A DNA stretch of 54,599 nucleotides from Candidatus Sulfotelmatobacter sp. (GTDB lineage: Bacteria; Acidobacteriota; Terriglobia; Terriglobales; Acidobacteriaceae), in the NCBI GenBank assembly GCA_030038125.1, contig JASHPL010000018.1, positions 1-54,599 of the forward strand, in the 5' to 3' direction. The position numbers and the translations under genes are program-made. Shown in pieces: positions 1 through 54,599 of the stretch. Within the stretch, counting starts at the first letter, position 1, and each line of letters begins with the position of its first letter. Below the pieces are notes generated by a model, which was given only the letters and a program-made list of their open reading frames with translations, did not search any database and was not told the DNA's origin.

Positions 1-335
1 ACTCCGGCCGTATCCAGCGAACTGACCGAGTCGGTATGCAGGTCAAAGGCGTATTTGGTGCTCACCTTCATGGTGACTTCCACCGGGGTGAGAGCATGCC
101 CTTTGGCGATGCGGATGTGGGTTACGTTGCCGATATCAACGCCGCTCAAGCGCACCGGTGCCCCCTGCCGCAATCCCTCGGCATTGTCGAAGTAGGAGTA
201 AACGGTAATCCGAGGAGTAAACAGTCCAGTGGTTCCGGACATCAGGAAAAGAAGCACGGCCAGCGTGACACTGGCCACAATAACGGTGATCCCAACTCGC
301 AGCTGCGACCAGCGGAGTTGCTTCTGACTAGGCAA
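1..335 (-). CDS. MlaD/MCE-family lipid-transport substrate-binding protein (partial, C-terminus off the left edge)
   Basis: Only the first ~111 codons are present. After a short cytoplasmic tail the protein has one N-terminal membrane anchor (VGITVIVASVTLAVLLFLMSG), then the start of an MCE domain with the typical stretch YFDNAEGLRQGAPVRLSGVD followed by IGNVTHIRI. MCE proteins sit in the inner membrane facing the periplasm and bind lipid for an Mla-type ABC transporter; the ATPase and permease would lie outside this window or elsewhere. The frame is not in the ORF track because it starts with TTG: an in-frame TGA lies four codons upstream, and a GAGGG motif is placed 6 nt before the TTG, so this start is well supported. 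Family assignment is confident; the transported lipid is unknown. Confidence 0.82.
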   Translation of the reverse strand, partial: MPSQKQLRWSQLRVGITVIVASVTLAVLLFLMSGTTGLFTPRITVYSYFDNAEGLRQGAPVRLSGVDIGNVTHIRIAKGHALTPVEVTMKVSTKYAFDLHTDSVSSLDTAG

Positions 336-454
336 GCCGAGCCCTCAATATGCCGAATTGCGGGCCGTTTTTCGGCCCCGCCAACAGCCCGGAATGGTGA
401 TTCATCCCCTGCCGCACGCCCACCGCAGAATCATAACAAAACCCCGGACCAGCT

Positions 455-2845
455 CTAAGCCGTTTTCCGGCGAAGAGCAGGAATCAGCGCCCAAGCGGAA
501 GCGTAGGCGGCTGCTCCGCACGCCAATGTCACGGTCAGTCCGAACTGGATGGCGATCACCATCGCCAGCACCGATCCCAGCACGCTCGCTGCAGCGTTCA
601 TCGCCCATGCCCATTCAATTGTGTTGTCGGTAGACGAAGGATGGTGCGGAACTTGAATGTCGGCTAACGCGCGCAGGCCAGTAGGAAACGGCATCCCCAT
701 GACGAATCCTAGTGGGATGAGGAGCACGCCGCTAATCAGCAGGCGATATTCAAAAGGTAATCCTACCAGTCCCGCCAGCCGGGCAGGCAGGAGGAATACA
801 TACGTCAATAGCGTAGCAACCACCAGAGCCAGCGGCAGCGCGCCCATTTCCGTCTGTGGCAGCCACAGGCGTGAGAACAGACTCCCCGCGCCGCTCGACA
901 GCAGCAGCAAAAAGATCACCATCGTCAAGGCGTAGGTGGGATGGCCGAGGAACAATACAAATCGCTGGATAAACGCAATTTCAACCAAAATGTAACCCAA
1001 GCCGATGGCAATGAAATAGAGCAACGGAATCGGCGAGTGACGCGCGTTCCCGCGCTTCAGAGCGAGCGGCAGAATCAGGAAGACTGTCACCGCGCACACG
1101 GAGACGATCAGCACCACCGCTAGCACAACCACACCCAGGTTTACTTTCCAATCGATGCCTTTTCGCAATCCGTTCTCGGTAAGGACTTGCCAAGGTCTCA
1201 AGGTGAAGAAAAAGAAGGGGGCATTATCGCTGACCGGCGCGACGTTATAGGCGTAGCCGCGCGCAAACCCGACAGGATCGTTGCTCGTAATCAGATCGGA
1301 AAACGGATTCCGACCCGGTTGCGACGGCAAGTACAGCGCGTTCAACACCGGATAGCGCACGAGACTCGAGCGTGTGGCAGCTTCCTCGTCTGCGGTAAAT
1401 GGCGACTTCTTCGCCAGAACCACGACCGGAATGCCATCGGTGTTGAGCTCTCCTTGCGAGGCGACAATGAAATGGTTAGCGGGATTGGCCACTCCCAACT
1501 GGTGCAAAGCGGCCATCGCGACCGCAACCACGCGCAACGCTTCCCGTGGGTGGCGGAACTCCCAGCGCGTAATCGCAACCATACCATCCGGTTTAAGATG
1601 CTCGAAGTACTCGCGGAATGCTTCGACGGTATACAGGCTGTTCTCACTCAGAGCGAACGCACCGGCCGCGGTGGAAGCCCAGGTGTCAACCAGAGTCATC
1701 TGCACCACGTCGAAGTGCTCCGTACTGGAGCGCAAGAATGAGCGGCCGTCACTGACGTGAATGTGGACTTCCGGCAAAAGATACAGGCGCTGGGAGTAGT
1801 CCGCGTAACGCTCGCGCATAATCGTGGTGGCGATGATGGGATTGATTTCAATTCCGGTTACGCTGGGGCTGCCATTGGCGACCGCGCGCAACACATCGAC
1901 TCCGCCGCCGGGGCCGATGATCGCGAAATCGCCGTGCGGTCGCAGAACGTTCGCCAGTGCCGGCGGGGCAGACATGAGATCGCGTTCCCACTCCGTTTCG
2001 TGCCATTTCGCGAGCTCCGCATTCATGATGTACGTAGAAGCGTCGGCGTCGATGACGATGGCCTTGGCCAGCCCCTGCCGATCCACTTCGACGCGGGAAA
2101 TGGCGTTCCATTTGGCGAACTCGACCCATGCCGGGTCGCGGAACATTCCCTTGGCGTAAACCACGTCGATCAAACGCCCGTTGTGATTCGTGGCTATGAG
2201 CAGGGCGAGCGTCAGAACCAACAGCGCCCCGCTGCGGCGCATGAACGGAGATTCTGACCAGATCATCGCCGCGATAGCCAGCGCAATCGCAGCCGTGAGA
2301 ATTGCGTTTGGTCCACCCACCCAGTTCAATAGCGGCACAACCGCAAGACAGGCTAAGGCTCCGCCGCATAGATCGGCCCCGTACAGCCGCGGTATGTGCT
2401 GCGATTCGCGTGCAAATACAACCGAGAACAGAAGCCCGGTCAAAAAAAATGGAATCGCCGCCGCAAGGTACATCGCCGTCAGTCGCAGGAAATTCTTCCC
2501 CGAAACATCGAGTGAAACGGGAATGTGCAACACAATTTCCAGCACCACCACCACAACGACCACGTTCGTCAGGCAGAGGCAGGCTGCCAGGCGGCGCGTT
2601 TCGATACGGGTCAACCGGGATTTCAGCAAATATGCAAAGACTCCGCCGGCTCCCATCCCCAGCAAAGCAATCGAAATTGCGAGAAACGCAAAATGATAAA
2701 AGAGCACGACCGAGAATAACCGGGTGAGCGAAAGCTCGAGCAGAAGAGCCGCAAAACTGGTGAGCGCCAGACCTGAAAGTAAGGTTCTTTCCGGAATTCT
2801 CCCCCGAATTGAATCAGAAGAAATCTGCGGAGAGGCAACGGCCAT
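455..2845 (-). CDS. Polytopic membrane protein with embedded spermidine-synthase-like methyltransferase-fold domain
   Basis: A 796-aa protein. Several hydrophobic helices occupy roughly residues 20-230, a soluble Rossmann domain roughly 250-500, and another block of helices about 540-790. The middle domain has the nucleotide-binding loop FAIIGPGGGVDVLRA, the acidic end of strand 2 (TGIEINPII) and a VSDGRSFL motif, as in spermidine synthases and SAM methyltransferases. At the usual catalytic Asp position it reads MTLVDTWAS rather than a D-x-x-D-P type motif, so ordinary aminopropyl transfer is doubtful. The C-terminal membrane part carries the sequence GLGYILVEIAFIQRFVLFLG, typical of this membrane family. 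Such fusions are widespread and their substrates are mostly unknown. The ATG start is the first Met of the frame. It lies 120 nt upstream of the MCE gene on the same strand. Confidence 0.75.
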   Translation of the reverse strand: MAVASPQISSDSIRGRIPERTLLSGLALTSFAALLLELSLTRLFSVVLFYHFAFLAISIALLGMGAGGVFAYLLKSRLTRIETRRLAACLCLTNVVVVVVVLEIVLHIPVSLDVSGKNFLRLTAMYLAAAIPFFLTGLLFSVVFARESQHIPRLYGADLCGGALACLAVVPLLNWVGGPNAILTAAIALAIAAMIWSESPFMRRSGALLVLTLALLIATNHNGRLIDVVYAKGMFRDPAWVEFAKWNAISRVEVDRQGLAKAIVIDADASTYIMNAELAKWHETEWERDLMSAPPALANVLRPHGDFAIIGPGGGVDVLRAVANGSPSVTGIEINPIIATTIMRERYADYSQRLYLLPEVHIHVSDGRSFLRSSTEHFDVVQMTLVDTWASTAAGAFALSENSLYTVEAFREYFEHLKPDGMVAITRWEFRHPREALRVVAVAMAALHQLGVANPANHFIVASQGELNTDGIPVVVLAKKSPFTADEEAATRSSLVRYPVLNALYLPSQPGRNPFSDLITSNDPVGFARGYAYNVAPVSDNAPFFFFTLRPWQVLTENGLRKGIDWKVNLGVVVLAVVLIVSVCAVTVFLILPLALKRGNARHSPIPLLYFIAIGLGYILVEIAFIQRFVLFLGHPTYALTMVIFLLLLSSGAGSLFSRLWLPQTEMGALPLALVVATLLTYVFLLPARLAGLVGLPFEYRLLISGVLLIPLGFVMGMPFPTGLRALADIQVPHHPSSTDNTIEWAWAMNAAASVLGSVLAMVIAIQFGLTVTLACGAAAYASAWALIPALRRKTA

Positions 2846-3011
2846 AAATGAATATGAGCCGACAGTCTAGCAGAAGACACCACAACAGAATGGCTTGCAG
2901 AAGGCGCAAGTCGTCGAAGCGGGTCCGAGGGGTCGTCACGGATTTCCGCGGGATTCCGAGGGATTGATCCAGATTTATCCATGAAGATCCCTGAAATCCG
3001 CGGCGTTCTTG

Positions 3012-5654
3012 TTATCGTTTTGTTTTCGCCGGTTCTTTCTCGCCCACGCGCTGGCTGACTTCGAACTTCATCTTGCCAGCCCGCTTGTCGGCATCGACGA
3101 TCACATGATCGCCGTGCAGCACTTCGCCATCGAGGATTTTCAGTGCCAGCGGATCTTGAATCAGCTTCTGGATTGCTCGCTTCAGCGGCCGCGCTCCGAA
3201 ATTCGGATCGAAGCCCTCGGTGAAGAGCAAGTCTTTCGCGGCATCGGTCAGTTCAAGCGAGATCTTGCGATCAGCCAACAGCCGGCGCACATCTTCCAGG
3301 CGTAGTTCGATGATTTTGACCAATTGCTCCTTCCCTAGCGGGTGGAAGACGATAATATCGTCCACGCGGTTCAGGAACTCTGGCCTAAAGTGTGCATGCA
3401 GAAGATTCAGGACCTGTTTCGTAGCTTCCTCGAGGTCCTGCTCCGAACGCAGATTTTCGGCCTGGAGGAGTTGTGACCCGATGTTCGACGTCATGATAAT
3501 GATCGTGTTCTTAAAGTCGACAACGCGCCCTCTCCCGTCGGTCAGTCGGCCGTCGTCCATGATCTGCAGCAGAACATTGAGCACGTCGGGATGGGCTTTT
3601 TCGATCTCGTCGAAAAGTACAACTGCGTAGGGACGTCGGCGCACTTGTTCCGTTAATTGCCCGCCTTCCTCATATCCAACATATCCTGGCGGGGCACCGA
3701 TGAGGCGAGCCACAGAATGTTTCTCCATGTACTCGGACATGTCGATGCGCAACAGCGCGTGCTCGTCATCGAATAGGAATTCGGCGAGCGCGCGGGCCAA
3801 TTCGGTTTTCCCGACACCCGTCGGTCCCAAAAAAATGAAAGACCCGATCGGTCGCTTGGGATCGCTTAAACCCGCTCGCGAGCGACGAATGGCATTGGAA
3901 ACGCGCTCCAGGGCCGCATCCTGGCCTACCACTCGCTGGCGCAGCCGGTCTTCCATGTTGATCAGCTTCTTGACTTCGCCTTCGAGCATTTTGGAGACAG
4001 GAATGCCAGTCCACTTCGACACAATACGCGCGACATCTTCCTCATCGACTTCCTCTTTGAGCATGCGGGACTGACCCTTGCTCTCCATCTGTTGGGTAAG
4101 CTTGGCCAGTTCCTTCTCCGTTTGCGGAATAAGGCCGTAGCGGATCTCAGCCACACGCTCGTTGTTGCCCTTGCGCAATTCTGCTTGCTCGTCAACTTTC
4201 AGCTTTTCGATTTTTTCTTTGAGCTCTCGCGCGCGTGCGATTTGCTCCTTCTCTTTTCTCCAGTTCGCTTTCAGCGCGTTCGAGCGCTCGCGAATCTCTG
4301 CCAATTCTTTTTCAATCGCACGGAGACGGTCCTTGGAATTGGGATCATCTTCCTTCTTCAATGCCTGCTTCTCGATTTCCAACTGCGTAGCCCTGCGTTC
4401 GAGCTGATCAATATCCGTCGGCAGGGAATCGATCTGGATGCGCAACGATGCCGCGGCTTCATCAATCAGATCAATGGCCTTATCCGGCAAGAAACGATCG
4501 GAGATATAGCGATGCGAGAGCGTGGCGGCGGCTACAATCGCCGAGTCCTTGATGCGCACGCCATGATGGACTTCGTACTTCTCCTTCAGGCCACGCAGAA
4601 TCGCAATCGTGTCTTCGACGTTTGGTTCGCCTACGAAAACGATCTGGAAACGACGCTCGAGCGCAGCGTCTTTTTCGATGTACTTACGGTATTCGTTCAG
4701 CGTGGTGGCGCCAATGGCGCGCAGCTCTCCGCGAGCCAGCGCCGGCTTCAGCATGTTGGACGCGTCAATCGCGCCTTCCGCCGCGCCAGCCCCAACCAGT
4801 GTGTGCAATTCGTCGATGAACAGAATGATCTGCCCCTGAGAATCTTCGATTTCCTTGAGAACAGCCTTGAGCCGATCTTCGAATTCGCCACGATATTTCG
4901 CACCCGCCAGCATCGCTCCGAGATCGAGCGCGACCACTCGCTTGTTCTTCAGAACTTCCGGAACGTCGCCGGAGATGATGCGCTGCGCCAGGCCTTCAAC
5001 GATAGCGGTCTTGCCGACCCCCGGCTCGCCAATGAGGACTGGATTGTTTTTCGTGCGCCGGGAAAGCACCTGAACCACGCGGCGGATTTCTTCGTCACGT
5101 CCGATGACAGGATCAAGTTTTCCGCGCCGTGCCTGCTCCGTTAGATCGCGGGCATAGCGTTCCAAAGCTTGATACTTGGCCTCGGGATTCTGATCCGTGA
5201 CTTTCTGGGATCCGCGGACAGCCGTCAGCGCTTTCAGAATGGCGTCATACGTCGCCCCGTGACGCGAGAGAATCTGCTGAGCCGCGTCCTGCTTCAGGTG
5301 TGTAATGGCAAGCAGCAGGTGCTCGGTGGAAACGTATTCATCCTTGAAGTTGGAAGCTTCTTTGAAAGCTTGATCAAGCAACTTGTTGGTGGTGTTTGAC
5401 AGGGTGGGCTGCGCGGATTCTCCGGACACTTTGGGCAGCTTTTCCAGTTCGCGATAGACCTCGTTTAGTACGGCCTGAGGCCCAACCCCGATTTTCTCAA
5501 GCACGGGTGGAACGATGCCTTCGTGATCTTCAAGCAATGCGGCGAGTAGATGCAGGGGCAGAAGCTCGGGATTGCCATGCTCGCTGGCGAGCTGGCTGGC
5601 GCGCTGGACGGCCTCCTGCGCTTTTACGGTAAATTTGTCCCATCGGATTGCCAC
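3012..5654 (-). CDS. clpB: ATP-dependent disaggregase ClpB (Hsp104 family)
   Basis: An 880-aa cytoplasmic hexameric AAA+ chaperone that pulls aggregated proteins apart together with DnaK and small heat-shock proteins. The N-terminal Clp repeats ([19 protein letters not shown]) are followed by the first AAA+ module (Walker [10 protein letters not shown], Walker [10 protein letters not shown]), the long middle coiled coil (about 410-530, rich in K/E/R) and the second module (Walker [10 protein letters not shown], Walker [12 protein letters not shown]). It ends with the ClpB small domain. Length is normal and no key motif is missing. The start is GTG, with AGGAG 7 nt upstream. It follows a retropepsin-like gene and hsp20 on the same strand, a coherent proteostasis block. 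No CIRCE element was seen upstream. Confidence 0.97.
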
Positions 5655-5864
5655 AAGTATTCTCCTAATTCCTCTTTACGTTCGTGTTCCGGTCAGACCT
5701 TCAACTGTCGATCGTGCAGATTTTTCTCGCTTCCGCTCCCTCAGTATTTTGAACCAACCTCTGTTCCCAGGCCAAGTTCAGAAACCATCCGGAAAAAATG
5801 AAGAGAGCCAGTTACGCGGGCCGAAGTTTGGCCTTTTCATAACAGCAGGCTCGATGATCGCACG

Positions 5865-6323
5865 CTACGCTTCGTCGAGGGCGTTGGCGTTCTTCAGGAA
5901 GAGAGAGCTACTTTCGTAGTCGATGACGGCGGCTTGTCTTTCAAAGACGTCAACCCCCAGGATCACATCCACTGCGTCCGAATCCTTCCGGGCGAGGGCC
6001 GCGTTCACGTGGCTAAAATCCATGGCATAGAGCGCCTTGGGGCGAGGCACGGCATGGTCGAGCTTCAGGCTGACATCGTGTATTTTAAACGTCTCCAGGT
6101 TCGTGCCACCGGCTCCGCCGCCCGTATGCCCCTCTGATATCAGGCTTAGTCCGAGTTCGCGGGCAAGTGGAAGACTCACAAGTGTCGCTCCGGCTCCAGT
6201 GTCAATAAGCACGCGGACCTTTCGTCCCTCGAGCGAGCCGCTGGTCTCAAAGTGTCCAGCTCCGTTGCGGGTTAATGGAATTCGCTGATATCCCTGAGAT
6301 TCAAGAAACGCCGCTAGAGACAT
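5865..6323 (-). CDS. Small retropepsin-like aspartyl protease-fold protein
   Basis: A 152-aa single-lobe protein with the aspartyl protease signature VLIDTGAGATLVSLPLA and the second hydrophobic-hydrophobic-Gly segment VILGVDVFERQAAVIDY, the pattern of retropepsin-like (gag-polyprotein type) bacterial proteases that act as dimers. No signal peptide is apparent, so it is probably cytoplasmic. The ATG is preceded by GGGAGGAG at good distance. It sits between hsp20 and clpB on the same strand, with an hsp20 terminator just upstream, so it probably has its own promoter and may be read through into clpB. Whether it is an active peptidase or a binding protein cannot be decided from the sequence; its place among heat-shock genes suggests a stress role (inference). 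Confidence 0.72.
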   Translation of the reverse strand: MSLAAFLESQGYQRIPLTRNGAGHFETSGSLEGRKVRVLIDTGAGATLVSLPLARELGLSLISEGHTGGGAGGTNLETFKIHDVSLKLDHAVPRPKALYAMDFSHVNAALARKDSDAVDVILGVDVFERQAAVIDYESSSLFLKNANALDEA

Positions 6324-6343
6324 GATCTCCTCCCAAGTGAGCT

Positions 6344-6383
6344 AAAAATTAGGAGGCGGTCAAGTCTGCCGCCTCCCCTAATT
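6344..6383 (-). terminator. Rho-independent terminator downstream of hsp20
   Basis: Read on the minus strand, arms AATTAGGGGAGGCGG and CCGCCTCCTAATT pair over 13 bp with a 2-nt bulge around a ~9-nt loop and are followed by TTTTT. It lies 58 nt past the hsp20 stop codon and before the protease gene, so it should limit read-through from the strong hsp20 promoter into the protease and clpB. Confidence 0.75.
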
Positions 6384-6441
6384 TCAAGCTGCCGAGCTTC
6401 GCTCGATCGAACGGGCGTGAGCGTCCGTCCTGATACCAAAC

Positions 6442-6933
6442 TTACGCGGCTTTGCTGGGGCCCTTCGCTTCGATCTGCTTTTCGGAGCCGACGTTGACCT
6501 TAATCTGCTTCGGCTTGGCTTCGGCTTTCTTGGGCAAAGTGATGTTCAGCACTCCCTTTTCGTAATTCGCCGAGACCTTGTCCGTGTCTACGGTCGTGGG
6601 AAGTGTGAAGGTGCGAGTGAAGCTGCCATACTGTCGCTCCACGCGCCGATAGTTCTCCTCTTTCTCTTCCTTTTCGATCTTGCGCTCACCCTGTACGGTC
6701 AAAGTGTTGTTCTCGACACGCACGTTGATGTCTTTCTCATCGATGCCGGGCACTTCGATCTTCAATGTGACCTTGTGCTCGTCTTCGTAGACGTCAACAG
6801 CAGGGGCAAAGCTGGTGCTGGTAAGGGATTCATCCCGGCCAACATCGTTAAAGGACTGGCGGAACAGGCGGTTCATGCGGTCCTGTAACGTGGCAAATTC
6901 ACGGAACGGCTCCCAACGGGTCAATACTGTCAT
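6442..6933 (-). CDS. Small heat-shock protein Hsp20/alpha-crystallin family
   Basis: An ATP-independent holdase that keeps unfolded proteins soluble for refolding by DnaK/ClpB. The 163-aa form starts MTVLTRWEPFREFATLQDR, the standard N-terminus of bacterial class A sHsps. The alpha-crystallin domain covers about residues 45-140 (APAVDVYEDEHKVTLKIEVPG, GVLNITLPKK), followed by a Lys-rich tail; the I-x-I-like element appears near IKVNVG. The ORF track begins 29 codons too early: the chosen ATG has an almost perfect AAGGAGGAG 8 nt upstream. A sigma-70-like promoter lies 115-145 nt upstream and a terminator follows the gene, so it is probably monocistronic. Confidence 0.93.
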   Translation of the reverse strand: MTVLTRWEPFREFATLQDRMNRLFRQSFNDVGRDESLTSTSFAPAVDVYEDEHKVTLKIEVPGIDEKDINVRVENNTLTVQGERKIEKEEKEENYRRVERQYGSFTRTFTLPTTVDTDKVSANYEKGVLNITLPKKAEAKPKQIKVNVGSEKQIEAKGPSKAA

Positions 6934-7049
6934 GGCTAAGTCTCCTCCTTCAAATGTCGTTTGGTTCCAAGTTTGTTGAATTCGAGACTGGCCTCCGATA
7001 TTGCAGAAGGCTGCAGTCACTTGATTAGACGCGTTATTAGCACAAAGGA

Positions 7050-7078
7050 AGCATAAAATATGAGCATATTATTGTCAA
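7050..7078 (-). promoter_or_regulatory. Sigma-70-like promoter for hsp20 with an internal inverted repeat
   Basis: On the minus strand TTGACA is followed after exactly 17 nt by TATGCT. The spacer contains the perfect inverted repeat AATATG-CT-CATATT, placed where a bound regulator would block polymerase. The surrounding DNA is strikingly AT-rich against a GC-rich background. This is the only promoter-like element in the hsp20 upstream region; the operator role is inference. Confidence 0.6.
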
Positions 7079-7092
7079 TATGTGTATTTAAT

Positions 7093-8316
7093 TTATAATA
7101 AATAACTTACGTGTGCTATGACGCACTTCAGATATCCTGTTTCTGGGACATTCAGCAAAATGGGATGATCCTTGGCTTGCCCTCTGACTTCGATCAACTG
7201 TACCCTCCGGTGCGCGTCCAAGGCAGCTTCTAACAGCATCTGCAGGAAGCTCGCCAGGCTCACGTGATATGAACACGAGCAACTGACGAGGACCCCGCCA
7301 GGTCTCAGCATCTTCAGAGCACGAAGGTTGAGTTCCTTATAGCCGCGCAAAGCCGATTCCAGATCACGCTTGGTTTTGGCGAACGCCGGCGGGTCAAGGA
7401 CGATGCAGTCGTACCTTCGATCGGAAGCCGCATAGTCCTTGAGAAGGTCAAAGGCGTTGCCCTCGATCCACTCGATCTCTCGTCTGTTCAGCACCGCGTT
7501 CTGATCTGCAAGTTCCAGCGCAGGGCGGGAACTGTCTACGCCTGTCACGCGTGAGCAGTGCGGGGCCAGATGCAGCGCGAATCCTCCTTGGTAACAAAAA
7601 ACATCGAGGGCTTCACCTTGTGCATGCTGCGCGGCTGCGGCATAGTTCTCGCGCTGATCGAGAAATGCGCCCGTCTTCTGCCCTTCGAGAGCGCCATAAT
7701 GGAACTGAATGCTGTTCATCGTGAAGATCGTCGCGGATTTCTCGCCATACAACAAGCCGGAGCGACGTGGAGAAAGACTCTCGAGCTCCCGCACCCGCGG
7801 GTCGACTCGCTCTGCAATCGCTGTGGGTTGGATCAGGTCGTTGATAACAGAGATGAGGCTTTCGCGAACCGGGTTGGCGTCCATGGCTTGCGTGAGGATT
7901 TGCAGCGAAACGATGTCGTTGTAACGGTCGACGATCAACCCGGGAAGGAAATCGGCTTCACTGAAGACCAAGCGGTAGGCGTTCGTATCGCGAACCACCG
8001 ATTTGCGGTAGGCAATGGCACCCTCGACGCGTCGTCGAAGCACAGTCAGGAAATCGTCCACCCTATTGGTCGAGATCAAACGAAGCGCAATCTGCGATGA
8101 GCTCGAAAACAGGGCAGTACCGAAGAAATTGCTGCTGGGTCCGAAAACCGCAACTATGGAACCAGGGGCGACCCCATCAGACGTGAGAATGTCGGAACGG
8201 TACACCCAAACATGACCTGCTTTTAGACGAGACGCGCCCCGTGCGGAGATTTTTATTTTCGGCAACGCCGATGGTGGATCTTCGGCCATACTTCCCATAT
8301 TACCTGCGGGTGACAT
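7093..8316 (-). CDS. Class I SAM-dependent rRNA methyltransferase, RlmI/RlmK-like (PUA + Rossmann)
   Basis: A 407-aa protein with an N-terminal PUA-like RNA-binding domain (KIKISARGASRLKAGHVWVY) and a C-terminal methyltransferase domain. SAM motif I reads ALDVFCYQGGFALHLA, motif II VTGVDSSRPALELA and motif IV VLDPPAFAK. The SCSCSYH segment provides the conserved cysteine of the 5-methylcytosine class. The best-known relative, RlmI, methylates a cytosine of 23S rRNA; the exact target here is not certain. The start is ambiguous: three in-frame ATGs lie within 10 codons and none has a strong Shine-Dalgarno, so the longest form is kept. It is transcribed away from the neighbouring hydrolase gene. 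Confidence 0.88.
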   Translation of the reverse strand: MSPAGNMGSMAEDPPSALPKIKISARGASRLKAGHVWVYRSDILTSDGVAPGSIVAVFGPSSNFFGTALFSSSSQIALRLISTNRVDDFLTVLRRRVEGAIAYRKSVVRDTNAYRLVFSEADFLPGLIVDRYNDIVSLQILTQAMDANPVRESLISVINDLIQPTAIAERVDPRVRELESLSPRRSGLLYGEKSATIFTMNSIQFHYGALEGQKTGAFLDQRENYAAAAQHAQGEALDVFCYQGGFALHLAPHCSRVTGVDSSRPALELADQNAVLNRREIEWIEGNAFDLLKDYAASDRRYDCIVLDPPAFAKTKRDLESALRGYKELNLRALKMLRPGGVLVSCSCSYHVSLASFLQMLLEAALDAHRRVQLIEVRGQAKDHPILLNVPETGYLKCVIAHVSYLL

Positions 8317-8452
8317 TGGGCTTAAGGACAGTGGCCGGGTGAATCCTGGGCGGAATCACGGCCATAGCCAAAGACATGTTTGGGTAAATTGATTCCCTGG
8401 AGTCTGTGATCGTCAGAAGTATAGTCACTCAGACCAAGGCAATGGGAACTAG

Positions 8453-8477
8453 AAAAAACGGGGAGCCGAAGCTCCCC
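8453..8477 (-). terminator. Rho-independent terminator on the minus strand with no obvious gene before it
   Basis: On the minus strand GGGGAGC-TTCG-GCTCCCC is followed by G and six T. A perfect 7-bp GC-rich stem with a UUCG loop and a U-tract is a textbook intrinsic terminator. The gene upstream on this strand would have to lie between here and the divergent hydrolase at 8627, where no supported minus-strand ORF exists. Confidence 0.75.
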
Positions 8478-8626
8478 AAAGTGAAGCGACAGAGGCGTTA
8501 TTCTTCTAAATAGAATCCAGTAGCCGGGAAAAAGTTGTCCTTTTCCAGACAAACATTTCAGGGTACGCGGGTACCGGAGTAATCAGACTGAAGTGATTCA
8601 GGTTTCAAGCCAAATGACGAGGTCCA
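8478..8626 (-). other. Intergenic region with several hairpins; possible minus-strand small RNA, also the leader of the hydrolase gene
   Basis: The 310-nt gap 8317-8626 holds no supported ORF. Between the minus-strand terminator and the hydrolase start there are four small palindromic stems: TTCT/AGAA, a GGAAAA/TTTTCC stem around 8530-8550, GGTAC-GCGG-GTACC at 8562-8575 and CTGAA-GTGA-TTCAG at 8588-8601. On the minus strand this could be a ~150-nt terminated RNA; on the plus strand the last stem, with a GNRA loop, lies in the hydrolase leader. No convincing promoter was found for either reading. Confidence 0.3.
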
Positions 8627-9532
8627 ATGGAAATTCCCATCAGAACGGGGCGGGAAGGTCTTGTGCAGGTCGCGCCGCAGCTCCCGGAGGGCGTCGAAGA
8701 GTGCTGGATGGATCTCGATGGCGCTCGCATGCGCTATCTTCGGGCGGGGTCGGGACCTGCGCTGATCCTGCTGCATGGGCTTCTAGGTTATTCGTTTTCA
8801 TGGCGATTCACCATGCCGGCTCTGACGCCCTATGCCACCACTTACGCGCCGGACCTACTCGGGGCAGGGTTTTCCGACCGGCCTGCAGGGATTGATCATT
8901 CCATGCGAGCCACGGCGCTGCGGGTACTGCGTTTTGCGGAGAATCTTGGGCTGGCGCCCTTTGATCTGTTAGGCACGTCGCGGGGCGGCGCCGTGGCCAT
9001 GTCGGCTGCGGCGGAATCGATCGGTGCGAACAGGGGTAATCCGCTGGTGCGACGGCTGATCCTGGTGGCCCCAGTTAATCCTTATTCGGCGCATGGGCGC
9101 GACTTGGCGTCGTTCGCGGGCAGCAATATCGGAGCGCCGCTAGTGCGTTTCCTCCTGGAGCGGATGCCGTTTCTCTATCCCTATTGGCATGGCCGGATGT
9201 TCGGCGATAAGAGACACATCCCACCAGACAGCCTGGGAGGGTACAAGGCTCCGCTCGCCCTGCCGAATTTGTTCGAGCACGGGCTGAGCATTGTGAAAAC
9301 CTGGACTACTGATCTGGACGAACTCGAAGCCCTGCTGCCCGAGTTGGCGCCTATTCCAACGCTATTTATGTGGGGAAGCAGGGATCCCGCGGTTTACGCT
9401 TCGTCGCTGGAGCCACTCGCGCGATATTTTCCGAAATCGCGCTCCATCGTATTTCCTGGCGTGGGACACTTGCCTTACGAAGAATGTGCCGAGGACTTCA
9501 ATCGACAATTAATAAAGTTTCTGACGGCCTGA
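8627..9532 (+). CDS. Alpha/beta hydrolase
   Basis: A 301-aa alpha/beta-hydrolase fold protein without a signal peptide, probably cytoplasmic. The oxyanion-hole strand is LILLHGLLGYSFSW, the nucleophile elbow GTSRGGA (Ser), the acid MWGSRDPAVY (Asp) and the base VFPGVGHLPYEE (His), so the triad is complete. A GAGG lies 4 nt before the ATG. It is similar in outline to haloalkane dehalogenase/epoxide hydrolase/esterase families, but the second oxyanion residue does not settle which; the substrate is unknown. It is divergent from the RlmI-like gene and followed by a small exported protein gene 223 nt downstream. Confidence 0.85.
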   Translation: MEIPIRTGREGLVQVAPQLPEGVEECWMDLDGARMRYLRAGSGPALILLHGLLGYSFSWRFTMPALTPYATTYAPDLLGAGFSDRPAGIDHSMRATALRVLRFAENLGLAPFDLLGTSRGGAVAMSAAAESIGANRGNPLVRRLILVAPVNPYSAHGRDLASFAGSNIGAPLVRFLLERMPFLYPYWHGRMFGDKRHIPPDSLGGYKAPLALPNLFEHGLSIVKTWTTDLDELEALLPELAPIPTLFMWGSRDPAVYASSLEPLARYFPKSRSIVFPGVGHLPYEECAEDFNRQLIKFLTA

Positions 9533-9638
9533 GCAAGGACTGCTTTGAAATGCCACGGTCATTCTTGACCGAGGAGTTCGCTTTACGGGGGCATCCAGCC
9601 AGTTAATCTCAATTTTCTTTTTCACAGGAGACATTACC

Positions 9639-9653
9639 ATGAAGCGCCTATAA
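9639..9653 (+). other. Four-codon mini-ORF (MKRL-stop) with good ribosome-binding site in a leader region
   Basis: AGGAG stands 8 nt before ATG AAG CGC CTA TAA. A CACGGA/TCCGTG inverted repeat follows about 25 nt later, and then the real AGGAGG and ATG of the next gene at 9756. This may be a minimal leader peptide or the stump of a lost gene. The rest of 9533-9755 shows only the small CGGTC/GACCG stem near 9560. Confidence 0.3.
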
Positions 9654-9755
9654 TGCCGCTGTCGCAGGCGACTGCCGCGCACACGGAGTTGTTTGTGTCC
9701 GTGGCGGCCAAAGAGATCGGTTGCGTCCGAGCCGCAATTCGGACAGGAGGAATGC

Positions 9756-10055
9756 ATGAAGAATATCGGGTTTCTCACGCTGGTAATCCTGACAACAGTT
9801 CTGCTGACGCTGGCGTTCACAGCGGCAGCCTCTCCCAAAACGACCGCTCCAGTCGCGGTCGCTGCGGTTCCGGCAGCGGCCCTGGCAGCCATGCCTGCCG
9901 AACATCCCGAAATTCACGCCGCCTTGGAAGCGATGCACAACGCCAAGGACCACTTGGAACATGCCGCTCATGATTTCGACGGACATAGGGTGGAATCGAT
10001 CAAGCACCTCGATGCTGCCATCCACGAAGCGGAAATCTGCGAACGCATGCCGTAA
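9756..10055 (+). CDS. Small exported Ala/His-rich protein of unknown function
   Basis: A 99-aa protein starting at an ATG with AGGAGG 5 nt upstream; the ORF track gives a longer frame of about 20 extra codons. Residues 1-30 form a clear signal peptide (MKNIGFLTLVILTTVLLTLAF), followed by an Ala-rich linker. The mature part is a short helical region rich in His, Asp and Glu (HPEIHAALEAMHNAKDHLEHA) with heptad-like spacing, which could bind metal or form a coiled coil. No family is recognised with confidence. A terminator follows 33 nt after the stop, so it is a single-gene transcript or the end of one. Confidence 0.75.
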   Translation: MKNIGFLTLVILTTVLLTLAFTAAASPKTTAPVAVAAVPAAALAAMPAEHPEIHAALEAMHNAKDHLEHAAHDFDGHRVESIKHLDAAIHEAEICERMP

Positions 10056-10088
10056 GCGCAGCTTGAAATCAGATTTTCAAAAATCAAA

Positions 10089-10112
10089 GGCAGCGTCAAC
10101 GCGCTGCCTTTT
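10089..10112 (+). terminator. Rho-independent terminator between convergent genes
   Basis: GGCAGCG and CGCTGCC form a 7-bp stem around TCAACG, followed by TTTT. On the opposite strand the hairpin is followed by TTTGATTTTT, so it can serve the convergent beta-barrel gene as well. Confidence 0.7.
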
Positions 10113-10150
10113 CAGTTTGCCGCTGTCTTCCACTTAGACTCATCAGAAGT

Positions 10151-10774
10151 CTAGTCGCCTGGACCACCAATCGTGTATCCGATTGACGCGCCGGCGCGGA
10201 TCACGTTGTTGGACGAAAAATCCGCGGTGTTGTTGTGGATGTAGTAGTAGCGGACTTCGGGCCGTATGAAGGCGTGATGCCAGAAGTAGTAGCGGATGCC
10301 GGCACCCACATCGATCAGAAAATGGTTGGAACTGGTGTAGCAGGCGCCGAAGTAAATACAACTGGTGGTCTCCGAGTAGCCGTAGAAGCGGGTGTCCTGC
10401 CATCCAATGCCGCCAAACAGATCGGCACGAATCTTCTTACTGATTATAGGCTCGTAAACGCCATTAAAGTCGAAAAGGATAGGACGATACGGTTGACCGC
10501 TATCTTCGTAATTTCCCTGGCTGGCCCTCCACGCTGCGTCAAAGGCCGCTCCCAGCCGCTGGTGGAAAATCACATCCGCGCCGAGATTTATGTACAGGCC
10601 ACCCTTTTCAGGACAAGTAAAATTTCCTGACGACGACGACGAGAAGCCGCAGCCGTTATTGCTCGGTGATGTGATCGTTCCGAAGCCGAGCATGGCATCG
10701 CCTTGCTGCGCAGCCGCGAAATGGGGAAGGAACAGAATCGAAACAACACTTGCGAGCAACGCAAACTTTCTCAA
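10151..10774 (-). CDS. Outer-membrane beta-barrel protein (porin/OmpA-like domain)
   Basis: A 207-aa exported protein. The chosen start is TTG with AGGAGG 5 nt upstream; it gives a textbook signal peptide (MRKFALLASVVSILFLPHFAAAQ), whereas the longer ORF-track form would put ~42 polar residues in front. The mature part alternates short aromatic-rich strands (YINLGADVIFH, GIRYYFWHHAFIRPEVRYYY) and ends GASIGYTIGG, as in small outer-membrane beta-barrels. Four cysteines in the middle may form external disulfides. Ligand or role is not readable from the sequence. Confidence 0.78.
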   Translation of the reverse strand: MRKFALLASVVSILFLPHFAAAQQGDAMLGFGTITSPSNNGCGFSSSSSGNFTCPEKGGLYINLGADVIFHQRLGAAFDAAWRASQGNYEDSGQPYRPILFDFNGVYEPIISKKIRADLFGGIGWQDTRFYGYSETTSCIYFGACYTSSNHFLIDVGAGIRYYFWHHAFIRPEVRYYYIHNNTADFSSNNVIRAGASIGYTIGGPGD

Positions 10775-11023
10775 AGGAACCTCCTGGTGTTGCTTGATAG
10801 AAGGAAATGCCTTGCGTAGTGAACTTAGATGCAAATCTTCTCTCAATTGTTTATCACACTTTAAACCGGTTCTAATCCGAAAAGTGTCAAGGTTCGTCAA
10901 CGGCTCCGTCTTGCAGAATCGCTTCTGGACGCCGACTTAGAAGTCCCGGAACTGCGATAAAAATACGGCGCAGCGCATCACCCAAGCCTTCAACCCGGAT
11001 CGAGATCGAAAGTTGCGCCATCT

Positions 11024-11452
11024 TCATGAACGCTTGGAGAAGCTGCTCCCACCTCGCAACACGTGGTCGAGAGCGATGGGGCCCGCGCCAAAGAAAATCA
11101 GGGCGAAAGCCAGCACTCCCACGGCGAGCGGGAACTCATATCCCGGACGGTTCGGTGCTCCCATTAAGCCATTGTGCCAATGAACTTTCCAGATGGCGAC
11201 GGACAGGTCGATGCATAGCAGGAGAGCAGCAGGGCGGGTGAAAAGTCCCATGAAAACCAGGCACCCGCAAATCAATTCCACGAACGCGGCCACGTAGCCA
11301 AGCCACACCGGCAGCCCCATGCCAGAAACCATTTGTGTGAACTGATGAAGTCCGCCGAAGACTTTGTGCGAACCGTGGGCGACCATAATTCCGCCCACTG
11401 CCAGACGCATAACCAGCAATGCGAACGGCTGCAAACGATCAAGATAGCGCAA
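11024..11452 (-). CDS. DoxX family membrane protein
   Basis: A 142-aa inner-membrane protein with four hydrophobic helices: LLVMRLAVGGIMVAHGSHKV, LGYVAAFVELICGCLVFMGL, PAALLLCIDLSVAIWKVHW and LAVGVLAFALIFFGAGPIAL. The arrangement and the HGSHKVFGG segment match DoxX-like proteins, linked in various bacteria to redox or detoxification functions; no specific role can be given here. The preferred start is TTG with AGGAG 6 nt upstream, 23 codons inside the track ORF. On the minus strand a weak hairpin followed by ATTTTTA lies about 50 nt past the stop. Confidence 0.8.
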   Translation of the reverse strand: MRYLDRLQPFALLVMRLAVGGIMVAHGSHKVFGGLHQFTQMVSGMGLPVWLGYVAAFVELICGCLVFMGLFTRPAALLLCIDLSVAIWKVHWHNGLMGAPNRPGYEFPLAVGVLAFALIFFGAGPIALDHVLRGGSSFSKRS

Positions 11453-11572
11453 GTGGATCTCCTGAGCAGGAAACGATAGATTATCCCAGCCCGAGGCAAA
11501 AAGAGAAACCGGACTGTACAATTCCGCACCACGCGTTTTCGTTCATAATGCTGCAGCGAAGCCGCGGCAATA

Positions 11573-13003
11573 TCATTTGCTGGGCTCGAATTCCGTCCAG
11601 GGATGCGAATCCATGTTGCGAAGTAGATCCTTTTCCCAGGAAAATTCCGGATGAGCCTGCAAGTGGGACTCGGCCTTAAAGTCGATGCCGCAGGCGTGCC
11701 CCGCGGAAGCGACCAACTGCATCTTCGCGGCCATTGCGGCGGTCGTGGCTTTGTTCTGCACCGCGCCTGCGGTTCCATATGGCGGCTCCCAGGCCTTGGA
11801 CCCGCGCGGGGAGAGATCGACGTGGCCGCAGAGCGTGCGCTCGTCCGGTTCGATTTTTCGATCGTAGGTGTCGTAGTGGTCGCTCTCGAACTTCTCTGCC
11901 GCGGCAAGATCGATATTGCCTTTATACTGCGCCATCAACTGCTCCCAACGAATATGGCGCGCATTCGCGCTGAGACTGGGATCATGCACGTCGAAATCGG
12001 TTTCTTCTCGAGTGAGCTTCTCGTTGATGGGAAAATTCGAGCTAACGAAATAGCCGTCTTTCTTGCGCTCCAGGGTGACGTTCTTCAGGCCGAGTTCTAA
12101 GCTGGCAATTTCATTCTTGTTGATATCAGCGACGAGCCAATCGTTAGCGTATCCCCCGTTATTGCCTCGCTCCATGATGCGGGCAAAATCGTCGATCGAC
12201 TTGGAGTATTGCATGGCTTTGCGGCCGCGGACAAACTCCGGAACGCCATTCGCGTCGTAACCAAAGAATCCGCTGATTGTGGTTTCGGTGATGACGATTC
12301 CTGCGGAGTTGATGCCGAAGTCGTCACCGCTGTGAATGAGACCGGGGAACCCATCCATGATGAAGTGAAGACCGCGGGCGGGGATAACATCAAAAATGAT
12401 CGTCCAACGCGACCCGTCCAAATACGACGACCAGTTATTGTGCGCGATCACGACGCGTCCGTCCTTGGTATAGCTGCCCGTGGCAACGAATGCGCTGCAA
12501 TGATCGCCCACAACCGCAGCCGTCGACTTGATGCCATGCTCTTTGTCGTACTGCCGGACGTAGTAGCCCCATTCTTCCGCCCCATTCAGCGCCACAATAT
12601 CCCAGAGATCAACTTTGACGCCCGCCGCACTCGCGCCATCGGCGATGCCTTGCAACTCCTCGCGGTACTCCGCTTCAATGTGCGGCCACATCATGTTTTG
12701 CGCCGCGTCGCGAAAGAACTGCCAGTCTTTATTGGTGTCATGCGCGAGTTCGAGGTTGGTCACTTTGACCGCGTCCTCAATTTCGGCGGCCAATAAATAT
12801 CCGTGCTGAAAACCGATTTGCGAAGGAGGACCGACTAGATGGACAAAGGTCCATCCATTCTCCGCTGGCCGCCGGAATGCGCCCACAAGCCGCGGATCGT
12901 TTGCTGAGTCCTGGCGTGACTTTGATTTGCTATTGGCCGGCAGACTTACCGCAGAAAGCGCAGTTATCAGCAGGAGAGCGGTAAAACGCAAGACTCGTGG
13001 CAT
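11573..13003 (-). CDS. Exported C45-like / phospholipase-B-like Ntn hydrolase
   Basis: About 476 aa with an N-terminal signal peptide (MPRVLRFTALLLITALSAVS). The core resembles the autoproteolytic Ntn-hydrolase group containing C45 acyltransferases and phospholipase-B-like proteins: the candidate nucleophile is the Cys in VVGDHCSAFVATG, followed by VVIAHNNWSS, FPGLIHSGDDFGINSAGIVI and TETTI, which form the substrate pocket in this group. Self-cleavage before that Cys would yield two chains. Which amide or ester bond it hydrolyses is unknown. The track start (13018) lacks a ribosome-binding site; the second Met at 13003 has GGGG 5-6 nt upstream and is slightly better. It lies 67 nt downstream of a rhamnosidase gene on the same strand, suggesting use of plant or microbial polymers. 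Confidence 0.72.
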   Translation of the reverse strand: MPRVLRFTALLLITALSAVSLPANSKSKSRQDSANDPRLVGAFRRPAENGWTFVHLVGPPSQIGFQHGYLLAAEIEDAVKVTNLELAHDTNKDWQFFRDAAQNMMWPHIEAEYREELQGIADGASAAGVKVDLWDIVALNGAEEWGYYVRQYDKEHGIKSTAAVVGDHCSAFVATGSYTKDGRVVIAHNNWSSYLDGSRWTIIFDVIPARGLHFIMDGFPGLIHSGDDFGINSAGIVITETTISGFFGYDANGVPEFVRGRKAMQYSKSIDDFARIMERGNNGGYANDWLVADINKNEIASLELGLKNVTLERKKDGYFVSSNFPINEKLTREETDFDVHDPSLSANARHIRWEQLMAQYKGNIDLAAAEKFESDHYDTYDRKIEPDERTLCGHVDLSPRGSKAWEPPYGTAGAVQNKATTAAMAAKMQLVASAGHACGIDFKAESHLQAHPEFSWEKDLLRNMDSHPWTEFEPSK

Positions 13004-13070
13004 CAGAACCCCATTCAACGGGAGATGACGGGTATCGTATCAGAACGTGAGGACGGGAGCGAAGCGGCGT

Positions 13071-15896
13071 TCAATCCTGGCTCAATCCGCTACTCCGGGT
13101 TTGACTGGGCAGAGGTTGGGATAGACTCGGAGCCACATATTCAAAAACATAACTGCCGGAACCGACATCAAGTAGGACCGCATCCTCCTTTTGCCGCGGG
13201 TGCATGATGCCTGAACTTGATCCTAATGACGTTCCGTCCTCCATCACCTCGTCAAGTTTCGCATGCGGAAGTCGAATCGTCGCTGTGCTGTTCGCTGGAA
13301 CGACCACGCGCACCATCATTTTCCCGCTCTTCACTTCCCAGGACGAACTGACCTCGCCGTACACGCTGTGCAGCGAAGCTCTTGCCCAGTCGAGGCCCCC
13401 GCCAGGTTGAGGCGCAACAAAGGTGTGTTTATACCCGGGATTTTCTGGATCGATTTCAATTCCTCCGATCACGCGATACATCCAATCGCCGATTGCTCCA
13501 TACGCATAATGGTTGAAAGAGTTCATCGAGCTATTCTGAAAACTTCCGTCTGGCTTGATTCCGTCCCAGCGCTCCCAAATTGTGGTCGCGCCTTTCGTGA
13601 TGGGATAAAGCCACGAGGGATATTCTTTCCGATTCAGCAGCGTGTAGGCTTCATCGAGGTAGCCGTAATCGCTCAACACCCGACAGATCAGTGGAGTTCC
13701 AAGAAAACCGGTAGTAATGTGCCCGAACGAGTGAACGTCAGCGGCAAGCCTTGCAGCCGCTTCTTTACGCTGAGCTTCTGGCAACAGATCAAACGCCAAA
13801 GCCAATGCATAGGCGGTTTGCGTATTGGAAGCGAGCCGGCCGTTCGGAGTTACGAACTCCTGCTGGAACGCTAGCCATATGTGGTCGAGCAGATCGGCAT
13901 AGAACTTCGCATCCTCTTCCTTCCCCAAAACGGCTGCTGTGCGTTGCAGCAGATCGGTAGAACGCGCGAAGTAGGCGGTCTGGACCAGATCTTTATCCGT
14001 TGTGGCGCCGGGATAATCCGCCTCGTCAGTTGCAAAGGCCAGCCAGTCGCCGAAAGTAGCCCCCGTATTCCAGAGATACCGCGATCCCGCTTGCTGCCGT
14101 ATATATTCGACCCAAGCTTTCATACTGGGATACTGCTCTTCTAAGACGCGGCGATCGCCGTAAGCGAGGTACAAATTCCAGGGAATCACGACTGCCGCAT
14201 CCGCCCATCCTGCCGCGCCTGCCTCACCCTTTCGCGTGGCGTGCGAGAGTGCATTCGGTACGACAAAGGGCACGGCTCCGTCGTCCTCCTGATCGAGGGC
14301 GAGATCCTTCAGCCACTTTTCGTAGAAGGCTGCGGAGTCGTGAAGAAACATTGCCGTCGGGGCAAAGACCTGAGCATCGCCGGTCCATCCCAGGCGCTCA
14401 TCCCGTTGCGGGCAATCTGTGGGAACGTCGAGGAAGTTTCCTTTTTGCCCCCACGCGATGTTGTGCTGTAGTTGGTTGAGCATTGCATTCGACGATTCGA
14501 ATGTGCCGGTCGGCTCCACGGCGGAATGAACCACGATGCCTGTGAAATCGTTGAGGGACACTTCCCCAGGCCAGCCGTCTACAGCAGCGTAGCGGAAGCC
14601 CTGGAAGGTGAAGTGTGGCTCGAAAATTTCAACGCCCTTTCCGTTTGTAATATAGCGATCCGTCTGCTTTGCCGATCGGAGATTCTCGGTATACAGATTT
14701 CCTTTGCTGTCGAGCACTTCGGCATGGCGGAGGGTGATTGCTGTGCCCGCCGATGCACTCACGCGAACCCGCAGCCAGCCCACCATGTTCTGTCCCATGT
14801 CCAGGACAGTGTCCCCTTGGGGAGTCCTGATGATCTTGACCGGCTTGATCTCCTGAATCGCTTGTACCGGAGGTCCCGCCGCGGCAACGAGCTTTGCCTT
14901 GGGCGCATCGAACACGCTTACACTCGTCCAGTCTTTGTCGTCATAGCTGGGCTCGCTCCATCCAGTACGCTCCAGGCGCGCATCGTAAGTCTCACCGTTG
15001 TAAATGTCGGACATCACAATCGGGCCAGTGCTCGCCTTCCAGGTATCATCCGTGCCGACGATTTCCTGCAGGCCATTCTTGTAAGTAACCACTAACTGAG
15101 CCAGCAGAGCCAATTTCGTTCCATAGAAGTTGCGTTTGCTGTCCCACGTCAGATTTCCGCGGAACCATCCATCGCCCAGATATGCGCCCAAACAGTTGTT
15201 GCCGGGCTTCAGTTGCGAAGTGACGTCATAGGTCTGGTATTGATAGCGGAAATCATAAGCCGTCCATCCCGGCGTGAAATACTGCTCTCCCACGCGCTTC
15301 CCATTTAGTTCGAGTTCATAGAGTCCCATCGCCGACGCGTAGAGTCGCGCATAGGCAATGTTTTTCTGCAGCGCAAAAACGCGACGCAGCATCGGCGAGG
15401 GATTGGATTTCTCAGGATCTTCCTGCAGATTTGGCCGAATCCAGCGCGCCTTCCACTCCGAGGGCTGAAGCAATCCCATTTCCCAGAACGCGGGTTCGCT
15501 GGAGAAAGAACTGGTGCCGTGATTGTCCCAAACCTGAACGCGCCAGTAGTAGCGTTTTCCGCTCTGCAAAGCCGGTCCTTCATAGGCGACGTGAATGGAA
15601 ACGTCGCTGTTCTTCTTGCCTGAATCCCACAGCAATTTGTGTGTCGTCAGATCCTTCACCGAGGCTGCGACTTGCAACTGATACGCGGTTTGTATGGTTG
15701 CTCGTTCCGACGACACGAGTTCCCAGCTAAGACGTGGACTGAAAACGTCGATGCCAATGGGATTGGTTTTGTACTCGCAACGGAGGCGGGTGACATTCAG
15801 AGCGGTTGCAGCGAAACTGCCCGAGGCGCAGGAAAACAGAACAATGACGAATAACACGAATAACATGAGACGAAAGCGATGGCTATCGAAACGCAT
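13071..15896 (-). CDS. Exported alpha-L-rhamnosidase (GH78)
   Basis: A 941-aa secreted enzyme that releases terminal alpha-L-rhamnose from glycosides or polysaccharides. The chosen Met (MRFDSHRFRLMLFVLFVIVL) starts a signal peptide and has GGAG 7 nt upstream; the track adds 10 codons. Order: N-terminal fibronectin-like domain (about 30-140), beta-sandwich domains with the ELNGKRVGEQYFTPGWTAY substrate-binding motif (about 190-330), a further beta domain, then the alpha/alpha barrel beginning near DCPQRDERLGWTGDAQVFA, the GH78 hallmark carrying catalytic acidic residues, and a C-terminal beta-sandwich. Full length with no frameshift. It may be co-transcribed with the Ntn-hydrolase gene downstream. 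Confidence 0.93.
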   Translation of the reverse strand: MRFDSHRFRLMLFVLFVIVLFSCASGSFAATALNVTRLRCEYKTNPIGIDVFSPRLSWELVSSERATIQTAYQLQVAASVKDLTTHKLLWDSGKKNSDVSIHVAYEGPALQSGKRYYWRVQVWDNHGTSSFSSEPAFWEMGLLQPSEWKARWIRPNLQEDPEKSNPSPMLRRVFALQKNIAYARLYASAMGLYELELNGKRVGEQYFTPGWTAYDFRYQYQTYDVTSQLKPGNNCLGAYLGDGWFRGNLTWDSKRNFYGTKLALLAQLVVTYKNGLQEIVGTDDTWKASTGPIVMSDIYNGETYDARLERTGWSEPSYDDKDWTSVSVFDAPKAKLVAAAGPPVQAIQEIKPVKIIRTPQGDTVLDMGQNMVGWLRVRVSASAGTAITLRHAEVLDSKGNLYTENLRSAKQTDRYITNGKGVEIFEPHFTFQGFRYAAVDGWPGEVSLNDFTGIVVHSAVEPTGTFESSNAMLNQLQHNIAWGQKGNFLDVPTDCPQRDERLGWTGDAQVFAPTAMFLHDSAAFYEKWLKDLALDQEDDGAVPFVVPNALSHATRKGEAGAAGWADAAVVIPWNLYLAYGDRRVLEEQYPSMKAWVEYIRQQAGSRYLWNTGATFGDWLAFATDEADYPGATTDKDLVQTAYFARSTDLLQRTAAVLGKEEDAKFYADLLDHIWLAFQQEFVTPNGRLASNTQTAYALALAFDLLPEAQRKEAAARLAADVHSFGHITTGFLGTPLICRVLSDYGYLDEAYTLLNRKEYPSWLYPITKGATTIWERWDGIKPDGSFQNSSMNSFNHYAYGAIGDWMYRVIGGIEIDPENPGYKHTFVAPQPGGGLDWARASLHSVYGEVSSSWEVKSGKMMVRVVVPANSTATIRLPHAKLDEVMEDGTSLGSSSGIMHPRQKEDAVLLDVGSGSYVFEYVAPSLSQPLPSQTRSSGLSQD

Positions 15897-15927
15897 GTTG
15901 TTCTCCGCTCCGCAACTACAGAACAAC
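15897..15927 (-). promoter_or_regulatory. Inverted repeat touching the rhamnosidase start codon
   Basis: GTTGTTCT and AGAACAAC are perfect 8-bp arms 15 nt apart. On the coding (minus) strand the second arm ends directly at the ATG and the Shine-Dalgarno GGAG lies between or at the edge of the arms. It could be a repressor operator or an mRNA hairpin controlling translation. Confidence 0.4.
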
Positions 15928-16061
15928 GAATCATAGCGCCCGACGTCATTTCACAGAACTCGTTTTTATCGGCCGCTTTTGTTGCGCGTTCAAACCTGGA
16001 GTCATCTATTCAGCGAGCGGCGGGACGCATCTAACCCGCTTGCCGTAAGCGAGGTTTTCGC

Positions 16062-17093
16062 ATGTCACCTCCGTTGAGTAAACGATATCAACCGATGGAG
16101 GCTATGCCGGCGAGAGACTTGCCGATCGGACCGGAGTGGCAGTATGAACCGAAGTGGGATGGCTTTCGCTGTCTTGCTTTTCGCGATCATAAGCGCATCG
16201 ATCTGATGTCGAAATCGGGCAAGCCCTTGACGCGCTATTTCCCGGAGTTGGTCACGGCGTTGCGCGCGCTCAGGGCGCAACAGTTTGTACTGGACGGCGA
16301 AATCGTCATCGCCCTGGAGGGAAAACTTTCATTCGATAGTTTGCTGATGCGAATCCATCCCGCCACCAGTCGAATTCAAAAGCTGAGCCAATCGACCCCT
16401 TGCTTGTATCTCGTGTTCGATTTGCTGGTCGATGAATCGGGTGAATCGCTCGTGAAGCAGCCGCTCGAAAGGCGTCGGAAACAGCTTGAAACCTTCGTCA
16501 AGAAAAATCGCGCAGGAAATCGGACGATTCGCCTTTCACCTGCAACAAACGATCTTTCCGCCGCGCAGGATTGGTTCAGCGCGGGAATTGGTTTAGATGG
16601 AGTCATCGCCAAGCGGCGCGACTTGCCCTACGAATCGGGCGAGCGCACCGGCATGCAGAAGATCAAGGCGCAGAGAACCGCCGACTGCGTGGTCGGAGGA
16701 TTTCGCTATCTTGAGAAAGAACCGCTGGTCGGTTCGTTGTTGCTGGGCCTTTATGACCATGACGGCAAACTGGATCACGTCGGCTTCACGTCTTCCATTC
16801 ACGCCTCGGAGCGACCGGACCTCACACGGAAGCTCGTACAACTGATTCAGCCGCCCGGATTCACCGGGCGCGCCCCTGGAGGTCCCAGCCGATGGAGCAC
16901 GAAACGCTCGACGGAGTGGCAACCCTTGAAACCAAAACTCGTGGTGGAAGTGCAGTTCGACCACTTTACAGGCGGACGCTTTCGGCACGGCACCAAATTC
17001 CTTCGTTGGCGACCGGATAAGGAACCACATGATTGCACGATGAAACAAGTGGAGCGCGAAAATCGCGCAATCCTGAGCTTGCTGAAGGTGTAA
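16062..17093 (+). CDS. Stand-alone ATP-dependent DNA ligase (LigC/LigD-ligase-domain type)
   Basis: A 343-aa enzyme that seals nicks using ATP, of the small bacterial type related to the ligase domain of LigD and to mycobacterial LigC. Motif I is EPKWDGFRCLAF with the adenylated lysine at residue 31; motif III FVLDGEIVIA, IIIa YLVFDLLVD, IV GVIAKRRDLPY and motif V MQKIKAQRTADCVVGGF follow, and an OB-fold domain completes it (about 220-343). No polymerase or nuclease domain is fused and no Ku gene is in the window, so it is not a complete LigD. GAGG lies 7 nt before the ATG. The 238-nt gap after it contains only a weak TTGCATAAT-like -10 shortly before the efflux operon. Confidence 0.92.
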   Translation: MSPPLSKRYQPMEAMPARDLPIGPEWQYEPKWDGFRCLAFRDHKRIDLMSKSGKPLTRYFPELVTALRALRAQQFVLDGEIVIALEGKLSFDSLLMRIHPATSRIQKLSQSTPCLYLVFDLLVDESGESLVKQPLERRRKQLETFVKKNRAGNRTIRLSPATNDLSAAQDWFSAGIGLDGVIAKRRDLPYESGERTGMQKIKAQRTADCVVGGFRYLEKEPLVGSLLLGLYDHDGKLDHVGFTSSIHASERPDLTRKLVQLIQPPGFTGRAPGGPSRWSTKRSTEWQPLKPKLVVEVQFDHFTGGRFRHGTKFLRWRPDKEPHDCTMKQVERENRAILSLLKV

Positions 17094-17331
17094 TTGATCG
17101 TCAGATATCCACAAACAGCTCAAGCTGCAATTTCTTACCACGGAGGCACGAGACACGGGAATCTTTGCCGCCAGCTGCGTCTTTGATCCGGAACCGTCCG
17201 ATAATGGGCAGTAGAGTCCGCTCACGAACAGTTTCGCCTGATAACGACCTTCTGTCACCGCCCCAACCCGCAATTTTTCAATGACATAACGACATTCTCG
17301 GCATGGCTCGGCGGTTGCATAATCCGTTGGC

Positions 17332-18591
17332 ATGGATATCGCCCGCCCGGAATTGAAACGGAAGAAACGCCGGCGCCAGATTATCTGGTCCGTTGTCGGT
17401 GTGATCTGCCTGGCTGGGGTGACGTTCGCCGTCTCACGCTTGAAACCGGCTGCCCCCGAAGTAGAGCGCAGTACGGTCTGGACCGACACGGTAAAACGTG
17501 GCGACATGCTGCGCCAGGTTCGCGGCTTGGGATCGCTGATTCCCAGCCAGGAATTCATCCGTCAGATACCTGCAGAAACGGAGGCTACCGTAGTTCGCAT
17601 TCGGATGCTACCGGGATCGCAAGTTAAGGCCGAGACCATTCTGCTGGACATGAGCAATCCGCAAGTCGAGCAAGCCGCCATCGATGCCAACCTGCAACTG
17701 AAAGCCGCCGAAGCTGAACTGCAAAGCCTGCGCGTTACGCTTAACAGCAATCTCATGACTCAGAAAGCCGATGCTGCCACGGTGAATGCAGACTACACAC
17801 AAGCCAAGCTGCAGGCGGATACGGATAAAGCTCTCTATGATCTGGGCGTAATCTCCGGACTCGCCTACAAGAATTCGAAAAGCAAATCTGACGAACTCAC
17901 CACCCGCAATGACATCGAAGTCGAGCGCCTCCAAATCGCTCAGAAAGCCATCGAATCACAAATTGCCGAGCAACAAGCCAAGGTCGACCAGATCCGCGCT
18001 CTGGCCGAACTCAAACAGGAACAGTTGGACGCCTTGAAGGTTCGCGCCGGGATCGAAGGCGTGCTCGTCGACCTTCCCTTGCAGGTCGGGCAGCACGTTT
18101 TGCCCGGAACGATGCTCGCCAAAGTAGTTCAGCCGAACCATCTGATGGCGGAACTCAAAATTCCCGAGACGCAGGCGCGCGACGTGCAGATCGGCCAGCC
18201 TGCGGTCATCGATACGCATAACGGCACCGTCGATGGAAATGTCATGCGCGTCGATCCGGCCGTGCAAAACGGAACGGTCACCGTCGACGTGAAGTTGACA
18301 GGCGATTTGCCGCAAGGGGCGCGGCCCGATCTGAGCGTCGACGGAACTATCGACCTCGAGAAGTTGGACAACGTTCTTTATGTCGGCCGTCCGGCATTTG
18401 GGCAGGAGAACAGCACGATCAGTTTGTTCAAGCTCGATCCTGATGGCAAAGGGGCGGTGCGTGTTCCAGTGAAGGTGGGTCGTGCTTCTGTTAATTCGAT
18501 TCAGATTCTAGAGGGTTTGCACACAGGCGACGCCGTCATTCTTTCCGACATGTCGCGCGAGGACAACACCGATCGCATAAGACTGGATTGA
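17332..18591 (+). CDS. Periplasmic adaptor subunit of an ABC efflux pump (HlyD/MacA family)
   Basis: A 419-aa membrane-fusion protein that links the inner-membrane pump to TolC. The N-terminus is cytoplasmic and basic (ELKRKKRRRQIIWSVVGVIC), with one membrane helix at about 20-40. A biotinyl-lipoyl half-motif (RMLPGSQVKAETILLDMSNP), a long coiled-coil hairpin (about 120-240, rich in A/Q/E/K), the returning lipoyl half (RAGIEGVLVDLPLQVGQHV) and a beta-barrel domain follow. First gene of the efflux operon adaptor-ATPase-permease-ATPase-TolC-regulator-kinase, all on the plus strand. Confidence 0.9.
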   Translation: MDIARPELKRKKRRRQIIWSVVGVICLAGVTFAVSRLKPAAPEVERSTVWTDTVKRGDMLRQVRGLGSLIPSQEFIRQIPAETEATVVRIRMLPGSQVKAETILLDMSNPQVEQAAIDANLQLKAAEAELQSLRVTLNSNLMTQKADAATVNADYTQAKLQADTDKALYDLGVISGLAYKNSKSKSDELTTRNDIEVERLQIAQKAIESQIAEQQAKVDQIRALAELKQEQLDALKVRAGIEGVLVDLPLQVGQHVLPGTMLAKVVQPNHLMAELKIPETQARDVQIGQPAVIDTHNGTVDGNVMRVDPAVQNGTVTVDVKLTGDLPQGARPDLSVDGTIDLEKLDNVLYVGRPAFGQENSTISLFKLDPDGKGAVRVPVKVGRASVNSIQILEGLHTGDAVILSDMSREDNTDRIRLD

Positions 18592-18595
18592 GTCG

Positions 18596-18685
18596 TTCAG
18601 TGATTGGGTGATTGGATTGAGGTATTGCGGGGGTTGCCAGCCCCATGACATTTTCAATCGCTCAACGACGAAATCGATCACTGAA
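18596..18685. repeat. Short intergenic element with inverted TTCAGTGAT/ATCACTGAA ends and GATTG repeats
   Basis: The gap between the adaptor and the first ATPase starts with TTCAGTGATTGGGTGATTGG and ends with ATCACTGAATGGCCCAATGA; the outer 9 bases are perfect inverted copies and the inside carries GGGGGTTGCCAGCCCC. The texture differs from the surrounding coding DNA and resembles a REP-like mobile intergenic repeat. Only one copy is seen in this window. Confidence 0.4.
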
Positions 18686-18718
18686 TGGCCCAATGACCAA
18701 ATTCTGATGGGGGAGCTC

Positions 18719-19444
18719 ATGCACGATGCCGCACAGCCGCTGATCCAGATTGAAGACCTGACCAAAATCTTCTACACCGACGAGATCGAGACCCACGCGC
18801 TCTCCGGCGTCCACCTTTCCATTTCCAAAGGCGAATACGTGGCCATGTCGGGACCTTCCGGATGCGGCAAATCCACGTTGCTCTCGATCATCGGCCTGCT
18901 CGATACGCCGACGGCCGGTAAATATCAACTAAATGCGCAGCCGGTCGAAAACCTTGATTTCGCTGCCCGCTCGCGCATCCGCAACCAGGAGATTGGATTC
19001 ATCTTCCAGAGCTTCAATCTCATCGGCGATCTCACGGTCTATGAAAATGTCGAGTTGCCGCTGACTTACCGTCAAAAAATGCCTTCGGCGGACCGTAAGA
19101 AACGCGTGATGGAGTCGCTGGAGCGCGTGGGCATGGCGCACCGCGTGCGGCACTATCCTTCGCAGCTCTCGGGAGGTCAACAGCAGCGCGTCGCGGTCGC
19201 CCGGGCGCTGGGTGGGCATCCTTCGATCCTGCTCGCCGACGAACCCACGGGAAACCTCGATTCGCGCAACGGCGAAGCCGTTATGCAGCTTCTGCAAGAT
19301 CTGCACAAAGATGGTGCGACCATCTGCATGGTGACGCACGATCCGCGCTTTGCCAAGCATGCGCAGCGCGAGGTCCATCTCTTCGACGGCAAAGTCGTAG
19401 CGGAAGAGGAACTGAAGAAACTCATGGCTGAGACCACCGCATGA
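18719..19444 (+). CDS. ABC transporter ATP-binding protein (MacB/LolD type)
   Basis: A 241-aa ATPase. Walker A GPSGCGKST, Q-loop FIFQSFN, signature LSGGQQQRVAVARAL, Walker B ILLADEPTGNLD and H-loop VTHDPRF are all intact, as in the MacB/LolD/FtsE class. The preferred start MHDAAQPLIQIEDL has GGGGGAG 4 nt upstream; the track ORF runs 37 codons further into the intergenic repeat. It should power the ADOP permease encoded next, 60 nt downstream. Confidence 0.92.
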   Translation: MHDAAQPLIQIEDLTKIFYTDEIETHALSGVHLSISKGEYVAMSGPSGCGKSTLLSIIGLLDTPTAGKYQLNAQPVENLDFAARSRIRNQEIGFIFQSFNLIGDLTVYENVELPLTYRQKMPSADRKKRVMESLERVGMAHRVRHYPSQLSGGQQQRVAVARALGGHPSILLADEPTGNLDSRNGEAVMQLLQDLHKDGATICMVTHDPRFAKHAQREVHLFDGKVVAEEELKKLMAETTA

Positions 19445-19504
19445 GAAGCCTGCTGATTCGAGCCGAAAAAGATCGGCGACTCGATCCGAGAGAGTAGACG
19501 GCCT

Positions 19505-21946
19505 ATGACTGGATTCCTTCAAGATCTTCGTTACGCGCTGCGCCAGTTGCGCAAAGCACCGGGGTTTACCTTCACCTCCGTCCTGACCCTGGGGTTGGGG
19601 ATTGGCGCCACAATGGCTGTGTTCAGCATCATGAATGCGGTTCTCCTGAACCCCAGTGGGATTCCTCACCCGGAAAAAGTGGTGGCCCTGCGTTCGAAAT
19701 ATACGTTCGGCGATCTCGCCAACATCAATATCTCCGCTCCTGATTTTGGCGATGCGGTTTCCGCAAAAAACATCTTCACTTCGGCTGCGGTACTCGAGGG
19801 AGAAGATTTCAATTACAGCAGCAGCGATTCCCTGCCGCAACGGCTTTCGGGAGCAACCGTTTCCTGGCAGTGGTTCGACGTCTTCTGGGCGCACCCTTTT
19901 CTGGGCCGTGTGTTCCGTCCGGAAGAAGACCAGCCCAATGCCAACCACGTGGTCATCCTGTCGTATCGCGCATGGCGGCAGCATTTTGGCGGAGATCCAT
20001 CCATCATCGGGCGGAAACTCGAACTGGATCAGGAATCGTACAAGGTTGTTGGGGTGATGGGGCCCGATTTTGCGTGGCCGAATTATGCGGAGTTATGGAT
20101 TCCGATCGGCCTTGCCCCCGGGCAATATTTCGACCCGCAGGACCGCCACAACGAACATCTGTTTGGCGCCGCGAGGCTGCGACCGGGCGTCACGCTTGAG
20201 CAGGCAAACGCTTATCTTCGTATGCGCAGCGCGCAAGTTGCCGCCGCCGAGCACTTGCCGATAAGCGCGGGCTGGGGCATGTTCTGCATGCCTCTGATTG
20301 AGTTTATTGCCGGAGATTTGCGCCAACCTCTGTTTATTCTGCTTGCCGCCGTTGCAACCGTCCTGCTGATTGTCTGCGCCAATATTGCTGGACTTCAACT
20401 GGCCCGAGCTTCGGGCCGGCAGCGTGAATTCTCCATCCAAATCGCTTTGGGTGCGGGAAGCTACCGAGTCGCACAGCAGGCGCTCATCGAAGGGCTGTGT
20501 CTGGCCGTTGCGGGAGCGGCTCTTGGCCTGCTGTTGGCAAAGGCCGTCATCCCCCTTCTTCTGCTGCTTGCACCCGCTGACCTGATGCTGAACATTTCCG
20601 TCCGGATGAGCGGCGTCGTTTTCCTGTTTCTAATCGCTCTCGCGACTGTCTGCGCTTTGCTCTGCGGCGTCGCCCCGGCCTGGCAACTGACTCGAGGAAA
20701 CTGGTTTCAGACCTTGCAGGAAGGTGGCCGCTCGGAGGGGGCGGGTCATGGGCGTCAGAGGTTTCGCTCTGGGTTAGTGATCGCAGAGATCGCCATGGCC
20801 ATGGTTCTGCTCCTGGTTTCCGGCCTTCTGGTTCGCAGCCTCGAAAAACTTGAGCAAGTCAAGACCGGATTCGATCCCAGCGGTCTGATGTCTGCCGAAC
20901 TAAGCCTGCCCGCGACCACTTACCAGAGCGATGAACAGCAGGCAGCATTCTATGGAGCTTTAGAGGAGCGACTCAGCGAGATTCCCGGCGTGACTCACGC
21001 AGCGATCGCGAACGCGTTGCCGTTTACGAACGGCGGGGGATCGGGGTCCTTTAAGATTGAGGGGCAGACGCTCCCGCCAAACGATCCGGGGCCGCATGGT
21101 AACCGCCGAAACGTCTCTCCCGATTACTTCGCGGCTCTTCGAATTCCCCTGCTTCGCGGACGAGTTTTTAGCCCGCAAGACCGCGCTCAAACCGAGCCCG
21201 TGTGCGTGATCGATGACACCCTGGCGCGTCGCTACTGGCCCGCAACCGATCCGATCGGACAGCATATCGAGCTTTATGCGTCGCCTATGACTCCGCCTCC
21301 GCACTGGATGACGGTCGTGGGAGTCGTCGGCCACGCCAAGGCCTCTTCTCTGCAATCCGACACGAGCGAAGGTTTTTACTACATGCCACTCGCACAGGCG
21401 CCTCGGGACTCGGCCGGAATTGTCGTCAGGACCGATGGCACGCCTGAAAGCTTGAATGATGCTATGCGGGCCGCAGTGCACGCCGTCGACCCCACCGAGG
21501 CTCTTTATGACTTCAAAACCATGCAGGAGCGAGTGGATGAATCGCTGACCGGCCAGAGATTTCTGGTGATTCTTCTTTCCGTTTTCGCGAGTCTCGCCTT
21601 GGCGTTGGCGGCATTGGGAGTCTACGGAATCATCAGTTACACGGTCCGGCTGCGTAACCGCGAACTGGGTGTCCGCATCGCCCTGGGTGCCGATCGCCAG
21701 GATCTTTTCCGCCTCATACTCAGCCAGGGATTCTATCTCGCCTGCATCGGTTTCTCTCTCGGTCTGGTCGCTACGCTCGTGCTGGGGCGGATTCTCGCCA
21801 GCTTGCTCTACAAGATCAGCCTCTTGAATCCTGTGGCTCTGCTGGCAGCCTCGGTGCTGCTGGGGGTAACCATTCTGCTCGCATGCTACATCCCCGCGCG
21901 CCGCGCGGCCAAAGTAGATCCCATGGTGGCACTGCGCTACGAGTGA
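19505..21946 (+). CDS. ABC transporter permease of the acidobacterial duplicated orphan permease (ADOP) type
   Basis: An 813-aa permease with two MacB-like halves in one chain. Each has the FtsX-like pattern of one helix, a large periplasmic domain and three helices: FTSVLTLGLGIGATMAVFSI opens the first, and after the PAWQLTRGNWFQTLQEGGRS linker comes SGLVIAEIAMAMVLLLVSGL for the second; the end is CYIPARRAAKVDPMVALRYE. The N-terminal DLRYALRQLRKAPGFTF is the family hallmark. Members usually lack a neighbouring ATPase (hence orphan), but here the gene lies between two ATPase genes in a complete tripartite operon. Substrate unknown; antibiotics, siderophores or lipoproteins are possibilities for MacB relatives. 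Confidence 0.93.
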   Translation: MTGFLQDLRYALRQLRKAPGFTFTSVLTLGLGIGATMAVFSIMNAVLLNPSGIPHPEKVVALRSKYTFGDLANINISAPDFGDAVSAKNIFTSAAVLEGEDFNYSSSDSLPQRLSGATVSWQWFDVFWAHPFLGRVFRPEEDQPNANHVVILSYRAWRQHFGGDPSIIGRKLELDQESYKVVGVMGPDFAWPNYAELWIPIGLAPGQYFDPQDRHNEHLFGAARLRPGVTLEQANAYLRMRSAQVAAAEHLPISAGWGMFCMPLIEFIAGDLRQPLFILLAAVATVLLIVCANIAGLQLARASGRQREFSIQIALGAGSYRVAQQALIEGLCLAVAGAALGLLLAKAVIPLLLLLAPADLMLNISVRMSGVVFLFLIALATVCALLCGVAPAWQLTRGNWFQTLQEGGRSEGAGHGRQRFRSGLVIAEIAMAMVLLLVSGLLVRSLEKLEQVKTGFDPSGLMSAELSLPATTYQSDEQQAAFYGALEERLSEIPGVTHAAIANALPFTNGGGSGSFKIEGQTLPPNDPGPHGNRRNVSPDYFAALRIPLLRGRVFSPQDRAQTEPVCVIDDTLARRYWPATDPIGQHIELYASPMTPPPHWMTVVGVVGHAKASSLQSDTSEGFYYMPLAQAPRDSAGIVVRTDGTPESLNDAMRAAVHAVDPTEALYDFKTMQERVDESLTGQRFLVILLSVFASLALALAALGVYGIISYTVRLRNRELGVRIALGADRQDLFRLILSQGFYLACIGFSLGLVATLVLGRILASLLYKISLLNPVALLAASVLLGVTILLACYIPARRAAKVDPMVALRYE

Positions 21947-22001
21947 GAAAACGAGCTTATGCGAATTACGCGAAGCGGATGCATGAAAGTCAGGAAATCA
22001 A

Positions 22002-22709
22002 ATGATTCAACTCAAAAATCTTGAACGCAGTTACAAAACTCCTGCCGGGCAATTTTGGGTGCTGCGGCGGATCAATCTGGAAATTCGCGAAGGCGAGTTC
22101 ATCACCATCATGGGACCGTCCGGCGCGGGGAAGTCGTCGCTATTAAACGTACTGGCCCTGCTTGATGACGGATGGGAAGGCGAGTTCTGGTTCCGCGATC
22201 AGGCGGTGCACGACATGAAGCGCAAGCAGCGCGCCGACCTTGCCAAGCGCAATGTTGGCATGGTGTTTCAGAGTTACCACCTGCTCGATGATCTCACCGT
22301 GAGAGAAAATATCGATCTTCCCCTGTCCTACAAAGATGTTCCGCACCGGCAGCGGCAGGGTATGGTTGCCGATACGCTCGATCGCTTTCAGATTGTCGCC
22401 AAGAAAGACTTGTTTCCCAGCCAGCTCTCCGGAGGACAGCAGCAACTCGTCGGCATCGCGCGCGCGGTGATTCACAAACCTGCGCTTCTGCTCGCTGACG
22501 AGCCGACCGGCAATCTGCATTCTTCGCAGGCCAAGGAAATCATGGAACACTTCCGTCAACTCAACCAGCAGGGAACCACGATCGTACAGGTAACTCACTC
22601 CGACGCGAATGCCGCCTACGGTTCGCGAACGATCCAGTTACGTGATGGCTGGATGGTCAGCGACACAGCGAACCCGCAACTTCAGCCGCAAGAGGCGGTG
22701 AAGCAATGA
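22002..22709 (+). CDS. Second ABC transporter ATP-binding protein of the efflux operon
   Basis: A 235-aa ATPase with Walker A GPSGAGKSS, Q-loop MVFQSYH, Walker B LLLADEPTGNLH and H-loop QVTHSDAN. The signature reads LSGGQQQLVGIARAV, so the usual Arg after GGQQQ is Leu; its function is therefore slightly less certain than that of the first ATPase. It ends ATGA-overlapping with the TolC gene, showing translational coupling. Two divergent ATPases flanking one fused permease could form a heterodimeric motor, one per permease half (inference). Confidence 0.9.
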   Translation: MIQLKNLERSYKTPAGQFWVLRRINLEIREGEFITIMGPSGAGKSSLLNVLALLDDGWEGEFWFRDQAVHDMKRKQRADLAKRNVGMVFQSYHLLDDLTVRENIDLPLSYKDVPHRQRQGMVADTLDRFQIVAKKDLFPSQLSGGQQQLVGIARAVIHKPALLLADEPTGNLHSSQAKEIMEHFRQLNQQGTTIVQVTHSDANAAYGSRTIQLRDGWMVSDTANPQLQPQEAVKQ

Positions 22710-24613
22710 AACTCGGGGCCCCGTATCCAATTCAATTTCAGTTGCTTCTCGCGTGCATTCTTCTTTGTGTCGCTGTGGGTGCAGCCGCGCAAACCAATAT
22801 CGCCGTCCCGTATGAAATGCGGAAATCCTCCAACCCTTTCAGCGCTTACCAGCCCAGTGCGGTCCCCGAGCCGCAACTTACGAATTCCCCGCTGATCGAT
22901 CAGCTCATTCGTGATGGCAAGCTCTATCTATCGCTGAAAGACGCGATCCGGCTGGCTTTAGAAGACAATCTCGATATTGCGATCGCCCGCTACAATCTGC
23001 CCATCGCGGATACAGATATTCTCCGCACGAAAGCTGGCGGCGTCTTCCGCGGTGTGAACGCCGGTGTGGTGCAAGGCACTCCCGGTGGCGGAGTCGGCGG
23101 CTTCGGTACGGGCGCTCCCGGCGCTGGCGCCGGAGGCACGACCGGTGGTGCGGGAGGAGCGGGAGCGGGAGCTTCCGGATTGGTGCAGTCCACGCTCGGC
23201 ATTGGCGCGCCAGTTTCGGTCTATGATCCGGACATTACCGCGACCGTCGGCGCCCAGCATCAGACTTCACCGCTCGCCAATTTGCAGATTTATGGCGTAC
23301 CCCTACTGCAGCTGAATACGGGCCAGGCGAACTTTGCCTACTCGCAGGCGTTTTCCTCGGGCACGAGCCTCCTTTTCCAATTCAGCAACAGCCGTCAGAC
23401 CACCAACAGCCCGTTCTTCAACCTGTCTCCGGCGCTGAGCTCAACCTACCAGCTGACAATCCAACAGCAGCTCCTCGCAGGCTTTGGTTTCGGGCCGAAT
23501 CTTCGCTATCTCCGCATTGCCAAGAACAATCAGAAAATCTCCGACATCGCCTTCAAAGATCAGGTCATCGCAACCGTGACCCAGATCGAGAATATTTACT
23601 GGGACTTGGTCAATGCCTACGAGCAGTCCCAAGTGAACGAGCAATCGCTGGCATTTGCCCGGCAATCCCTGGACAGTGCGAAAAAGCAGTTGCAGTTGGA
23701 AAGCATTCCCGCCATGGACGTGATGCGCGCGGAAGCGGAAGTTTCCCGTCGCGATCAGGATCTGACGGTAGCGCGAACCAACCTGCAACTCGAAGAACTG
23801 CTAATGAAAAATGCTCTAACCCGAAATCTGGATGATCCCATACTGGCGTCCGTTCCCGTGGTGCCTGCGGACCGGCTGGAGAACACACAAATCTCATCCG
23901 CGCAGCCAGTACAAGACTTGATTACCGAAGCCTTGCATGATCGGCCCGAGCTGCAGGAATCCGATGTTGATCTCGTCAACCGGCAGATCACGCGCGAGAC
24001 TGCGAAAAACAATCTGCTGCCGTCGCTTTCTTTGGTCGGATTCTATGGAGGCTCGGGACTGGCGGGGCCTTTAAACCCCATTTTCAAGGTCCCCGGGGAA
24101 ACCAACTCATCCACCGTGCCCGTCGGATTCAGCGGCGCCTTGGAAAATGCCTTCAACAATACTGCTCCGAATTATTACATTGGATTGAGCTTGAATATTC
24201 CGATCCGCAATCGAATCGCAAAAGCCGATGAGTACCGCTCCGAACTCGAATTCCGGCAGGCGCAGTTACGGCGCGAGGAATTGCGCAATCAAATTAGAAT
24301 CGAAGTCCGCAACGCCGAGTATACCCTCGAACAGACCGGTGCCCGCGTAGATGCGGCGCGCAAGGCTAAAGACTTGGCGCAGCGGACTTTCGAAATTACA
24401 CAGAAAGAGCACGATTTGGGCGCCGGCTCGACCTTCCAGACACTCACCGCGCAACGCGACCTGGCGCTTGCCCAGCTTGATCTGGTCACCGCGATGACAG
24501 TTTACGAAAAGGCGAAAGTCGAACTGGACCGCGCAACCGCCAATACTTTGGAAGATAATGGAATCAAAATTCAGGATGCGATCCAAGGCCGGATCAGCAA
24601 TCCTGCGCCATGA
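22706..24613 (+). CDS. TolC-family outer-membrane efflux protein with a glycine-rich insertion
   Basis: A 635-aa exported protein; residues 1-28 are a signal peptide (FQLLLACILLCVAVGAAAQ). Two OEP repeats follow: the first begins LYLSLKDAIRLALEDNLDIA, the second lies around residues 400-620 (YYIGLSLNIPIRNRIAKADEYR). Between them, near residues 110-160, is a low-complexity Gly/Ala stretch (GGGVGGFGTGAPGAGAGG). TolC proteins form trimeric channels across the outer membrane. Starts within the previous stop (ATGA). Confidence 0.9.
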   Translation: MKLGAPYPIQFQLLLACILLCVAVGAAAQTNIAVPYEMRKSSNPFSAYQPSAVPEPQLTNSPLIDQLIRDGKLYLSLKDAIRLALEDNLDIAIARYNLPIADTDILRTKAGGVFRGVNAGVVQGTPGGGVGGFGTGAPGAGAGGTTGGAGGAGAGASGLVQSTLGIGAPVSVYDPDITATVGAQHQTSPLANLQIYGVPLLQLNTGQANFAYSQAFSSGTSLLFQFSNSRQTTNSPFFNLSPALSSTYQLTIQQQLLAGFGFGPNLRYLRIAKNNQKISDIAFKDQVIATVTQIENIYWDLVNAYEQSQVNEQSLAFARQSLDSAKKQLQLESIPAMDVMRAEAEVSRRDQDLTVARTNLQLEELLMKNALTRNLDDPILASVPVVPADRLENTQISSAQPVQDLITEALHDRPELQESDVDLVNRQITRETAKNNLLPSLSLVGFYGGSGLAGPLNPIFKVPGETNSSTVPVGFSGALENAFNNTAPNYYIGLSLNIPIRNRIAKADEYRSELEFRQAQLRREELRNQIRIEVRNAEYTLEQTGARVDAARKAKDLAQRTFEITQKEHDLGAGSTFQTLTAQRDLALAQLDLVTAMTVYEKAKVELDRATANTLEDNGIKIQDAIQGRISNPAP

Positions 24614-24616
24614 ATT

Positions 24617-26029
24617 ATGTCAACATCGACCAACGCCCGCGATACGAGTATTTCCATACTGACCAAAACGGTTGCCAATCCTCCCCGGATTCTCGCAGCC
24701 GACGATCAGGAGCACATTCTTGAAGCCCTTGCATTGCTGCTGAAACCGGAGGGCTACAAGGTCGATACCGCGCGTTCTCCAGTGCTTGTGCGAGAAGCGC
24801 TCGCCAGCACCTCCTACGACGCGGTCCTGATTGACCTCAACTACACGCGCGACACGACTTCTGGACAGGAAGGCCTCGACTTGCTCTCCCAGATTGTCGC
24901 CATTGACAGCACTCTTCCAGTCATCGTCATGACGGCCTGGGGAAACGTGGAATTGGCGGTCGAAGCCATGCGCCGTGGCGCTCGCGACTTCATTCAAAAG
25001 CCCTGGGAAAACGAGCGCCTGATTTCCATCCTGCGAACCCAGGTTGAACTGCATCGCGCCTTGCAGGAATCGGAACGCCTGGCAGCCGAGAATCGCCTGC
25101 TCAATGCTCTGGGACGGCCGGAATTCATCGCGACCGCCTCTTCCATGGCTCCAATCCTGGAAGCCATTACTCGCATTGCCCCATCGGACGCCAATGTATT
25201 GGTTACGGGCGAGCATGGGACCGGGAAGGAAGTCGTAGCCCGCACGGTTCATGCGCTATCCTTGCGCGCTTCTCGTCCCTTCATCGCGGTGAATACCGGC
25301 GGGCTGGCAGAGGGAGTTTTCGAGAGCGAACTCTTCGGCCACGTAAAAGGCGCTTTTACTGACGCTCGTTCCGACCGCATCGGCCGTTTTGAGCTGGCGA
25401 ATGGCGGCACCATTTTCCTCGACGAAATCGGAAATGTGCCGCTCCGGCAACAGTCAAAGCTATTGCGCGTGATCGAATCAGGAGAAATCGAACGCGTAGG
25501 ATCATCACGCAGCCAGCGTGTGGATGTGCGCATCATTTCCGCCACTAACGCCGATCTTGAAGCCGCCTGCCGCAGCGGGCAGTTCCGCGAAGATCTGTTG
25601 TTTCGGCTCAACACGGTTGAGCTTCATCTGCCCGCCTTGCGCGAGCGCCGGGAAGACATTCCCGTGCTGGCGATGCATTTCCTCGCCCAGTATGCCTCGC
25701 GCTACCGTCGGCCAGTTCATGGCGTCGACACCTCCGCATTGCAAAGCTTGCTGCAATATTCCTGGCCCGGCAACGTTCGCGAACTGGAGCACACGATCGA
25801 GCGCGCCGTGCTGATGTGTCGCAGCGAGCAGATTCAGCCCGGAGATCTCGGCTTGGGCGCGCAACGTCCAGCCTCGCCCAATCTCGAGGAATTGAGTCTG
25901 GAGGCGGTAGAGACTATTCTGATTCGCAAAGCGCTGCAGCGCTTTCAGGGCAACGTAAGTCATGCGGCCGAAGCACTGGGTCTAAGCCGCGGCGCGTTGT
26001 ACCGGCGGATGGAAAAGTATGGGCTCTAG
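24617..26029 (+). CDS. Sigma-54-dependent response regulator (NtrC family)
   Basis: A 470-aa regulator. The receiver domain (about 22-145) has acidic AADDQE, phospho-acceptor Asp in AVLIDLNYTRD and Lys in FIQKPWE. The AAA+ domain has Walker A GEHGTGKE and Walker B GGTIFLDEIGN; the loop that contacts sigma-54 reads GAFTDA rather than GAFTGA. A Fis-type helix-turn-helix ends the protein (NVSHAAEALGLSRGALYRRM). It follows tolC by 3 nt and overlaps the kinase gene, so the two-component pair probably controls the efflux operon. Confidence 0.93.
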   Translation: MSTSTNARDTSISILTKTVANPPRILAADDQEHILEALALLLKPEGYKVDTARSPVLVREALASTSYDAVLIDLNYTRDTTSGQEGLDLLSQIVAIDSTLPVIVMTAWGNVELAVEAMRRGARDFIQKPWENERLISILRTQVELHRALQESERLAAENRLLNALGRPEFIATASSMAPILEAITRIAPSDANVLVTGEHGTGKEVVARTVHALSLRASRPFIAVNTGGLAEGVFESELFGHVKGAFTDARSDRIGRFELANGGTIFLDEIGNVPLRQQSKLLRVIESGEIERVGSSRSQRVDVRIISATNADLEAACRSGQFREDLLFRLNTVELHLPALRERREDIPVLAMHFLAQYASRYRRPVHGVDTSALQSLLQYSWPGNVRELEHTIERAVLMCRSEQIQPGDLGLGAQRPASPNLEELSLEAVETILIRKALQRFQGNVSHAAEALGLSRGALYRRMEKYGL

Positions 26030-27473
26030 CCCACGTGCGGACAATCTCTCCAAACGAACCTTCCGAAAACCAGCGCGAGCACCGTTTGAACGCCGTGTTA
26101 TTCGGCTTGTCGTCCTCCTGGCCATTCCGGGCTTGCTGGGCAGCGTTTTCCTGGTTTGGCTTCTGCCTTGGACTCTCGAATCCAAATTACTGTTGCTCGG
26201 CGCCGAAGTGCTCGCCTGCCTTCTGATCGGCGCAGCACTGCATGAACACATCATTCGCCCGCTGCAAACGCTTGCCAACGTGGTCGGCGCTCTGCGGGAA
26301 GAAGATTATTCGTTCCGTGCTCGGCTCGCCGTCCCCAATGACGCTCTCGGCGAACTCTCTTTGGAAGTGAATGCGCTGGCCGATCTTCTTGCCCGGCATC
26401 GTACCGGGGTGATAGAAGCGACGGCGTTGCTGCAGCGCGTCGTGGAGGAAGTCGATATTCCCATTTTTTCCTTTGATCCCGCGCGGAAGCTGCGTCTGGT
26501 GAACTCTGCGGGCGAAAAACTCACGCAGCAGTCTTCTTCAGAACTGCTGGGCAAGACGGCATCAGAACTCGGTTTGGAAAGGGCGTTGACTTGTGAGAAC
26601 GAAACCCCAGTCCGCTTGCGCTTCAGTAGCGAGGCACGATGGCTGGTACGGCGCAGCCTTTTTCGCCAGCAAGGAGTGCCCCACACGCTCCTCGTCCTCT
26701 CGGATGTAAGCCGAGCCTTGCGCGATGAGGAACTACGAGCATGGCAGCGTCTGATCCGCGTCATCGGCCACGAATTGAACAATTCGCTGGCTCCCATTAA
26801 ATCGATCGCGGGCAGCCTCCGCGCTCGTCTTTCCGAAATGAGTGTTGACGCCGAGCCCCGTCTGGATTTCGAGCGCGGCCTGGGCATTATCGAATCTCGC
26901 GCCGCATCGTTGAATCGGTTCCTGCAGGCTTATCGGCAGTTGGCGCAAATGCCGCCACCGGTTTTGCGAGAGTGCTCCATCTCTCCACTCGTTAGGCGTG
27001 TCGCTGCTCTGGAGACTCGCGCTGCAATCAGCGTGATTCCCGGTCCCGAGGTCACCTTGATGGCAGATGGCGACCAACTCGAACAAATGCTCATCAACCT
27101 TCTCCGCAATGCGGCCGAGGCGGCTCTTCAGCCGGCGGGATCAACCTGCAATCAGCAAGAGCCGGCGAACACCTCCTTTGCGTGTACGCCGCAAGTTTCA
27201 TTGACATGGAAGCTGGCCGAAAAGGACCTGCTTCTGACTATCGAAGACAATGGACCCGGCCTCATGAATCCCGGCAACGCTTTTGTTCCCTTCTACACCA
27301 CCAAGCCGCAGGGCAGCGGTATTGGGCTCGTGCTTTCCCGGCAGATTTGTGAGGCTCACGGCGGACGCATCGAGTTGTCAAACCGTCTGGTCGGTTCGGG
27401 CTGTGTGGCGAAAATCATTCTGCCTGTCAGAACATTACAGGGAAACCACTTCGGGGCAAGAAGTCAGGAGTGA
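26019..27473 (+). CDS. Membrane sensor histidine kinase (HAMP-PAS-HisKA-HATPase)
   Basis: A 484-aa kinase with two closely spaced membrane helices (residues about 28-70) and almost no periplasmic loop, so it may sense membrane or cytoplasmic cues. HAMP (about 72-125), a PAS-like domain (about 135-235), the H-box VIGHELNNSLAPIKSI, N-box INLLRNAAEAAL and G boxes IEDNGPGL and GSGIGLVLSRQI follow. The start codon lies inside the regulator gene (11-nt overlap), so the two are translationally coupled partners. Confidence 0.92.
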   Translation: MGSSPRADNLSKRTFRKPARAPFERRVIRLVVLLAIPGLLGSVFLVWLLPWTLESKLLLLGAEVLACLLIGAALHEHIIRPLQTLANVVGALREEDYSFRARLAVPNDALGELSLEVNALADLLARHRTGVIEATALLQRVVEEVDIPIFSFDPARKLRLVNSAGEKLTQQSSSELLGKTASELGLERALTCENETPVRLRFSSEARWLVRRSLFRQQGVPHTLLVLSDVSRALRDEELRAWQRLIRVIGHELNNSLAPIKSIAGSLRARLSEMSVDAEPRLDFERGLGIIESRAASLNRFLQAYRQLAQMPPPVLRECSISPLVRRVAALETRAAISVIPGPEVTLMADGDQLEQMLINLLRNAAEAALQPAGSTCNQQEPANTSFACTPQVSLTWKLAEKDLLLTIEDNGPGLMNPGNAFVPFYTTKPQGSGIGLVLSRQICEAHGGRIELSNRLVGSGCVAKIILPVRTLQGNHFGARSQE

Positions 27474-27555
27474 TTCTCGACTTTTCCACGATGAGCAGGC
27501 TTTCCTGCAACCCGGGAAGCCGTGCCCTGCCCAACCCAGGCGTTATGATGGACCT

Positions 27556-28476
27556 GTGGCGACCCGTGCTCTCAATAAATCCACGGTCACGATTCTGCGC
27601 GCGCAACATCTCGGACGTTTGCCCTGGCTGGTGCACGGTTTCTCCACTCGCAGTGGCGGATTTTCCAGCATCTACCGGAAAGGCGATCTCAATCTGGGCT
27701 TTACGAAAGACGATTCTCGAGCCAAGGTTGAACGCAACCGGACCGCGTTTTTGCGCAAGATCGGGGCGGAAAGCCGAGCGCCCACGAATTCGCGAGCCCG
27801 AGCCGCAGGGAAAAATAACCGCTCGTTTTGGCCCCTCGTGACCCTGCGCCAGATCCATTCCGACATCATTCACACCGTCAATTCTGTTCCTGACGCGCCG
27901 CTGGCCGGCGATGGCTTGCTCACCGCGGCTCCTGGGCTCCTGCTCGCGATTCAAACCGCCGACTGTCTCCCCATAATTCTGGTCGATACGAAGCGTCGCG
28001 CGATTGGAGTCTTGCACGCCGGTTGGCGCGGAACCGTGCAGCGCATCGTCGAAAAAGGAGTGGGCGAGATGTTTCGACAATTTGGCAGCCGGCCGCGTGA
28101 CCTCCAGGCGGCGATTGGTCCTGGAATTCAGGGCTGCTGTTTCGAAGTGGGCGAAGAGGTGCGCACCAAATTCGAATCGCAATTCGAATATGCGGCTAAG
28201 CTGTTTCGCGAGGTAAAGGAATCGGATCCAGTGCGCGAGAAATATCCGCTCTTGTTCTTGACCGCCCGTGCCCCGGGACACGGCGAACTTCCCCCCAAGC
28301 TTTTTCTTGATCTGGTGGAAGCGAACCGGCAACAGTTGCTGGCGGCAGGAGTGCCGGAGAAAAATATTGAGAGTTCCCATCTGTGCACGAAGTGTCGCAA
28401 CGACCTGCTCTTCTCCTATCGCGCAGAAAAGGGCAAGACTGGCCGCTTGATGGGGGTAGCGGGCATCCGCCAGTAG
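27556..28476 (+). CDS. pgeF: PgeF/YfiH family laccase-domain protein (peptidoglycan editing factor or purine nucleosidase-like)
   Basis: A 306-aa protein of the multicopper-oxidase-unrelated laccase domain family; relatives edit peptidoglycan precursors or act on purine nucleosides. The metal-site residues are visible as LRQIHSDIIH, QTADCLPIIL and VLHAGWRGTVQ (His, Cys, His). A CTKCRNDLLFSYR end is typical. The GTG at 27556 is preferred because the track start lies inside the kinase gene; no strong Shine-Dalgarno is seen. About 45 polar residues between the first strand block and the HSD motif are longer than in E. coli YfiH. Confidence 0.85.
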   Translation: MATRALNKSTVTILRAQHLGRLPWLVHGFSTRSGGFSSIYRKGDLNLGFTKDDSRAKVERNRTAFLRKIGAESRAPTNSRARAAGKNNRSFWPLVTLRQIHSDIIHTVNSVPDAPLAGDGLLTAAPGLLLAIQTADCLPIILVDTKRRAIGVLHAGWRGTVQRIVEKGVGEMFRQFGSRPRDLQAAIGPGIQGCCFEVGEEVRTKFESQFEYAAKLFREVKESDPVREKYPLLFLTARAPGHGELPPKLFLDLVEANRQQLLAAGVPEKNIESSHLCTKCRNDLLFSYRAEKGKTGRLMGVAGIRQ

Positions 28477-28530
28477 TTGAATATTGCCGACCTTGGGCCC
28501 GACGAGGCGTCGAGTCCTACACATCTAAAC

Positions 28531-28564
28531 TTGTAACGCTCTTTTCATAATTCCCGCTTACACT
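28531..28564 (+). promoter_or_regulatory. Possible Pho box and -10 upstream of phoU
   Basis: TTGTAAC-GCTC-TTTTCAT has the 7-4-7 layout of a PhoB site and matches the CTGTCAT half-site at 4 and 5 of 7 bases. TACACT follows 10 nt later, the distance expected for a PhoB-activated -10. phoU begins 58 nt further on. The match is moderate. Confidence 0.35.
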
Positions 28565-28621
28565 GCAAAAAGAGTTTGGACGCAAGAAGCCTGTTACGAT
28601 AATCCAGACCGTTCCCCACCC

Positions 28622-29365
28622 ATGGCACGTCGTAGATCGTTACCGGAAGACGGATCGCCAGCGACCACCAACGAAGCAGGTTCAAGCCGGGTGGGGTTGG
28701 CGACCTCGCCGGCAAATGCAGGCTCCGCTAAAGTCAGCGATGACCTGACCCGGTTGGCGCTGCGAGCCTGCCTGATCGCTCGCGACGCCGCCTTCAACGT
28801 GCGCGATCTGGTGACGAACTCCTCGCGCATGGCCTTTCTGGCGATCAAGGATTGCGAACAGGAACTTGACATCCTCGAGCGGCAGATTGATGAACGGATG
28901 CCCGCGGCCATTACACGGGTCAGCGAAAGTCGCGCACGGCAACTGCTTTCCAGTCTGAAATGCACCACGGACTTGGAACGCATTGGCGATCTGGTGATGA
29001 GTGTTGCCCTGCGCGTGCAGGCGCGAACCGAGAAAATCCCGGTTTCCGATGCCCGCCACCTGGTTGAAATGTCCGAGGTATTGCGGGAGATGCTGCAACT
29101 GATCTATCAGGGATTTTCCACGCTCGACTTAGAATGTGCGCGCAAGGTCCTTCAGATGGACAAGGAAATCGACCGAATTTGCCACGAATTATTCCAGAAG
29201 TACTTGGCAAGAAGCCTGCCGCAGGGGCCATCGGAATTCCAGATTTTGCTCATGGCGCAGGCCCTGGAGCGCGCCGGAGACCACAGCACCAACCTTGCCG
29301 AAGAGCTTTACAGCCTGATCGAAGGCCGCAGTTTGCGGCACGTACCGAAGAAAAAGGCCAACTGA
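28622..29365 (+). CDS. phoU: Phosphate signalling protein PhoU
   Basis: A 247-aa all-helical protein made of two three-helix bundles, each with the metal-binding motif of PhoU: CTTDLERIGDLVMS in the first and QALERAGDHSTNLAEELY in the second. PhoU restrains the PhoR-PstSCAB phosphate signalling complex. The N-terminal ~40 residues are polar and probably disordered; a later start is possible because no ribosome-binding site is seen at 28622. A PhoB-like regulator follows, but no pst genes or PhoR are in this window. Confidence 0.9.
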   Translation: MARRRSLPEDGSPATTNEAGSSRVGLATSPANAGSAKVSDDLTRLALRACLIARDAAFNVRDLVTNSSRMAFLAIKDCEQELDILERQIDERMPAAITRVSESRARQLLSSLKCTTDLERIGDLVMSVALRVQARTEKIPVSDARHLVEMSEVLREMLQLIYQGFSTLDLECARKVLQMDKEIDRICHELFQKYLARSLPQGPSEFQILLMAQALERAGDHSTNLAEELYSLIEGRSLRHVPKKKAN

Positions 29366-29536
29366 TCGCCCTGGCCTGGCATTTTCGCTTGCAACCTCTT
29401 CAGGTCTCCTTTCGAAGGGGAAATTTATCGTTCATTAACAAAGGGGAAACATTCGCGCAATATTGTCCCAATACAGTTTGCTTCGGTGCTCCCCCATAAC
29501 TATGCGTGTGTCTCTTGGGGGGCCCTTGGAGCAAGG

Positions 29537-30289
29537 ATGCATCGGCCAGCAGAACCCTTCGAGCAGAAAGAGAGCCATCCCGTCCCGGGCCCGCCTCGGC
29601 CGGTCATTTTTGTCGTGGAGGACGATGAGGATATTGCCCGCCTGATATCCCACAATCTGAAAGCTGCCGGATTCGGCGTACAGAGCTTCATCAGCAGCGC
29701 ATCAGTGCTGACCGAAGCGGCGCGGGAACGGCCGGCACTGTTCCTGCTTGATGTCATGCTGCCTGGTAGTGATGGATTTGAATTGTGCCGCCATATTCGC
29801 CAGACACCGGCTCTTTCGGCAATTCCAATCATCTTTCTCACTGCGAAGACGGCAGAAGCCGATCGCGTGAAAGGACTGGAACTCGGCGGCGATGACTACA
29901 TTACCAAGCCCTTCAGTCCGCGCGAACTGGTGGCCCGCTTGCGCACCGTGCTGCGAGGAGTGTCGCAAGCGCCGGCTGGAACCGAGGTGTTGCGGCTCGG
30001 CGACCTCGAGATTGACATCTCTTCCATGACCGTACAGGTGCAGGGGCGTATCGTGACCACCACCACGCGGGAATTTCGCCTGCTCGAATACCTGGCTACG
30101 CATCGCGGCCGCGTTCTTACTCGCGATCAGTTGCTCGATGCGGTATGGAGAGAAACGCCCTTTGTTACACCGCGATCGATTGATGTCTATGTTCGCCGCT
30201 TGCGGGAAAAGATCGAACCCGACCCACACCATCCGCAATACCTCAAGACATTGCGCGGCATCGGCTACCGCTTCGAAGTGCCGAAATAG
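29537..30289 (+). CDS. OmpR/PhoB-family response regulator
   Basis: A 250-aa DNA-binding regulator. Receiver domain: acidic VVEDDEDIA, phospho-acceptor FLLDVMLPGSDG, Lys in YITKPFSP. Winged-helix effector domain ends RLREKIEPDPHHPQYLKTLRGIGYRFE, the hallmark of this family. The ATG chosen has GGAG 5 nt upstream, 17 codons inside the track ORF. It lies 171 nt after phoU, so PhoB identity is plausible but not proven; no cognate kinase is adjacent. Confidence 0.9.
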   Translation: MHRPAEPFEQKESHPVPGPPRPVIFVVEDDEDIARLISHNLKAAGFGVQSFISSASVLTEAARERPALFLLDVMLPGSDGFELCRHIRQTPALSAIPIIFLTAKTAEADRVKGLELGGDDYITKPFSPRELVARLRTVLRGVSQAPAGTEVLRLGDLEIDISSMTVQVQGRIVTTTTREFRLLEYLATHRGRVLTRDQLLDAVWRETPFVTPRSIDVYVRRLREKIEPDPHHPQYLKTLRGIGYRFEVPK

Positions 30290-30359
30290 GTTTCCACCTC
30301 CGCAGCCCCGCCATCGCGCAGTCTATAATGCTGAGGCAACCTCGAACGTGGAGGCTCTC

Positions 30360-30758
30360 ATGCCGCAAGGTATTCCCGACAAGTATCGCGACTTATTTCA
30401 GAAGCGCGCCTTCGCCAGTCTCGCCACCCTCATGCCCGATGGCAGCCCCCAAGTCACGCCCGTATGGTGCGATTTCGATGGCGAGCACGTCATCTTCAAC
30501 TCCGCCCGCGGACGGCAAAAAGACCGGAACGTGCGCCGCGATCCGCGGGTCTCGATGGCCATTATCGATCCAGAAAATCCTTATCGTTATCTCGAAATTC
30601 GCGGCCGGGTGGTAGAAATCACCGAAGATGGCGCCGCCGATCACATCAACAAAATGGCCAAGAAATATCTCGGCGTCGATAAGTATCCTTACGCCCAGCC
30701 CGGCGAAGTGCGTGTGCTCTACAAGATCAAACCCGAGCACACCACCGTGATGGGATAA
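30360..30758 (+). CDS. PPOX-class flavin/F420-dependent oxidoreductase
   Basis: A 132-aa split-barrel protein of the pyridoxamine-5'-phosphate-oxidase-like superfamily; members use FMN or F420 for small redox reactions. FASLATLMPDGSPQVTPVWC, VIFNSARGRQKDRNVRRDP and YRYLEIRGRVVEI are the typical strands and cofactor-binding segments. The start ATG follows GGAGG with 9 nt of spacing; the track ORF is fused to an unrelated frame 72 codons upstream. Confidence 0.87.
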   Translation: MPQGIPDKYRDLFQKRAFASLATLMPDGSPQVTPVWCDFDGEHVIFNSARGRQKDRNVRRDPRVSMAIIDPENPYRYLEIRGRVVEITEDGAADHINKMAKKYLGVDKYPYAQPGEVRVLYKIKPEHTTVMG

Positions 30759-30900
30759 AGCGAAGGCCTGTCATCCCGAGCGAGCGCCGCTCTTGCGCGA
30801 GTGAGGGACTTGGCACGCGGCCAAACGCCTTGCACAATCTGCGAGACCAGAGATTCCGCGATTGGCGCGCATCCTCATTTGAGATCCAGCGAGGGCTCTC

Positions 30901-31926
30901 ATTCGCACCTACAATCTTTGCTTTCTCGGCTTCGGCAACGTTAACCGGACGCTCGTCCGCCTCCTCGAAGATCGCGCCCAGGAATTGCGGGTGCGCTACG
31001 GAATTGCATTTCGCATCACCGGAGTCGCTTCCCGCCGCTTGGGATGGATCGCCGCCGCGCAGGGATTGGATTTGAAAGGGCAGGGCGCCAGCCGCGCCGA
31101 AGGCGTGGTAAATTTCGAGGCGGCTTCAGCCGCGGTGGGTGGCGACGTGCGGACGTGGCTCGCCGCCGCTCAAGCCGATGTCCTGTTTGAAGCCACGTCG
31201 CTGAACGTTGAATCCGGTCAACCCGCCATCGATTACATTCGCGCCGCGCTCGAGCACGGAGCCCATGCCATCACCGCCAACAAAGGCCCGATCGTTCATG
31301 CCTACCGCGAGTTGCGCGATCTCGGGGCCGCGCGTGGCAAACAATTTCTATACGAAACCACGGTCATGGATGGCGTGCCTGTTTTTTCTCTCTTCGATCA
31401 ACTGCCCGCGATTCATCTGCAGGGGTTTCACGGAATTTTGAACTCGACCACGAACGTCATTTTGGGCGAGATGGAGCAAGGTCTCAGCCTCGACGAAGCC
31501 GTGAAGAAAGCGCAGGCGCTCGGCATTGCCGAAACTGATCCAGGCCACGACATCGATGGCTGGGATGCCGCGGTCAAAACCGCCGCGCTGATTACAGTCC
31601 TCATGGATGTCCCCATTCGTCTGGATCAGATCGAGCGAGAAGGCATCCGCGATCTGACGGCTAACGCCGTTCGCAATGCCCGCCGCGATGGCTGGCCCTT
31701 CAAACTCGTCTGCCGCGCACGCCGCACCGCGAGCGGCGTTGAGGCCAGCGTCAGGCCAGAGAAGGTTCGGACCGGCGAGCCCATGGCGCGCATTTCCGGC
31801 ACGTCATCCTATATCTATTTCGAAACCGACATTTTTTCCGGCCTCGCCATCACGGAAGAAAATCCGGGATTGTACGCAACCGCCTACGGCATGTTGGCGG
31901 ACTTTGTGACAGTGGCTCGGACGTAA
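30901..31926 (+). CDS. Homoserine dehydrogenase, apparently starting with ATT
   Basis: A 341-aa NAD(P)-dependent enzyme that reduces aspartate semialdehyde to homoserine for threonine and methionine synthesis. The dinucleotide-binding loop YNLCFLGFGNVNRTLVRLL, the NKGPIVHAY and GILNSTTNVIL motifs and GIAETDPGHDIDGWDAAVK are characteristic. No ACT domain is attached. The track begins at an internal TTG and loses the Gly-rich loop. Between the in-frame TGA (30880-30882) and that loop there is no ATG, GTG or TTG; the only suitable codon is ATT at 30901, preceded by GAGGG 5 nt upstream, giving MRTYNLCFLGFG. An ATG-to-ATT change or sequencing error is the alternative. Confidence 0.88.
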   Translation: MRTYNLCFLGFGNVNRTLVRLLEDRAQELRVRYGIAFRITGVASRRLGWIAAAQGLDLKGQGASRAEGVVNFEAASAAVGGDVRTWLAAAQADVLFEATSLNVESGQPAIDYIRAALEHGAHAITANKGPIVHAYRELRDLGAARGKQFLYETTVMDGVPVFSLFDQLPAIHLQGFHGILNSTTNVILGEMEQGLSLDEAVKKAQALGIAETDPGHDIDGWDAAVKTAALITVLMDVPIRLDQIEREGIRDLTANAVRNARRDGWPFKLVCRARRTASGVEASVRPEKVRTGEPMARISGTSSYIYFETDIFSGLAITEENPGLYATAYGMLADFVTVART

Positions 31927-31933
31927 TTTAGCT

Positions 31934-31965
31934 CGGACGCCGTGTAGCCCGGACTCCGTGTAGCG
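31934..31965. repeat. Two tandem 16-nt copies in an intergenic region
   Basis: CGGACGCCGTGTAGCC is followed immediately by CGGACTCCGTGTAGCG, 14 of 16 bases identical. It lies just after the homoserine dehydrogenase stop. Function unknown; GC-rich short repeats of this sort are often scattered in such genomes. Confidence 0.45.
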
Positions 31966-32148
31966 CGAAGCGCACAATAAGACCGCCATGGAGGAGCGGC
32001 CCTTCAGCGCCGCGACCGCGCACAACGTAGACTAGGCAAGGATGCGCCTAAATCTGTTCCGATGAAGGACGAGATTGATTCGCAGCCTTCGACGTCCGGC
32101 GTTATAAACTACATTCGAACGATGTTGTCGGACACGAGACACACAAAT

Positions 32149-33432
32149 ATGCCCGTCACTGAAAACTTCGCCCCCGTCCTCGACCTCACCTCTATCCGCG
32201 CGCAATTTCCCGCGCTGGCGCAGACCGTCAACGGTCATCCCGCCGTCTTCTTCGACGGCCCCGGAGGAACGCAGGTCCCGCAGCGCGTCATCGACGCCAT
32301 GACCAACTACTTGCGCCGCGACAACGCTAACTCTGGGGGAAATTACGCCACCAGCCGCCGCACCGACGCCGTCATCGCCGCCGCGCGTGCCGCCATGGGC
32401 GATTTCTTCCGTTGCGACGCCGACGAAGTCGTCTTCGGCCAGAATATGACTTCGCTGACTTTCGCCTTTTCCCGCGCCATCGGACGCGAACTCAAGCCCG
32501 GGGACGAGATCGTGGTCACGCGCCTCGATCACGACGCCAACGTTTCTCCTTGGCTTACCATGGCCGAAGACAGAGGAGTCACCGTCCGTTGGGTCGACAT
32601 CCGCGACGAAGACTGCACCCTCGACATGGATGATCTCGCCACGAAGATTAATGCGAAGACGAAGCTGGTCGCGGTCGGATACGCGTCCAACGCCGTGGGC
32701 ACGATCAATCCGGTGAAGGAAATTGTGCAGCTCGCGCATAACGTTGGCGCGCTCGTTTTCATCGACGCCGTGCATTACACGCCGCATGGGCTCATCGACG
32801 TCGCTGCACTTGATTGTGATTTTCTCGTCTGCTCGACCTACAAATTCTTTGGCCCGCATATGGGAGTGCTTTTCGGCAAGCGCGAGCACTTGCAGCGGTT
32901 GCGCCCTTACAAAGTCCGCCCGCTCACCGATCAAATTCCTTTTCGCTGGGAATGGGGCACGTTGAATCACGAATGCATCGCCGGAATCACCGCCTGCGTG
33001 GAGTACATCGCCGAGTTAGGCCGACACAATGGCGCAGAACTCGCCCCGCGCCGCGCCGCGATTGAAATCGCTTACGAACTCATCCACCAGCACGAACGCG
33101 CCCTGCTCGAACGGGCGGTGGCCGGACTGAAAAAAATCCCCGGACTCAAGATCTACGGCATCACCGATCCCGCTCGCTTTGTCGAACGCTGCGGCACGCT
33201 CGCCATCCGCATTGAAGGACATTCGCCGTCCGAACTCGCCAATCAGCTCAACCAGCGCGGATTCTTCACCTGGGACGGGAACTATTACGCCATCAATCTC
33301 ACCGAGCGTCTCGGCGTGGAAAAATCCGGCGGCTTCCTGCGCATCGGCCTCATCCACTACAACACGATCGAAGAAGTCGACGGCTTGCTGGCAGCCCTCC
33401 GCGAAATTGTGGCCACGCCCAACACTCGCTGA
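32149..33432 (+). CDS. Cysteine-desulfurase-like aminotransferase class V protein
   Basis: A PLP enzyme of about 427 aa from the cysteine-desulfurase-like subfamily. The PLP-binding Lys is in DCDFLVCSTYKFFGPHMGVL; FDGPGGTQVP near the start, SGGNYATSRR, the His of TRLDHDANVSPW and FIDAVHYTPHG are further active-site segments. It lacks the typical Cys loop context of IscS/SufS, and no iron-sulfur assembly genes lie nearby, so sulfur transfer is not assured. The Met in MPVTENFAPVLDL is preferred as start because homologous sequence begins there; the track start 29 codons earlier has no ribosome-binding site either. Confidence 0.82.
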   Translation: MPVTENFAPVLDLTSIRAQFPALAQTVNGHPAVFFDGPGGTQVPQRVIDAMTNYLRRDNANSGGNYATSRRTDAVIAAARAAMGDFFRCDADEVVFGQNMTSLTFAFSRAIGRELKPGDEIVVTRLDHDANVSPWLTMAEDRGVTVRWVDIRDEDCTLDMDDLATKINAKTKLVAVGYASNAVGTINPVKEIVQLAHNVGALVFIDAVHYTPHGLIDVAALDCDFLVCSTYKFFGPHMGVLFGKREHLQRLRPYKVRPLTDQIPFRWEWGTLNHECIAGITACVEYIAELGRHNGAELAPRRAAIEIAYELIHQHERALLERAVAGLKKIPGLKIYGITDPARFVERCGTLAIRIEGHSPSELANQLNQRGFFTWDGNYYAINLTERLGVEKSGGFLRIGLIHYNTIEEVDGLLAALREIVATPNTR

Positions 33433-33474
33433 GGTTCGTTGAAAGCAGTTCGCGCAAAGCCGCCACAAACACTT

Positions 33475-33498
33475 CAGCCCGGGATGCCTCCCGGGCTG
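33475..33498. terminator. Strong GC hairpin between convergent genes
   Basis: CAGCCCGGG and CCCGGGCTG form a perfect 9-bp stem around ATGCCT. No T-run follows on either strand, so it is either a Rho-dependent pause hairpin or a scattered palindromic repeat. It lies 42 nt past one stop codon and 44 nt before the other. Confidence 0.45.
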
Positions 33499-33541
33499 CT
33501 ATCGAGGGAACTTCAGGCTCGTAATAAACCGCGCATGCGAG

Positions 33542-33802
33542 CTATGGCCAGCGCTTGCCGGTATCTTCCCATCCTGCGGCGCGCACGGGTTGCGGCGCCG
33601 CAATGGAAGACGTGGAAACTGGAATCCGCGTCGTGCTCGGCTGCGCATTTACTGCGGCAGCCAGGGCCGGTTTGGCTATGTCAGATGACAATTCTTTTTC
33701 GTCGGAAAGCAGCGGGGCCACCAAACGCAAGGCCTCCACTTCCTTCTCCAGACGGGTTAATTCCATCTCTTTCTGACGCAACACCTCATAGACATTCTTC
33801 AT
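33542..33802 (-). CDS. Small coiled-coil protein of unknown function
   Basis: An 86-aa protein starting MKNVYEVLRQKEMELTRLE. Residues 1-35 form a heptad-patterned helix with leucines and alternating charges (LEKEVEALRLVAPLLSDEKE), the rest is Ala/Pro/Thr-rich and probably disordered. AGGTG lies 5 nt before the ATG; the track start 11 codons earlier has none. A TTGACA/TAAAGT promoter lies 44-71 nt upstream, supporting this as a real single gene. The family is not recognised. No membrane segment. Confidence 0.65.
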   Translation of the reverse strand: MKNVYEVLRQKEMELTRLEKEVEALRLVAPLLSDEKELSSDIAKPALAAAVNAQPSTTRIPVSTSSIAAPQPVRAAGWEDTGKRWP

Positions 33803-33845
33803 TGGGGCACCTGGCGAACGGTCGTCTAAGCGCAACTACGTTGGA

Positions 33846-33873
33846 ACTTTAGCAGAGTTGCTTGTGTTGTCAA
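33846..33873 (-). promoter_or_regulatory. Sigma-70-like promoter for the small coiled-coil gene
   Basis: On the minus strand TTGACA and TAAAGT are 16 nt apart. Transcription would start about 37 nt before the ATG at 33802. It also lies directly after the stop of the GAF gene on the same strand. Confidence 0.5.
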
Positions 33874-33892
33874 GGGTTTCCACGCCATCGGC

Positions 33893-35239
33893 CTAGCGGA
33901 GGAGGAAGAACGCAACAGCCGCCCCAACCGCCGCAACCGCAAGAAGCACGAACTTATGGGCCGCAACCCAGGACTGGGAAGGCTCCAACGCAGCACTCAG
34001 GACAAGTTCCGGCTCGGAGTCCGGCTTAACAGCCCGAGTCTGGTTCGAAGCTGCGGTTGAAGCGGGTTCTGGGGTAGCCGCCGGTCCCTCCTTGGCCTCA
34101 ACTATAGATTCACTCGCCGCCGGCTCCGCGGGTTTGCGGGCCTCGACTTTAGGGCTGGGAGCTTCTCCTGCTGGCGCTGGAACCGTGGCCGCGACCACAG
34201 TCGAGGGAGCAGTCGGACGATCCGCTCGCGAGGCATTCAACTGACCACGCCATTTTTTTTCCTCGCATTCCACGCACAACGAGCGTTCCGGAGAAACCGG
34301 AAAACCGCAAGCCTCGCACTTGCGCAAGCTTCTTAGCATGGCCGGAACCCTGTTCTGTTCGGGTTCCTCAGACCGGCTTTCCGGTCGAGCGTGGAGCGCA
34401 ATCGACCAGAGCAACGGCCGAGGGGCGGCCGACTTTTCGGAATTGGTTTCCGCCGAGGCTGTGGAGACCTGCGGCGCAGTCGGCGGCGTTGCCCGAATCA
34501 GTTCGGTCCCGCCGGGTTTCTCTTTCATCCCTGGCAGCGCCTGATTTCTCTCCCGAGGGAGAACGGCATCCGCGACAAATTCGGCTTCTGTTTCCAGCGT
34601 TACGTCTTCCGTTTCAACGATCTCGGCTTTTGCCGCAGATCGAGCCGGTGCATCCATCGGTTCCGGCAATTGCTCGGCCGCGCGGGCCAGCTTGACGGCC
34701 GTTTCAACCATCTCACTCAACCGCCGCAGAGCGGTGAAATCTCGCTCGCCGAAGGCATTCGCTTTTCCGGAAAAGAGTTCAAAAACGCCAAGCACCTCGT
34801 CATCGTTGACCACGGGCATTACTGCGACGGACGCAATTCCCAATTCGCGGCAGGCTTCGCGGTTCACGCGAGTGTCGCGTTCGGCATCGTCGCAGCGCAG
34901 CAACTGCCGCGATCGGACGCTTTCTCCGGAGAGTCCAAATTCGGTCGAGAGCAGCGCGCCCAGTTCCGGAGCGTTCGATCCCGCGCTGGCGCGGCACAAC
35001 ATGTCGTTTTTTCCGCTGCGACGCAGAGCAATCGCGGCTCCGGTCGATCCTGTGATGTATTGGGCGCGATCGGCCAGCAACTGCAGCGCGGCATCGAGAT
35101 CGCGCTGCGCCATTTCGGCCAACGAACGGCCTGCGTCCTCACCCGGAAACCGCACGGAAGCAGCGGCGAGCGCCGCCGAAATACTGGCCTGTGAGGTCCG
35201 AGGTCGGGTTGCGGTTCCCTGTTGCAATACTTGACCCAA
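33893..35239 (-). CDS. GAF-domain protein with zinc-ribbon-like motif and C-terminal membrane tail
   Basis: A 448-aa protein of unusual layout. A GAF domain covers about residues 45-190 (ITGSTGAAIALRRSGKNDML, VAVMPVVNDDEVLGVFELFS) and should bind a small molecule or sense redox. A long low-complexity Glu/Ala/Pro region follows, interrupted by a four-cysteine motif (CEACGFPVSPERSLCVECEE, C-x2-C-x11-C-x2-C, probably zinc) near residue 320. The protein ends in a single hydrophobic helix (KFVLLAVAAVGAAVAFFLLR) with no residues after it, like a tail anchor. No enzymatic domain is present. The start codon is TTG and uncertain; AGAAG lies 8 nt upstream. Confidence 0.72.
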   Translation of the reverse strand: MGQVLQQGTATRPRTSQASISAALAAASVRFPGEDAGRSLAEMAQRDLDAALQLLADRAQYITGSTGAAIALRRSGKNDMLCRASAGSNAPELGALLSTEFGLSGESVRSRQLLRCDDAERDTRVNREACRELGIASVAVMPVVNDDEVLGVFELFSGKANAFGERDFTALRRLSEMVETAVKLARAAEQLPEPMDAPARSAAKAEIVETEDVTLETEAEFVADAVLPRERNQALPGMKEKPGGTELIRATPPTAPQVSTASAETNSEKSAAPRPLLWSIALHARPESRSEEPEQNRVPAMLRSLRKCEACGFPVSPERSLCVECEEKKWRGQLNASRADRPTAPSTVVAATVPAPAGEAPSPKVEARKPAEPAASESIVEAKEGPAATPEPASTAASNQTRAVKPDSEPELVLSAALEPSQSWVAAHKFVLLAVAAVGAAVAFFLLR

Positions 35240-35384
35240 AAGCTAACTTCTAAAGGATGCGATACTTGGAGTCTCGCTCCACCACGGCACCCTGTCAAGA
35301 AACTCTTCGCGCGGAAGTACTAAGACTGAAGTGCGACACCGGGGCCGTCAGCGGTTATCCGTCAAAAGTAGCTGATCGCCGGTG

Positions 35385-35786
35385 CTATCTCTTCCGCCTG
35401 CGCAACGCGGATTGCGCCAGCCGATTGGCTTCGGCGTTATTCTCGCGGGGTACGTGCGAGATGGAAAACATCAATGCCCGAGCCAGCTTGCGGCAGGTCC
35501 AGTGCAGCGAATACAGACGCGGACTGCGGCAGGTATATTCGCCGGTCATCTGCCGCACGACTACTTGCGAATCCGAATAAACATGCAATTTGCGCGCCTT
35601 CAGCTCAACCGCGTACTGCAGAGCTTCCATCAGCGCCGCATATTCCGCCACGTTGTTGTCCTGATGGCCTATCCACTTGGCGATGCGAATTGGTCCACTG
35701 TCGCATCCATTGATGACCACCCCAATACCCGAAGGCCCGGGATTTCCCAAGCTTCCGCCATCAACGTAAGCCACGAGTTCATGCAT
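35385..35786 (-). CDS. Ribonuclease HI family protein
   Basis: A 133-aa RNase H fold protein that would cleave RNA in RNA-DNA hybrids. Catalytic Asp in VAYVDGGSLGNPG, Glu in NNVAEYAALMEAL and Asp in VYSDSQVVVRQM are present. The fourth carboxylate position, usually Asp in a motif like NxEAD, reads NAEANRLAQ, so Asn replaces Asp. The start MHELVAYVDGG fits the family best; the track start 15 codons earlier is possible because neither has a convincing ribosome-binding site. The name rnhA is withheld because this belongs to the short RNase HI-like group, not the E. coli type. Confidence 0.85.
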   Translation of the reverse strand: MHELVAYVDGGSLGNPGPSGIGVVINGCDSGPIRIAKWIGHQDNNVAEYAALMEALQYAVELKARKLHVYSDSQVVVRQMTGEYTCRSPRLYSLHWTCRKLARALMFSISHVPRENNAEANRLAQSALRRRKR

Positions 35787-36120
35787 GGCTTTGGAATTCA
35801 CCGTCTTGTGCAAGTTCGAAGATGCGCCCATCGTGTTCTCGCGTCAAGATGATTATTTGATTCCCTTTCAGCTGTTTGCGGTTTTCCCCACCTCTGTGCA
35901 ATTTTATGTGCAAAATGCGACGGAATTCCCTGTAGTCGGCATTAAGTTTTTGGCTGACAGTCATTTGGAATCTGCGTTATGCACAGGTTTGAGGGCCAGC
36001 CTTGCACCAAAAGTTTGCGTTGACTTTTATGAACGCTCTGTTAACTTGACATCGTCGACGGTCGAAAGGGTTGGCACAATAATACTGAGCCGGTCCAAAG
36101 TAGACTGGGTGATTAGCCGG

Positions 36121-36307
36121 GTAGAGTAATCTACTAGGCAACTGAACCTGAAAAAACCGACGGCTCTGCGAGGGGCAGTTGGGGTTCGGAACTGCGAAAG
36201 CAGTAATCGCATCAGAGGGCTGTGACGGTACATGCCTCCATGTTGTTGGCTTCCTCGCAGGAGCTGGCGGCTAGAGCATAACCAATGTCGCAGCCCTTTT
36301 AATTTTT
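36121..36307 (+). ncRNA. Candidate structured non-coding RNA with terminator-like 3' end
   Basis: The 586-nt gap between two minus-strand genes has no supported ORF but a dense run of stems on the plus strand. H1: GTAGA-GTAA-TCTAC (36121-36134, GNRA loop). H2: CTGAACC with GGTTCGG (36142-36148 / 36183-36189, 7 bp with one wobble), enclosing CTGC/GCAG. H3: ACTGC-GAAA-GCAGT (36191-36204, GNRA loop). H4: AGAGGGCTGTGAC with GTCGCAGCCCTTT (36214-36226 / 36287-36299, 13 bp with two wobbles), enclosing ACATG-CCTC-CATGT and a GCT-CCT/AGG-AGC hairpin, i.e. a three-way junction. TTTTAATTTTT runs along and past the end of H4. It does not match the motifs I can recall for tmRNA, RNase P, SRP RNA, 6S or GEMM riboswitches. 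Exact 5' end and promoter are unknown. Confidence 0.5.
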
Positions 36308-36372
36308 CCCCCCCATACCCCGTAAAGTCCTTCGCTCTACCAATTCACATCAATTCGAATCTTCGCATACCG

Positions 36373-37656
36373 CTAGGGAGTCGGAACTTGTACCCCGACT
36401 TGGTTCGAGTAGCCGCTTTCCGCCCCGGCAGAATCCACTGCGGTGGTCACGTAATAGTACGCTTGTCCCGATTGCACAGTGCTATCAGCATACGTAGTTG
36501 CCGCGTCCAGAGAAGCGTCAAGCTTCGCATATGGACCGCCTGAAACCGTGCCTCGATATACGTTGTATCCCGACACCGTCGAAGTGCTGGCGTTCCACGA
36601 TAGGGTCACAGTGTGCTGAATCAGTTGGCCAGTTCCGCTGACCGTCTCTACGCTCGGAGAATTGGACGCGTTGCTGACGAAGGAAAGACTACCCGAAATG
36701 GCGCCGGCTGCCTGCGGCGTGAACGTAATAGCAAACGTCGTGCTCTGGCCTGCGGCGATGGTCACTGGCAGTGTGAGACCGCTCAGAGTGAACTGCGAGT
36801 TGGTTGAACTAATTGACGAAATCGTTACGTTCGATCCAGTGGCGCTAATAACTCCACTCAGGTTTTGAGTCGTGCCGACATCGACGGTTCCGAACGACAA
36901 AGATGCCGGTGAAAGCGCCATTTGCCCTAAGCTCGTCCCGTTTCCCGAAAGCGATATGCCAACAGTGGCATCGGACGCATTGGATGTAACCGTTACTGTC
37001 CCACTACTGCTGCCACTCACGGTCGGAGTAAATGTAACCGTCAACGCCGTACTCTGGCCTGCCGCGAGAGTCATCGGCACAGTCAAAGGGGTCAGGCTGA
37101 ATCCGCTGCCGGTCACAGCCGCCTGGGAAATTGCAACACTTGAGCCGCCCGAGTTTGTCAGGCTCACCGTTAGCACCTGGCTGTACCCGATGAGGGTATT
37201 ACCAAAATTCAAACCAGTTGTGCTCGGAGAAAGGTATCCGGGGGACGTTGTTACGCCAGAGAGCGAAAATGTGGTCGTGCCGCTCCTCTGTCTCCACCTG
37301 TTTCCTTCGTACTCGGTCACTACCGACAGAGCGCCATTCGCAGTCCCTGCAACCTGAGGAGCAAACGTGACCAATAAGTTTGTGCTCTGTCGAGGCCCCA
37401 GGCTCAGCGGCAGATTCGGTCCCGTGAAGCTGAAGCCATTGCCGCTGATTGTAGCTTCTGTGATGGTAAGTGTTTCCCGGTCCGGATTGCTTACAACCAC
37501 AGACAGTGTGCTGCTGGTCCCAATTTGTACGGTGCCAAAGTTCAAGCTTGAAGAACTGACCGCCATCTGGCTATACGAGGCAACGGACCAGAACAGCAAT
37601 CCAGAAAGCAGAAAAAAGCAGCCAGCAGATTTCCATCGCGAGACAAGAGAGCTCAT
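36373..37656 (-). CDS. Exported choice-of-anchor-D repeat protein with fibronectin type III domain
   Basis: A 427-aa secreted protein. Residues 1-32 are a signal peptide (CFFLLSGLLFWSVASYSQ). Three repeats of about 100 aa follow, each with the pattern xLxFGTVxxGTxxxLxVxxxN and GQSTxxxVTFxP (choice-of-anchor-D / ASPM-SPD-2-Hydin-like), for example SSLNFGTVQIGTSSTLSVVV and GLNFGNTLIGYSQVLTVSLT. The C-terminal ~90 residues are a fibronectin-III domain (HTVTLSWNASTSTVSGYNVY). Such proteins are thought to act in surface adhesion; role here unknown. The ATG at 37656 is preferred because it starts the signal peptide; the track adds 28 codons. Confidence 0.85.
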   Translation of the reverse strand: MSSLVSRWKSAGCFFLLSGLLFWSVASYSQMAVSSSSLNFGTVQIGTSSTLSVVVSNPDRETLTITEATISGNGFSFTGPNLPLSLGPRQSTNLLVTFAPQVAGTANGALSVVTEYEGNRWRQRSGTTTFSLSGVTTSPGYLSPSTTGLNFGNTLIGYSQVLTVSLTNSGGSSVAISQAAVTGSGFSLTPLTVPMTLAAGQSTALTVTFTPTVSGSSSGTVTVTSNASDATVGISLSGNGTSLGQMALSPASLSFGTVDVGTTQNLSGVISATGSNVTISSISSTNSQFTLSGLTLPVTIAAGQSTTFAITFTPQAAGAISGSLSFVSNASNSPSVETVSGTGQLIQHTVTLSWNASTSTVSGYNVYRGTVSGGPYAKLDASLDAATTYADSTVQSGQAYYYVTTAVDSAGAESGYSNQVGVQVPTP

Positions 37657-37864
37657 CGTCGCTTCTCTTTCTCCGTGCCTCACGCGGCACGGCGGGGGAA
37701 TGATCGAGAAATCGTCCTTACTTGCCTCGGCAAATCCCACACATCCGATGGCATGTAAGGTGCGACCCTTCCATTCTTCCCGGTTCCCGGGATGGCGGAC
37801 AGGTCACAAAAGGTCAGTCCATGTCCGTCCGAGGTTCATGCTTGGTTCAATCCGGGAATGCTGA

Positions 37865-38017
37865 TTCGCGGGAGGGAAATATCTGGATCTTCAGGTTGAC
37901 GGGCAGAAACTTGAAATCGCAGCGCTCGATGGAATGCCGCTTGCTTACCAGGACGCCAAGAACCCCAAATTGATTACTGATCACTATCTTGTCGCACCAG
38001 CAGGTCGTCTGGAAGCC
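37865..38017 (+). pseudogene. Fragment of a multicopper-oxidase-like gene
   Basis: Translation of this frame gives LQVDGQKLEIAALDGMPLAY and DHYLVAPAGRLEA, which resembles the second cupredoxin domain of bacterial multicopper oxidases. It is open for only about 50 codons after a TGA, has no start, and joins unrelated sequence at about 38018. The ORF track shows two partial overlapping frames (37722-37973 and 37934-38248). Family identification is from memory and moderately sure. Confidence 0.5.
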
Positions 38018-38024
38018 ACGACAC

Positions 38025-38149
38025 ATGGTAGTGGCGCCGAACGGAGTCCTTTACGTAATACCTGGTCGGGCTGGTACCACAGAAACGATACGCCACCTTC
38101 GCGCGGTTTTCTGATTGCCCTCCAGGACAAGAATGGCTCCGGCAAAACT
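38025..38149 (+). pseudogene. Frameshifted fragment of a PQQ-dependent sugar dehydrogenase-like gene
   Basis: MVVAPNGVLYV is read in one frame to 38057 and continues, after loss of one base, as NTWSGWYHRNDTPPSRGFLI and ALQDKNGSGKT in another. Together they resemble a conserved segment of soluble sorbosone/glucose dehydrogenase beta-propellers. The fragment has neither start nor stop of its own. Confidence 0.55.
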
Positions 38150-38151
38150 CG

Positions 38152-38268
38152 CAGCCAAAGGAATATCGCAGTCCGATGTCGCCGATGGGCGGTGCACAGC
38201 TTACTCCGGAGCAGCTTTCCTCGGTCGCCTCGTGCGTGTGGAGCTTAGGCCATCAGAATCAACACTGA
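38152..38268 (+). pseudogene. C-terminal fragment of a c-type cytochrome gene
   Basis: The frame reads QPKEYRSPMSPMGGAQLTPE and QLSSVASCVWSLGH then stops. The PMSPMGGAQLTPEQ pattern is the axial-Met loop and final helix of a class I cytochrome c, here without the heme-binding CxxCH part. It follows directly on the dehydrogenase fragment, so the region is a chain of three truncated redox gene pieces. Confidence 0.5.
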
Positions 38269-38352
38269 AATGAGTTCCGACTGACAGTTTTAGATTCGGT
38301 TGTCTAAGAATCGGAGTCCCATAGCATTTTCAGGCGATGCTTTGAGAGAGAG

Positions 38353-39057
38353 CTAAGGTAGAACGAAGTGTTGGTTCGAGAGATCCCAATTTTCCGGTGA
38401 ACTTTGGACCGCGAATCTTAGTTCAGGAATCCGGACGATCTCGTTGCGGACTGCATAAACTACCAAGTCGGCGGTGGACTTGATCTGAAGCTTACGCCTT
38501 AAGTTTGAGCGATGCGTGTCTACCGTTTTGGGGCTCAGCGAAAGGAGTTTGGCGATCTGGGTTGTGCTGTTTCCTTCGACGAGCAGTTGCATGATCTCGC
38601 GTTCGCGGTTACTCAGTGTCTGCTCATGCAGTTCGGTTGTTGCCAGAGCGAGAAGTATTTCGGTCATTCGCGAAGTGAAGAAAGTTCTACCGTGCACCAA
38701 CTCGTGGGCCGCTGTAAGCAGGTCGGAAACAGGATCGGACTTCAAGACATATCCCCTGACCCCCGTCTCGAGAGCCTTGCGCATCGCGTACTCAGAATCT
38801 ACCTCTGTGAAGACTAGTATGCATTGTCGTGGGTTGCTCGAAAGGATCCGCCGGGCAGCGTCTATACCGTTCAAGGTGGGAAGGCCTACGTCTAGCACTA
38901 CCAAATCAGGTTTGAGCCGGAGAAACATTTCGACGGTAATCCGCCCATCGAACGCTTCGCCACATGTCTCGTAGAGTCCGCTCGAAGCTAGTACAGTTGC
39001 GACCCCGATTCTGGCAAGTTCATGATCATCTGCTATCAAAACACTGAACGCCCTCAT
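38353..39057 (-). CDS. NarL/LuxR-family response regulator
   Basis: A 234-aa regulator. Receiver domain with acidic LIADDHELARI, phospho-acceptor VVLDVGLPTLNG and Lys in YVLKSDPV; LuxR-type helix-turn-helix LSNREREIMQLLVEGNSTTQ with TVDTHRSNLRRKL as recognition helix. AAGGGA precedes the chosen ATG; the track form adds 29 codons. It is preceded 34 nt upstream by a 41-aa membrane protein gene on the same strand, probably the same transcript. Target genes unknown. Confidence 0.9.
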   Translation of the reverse strand: MRAFSVLIADDHELARIGVATVLASSGLYETCGEAFDGRITVEMFLRLKPDLVVLDVGLPTLNGIDAARRILSSNPRQCILVFTEVDSEYAMRKALETGVRGYVLKSDPVSDLLTAAHELVHGRTFFTSRMTEILLALATTELHEQTLSNREREIMQLLVEGNSTTQIAKLLSLSPKTVDTHRSNLRRKLQIKSTADLVVYAVRNEIVRIPELRFAVQSSPENWDLSNQHFVLP

Positions 39058-39091
39058 GTTCCCTTCTACTTTATGGCCGTAACGCCCAATA

Positions 39092-39217
39092 TCAACCATC
39101 ACGCCGCCGCACAACCATCTGTATGGCTCGCGCGACTGAGCCAATGATGCAGATCGGCAGCGCTAACACAATCCCTATGAAGAATACGGCACTAAGAAAC
39201 CCGAGGAAACTGGGCAT
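39092..39217 (-). CDS. Small single-span membrane protein upstream of the NarL-type regulator
   Basis: A 41-aa ORF below the track's length limit: MPSFLGFLSAVFFIGIVLAL, PICIIGSVARAIQMVVRRRD and a final G. A hydrophobic helix of about 22 residues is followed by a short amphipathic segment and a positively charged end (RRRDG), which predicts an inner-membrane protein with the C-terminus inside. GGGAGGAG lies 7 nt before the ATG, one of the best ribosome-binding sites in the window. It ends 34 nt before the regulator. No homologue is recalled; it could transmit membrane state to the regulator's kinase or anchor a complex (inference). Confidence 0.6.
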   Translation of the reverse strand: MPSFLGFLSAVFFIGIVLALPICIIGSVARAIQMVVRRRDG

Positions 39218-39525
39218 CACGCGACTCCTCCCGAAACACTTCAACTTCCTTTCAATCTTGGGAGATGCGCAGGGATCTTTTCGGTTGCATGTATCTATGT
39301 AAAGCTCTGTAACTTTTCGTAGTTCTCAAGTTCTTTCCGACAAGGGTGTGTGGCCGTCGCCAATTGCGACAAGTGGATCGTGAACATTATCATCAAGAGG
39401 TCGCGCAGGAGCGGAAATCGCACGGAACGCCACTTCAACCCTTGCTCCAGCAGCACTTGGCTTCAGCTTTTCCCTCTGGAACCGTTGGCATTCAACTTAA
39501 GCCGGCAAGAGCTGGAAAGTAAGTT
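39218..39525. other. 308-nt divergent intergenic region between two response-regulator units
   Basis: No ORF and no strong palindrome were found. It must hold the promoters for the minus-strand membrane-protein/regulator pair and the plus-strand FixJ-type regulator. TTGGCATTCAACTTAAGC near 39487 resembles a sigma-54 -24 element, but the spacing to a GC -12 is wrong. Confidence 0.4.
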
Positions 39526-39528
39526 GTG

Positions 39529-40155
39529 ATGGCATCAAATCATCCAACTGTATTCGTCGTAGATGACGACGCCCTGGTGCGGGCTGCGATTCAGGGAATG
39601 TTGAAATCGGTTGGTCTGCACGCGGAGACCTTCGAGACGCCACAAGAATTTCTGAAGAGTCGAAAAATGGACGGCCCAAGCTGTCTGGTTTTGGACGTGA
39701 AGCTTCCAGGCATCAGCGGTCTCGATTTGCAGCGCGACTTGGCTGAGGCGGGAATCCGGATTCCAATTATCTTCATCACCGGACATGGCGACATTCCTAT
39801 GAGCGTGAAAGCCATGAAATCGGGAGCGGTGGAATTTCTGACGAAGCCCTTTCGAAACCAGGATTTGCTGGATGCCATCTATCAGGCGCTCGAGCACGAC
39901 CGGCTTGCCCGTCAGCACGAGGAAGAACTAGTAGAGCTGCGCAATCGTTACCAAACGCTGACCCCCAGAGAGCGCGAAGTGATGGGACTGGTAATCTCTG
40001 GACGGCTAAACAAACAGGTTGCTTATGAGTTGGGAACGAGCGAAGTCACCGTAAAGATCCAGCGCGGCCGTGTCATGCAGAAGATGAAAGCTGAATCTTT
40101 GGCTGAATTGGTGGGAATGGCGGCAAAGCTCAACATCCGCGCGGCACAGAAGTAG
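39529..40155 (+). CDS. FixJ-family response regulator
   Basis: A 208-aa regulator of the FixJ/TodT/StyR group. Receiver with [12 protein letters not shown], phospho-acceptor [13 protein letters not shown] and Lys in FLTKPFRNQ; LuxR-type helix-turn-helix [26 protein letters not shown] lies 9 nt upstream of the ATG and 6 nt upstream of a preceding GTG (39526), so either codon may serve. This is the group that includes regulators of toluene and styrene oxidation, which is suggestive given the monooxygenase operon 5.6 kb away, but the group also regulates many other pathways. Confidence 0.9.
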
Positions 40156-40434
40156 TTCAATACGCTTTGCGCGGACCGCGAGACGTGGCGAACCCTTACG
40201 TGGTTTATCCACAACAATGGTGGAGCTCTAGAGAAAGGGTTGAACTCTGGGGAGACAGGCCCTCACGATGGGAGTATCGAAAGAAATCCATTGCCGCTTC
40301 GACGGCGTCGACCGCGCGAGGTTATGGAATATGCATCGTCGCCGTCGGGTGGCCGCCTGACCATAGCCACGGTGATATGCCACTCATACTAAGGTGTGAT
40401 TGCCCGTCAAGTTCTAAGGGGGTAACGTCTCATC

Positions 40435-40812
40435 ATGATCGCCGGGGAAGATTCAAAACTGGTCACGATCGTCGATGACGATGAGTTGATGCGCAACGCC
40501 TTATTTGGCTTGCTCAAGGCGGCCGGATTGCCCGCGAGAGTGTTCGCATCAGCGGAAGAATTCTTGAATTCAGGTTTACAGCACCAAACCTCCTGCCTCA
40601 TTGCGGATGTTCGAATGCCGGGAATGTCCGGCCTCGAATTGCAGGCCAGGCTGAATGCCGAGCATTGCAGCATTCCGACAATCTTCATCACAGCCCATGG
40701 CGGTACAAAGATGCGGATGGAAGCGTTAAGAGCAGGTGCAGTCGAGTTTCTTACAAAACCATTCGACAATGCGGTTTTGCTTCAGCACGTTCGTGCTGCC
40801 ATGTACAGTTGA
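40435..40812 (+). CDS. Receiver-only response regulator
   Basis: A 125-aa single receiver domain: acidic IVDDDELMRN, phospho-acceptor CLIADVRMPGMSG (the Asp is in ADVRMP), Thr/Ser switch FITAHGG and Lys in FLTKPFDN. It resembles the N-terminal half of FixJ but stops after the receiver, with no DNA-binding domain. GGGGGT lies about 10 nt before the ATG. Only 42 nt separate it from a sigma-54 activator that lacks a receiver, so the two probably form one split regulator. Confidence 0.88.
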   Translation: MIAGEDSKLVTIVDDDELMRNALFGLLKAAGLPARVFASAEEFLNSGLQHQTSCLIADVRMPGMSGLELQARLNAEHCSIPTIFITAHGGTKMRMEALRAGAVEFLTKPFDNAVLLQHVRAAMYS

Positions 40813-40854
40813 TACCGCCAATCACCGCGCAAACCTAAACGAAGGGATCGCAAC

Positions 40855-41880
40855 GTGGGAGCCTGGCAACACATCGAGCCTGATAGTCAGGATTGGAGAC
40901 TGCGAAGCTTCGAACGAATCATAGGCCGCAGCCCTGCCCTCGAAACTGTGCTCGTGCAGGTTGAGCGCGTCGCGCCTACGGATTCCACGGTGTTGATCCA
41001 GGGAGAAACAGGTACCGGCAAGGAACTGATCGCGCACGCAATTCACAACCTCAGTGCGCGCTCCGGACGGGCGTTTGTGAGAGTCAATTGTGCGGCCATC
41101 CCTCTGGATCTCTTGGAAAGCGAGCTTTTTGGTCACGAGAAAGGTGCCTTCACAGGAGCTATCGCACAAAAGGTGGGTCGTTTCGAACTGGCAGACAAGG
41201 GGACGCTTTTTCTGGATGAAGTGGGAGATATCCCAGCTGCATTGCAACCCAAACTGTTGCGTGTTTTGCAGGAGCAAGAGTTTGAGCGTTTGGGAAGCAC
41301 CCGCACTCATAAAGTCGATGTTCGACTCGTCGCCGCCACACATCGTGATCTGCAGGAGATGGCGAGGCAGAGTCAATTTCGCAGTGACCTGTATTATCGC
41401 TTGAATGTCTTTCCCATACAGCTTCCGCCTTTGAGAGAACGTCGCGAAGACATTGAGGCGTTGGTAAAACACTTTGTAGAAAAGGTTGGTCGCCGCATTG
41501 GCAAGCCGGTGGAACACATTCCTGAGGCTACGATGTCGGCCCTGACGCTGTACGACTGGCCGGGTAACATTCGTGAACTGCAGAACCTTATTGAACGGGC
41601 CGTGATCCTGTCAGACGACGGTGTGCTTCATAATCCTTTGCCTGCACAAACGTCGAGTGCCGTTTCCGTTCCGCCGGTTACCGGCACCCTAAAGGATACC
41701 GAGAAGGCCGTCATTCTACACACGTTGGAGCAAGTCGGTTGGGTGATCGGCGGACCGAGGGGGGCCGCTTCCAGGCTTGGCTTGAAGCGCACCACGCTCA
41801 TCCACCGAATGGAGAAACTTGGAATTCACCGGCCGCGCTTGCGAAGCTTGGAGAATGCTGCCGGAAGCTCGCAGCAGTAA
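40855..41880 (+). CDS. Sigma-54-dependent transcriptional activator without receiver domain
   Basis: A 341-aa bacterial enhancer-binding protein. After a 20-residue N-terminus the AAA+ domain starts ([15 protein letters not shown]) with Walker A GETGTGKE, the sigma-54 contact loop GAFTGA in canonical form, Walker [12 protein letters not shown] and arginine finger region [13 protein letters not shown]. The C-terminal Fis-type helix-turn-helix reads [20 protein letters not shown]. There is no regulatory domain of its own. The start is GTG with AAGGGA upstream. Likely partner: the receiver-only protein directly upstream. Confidence 0.9.
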
Positions 41881-42050
41881 GACTTGATTCACTAGATTTG
41901 ACAGGTTGTTCGTACATGACTCTTCGCCATTTCATCCGAACGCTGTGTTTGGTAATCCGAGTGCGTGCTTCAAATAGCACGAGACCATCTTTCGAAGTAG
42001 CGATTTTGTCTTTTAGCAATTCAAAATGATGCAAAGTGATGGAGGTCAAA

Positions 42051-42935
42051 GTGAGCAATAGTAAAACTAAGTTATCTGCCAGCTTGGCTGGAAATCTCTC
42101 CCTGGGACAAGAGCTGTCGGTGCATCGCCTCGGCTTCGGAGCGATGCGTCTCACGGGCGACGGCATTTGGGGACCGCCTAGAGATCGCAAGGGCGCGGTC
42201 GCAGTCCTTCGCCGTGCCGTGGCGTTGGATGTCAACTTCATCGATACCGCGGATTCCTACGGTCCGCACGTAAGCGAAGAGTTGATCGCCGAGGCCCTGT
42301 TTCCCTATCCGGAGGGGCTGGTCATTGCGACCAAGGGCGGCTGGAATCGGCCCGGCCCAAATCAGTGGACACACGATGCCAGCCCGGCACACCTGCGGGA
42401 TGCCGTCGAAGGCAGCCTCAAGAGACTGCGGGTCGATCGCATCGATGTCTATCAGCTGCACATGCCGGATCCTGTGATATCGTTCGAAGCCTCGGTCGAG
42501 ACACTTGCAGAATTGCGAGAGGAAGGCAAGATTCGGCTGGTTGGATTGTCGAATGTCACGCGTGAGCATATTGAGCGCGCACGCAAGATTGTTCCGATTG
42601 TCTCCGTCCAGAACCGATACAGCTTTGCCGATCGTGAATGGGATTACGTTGTGGACTATTGTGATCGCCATGCCATCGCCTTCATTCCCTGGTTTCCTTT
42701 GGGAGCAGGCAAAGTTGCCGGTGACGTGCTCAGCGAAATCGCAAATTCGCATCACGTGAGCCCGAAGCAGGTAGCGTTGGCCTGGCTGTTGCGCCGGTCC
42801 GTTGTGATGCTGCCGATCCCGGGCACTAGCTCGATTGAGCATCTCGAGGAAAACGTTGGCGCGGCCTCGCTGAAGCTAAGTCAGGAAGAATATGAACGCC
42901 TTGCCGAGGTCCCCGAGTTGATCGCATCACGATAA
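42051..42935 (+). CDS. Aldo/keto reductase
   Basis: A 294-aa (alpha/beta)8-barrel NADPH-dependent oxidoreductase. Catalytic tetrad: Asp and Tyr in FIDTADSYG, Lys in VIATKGGW, His in VYQLHMPD; the cofactor segment is near VVMLPIPGTSSIEHLEENVG. The best start is GTG at 42051 with GGAGGT 4 nt upstream (the track begins 5 codons earlier). No signal peptide, so cytoplasmic. It lies between the sigma-54 activator and the sensor kinase; a role in reducing aldehydes or ketones formed by the monooxygenase is possible but unproven. Confidence 0.88.
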   Translation: MSNSKTKLSASLAGNLSLGQELSVHRLGFGAMRLTGDGIWGPPRDRKGAVAVLRRAVALDVNFIDTADSYGPHVSEELIAEALFPYPEGLVIATKGGWNRPGPNQWTHDASPAHLRDAVEGSLKRLRVDRIDVYQLHMPDPVISFEASVETLAELREEGKIRLVGLSNVTREHIERARKIVPIVSVQNRYSFADREWDYVVDYCDRHAIAFIPWFPLGAGKVAGDVLSEIANSHHVSPKQVALAWLLRRSVVMLPIPGTSSIEHLEENVGAASLKLSQEEYERLAEVPELIASR

Positions 42936-43084
42936 GGCAGGCTGACCGTTGTTCGGGGCTCTCGGTTCGATCCGACAAATTGAACTGAGGGCCTCATCTA
43001 TCCCTAGTACCAAGTATCCACCTGTTCTACGCAGCCACCATAATTCCTGAAGAGGTCAGTTTAGGCGCCAATGGGTTTTCAAAC

Positions 43085-45544
43085 TCAGGCTGCTTTGGCT
43101 TTGCTGGGAAGGGTAAACTGAAATGTTGCGCCCCGCTTTGGGTTAGCGATCGCCCACAACCGGCCTCCGTTCGATTCGATGATGGATCGACTAATCGACA
43201 ATCCCATCCCGCTTCCTTGCGGCTTGGTAGTAAAGAATGCATCAAAGATCTTGTCTGTCCGCTCACAAGGCAATCCCACCCCGGTATCGCTTACAGACAC
43301 GAGTACGTGGTGATCGGGACTCGGTCGTGACGTGATGGTAAGTTCTCCGTCGCCGCCCTTTTCTTTGATCGCTTCGATGGCGTTAAGCATCAGGTTCATC
43401 AGGACCTGCTGCACTTGTACCCGGTCGGCGCTAATGGCGGACAACTCATCGGCAAGTTCGGTTTGAATGGAGATCGAATATCTCCCAGCTTCTCCACGCA
43501 GAAGGCCAATCATTTCGCGAATGACTTCGTTAACCTCGATCAGTTCTCGTTGGGGTTCACCCTTCTTGAACAAGGAGCGAACCCGAGTGATGATTTCCGA
43601 CGCACGGGTTACGTCCTGGATCATTCTTCCGGCAGCAAGGCGGGCTTCATCGATATCCGGCTGTTCGCGTTTTAGCCACTCCAAGCAGGTGCCCGCATCC
43701 AGGATGGCTGCGGAGACCGGCTGTTTGATTTCATGAGCCAACGATGCTGCCAACTCTCCCATCATGCTCACACGATTGATGCGGGCGAGGTCTGCTTCCA
43801 ACTGGTGTAATCTTTCGCGTTCTTCTTCAGCCCGTTTTCGTTCCGTAACGTCCACCATCGAGCCCACGTATTCCACAAGATCTCCGGAGCGATTCAGCAC
43901 CGGATGTCCGATGGAATGGATGTGTTTCGTCGTTCCATCGGGGAGGATGATTCTATGTTCGTGCTCGTATTCCGTCTTCTCCTGCGCTGCATCGCGCATC
44001 GCTTCATCCGCGCCTTTGCGATCCTCCGGGTGGACTCGTTCCAGGAACGCTTCGCTCGTCGGTGGAGCTTGACGCGGATCGAATCCAGACATACGGAACA
44101 TTTCGTCGGACCAGTAAAGCGCCCTCTTTGTCGCAGGGTCATATGCCCAACTGCCCGTGTGGTTCAGCCTCTGCGCTTCCGCAAGGTACCCTTCACTGCG
44201 TCGCAGAGCGTCTTGCGCCAGTTTTCGTTCAATGGCAACTCCGGCCAAGTGACTGATCCGTTCGATGATCTCCTGGTCCCGAGCGATCGGGCGCCTGGGC
44301 TCGCGATAATACATGGCAAACGTGGCGATGACTTCGCGCCCTGACGAGAAAACGGGTGTTGACCAACACGCGCGCAGGCCATGGGATAAAGCCAGCTCAC
44401 GGTAATCTGCCCACAACGGGTCGGTTGCGATATCTTCCACAATCACCTGTTCGCCACGGTACGCAGCGGTCCCGCAGGAACCGGCGGATGGTCCAATCCC
44501 ACCACCATCGATCGCATCCATATAGGCCCTGGGAAGGCTGGAAGCGCCACCATGCCGCAAGCGATTGTCTTCCAGCAACAAAATGGAGGCCAGAACGCCG
44601 CTAGCTTGTTCCTCCACGAACCGGCACAGGCTGTCAAGCATTTCAGCGAGTGAATCGCCTCTAGCCAACATCTCGAGGACCCGTTTTTCTCCCGTAAGAA
44701 GGGATTCCGCACGTTTGCGGTCTGTAATGTCGATGTTGGATCCAATATAGCCGGCGAATTCTCCCGCACCCGTGTATCGCGGAACACCACTCTCGATGAC
44801 CCACCGGTATTCTCCGTCCGCTCGCTTGAGCCGATATTCCATGCGAAACGGTTTTCTCGCATGGAATGCAGGCAAGAATCCGTCGAAACAACCTTGGACA
44901 TCATCCGGATGCACGCCTTCGATCCATCCCAAGCCAACTTCCTGTTCCATGGTCCGGCCGGTAAAGTCCAGCCACGGTTTGCTGAAATAGTTGCAAAGCC
45001 CGTCCGTCCCGGTGGTCCAGATCATCACAGGTGCCTTATCGGCCATTGCCTGGAATCGAGCCTCACTTTCGCGTAGCTGCGCTTCAGTACGTTTGCGTTC
45101 CGTGATATCGCGGTAGATCGCGTAATTCACGAGTTGTTTGCCGGAAGCCGTCGAGACTGGAACCGCGAGAAGCGAGACCGAAACGTCCGCGCCATCCTTG
45201 CGCCGGCGAATGGTTTCGACTTCTATACGACCGCCCTCGCTCAATATGCGCGTAAATGCTCGTGCACTCTCATACAGCGGTTCAGGAACAATCAGGTCGT
45301 TGATAGGGCGATTCAAGACTTCGTCCGGCTCGTAACCGAACATGCGTGTGAATTCCTGGTTGATGCGAAGCACACGATCGTCCAGGCTGAGGACAGCCAC
45401 CGCCTCGGGAGTTTGCTCGAACAGGACCTTCCACAGGTGAAACTCGCTGGTCTCTGGATCCCCAGGAACTTGACTAGGTGCCGAGCCTGGCTCGAAAACT
45501 TCGTCCGGCGGAACATGAGTGATTCTGGACTGTGAGTCTCTCAT
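43085..45544 (-). CDS. Soluble sensor histidine kinase (PAS-PAS-GAF-PAS-HisKA-HATPase)
   Basis: An 819-aa kinase without membrane helices. Order: PAS 1 (about 35-155, VLSLDDRVLRINQEFTRMFG), PAS 2 (about 160-280, MIWTTGTDGLCNYFSKPWLD), GAF (about 290-440, SILLLEDNRLRHGGASSLPR), PAS 3 (about 455-575), then the H-box MMGELAASLAHEIKQPVSAA, N-box VLMNLMLNAIEAIKE and G boxes VSDTGVGL and GSGMGLSISRSI. Multiple sensor domains suggest binding of small hydrophobic ligands or redox cues. AGGGG lies about 9 nt before the ATG. It is transcribed divergently from the diiron monooxygenase operon, 182 nt away, and no response regulator is fused or immediately adjacent on the minus strand. Likely partners are the FixJ or receiver-only proteins. 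Confidence 0.92.
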   Translation of the reverse strand: MRDSQSRITHVPPDEVFEPGSAPSQVPGDPETSEFHLWKVLFEQTPEAVAVLSLDDRVLRINQEFTRMFGYEPDEVLNRPINDLIVPEPLYESARAFTRILSEGGRIEVETIRRRKDGADVSVSLLAVPVSTASGKQLVNYAIYRDITERKRTEAQLRESEARFQAMADKAPVMIWTTGTDGLCNYFSKPWLDFTGRTMEQEVGLGWIEGVHPDDVQGCFDGFLPAFHARKPFRMEYRLKRADGEYRWVIESGVPRYTGAGEFAGYIGSNIDITDRKRAESLLTGEKRVLEMLARGDSLAEMLDSLCRFVEEQASGVLASILLLEDNRLRHGGASSLPRAYMDAIDGGGIGPSAGSCGTAAYRGEQVIVEDIATDPLWADYRELALSHGLRACWSTPVFSSGREVIATFAMYYREPRRPIARDQEIIERISHLAGVAIERKLAQDALRRSEGYLAEAQRLNHTGSWAYDPATKRALYWSDEMFRMSGFDPRQAPPTSEAFLERVHPEDRKGADEAMRDAAQEKTEYEHEHRIILPDGTTKHIHSIGHPVLNRSGDLVEYVGSMVDVTERKRAEEERERLHQLEADLARINRVSMMGELAASLAHEIKQPVSAAILDAGTCLEWLKREQPDIDEARLAAGRMIQDVTRASEIITRVRSLFKKGEPQRELIEVNEVIREMIGLLRGEAGRYSISIQTELADELSAISADRVQVQQVLMNLMLNAIEAIKEKGGDGELTITSRPSPDHHVLVSVSDTGVGLPCERTDKIFDAFFTTKPQGSGMGLSISRSIIESNGGRLWAIANPKRGATFQFTLPSKAKAA

Positions 45545-45578
45545 CGGCGTTTCCCCTGAACCGAGCGGAAGAAGTGAG

Positions 45579-45601
45579 GTCGCTCAACGAAGCTGAGCGA
45601 C
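45579..45601. promoter_or_regulatory. Perfect inverted repeat in the kinase/monooxygenase control region
   Basis: GTCGCTCA and TGAGCGAC are perfect 8-bp arms separated by 7 nt. The site lies 35 nt upstream of the kinase start codon and just before the TTGACG of the monooxygenase promoter, the place expected for an activator or for a repressor acting on both genes. A hairpin in the kinase leader RNA is an alternative. Confidence 0.5.
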
Positions 45602-45606
45602 GATTA

Positions 45607-45636
45607 TTGACGTAATAACGGCCTTAAGCGTATGCT
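45607..45636 (+). promoter_or_regulatory. Possible sigma-70-like promoter of the monooxygenase operon
   Basis: TTGACG and TATGCT are 18 nt apart; transcription would begin about 85 nt before the first ATG. No -24/-12 sigma-54 element was found in the intergenic region. Confidence 0.4.
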
Positions 45637-45726
45637 ACCGCAAACTCGATTCATTTCCAATTCGCCGCAAGCGATAAGACTCACGAACTATCAGCCAGCC
45701 GACCTCGCTTATCGTGAGGAGAAAAC

Positions 45727-47220
45727 ATGCTCAGCAGAGACGATTGGTTGCCTCTTGCCCGGAAACTGGATTGGGACTACTCGTACGTGCGGGAAGAGGA
45801 AGTCTTTCCCGAGGTAATTAGCGGGCGTCCGTGGTTGCCTCATTCAGAATGGAAGGATTGGGAAGAATCATTTAAGACTTCTTACCGGGAATATGTCGAC
45901 AACCAGTACGAAAAAGACATGGCTGTCTACGCGGTTCGCGACGCCGTCGGCCGTATAGAAGATGTGCAGAAATTGGCTACGCCCTGGATGAACAGTTTGA
46001 AAGTTCACGCGGCCGCATTGCCCCTCGCGGAGTTCACTGGCGTGATCGGTAACCTGAGAGGCGCGCGGTTTGGCCGCGACAGCGCCTGGCGAACTATGGC
46101 AACCTTTGGAGCGCTGGACGAATATCGCCACACCCAGATCCCGCTGCTTCTCTTCCATCACTTGGTTCGATTTGATTCGCAGTTCGACTGGACGCACAAG
46201 TTCTACCATACAAACAATTGGTTCGCGGTCGCGGCACGGCACTTTTTCGATGAGTTGACGGTTGGGCAAAACGCGATCGAGTTCCACATCGCCACCAATT
46301 TTGTCCTGGAAACGGGTTTCACCAACCTGCAATTCGTAGGATTGGCATCGCTCGCTCGCGAATCGAACGACCACATGTTCGAGAGAATGGTGACCAGCAT
46401 TCAGACGGATGAGGCCAGGCATGCCCAAATCGGACACCCTGTTCTAGAAACCGTTATGAAGCACGATCCCGAGTACGTGCAATACCTGGTCGACAAATGG
46501 TTCTGGCGGAACTGGCGAATCTTTTCGATTTTAACGGGGCTTTCCATCGATTATTTGACCGCACTGGATCAGCGACCCTATTCATTCAAAGAGTTCATGG
46601 AAGAGTGGATCATCGACCAGTTTCTTCGCACTTTGGATGAATTCGGACTCAAGAAGCCATGGTACTGGGATCTTGTCATCGACGAGCTTGATATCTATCA
46701 CCATATGATCTACGCCAGCGCGTATAGCTACCGCGCGACATTGTGGTTCAACTTTGTGATTCCGGGGCCTGCAGAGCGGAAATGGCTGCGCCAGAAATAT
46801 CCTAAGTATTGGGACGACATGGATGCGGTCTGGGAGCAAATCAGCGAGCGCTGGAGAACGGTGGGGCCCGGACCTGAAAATGAATTGGCCGTGCACGGCA
46901 CCGCAATGCCAACTTTCTGTGATTTATGTCAGTTGCCGCTGAGCGCCGGCACGCCGCGCCACAATACGGCGCGGGTCTTGGCTCACGATGGACGCAAGTA
47001 CATCTTTTGTTCGGAGCCTTGTGAATGGATATTTCGGCGCGAACCTGAAAGGTACGCCAATCACCAGGATGTCGTGAAGCGCGTCTTATCGGGAGAGGCG
47101 CCGGCTGAACTTCCTAAGTTGCTCACAGAATATTTCAGGCTGACTCCTGAAACCTGGGGCAAAGACGCGCATCATGGTAGTTACGCGTGGCTCGGGCCAC
47201 GAAAAAAATCCGCCGCGTAG
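45727..47220 (+). CDS. Soluble diiron monooxygenase hydroxylase alpha subunit (toluene/alkene monooxygenase TmoA-like)
   Basis: A 497-aa catalytic subunit that would hydroxylate or epoxidise a small hydrocarbon with O2. It aligns by eye with toluene 4-monooxygenase TmoA almost without gaps, offset by two. Diiron ligands: E102 (PLAEFTG), E132 and H135 (DEYRHTQ), E195 (LETGFTN), E229 and H232 (TDEARHAQ); catalytic Thr is T199. Pocket residues equivalent to TmoA I100, G103 and A107 are L98, A101 and G105. The C-terminal part has a C-x2-C ... C-x3-C pattern (FCDLCQLPL, FCSEPCEWIF) like a YHS domain. GAGGAG lies 6 nt before the ATG. First gene of the operon alpha-gamma-ferredoxin-effector-beta. 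Substrate cannot be read from sequence; toluene-, benzene-, or alkene-type are candidates. Confidence 0.93.
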   Translation: MLSRDDWLPLARKLDWDYSYVREEEVFPEVISGRPWLPHSEWKDWEESFKTSYREYVDNQYEKDMAVYAVRDAVGRIEDVQKLATPWMNSLKVHAAALPLAEFTGVIGNLRGARFGRDSAWRTMATFGALDEYRHTQIPLLLFHHLVRFDSQFDWTHKFYHTNNWFAVAARHFFDELTVGQNAIEFHIATNFVLETGFTNLQFVGLASLARESNDHMFERMVTSIQTDEARHAQIGHPVLETVMKHDPEYVQYLVDKWFWRNWRIFSILTGLSIDYLTALDQRPYSFKEFMEEWIIDQFLRTLDEFGLKKPWYWDLVIDELDIYHHMIYASAYSYRATLWFNFVIPGPAERKWLRQKYPKYWDDMDAVWEQISERWRTVGPGPENELAVHGTAMPTFCDLCQLPLSAGTPRHNTARVLAHDGRKYIFCSEPCEWIFRREPERYANHQDVVKRVLSGEAPAELPKLLTEYFRLTPETWGKDAHHGSYAWLGPRKKSAA

Positions 47221-47237
47221 CCTTGGGACGTCCATTT

Positions 47238-47474
47238 ATGCCTATTCCTCTTTATGGTTTTCTACAGGGTGATACCATCGGTCTTTTGATTCTGGCCGAA
47301 GAGAACGACACCCTCCAAACACTAGCGCGAAAGCTTCAGGATGCCGCGAGCCTTCGAGTTGCAGGCAGAAAGCAGGTTCGCGTCGTTTACAACCACAAAA
47401 CAATGGATACAGCGATCACCGTCGCGCAGGCAGGATTACAAGCTCTGGACCGGTTTGATGTGATCGCAGGGTAG
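47238..47474 (+). CDS. Monooxygenase hydroxylase gamma subunit (TmoB-like)
   Basis: A 78-aa subunit of the diiron hydroxylase (alpha-beta-gamma)2 complex; ubiquitin-like fold in relatives. MPIPLYGFLQGDTIGLLILA at the start and QVRVVYNHKTMDTAITVAQA later match the TmoB pattern of hydrophobic strands, and the length is close to the usual 80-85 aa. It begins 17 nt after the alpha gene; the track start 17 codons earlier lies inside that gene. The ribosome-binding site is weak (GGGACG), suggesting coupling to upstream translation. Confidence 0.85.
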   Translation: MPIPLYGFLQGDTIGLLILAEENDTLQTLARKLQDAASLRVAGRKQVRVVYNHKTMDTAITVAQAGLQALDRFDVIAG

Positions 47475-47479
47475 CAGTA

Positions 47480-47830
47480 ATGGGTTTTCAGAAGATTGCA
47501 AAAATTGACGACCTCTGGAGCGGGGAAATGATGGCAGTAGAACTGAATGGCGAACAGGTTCTGGTCGTCAACATAAATGATCGCATTTACGCATATGCCG
47601 ATGTGTGTCCCCACCAGAAGAGTCGTTTGAGTGAAGGTACACTCACAGGGAGGACTCTTCGTTGTGCGAGGCATCTCTGGGAATTCGATGTCTGCACCGG
47701 AGTTGGAGTGAATCCTCAGAACACCTGTCTGAGGGGTTTCCCTGTCAGACTCGACGGAGAAAACATCTTCGTCGACATAGATGCGCCTGCCAACGCAAGT
47801 TTTTCAGAAAGAGGAGGAGCAGGACAATGA
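47480..47830 (+). CDS. Rieske-type [2Fe-2S] ferredoxin of the monooxygenase (TmoC-like)
   Basis: A 116-aa electron carrier that passes electrons from a reductase to the diiron hydroxylase. The Rieske cluster ligands are visible as CPHQKSRL (Cys, His) and CARHLWEF (Cys, His) with the expected spacing, and C-terminal FPVRLDGENIFVDI completes the fold. Five nucleotides separate it from the gamma gene, and its stop overlaps the effector start (ATGA). A Rieske ferredoxin is the mark of the four-component aromatic/alkene monooxygenases, as opposed to methane monooxygenase-type systems. Confidence 0.94.
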   Translation: MGFQKIAKIDDLWSGEMMAVELNGEQVLVVNINDRIYAYADVCPHQKSRLSEGTLTGRTLRCARHLWEFDVCTGVGVNPQNTCLRGFPVRLDGENIFVDIDAPANASFSERGGAGQ

Positions 47831-48138
47831 CGCAACAGGGGGGAGACGTCTACGACCGCGTCGGTCCCGTTCTCCAATCTGGAAGCGTCGCAAACGCGAT
47901 TATCGCGGCGATCAAGGATCTGAATCAGGATGTCATGGTTCTCGACCGCGGCGCCTACCTGAGAGTGCTTGTGCCTCAATGCTGTACCGTGACGCGTTCT
48001 GCCATTGAAAAGCATCTCGGGCGTCCGTTCCGTTTCCCGGGCGAACTGGAGACGGTTATGTCAGCTTTCAAGGGTTCACTTCAGCTGAACCAGGATGACG
48101 CAACCTGGCGATTTGGGCACACGCGTAATCACACTTAA
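47827..48138 (+). CDS. Monooxygenase effector/coupling protein (MmoB/DmpM/TmoD family)
   Basis: A 103-aa cofactor-free protein that binds the hydroxylase and tunes its active site and coupling efficiency. Typical segments are VGPVLQSGSVANAIIAAIKD, VLDRGAYLRVLVPQCCTVTR and the ending EKHLGRPFRFPGELETVMSA. Length equals that of T4moD-type effectors. The ATG overlaps the ferredoxin stop codon and is preceded by GGAGGAG; the track ORF runs 55 codons further upstream in the wrong context. Confidence 0.92.
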   Translation: MTQQGGDVYDRVGPVLQSGSVANAIIAAIKDLNQDVMVLDRGAYLRVLVPQCCTVTRSAIEKHLGRPFRFPGELETVMSAFKGSLQLNQDDATWRFGHTRNHT

Positions 48139-48176
48139 GGAACAAGGCCCAGCCTGATGTTCTTGGGGAATGATAT

Positions 48177-49172
48177 ATGCCTCAACAAAAGACTTACTGG
48201 CATCTTCTGCAACAAAGGCGGCTGCCGAGCGAATATGAGATCGTGACTTCAAAACTCCTGTGCTACACAGGGGAGGGCTTTACCGGAAAGCGCTTTGAGA
48301 TCGACGTTCCGCTGAAGGACTGGTATCGGAGATATCAGCAAGAGTCACCGCTGGTATGTAGTTCTTGGGAGAAGTTTCACGACCCACGGGAAACGACCTA
48401 CACAAAGTACACAGACATACAAAGAGACAAAGAGATTTTCGTCGACGGAATCCTGGATGAAATCGAGCGAACAGGTTACGATGCTCACCTACGTCCTGCA
48501 TGGCTGCATTTTCTCGCACGTGTCGTTGCTCCTTTTCGGTATCCCGGCCACGGTTTTCAAATGATCGCGTCCTATTTCGGCCAAATGGCTCCGAGCGGCC
48601 GCATCACGATCACAGCCGCACTGCAATCGGCCGACGAAATGCGGCGCATTCAGCGGATCGCTTATCGCATCCGGCAGTTGCAGCAAATCTACCCGGGATT
48701 CGGGGCTGACAGCCGAACATTGTGGCAGACAGACCCCATGTGGCAGCCGTTACGCGAGGTGATTGAGAAGTTGCTAGTTGCCTACGACTGGAGTGAGTCG
48801 TTCGTCGCATTAAATTTGGTTGTTAAGCCTCTGGTGGATGAACTTTTTATGAAGCATTTGAGCGATCTGGCCGTTCGTGAAGACGACTACTTACTCGGAC
48901 AGATATTTTTTTCATTGGGCGAGGATTGTCAGTGGCACCGACAGTGGAGCGAGTCCCTGGTTCGAATGGCTACCGAGGATAATGTTTCCAACAAGGAGAC
49001 AATCCAGGACTGGATCAATCGATGGTATCCGATGGCTGCACGTGCGGTGCACGCAGTTACTCCGGTTCTTTCAGAACAGTTGGGTACACCTCTACCTCAG
49101 CTTACAAGTGAAGCAATCGACCACGACTATCGCAGCTATCTTCGATCGATGAGCCTAGACTGTCCTTCCTAA
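48177..49172 (+). CDS. Monooxygenase hydroxylase beta subunit (TmoE-like)
   Basis: A 331-aa structural subunit with the same all-helical fold as alpha but no iron site. MPQQKTYWHLLQQRRLPSEY at the N-terminus and the block KFHDPRETTYTKYTDIQRDK are hallmarks of the TmoE/TouE/IsoE group. Length is normal. It starts 38 nt after the effector gene and is the last gene of the operon: it ends 5 nt before a convergent gene, so the reductase gene that often follows (TmoF) is absent. Confidence 0.92.
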   Translation: MPQQKTYWHLLQQRRLPSEYEIVTSKLLCYTGEGFTGKRFEIDVPLKDWYRRYQQESPLVCSSWEKFHDPRETTYTKYTDIQRDKEIFVDGILDEIERTGYDAHLRPAWLHFLARVVAPFRYPGHGFQMIASYFGQMAPSGRITITAALQSADEMRRIQRIAYRIRQLQQIYPGFGADSRTLWQTDPMWQPLREVIEKLLVAYDWSESFVALNLVVKPLVDELFMKHLSDLAVREDDYLLGQIFFSLGEDCQWHRQWSESLVRMATEDNVSNKETIQDWINRWYPMAARAVHAVTPVLSEQLGTPLPQLTSEAIDHDYRSYLRSMSLDCPS

Positions 49173-49177
49173 GATTT

Positions 49178-49597
49178 TCAGCGCGTGGTGAAGCTCCTTT
49201 CTGGACTCTTCACACCGTCGCTATTCCCGTTGGCTTCCTCCGAGTCAACCATGTAGTAGTAAGTTGTTCTAGGTTGGAGCTTGAGGAGTTGCACCCGAAA
49301 GATAGTATCAGGATGTCCCGGGTTCAACCGGTTTGGAGATTTCGCTGTCTCGCTAAGGTTCTTCGGATCCGTGCCGTAGTGCACGACACCGAAATGCTCT
49401 GGATCTCCTCCGGGGTTATTGCTTATCCACCTGACAATCGCATATTTGGGGTCAACCCGTTCTATCTCTGGACCGTGACTGATCCGAACGCTCGCTGCTT
49501 TTCTGGTACTGGGAGCCAACTGCCCTACCACCGATATTGAATGGAGCAGCAAGCCCGCTATAATCGTGATCGTGAATTGCAGATGCAATTTTTTCAT
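49178..49597 (-). CDS. Small exported fibronectin-III-like protein (purple acid phosphatase N-terminal-like)
   Basis: A 139-aa secreted protein. The chosen ATG has GGAGG 7 nt upstream and begins a signal peptide (MKKLHLQFTITIIAGLLLHS); the track start adds 27 codons. The mature part is one fibronectin-III-like domain with the features of the N-terminal domain of purple acid phosphatases or PhoD-like proteins (IERVDPKYAIVRWISNNPGG, FRVQLLKLQPRTTYYYMVDS). No phosphatase domain follows. It converges on the monooxygenase operon with only 5 nt between stops. Function unknown. Confidence 0.75.
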   Translation of the reverse strand: MKKLHLQFTITIIAGLLLHSISVVGQLAPSTRKAASVRISHGPEIERVDPKYAIVRWISNNPGGDPEHFGVVHYGTDPKNLSETAKSPNRLNPGHPDTIFRVQLLKLQPRTTYYYMVDSEEANGNSDGVKSPERSFTTR

Positions 49598-49732
49598 TGA
49601 CAATCCTCCGGCCGAATAGGTCTGCTTCTCATTGACACACTGGTAAGCAGTGCATGGGGGCTTTGGGTCGACCCCCATGCATCTGTGTTCGGTTTTTCCA
49701 CTTGTGCCGCCTTGCGCCTTTCTTTCTCGGCG

Positions 49733-51565
49733 TTATGGCGCCGGCGATGTCGGTAAGGGCGAGACATCACAGACTGCCGATTCGCACGGTGGTAGCGGCG
49801 GAGTGGGGATCAGGTAATCGTTCCCCTGAGTCGCAGCCGAGCCGCCCCTCATGCATTCACCCGCGAAAGCATCCCGGTTGGGGTATCGTTGCGTGTACCC
49901 ATCGGTTAGCGTTTCGAGGAAGGCGACAAGCTGACTCTCCTCTTGATCCGTCAACATGAGGTCACCTACGGACATATCCTTGGTGGCTGGAACCTCTGGC
50001 TCAGGCCAGCAGTCGACTTTTTCCGTCGTTCCCGCCGGGCAATGACCAGAAGTGACGTCGTATTTGTATACGTCGCGTGTGTTGTAGAAATGTACCAGTT
50101 GCTTCAGGCTCTTGATGTAACCGTTATGGAAGAACTCCTTCTGGAAATAGGGTCCAGGTGCTTCCGTACCGGCCGTGCAAGCGTATGGCGTCATAGCCAC
50201 ATTGCGAGCCGTCAGAGTTTGCATTCGTCCGTCATTAATGGGCGCGTATTGTCTCCAACTCGCATTGGGGCTGGCCCACGTACCAGGGGCGACGTTGCCG
50301 TTGGTGCTTCTCAGGAATGATCCCAATCCTAAATCTCGATAGCCGAAGCCCGCGGGATTAGGAGTGAATCCGTATGGATCTGGTTTGGTCTCGTAATACA
50401 GCGCGATCCTGGGATTCAGGGGCAGGCCAAGATTGGCTGAGCCGAAGCAGGTGAACAGTGGAGTGACCAGTGCCGTGGCACCGGTGTCTACGCCGTTAGG
50501 AGCGTTGCCTTCCGGCGGCGGCGGTGTGGGTGCGGTGGACCGGCCATCGAGATGGCACGAGTTGCAATTTCCCTTGCCGTCGAACAACTTGTATCCCGCC
50601 GCCTCGTCAGGCGTGAACGTGTAATTGCCGGCCAGGTAGGCGTCGAACTTCGAAGTGAAAGCGCTCACCTGCACCGACTGTTCGTAGGCGTCGAGCGACT
50701 GACCCCAATGGTCATAGACGTTTTCAGCTTTGGTGCGATCAGCCGGACTCAGCTGAACCGGAAAGATATTGCTGCCGAACACCGCAGCGCCCCCAGGAGT
50801 GGCGCAGATCTCTGCCGTGTCCGGGGGGAAGTTGATGTTGAGTGCGTCCGCTCCCCATACCGCATCGAACAAGGACCTGTACGGAGCTTTGGAAAGCTTA
50901 TACGCAATGCACGCGAGATCCGGATTGCCCATTTCCAGCGTATCGACAGGAGGCCCTTGCGCCTGGTTGGCGTCGGGATTTCTTATCTGATATCCGGTGG
51001 CGCGAGAGTCCCAGAAGTTTCCGCCAAAAAAGGCACTTTGTGTTGCGTTGTACTGGAGGACAGGGAAGAACGGGGCATATGTATATCGCTGCGCGGTTCG
51101 CTTGGCTGCCCGGAAGTGTTCCGTACCCGGATAGGCAACCATCGTCAAATTCACCGATGGAATCGGGCCGCTAAAAGCGACATAAGGCATATGGCACGAC
51201 GCGCAGGCTGAGTTTTTTTTGGGTGAGATGGTTCTATCAAAATTCATCAACTCGCCCAGCGTTTCGATCGCCTCCGTTCCTGTATCCTCAAGGACCGGGG
51301 GATTATTGGAGATAGTCGGAAGTTTCAATGCTTTCCAGCGGGCCATTGCTCTGGCTTCGACGAAGTCTACTTCCGTCTCTACCCTCATGAGCTCTGCATT
51401 CAGGTTCGACGGGAGAATGCCAGGCGGATAGGGGTTGTAAACCTGATTGGACGACGGTTGGGTTGCCTGTGAACCTTGTGCAAAAAGGCGCCGCGAAGAA
51501 CTGATAAGCGTAATTGCGATAATTACGCAGGCTGCGAAAACAGCAATAACTCGTGAGGATTTCAC
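49733..51565 (-). CDS. Exported di-heme cytochrome c peroxidase-like protein (MauG/CcpA family)
   Basis: A 610-aa periplasmic protein with a signal peptide (MKSSRVIAVFAACVIIAITL). Heme motifs CASCHM (about residue 120) and CNSCHL (about residue 336) mark the two heme domains; conserved segments FDRTISPKKNSACASC, QSAFFGGNFWDSRATGY and AMTPYACTAG follow the family. It reduces peroxide or, in MauG-type members, oxidises a protein or small molecule. Its length exceeds the ~350 aa of classical peroxidases, with an extended middle and a Pro-rich C-terminus. Start is GTG with AAGGAGG 5 nt upstream. It is 135 nt upstream of the fibronectin-like gene on the same strand. Confidence 0.88.
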   Translation of the reverse strand: MKSSRVIAVFAACVIIAITLISSSRRLFAQGSQATQPSSNQVYNPYPPGILPSNLNAELMRVETEVDFVEARAMARWKALKLPTISNNPPVLEDTGTEAIETLGELMNFDRTISPKKNSACASCHMPYVAFSGPIPSVNLTMVAYPGTEHFRAAKRTAQRYTYAPFFPVLQYNATQSAFFGGNFWDSRATGYQIRNPDANQAQGPPVDTLEMGNPDLACIAYKLSKAPYRSLFDAVWGADALNINFPPDTAEICATPGGAAVFGSNIFPVQLSPADRTKAENVYDHWGQSLDAYEQSVQVSAFTSKFDAYLAGNYTFTPDEAAGYKLFDGKGNCNSCHLDGRSTAPTPPPPEGNAPNGVDTGATALVTPLFTCFGSANLGLPLNPRIALYYETKPDPYGFTPNPAGFGYRDLGLGSFLRSTNGNVAPGTWASPNASWRQYAPINDGRMQTLTARNVAMTPYACTAGTEAPGPYFQKEFFHNGYIKSLKQLVHFYNTRDVYKYDVTSGHCPAGTTEKVDCWPEPEVPATKDMSVGDLMLTDQEESQLVAFLETLTDGYTQRYPNRDAFAGECMRGGSAATQGNDYLIPTPPLPPCESAVCDVSPLPTSPAP

Positions 51566-51569
51566 GAGT
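51549..51569 (-). promoter_or_regulatory. Hairpin covering the GTG start codon of the peroxidase gene
   Basis: In the mRNA ACUCGUG and CACGAGU form a perfect 7-bp stem with a 7-nt loop; the GUG start codon is in the first arm. The Shine-Dalgarno lies just upstream and remains free, so the stem could delay initiation until unfolded. Confidence 0.4.
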
Positions 51570-51582
51570 GCCTCCTTTCCCC

Positions 51583-51594
51583 ACTCCTAGGAGT
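51583..51594. promoter_or_regulatory. 12-bp perfect palindrome upstream of the peroxidase gene
   Basis: ACTCCTAGGAGT lies 18-29 nt upstream of the GTG. A perfect 12-bp palindrome here is a candidate operator; it could also compete with the real Shine-Dalgarno because it contains AGGAG on both strands. Confidence 0.4.
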
Positions 51595-52368
51595 AGACGA
51601 GCCGCCCTCTTAGGCGCGCGGACACCTACTAGCGCCAAAGAACAGGGCCTAATTTAGATTTGTTGGTCGTATAGAGAACGCTAGGCGGGTGGTCGAGTAG
51701 AACCCTTTAGGCGTACACCCAAAAAGAATCACCCGGTCAAAATCCGAACCGTGCCGCCGGCATTGAAGAACCAGCGTGCATCCGAGACAATCCGTGAGAT
51801 GCTAACCGGAATAGTACACGTTACACAATACCTTATACACCTGAGAAGTTATGCAACACTTGAGCTCGAGCGCCTTTCGTCCCGCACTCCATCTTGCCAA
51901 CCAGATCGATCTCTTTTGCCCGAGCAGCTTTCATGCCATCTAACGATTTCATATCTATCGAGGATCCCAAGCCTGTGTTTCATCCTTCGCTCAGGAGTGT
52001 CAACTTACGGACAGACACGCCCGAATGTCGACATAGGAGTTTCGTGGCCGGATACTTCGTCAGAGTTATCGACCACAACCGTAGTCCTCATCTCTGGTTG
52101 AAAATCGCTTACTTTGCGCAAATCATCGATTGCTCATTCGATTTCAACGGTTGACACGTGTCATGAACCGACACCACACCTATTTAACCAACCATCCAGC
52201 CACTCGTATTTGATTGAAAAAAGCCCCAGGTAATCTCAGGTTTGTTGTGCAGCCTACACAAACGTTTTGGAGAGAGGCTTGCTGTATCACATATAGGAAG
52301 CACCCGATTTACAAGCCTAGAGGTGCACTTATCATCAGGTATCCTGCTGTGAAATGAAATGAGCAATC
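51595..52368. other. Long intergenic region without a supported gene
   Basis: About 770 nt with lower GC than the surroundings. Two overlapping plus-strand ORFs (51751-52101, 51894-52154) have no ribosome-binding site or recognisable domain. Near 52240 GTTTGTTGTG-cagccta-CACAAAC is an imperfect inverted repeat about 110 nt before the next gene, possibly its operator. No tRNA, no transposase remnant. Confidence 0.45.
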
Positions 52369-53307
52369 ATGAATCGGATCGAAGCAAGCACTCAACTCGG
52401 ATTCATCGGAATAGGCGCGATGGGCAGTCGGATTGTGCGACGGCTTCTGGCCCGCCGTTACAACGTAACTGTGTACGACTCTGACCGCACAAGAGCCGAA
52501 AGCTTGATCGCGGATGGCGCGACCGTACCCAACAGTCTTGCGGACTTGGCAAGCAAGGCTAAGATCATCTTGTCCTGCCTGACTGATGACATGGCGGTCG
52601 AGGGAGTATACCTGGGTCAGAACGGAATCCTTGCTTATGCGGCTACGGGCGCGATCATTATCGAGATGAGTACGATTCGCCCCGAGACCAGCCGCGAATT
52701 AGCGCGTCAGGGCGGTGATCGCGGCATACATGTACTTGACGTCGCAATTTCCGGAAGCACTCCCGTGATGGAACAGGGGATGGTCACATTATTAGGAGGT
52801 GGCGAGGCAGAGATATTCGCCGCGGTCGAGCCTATTTTCGAGACGATTGCGAAGCAGTATTTTCTGCTTGGTCCATCGGGTTCGGGAACAGCAGCGAAAC
52901 TGGTTGTGAACACGTTGCTCGGCGTCGGTATGCAGGCGATCGCAGAGGCTTGTGCATTGGGTGAAAAACAGGGACTGGATCGCAAACAACTACTGACTGT
53001 CTTATCGAAGACAGCCGTTGTGGCTCCGGCTCATTCAGGCAAGCTCCTTCGAGCTGTCCACGACGACTACAGTCCTCAATTTCCGTTGCGGCTGATGAAC
53101 AAAGACTTTCGCCTGATTCTCGAAATTGCTTCAAACTTAAGGCTGGAACTGCCAGCGACAGAGGCGGCCTTCCGAATCAATTCTGATGCATCTGTTTTTG
53201 GTCCTGACCAGGATTTCTCGATCGTCATCCGGGAGATGGAATCCCGAGCACAAGAACAGGATTCGACAAATCCGATAGTGCGTACGTTGGAGAGATATCC
53301 TTCATGA
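52369..53307 (+). CDS. 3-hydroxyisobutyrate dehydrogenase-family NAD(P) oxidoreductase
   Basis: A 312-aa beta-hydroxyacid dehydrogenase. The Gly-rich loop LGFIGIGAMGSRIVRRLLAR starts at residue 10, the substrate-binding strand reads DVAISGSTPVMEQGMVTLLG and the catalytic Lys is in GSGTAAKLVVNTLLG. Family members act on 3-hydroxyisobutyrate, tartronate semialdehyde, succinic semialdehyde or imines; the substrate here is open. Cytoplasmic. It may act on alcohols or acids derived from the monooxygenase product, but the 3.2-kb gap with opposite-strand genes weakens that idea. Confidence 0.88.
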   Translation: MNRIEASTQLGFIGIGAMGSRIVRRLLARRYNVTVYDSDRTRAESLIADGATVPNSLADLASKAKIILSCLTDDMAVEGVYLGQNGILAYAATGAIIIEMSTIRPETSRELARQGGDRGIHVLDVAISGSTPVMEQGMVTLLGGGEAEIFAAVEPIFETIAKQYFLLGPSGSGTAAKLVVNTLLGVGMQAIAEACALGEKQGLDRKQLLTVLSKTAVVAPAHSGKLLRAVHDDYSPQFPLRLMNKDFRLILEIASNLRLELPATEAAFRINSDASVFGPDQDFSIVIREMESRAQEQDSTNPIVRTLERYPS

Positions 53308-53408
53308 TTCAGTCGACGGTGAACGGCGCCGAATAATCATTACAGTATGCTCTGCTCACCAGAACGCAGTTGGGCACCCGTTCATAGTTTGCCGCGCAGG
53401 TTAAGATA

Positions 53409-54401
53409 ATGAGCACGAGGCGAGAGTTCCTTGAGGTTGCGGCCGCTGCCATGATGCGTGTAAGTTCCAGTCAACCGATGTTCGCTGACATGCAAAACCG
53501 GATTCCATATCGTAACCTGGGCCATACCGGAGAGAAGGTCTCTATTGTGGGGATTGGCGGTTATCACCTTGCGCGCCCGGGCTTGGAGGAACAGGAAAGC
53601 ATTCGCATCGTTCGCACTGCCTTGGAGGAAGGCATCAACTTTCTCGACAACTGCTGGGATTACAACGGAGGAGAAAGCGAGATCCGGATGGGCAACGCGC
53701 TCCGCGACGGCTATCGGCAGAAAGCATTTTTAATGACGAAGATCGACGGCCGGGACAAGACAACGGCAGCGAATCAGATCAATGAATCTTTAAAGCGCTT
53801 GCAGACCGATCACGTTGATCTTCTGCAATTCCACGAGGTCATTCGTGATACGGACCCGGATCGCATCTTCGCCTCCGGAGGCGCACTGGAGGCCGTCCAG
53901 CAAGCTCAGACTGCAGGGAAGGTACGCTACATTGGATTCACGGGGCACAAGAGCCCCGAGATTCACCTGAAGATGTTGGCTGCTGCCAGTTCTCATGATT
54001 TCACATTCGACACGGTACAAATGCCTTTGAACGTCATGGACCATCACTTCAGCAGCTTCGAGGCCAAGGTGCTTCCTGTTTTGCTGAAAGGAAATATTGG
54101 TGTGTTAGGCATGAAGCCGATGGGAGACCATTCCATACTTCAAAGCAACACGGTGAGTGCAGTGGAATGTCTGCACTACTCCATGAACCTTCCGACCAGT
54201 GTCGTGATCACCGGTTGCGATTCGCTCAAAATTCTGCAACAGGCCTTGGATGCGGCGCGCAGTTTCCAGCCGATGAGCAAGGAACAGGTCTCAATCCTTC
54301 TTGCGAAGACCGCCAAAGTCGCCCAGTCTGGCCAATACGAACTCTACAAGACCAGCCATCACTTTGATGGTACGTACGAAAATCCGCAGTGGTTGGGATA
54401 A
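53409..54401 (+). CDS. Aldo/keto reductase with possible twin-arginine leader
   Basis: A 330-aa (alpha/beta)8-barrel oxidoreductase. N-terminus MSTRREFLEVAAAAMM has the RREFL of a Tat signal but the following hydrophobic part is short, so export is uncertain. Catalytic Asp and Tyr in FLDNCWDYN, Lys in FLMTKIDG, His in LLQFHEVI; NADP-binding segment SVVITGCDSLKILQQALDAA. AGG lies 8 nt before the ATG. It follows the dehydrogenase gene by 101 nt on the same strand and may be co-transcribed. Confidence 0.86.
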   Translation: MSTRREFLEVAAAAMMRVSSSQPMFADMQNRIPYRNLGHTGEKVSIVGIGGYHLARPGLEEQESIRIVRTALEEGINFLDNCWDYNGGESEIRMGNALRDGYRQKAFLMTKIDGRDKTTAANQINESLKRLQTDHVDLLQFHEVIRDTDPDRIFASGGALEAVQQAQTAGKVRYIGFTGHKSPEIHLKMLAAASSHDFTFDTVQMPLNVMDHHFSSFEAKVLPVLLKGNIGVLGMKPMGDHSILQSNTVSAVECLHYSMNLPTSVVITGCDSLKILQQALDAARSFQPMSKEQVSILLAKTAKVAQSGQYELYKTSHHFDGTYENPQWLG

Positions 54402-54476
54402 TAGTCTTGAAGCGGGGTTTCGGTATCGGCCGAGCTACTACATGCTTCAGACGCGGCCGACTTGCTTGGTCCGCGA

Positions 54477-54599
54477 TCACATCGTCAAGACGGCGCGGAA
54501 TCGCGCTTTGCCCTGCGCCACGCGGTCGTAGGCCTTCGCTGCCTCAGCCAATGGATATGCCTCCACAATCGTTTTCACTTTTCCCTGGGCTACGAAATC
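54477..54599 (-). CDS. Zinc-type (MDR) alcohol dehydrogenase, C-terminal end only
   Basis: The last 40 codons of a gene that continues past the right edge, too short for the ORF track. KVKTIVEAYPLAEAAKAYDR followed by VAQGKARFRAVLTM is the conserved C-terminal helix and strand of medium-chain dehydrogenases, where such a segment ends the nucleotide-binding half. The stop is TGA at 54477-54479. It converges on the aldo/keto reductase gene. Confidence 0.75.
   Translation of the reverse strand, partial: DFVAQGKVKTIVEAYPLAEAAKAYDRVAQGKARFRAVLTM

Follow-up and report, generated by a model that had tools for sequence, protein, structure and literature searches.

Is the strongly folded stretch at 36121–36307 a genuine RNA gene, and if so, does its product control an adjacent gene or act elsewhere? 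The window analysed here is a 54,599-nt stretch of a Candidatus Sulfotelmatobacter contig (JASHPL010000018.1). A first-pass annotation of its sequence had proposed an orphan, undescribed RNA at this place, with two GNRA hairpins, a three-way junction and a U-rich end.

Extent and folding of the RNA gene

We observed that the plus strand of 36121–36307 folds with −76.1 kcal/mol (z = −4.5) and that none of 200 dinucleotide shuffles was equally good; the minus strand reached a z of just −1.7. In the homolog alignment both limits of the conserved unit are sharp, with an abrupt 5′ edge at 36053. The gene thus spans 36053–36308 on the plus strand (∼255 nt), from a predicted +1 at ∼36053 to ∼36308, where the U-rich terminator tail stops. 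This full RNA folds with −103.1 kcal/mol (z = −5.09 versus shuffled controls), so the strong fold claimed earlier was borne out for both lengths. The coordinates required correction, as 36121–36307 covers roughly three quarters of the conserved RNA and cuts off its 5′ part, just upstream of which lie the −10 and −35 elements.

No reading frame is conserved among the copies, and the longest closed ORF is very variable from copy to copy (at most 74 codons). Since indels disrupt the frames and none is kept among the homologs, a protein-coding reading was ruled out, in agreement with the ORF-free description given before. A possible Shine–Dalgarno mimic (GAAAGG...GGUGAUC) was also considered and dropped, because its second stretch pairs in P3 and varies.

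The Rfam 15 covariance models, scored against their gathering thresholds, gave no match in the window and none in eight divergent loci. When the cut-off was relaxed to E ≤ 10, the RNA locus returned only a chance match to mir-2114 (E = 1, 17.6 versus 94 bits). ARAGORN detected no tRNA or tmRNA in the window, and we found no open-access paper describing this RNA. A predicted promoter and terminator of its own, a conserved structure with covariation, and the lack of a conserved ORF together mark a stand-alone structured non-coding RNA gene. Judged from these sequence properties, the locus is a genuine, independent and previously uncatalogued structured RNA, and the proposal of an undescribed orphan RNA passed every computable test that had been named with it.

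Secondary structure and covariation

We assessed the structure in 96 non-redundant homologs (mean identity 76%) that had been aligned without the use of structure. A model of 83 pairs in 13 helices was 95.9% paired in these homologs, and sliding one strand by 1–3 columns reduced this value to 31–47%, a control that is biased towards the model because the 31 homologs used to build it lie mostly within the set of 96. The counts of double compensatory changes are the stronger evidence for the fold: these changes occurred in 55 pairs and 463 cells, against 28.3 ± 2.8 pairs and 131.7 ± 16.9 cells in shuffles. Support from covariation or pairing extends to all 13 helices, P3 included, and compensatory changes are present in the 13-bp and 7-bp helices singled out earlier as well as in nearly all others. 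A fold kept with such extensive covariation is not due to chance; these patterns support strong purifying selection on the structure.

The 5′ domain (36059–36107) consists of P1 (36059–36063 × 36103–36107) and P2 (36068–36075 × 36089–36096), and covariation was found in both helices. The two strands of the internal loop between them read GAAA in 95 and RAAGUA in 85 of the 96 homologs, a combination that resembles a bulged-G (sarcin–ricin-type) loop.

The central domain (36109–36210) is closed by P3 (36109–36114 × 36205–36210), which is 97.9% paired with double changes at three pairs, and whose 5′ strand falls outside 36121–36307. P3 encloses P4, P5 and P6, and this four-way junction is the actual multibranch junction of the RNA. 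The P4a/P4b hairpin (36116–36139), in which all seven pairs covary, carries the GNRA tetraloop GUAA at 36126–36129; the loop is GNRA in 95 of 96 homologs, with a variable second base. The P5a/P5b/P5c arm (36142–36189) has an invariant GAAAAA bulge and ends in the hexaloop UGCGAG. In the P6 hairpin (36192–36203) three of four pairs covary, and the tetraloop, GAAA at 36196–36199, is GNRA in 93 homologs and GAAA in 92.

The 3′ arm P7–P8–P9–P10 (36216–36297) is followed by the U-rich tail (36298–36307). Its basal helix P7 (36216–36229 × 36281–36297) is 99.2% paired, with double changes in 9 of 11 pairs. The three-way junction described before, with a long helix enclosing two hairpins, has to be redrawn, as P7 closes one irregular arm, P8–P9–P10, in the 96 homologs. 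Among the elements proposed before, both GNRA hairpins were recovered, as were the long GC helix, the U-rich end and the 7-bp helix that has a stem inside it; the helices named were thus real, but the inventory lacked P1, P2 and the kissing-loop interaction described below.

Complementary hexaloops and a self-complementary 5′ end

The P5c hexaloop (UGCGAG, 36167–36172) is the exact complement of the P10 hexaloop (CUCGCA, 36254–36259), its predicted partner. Full six-pair complementarity was observed in 87 of the 96 homologs, and one copy (L226) has UGCAAG × CUUGUA, that is, one full double change plus one G·U pair. A few outliers, such as L192, L216, L198 and L206, have lost it. We infer from the complementarity and the single compensated variant that the two hexaloops may kiss.

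A second complementary element, GUCGAC, lies at the 5′ end (36054–36059). This hexamer is self-complementary in all 139 distinct copies (GUCGAC in 130, GUCGAU in 5 and AUCGAU in 4), and G–C to A–U double changes occurred in three lineages, with G·U intermediates. As far as the sequences tell, both contacts would fit equally within one RNA molecule or between molecules.

It is possible, therefore, that the palindromic 5′ end and/or the hexaloops pair between molecules and give a homo-oligomeric RNA in the manner of OLE, ROOL and GOLLD, a reading we hold only tentatively. The invariably self-complementary hexamer with its double changes argues for it, as do the exact complementarity of the hexaloops and their compensated variant. 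On the other side, the kissing loops suit a single molecule equally well and are lost in the outliers named above, while the hexamer might instead serve as a DNA operator (+2 to +7) or reflect P1, in which base 7 also pairs. OLE, ROOL and GOLLD, which form cages, are also considerably larger than this ∼255-nt RNA. There is a precedent for such an assembly in GOLLD and ROOL, which are built by intermolecular kissing loops (PMC12286853). The likeness to these RNAs lies in the ornate fold, in the putative kissing loops and in complementary elements through which homo-oligomers could form; no Rfam model matched the present RNA. A bolder version appears doubtful to us: a hitherto unknown class of ornate RNA, small at 255 nt, would form homo-oligomers (RNA or RNP) through the 5′ palindrome and hexaloops, and its gene copies would be under separate control, some of it housekeeping and some CRP-type.

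Promoters and terminator

We surveyed 134 full-length copies for a sigma70-type promoter, defined as TTGACA with 0–1 mismatch, a 16/17-nt spacer and TANNNT. Such a promoter was present in 121 of them, where shuffles expect 1.7. In the window, the −35 element is TTGACT (36020–36025) and the −10 element TAACTT (36042–36047). The −10 element starts at −12 relative to +1 in 117 of the 121 copies and at −11 in the other four. A TTGCACC box (36002–36008), a putative activator or UP-like site, begins 18 nt before the start of the −35 element, and 108 of the 121 copies have it (≤1 mismatch) at exactly this distance.

Nine copies without a −35 element (L201, L205, L206, L204, L226, L216, L053, L148 and L192) have instead a TGTGAN6TCACA-type site (0–1 mismatch) that starts at −48 to −50 and is centred at ∼−41. 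A site centred near −41 is the arrangement of class II CRP-activated promoters. Our reading of the nine as putative class II promoters draws mainly on this fixed position and on the coincidence with the loss of the −35 element; two more CRP-like matches at ≤2 mismatches look like chance, as the shuffle mean at that cut-off is 4.9. The genes beside these copies are varied: ribonucleotide reductase and a phosphoribosyltransferase-like protein next to L226, an S30AE/cold-shock protein and nicotinate phosphoribosyltransferase next to L216, and a cNMP-binding regulator next to L204. They are suggestive, and no more, of energy or stress control. These promoters on a minority of the copies provide a first physiological handle on the RNA.

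The copies have U-rich 3′ ends, and the RNA finishes in a terminator-like stem followed by a U tract. Conservation and covariation support a role for P7 as a putative terminator stem as well as a scaffold.

Genomic neighbourhood

A terminator-like stem and U tract at the end of the RNA would also be expected of a cis-acting riboswitch or attenuator, in which P7 opens on binding of a ligand and lets the polymerase into the downstream gene, and about half of the loci do have a next gene that runs in the direction of the RNA. We consider this reading very improbable and have rejected it. Among 116 copies, the next downstream gene shares the strand of the RNA in 56 and is opposite to it in 60, and in the window itself it is convergent. 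No gene family is constant downstream of the copies. As the downstream genes follow no rule in either orientation or kind, the RNA is not a riboswitch; moreover, P7 is among the best paired helices, and we saw no conserved pairing that might compete with it.

The upstream side is more regular. In the window, the RNA is divergent from rnhA (35385–35831, minus strand), which encodes an RNase HI-like protein (RVT_3, 1.3e-21; RNase_H, 1.1e-12). By eye, the position of the usual last catalytic Asp reads Asn in this protein (NAEANRLA). Of the 126 full-length copies whose flanks were long enough, 86 (about two thirds) have rnhA as a neighbour, at a distance of 0.1–0.7 kb, mostly 0.1–0.3 kb, and always in divergent orientation. 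The recurrence of this layout in many genera might indicate that the RNA regulates rnhA or is a partner of RNase HI. We regard this as unlikely: 40 full-length copies lie elsewhere, all copies found in genomes G128 and G148 being of this kind, descent alone can give conserved synteny, and the RNA is transcribed away from rnhA and so is not antisense to it.

Copies occur both in tandem and dispersed. On a weakly resolved tree, the label rnhA or elsewhere changes at least 15 times, and hence the copies have probably moved or duplicated repeatedly.

Distribution and copy number

We found 139 distinct near-full-length copies, usually 1–4 and up to 5 per genome. A DNA search matched the own genome at three sites, one of which is truncated, and 59 of 150 genomes from its family. 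Covariance models (R1, then R2 with divergent members added) detected the RNA in 32 of 40 chosen genomes, with 1–4 copies each. Of the 397 genomes in an order-wide scan, 108 were positive; every one of them belonged to this family, and they included 29 of the 34 genomes of the same genus. A sample of 347 genomes across the phylum gave no occurrence outside the one family, the large searches having used strict filters that very divergent relatives may escape. Within the genomes searched, the RNA thus appears confined to one Terriglobales family (Ca. Sulfotelmatobacter/SbA1-type MAGs), across which it is widely conserved. The named carrier contigs are MAGs of Candidatus Sulfotelmatobacter, Acidobacteriaceae SbA1 and other Terriglobales.

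Two matches came from another family, f88 (genomes G874 and G834). The G874 locus is 99.7–100% identical over 3 kb to an own-genus contig (L231), and its RNA is therefore mis-binned or very recently transferred, most likely the former. An Acidiferrum contig (L077) has the same sequence as the G874 locus. A phage origin was ruled out, as nine pattern matches in IMG/VR contained the RNA in none of them and are due to chance.

The multiple, dispersed copies could alternatively be those of a mobile or selfish REP/SINE-like repeat that spreads with its own promoter. Some copies are internally deleted or 5′-truncated while keeping one or both ends (L072, L073, L102, L106, and L003/L035 on contig C327 of the own genome), and one copy away from rnhA (L207) has an IS1595-type transposase (2470–3459) beside it. 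The deleted and truncated copies may be decay products or assembly artefacts. We find this alternative improbable, since the copy number is low, the main site beside rnhA is kept in two thirds of the copies, the structure is under strong purifying selection, no enzyme family is associated with the repeat and promoters differ between copies.

Proposed mode of action

With somewhat better than even confidence, we take the locus for an independent gene whose product is a compact RNA that has a tertiary fold, acts in trans and is conserved within one Terriglobales family. Action in trans seems likely because the downstream gene is not constant and the dispersed extra copies have different promoters. 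RNA polymerase would start at ∼36053 from the strong sigma70-type promoter, aided by the TTGCACC box, and transcription would end at the P7 stem and U tract. The product would fold into three domains. The first would be P1–P2 with the bulged-G-like loop; in the second, the four-way junction at P3 would bear the variable-GNRA hairpin P4, the P5 arm and the GAAA hairpin P6; the third would be the P7–P10 arm. The P5 and P10 hexaloops would kiss. It would be an abundant structural or regulatory RNA acting in trans, probably complexed with protein and/or itself, most copies being constitutive or growth-linked and others under a CRP/FNR-type regulator. The abundance, the partners and the dual regulation belong, like the action in trans, to the inferred part of this scheme. 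A point against this reading is that some RNAs of high complexity, also with varied neighbours, have turned out to be catalytic or mobile.

Few RNAs of this size match such tertiary-type conservation (an invariant A-rich bulge, GNRA loops, kissing loops and a bulged-G-like loop). Known cases of it went along with growth-phase control, catalysis or large RNPs. The locus adds a well-supported, uncatalogued RNA family to abundant and poorly studied soil bacteria, and the alignment, promoter and pairing map render it directly testable.

Comparison with known RNAs

The RNA is not a member of raiA/ModT, the ornate RNAs or any Rfam family tested. The raiA-motif model, taken to be in Rfam 15, gave no match at the locus at E ≤ 10. 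The raiA-motif RNA, or ModT, is a stand-alone, compact, multi-helix, trans-acting RNA of ∼200 nt with tertiary contacts (PMC11706538, PMC12286853). It shares with the present RNA this stand-alone, compact, multi-helix style, but is found in Bacillota and others and has other neighbours; no shared helices were seen. By analogy, the most likely description seems to be a structural or regulatory RNA that acts in trans and is comparable in style to raiA/ModT (PMC11706538) or to the ornate RNAs (PMC12286853).

Acido-1 (RF01686) is likewise an orphan structured RNA of Acidobacteria (PMC2864571), with a model of 64 positions. It had no match at the RNA locus or in the own genome, and the control genomes gave none either. 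6S RNA is also a stand-alone small RNA of similar size; its fold differs from that of the present RNA, which is multibranched with GNRA loops and kissing loops. Identity with 6S (RF00013) was ruled out, as these genomes carry 6S as a gene of its own: the single 6S gene of genome G000 lies at a different locus (C224:20092–20281, 58.7 bits).
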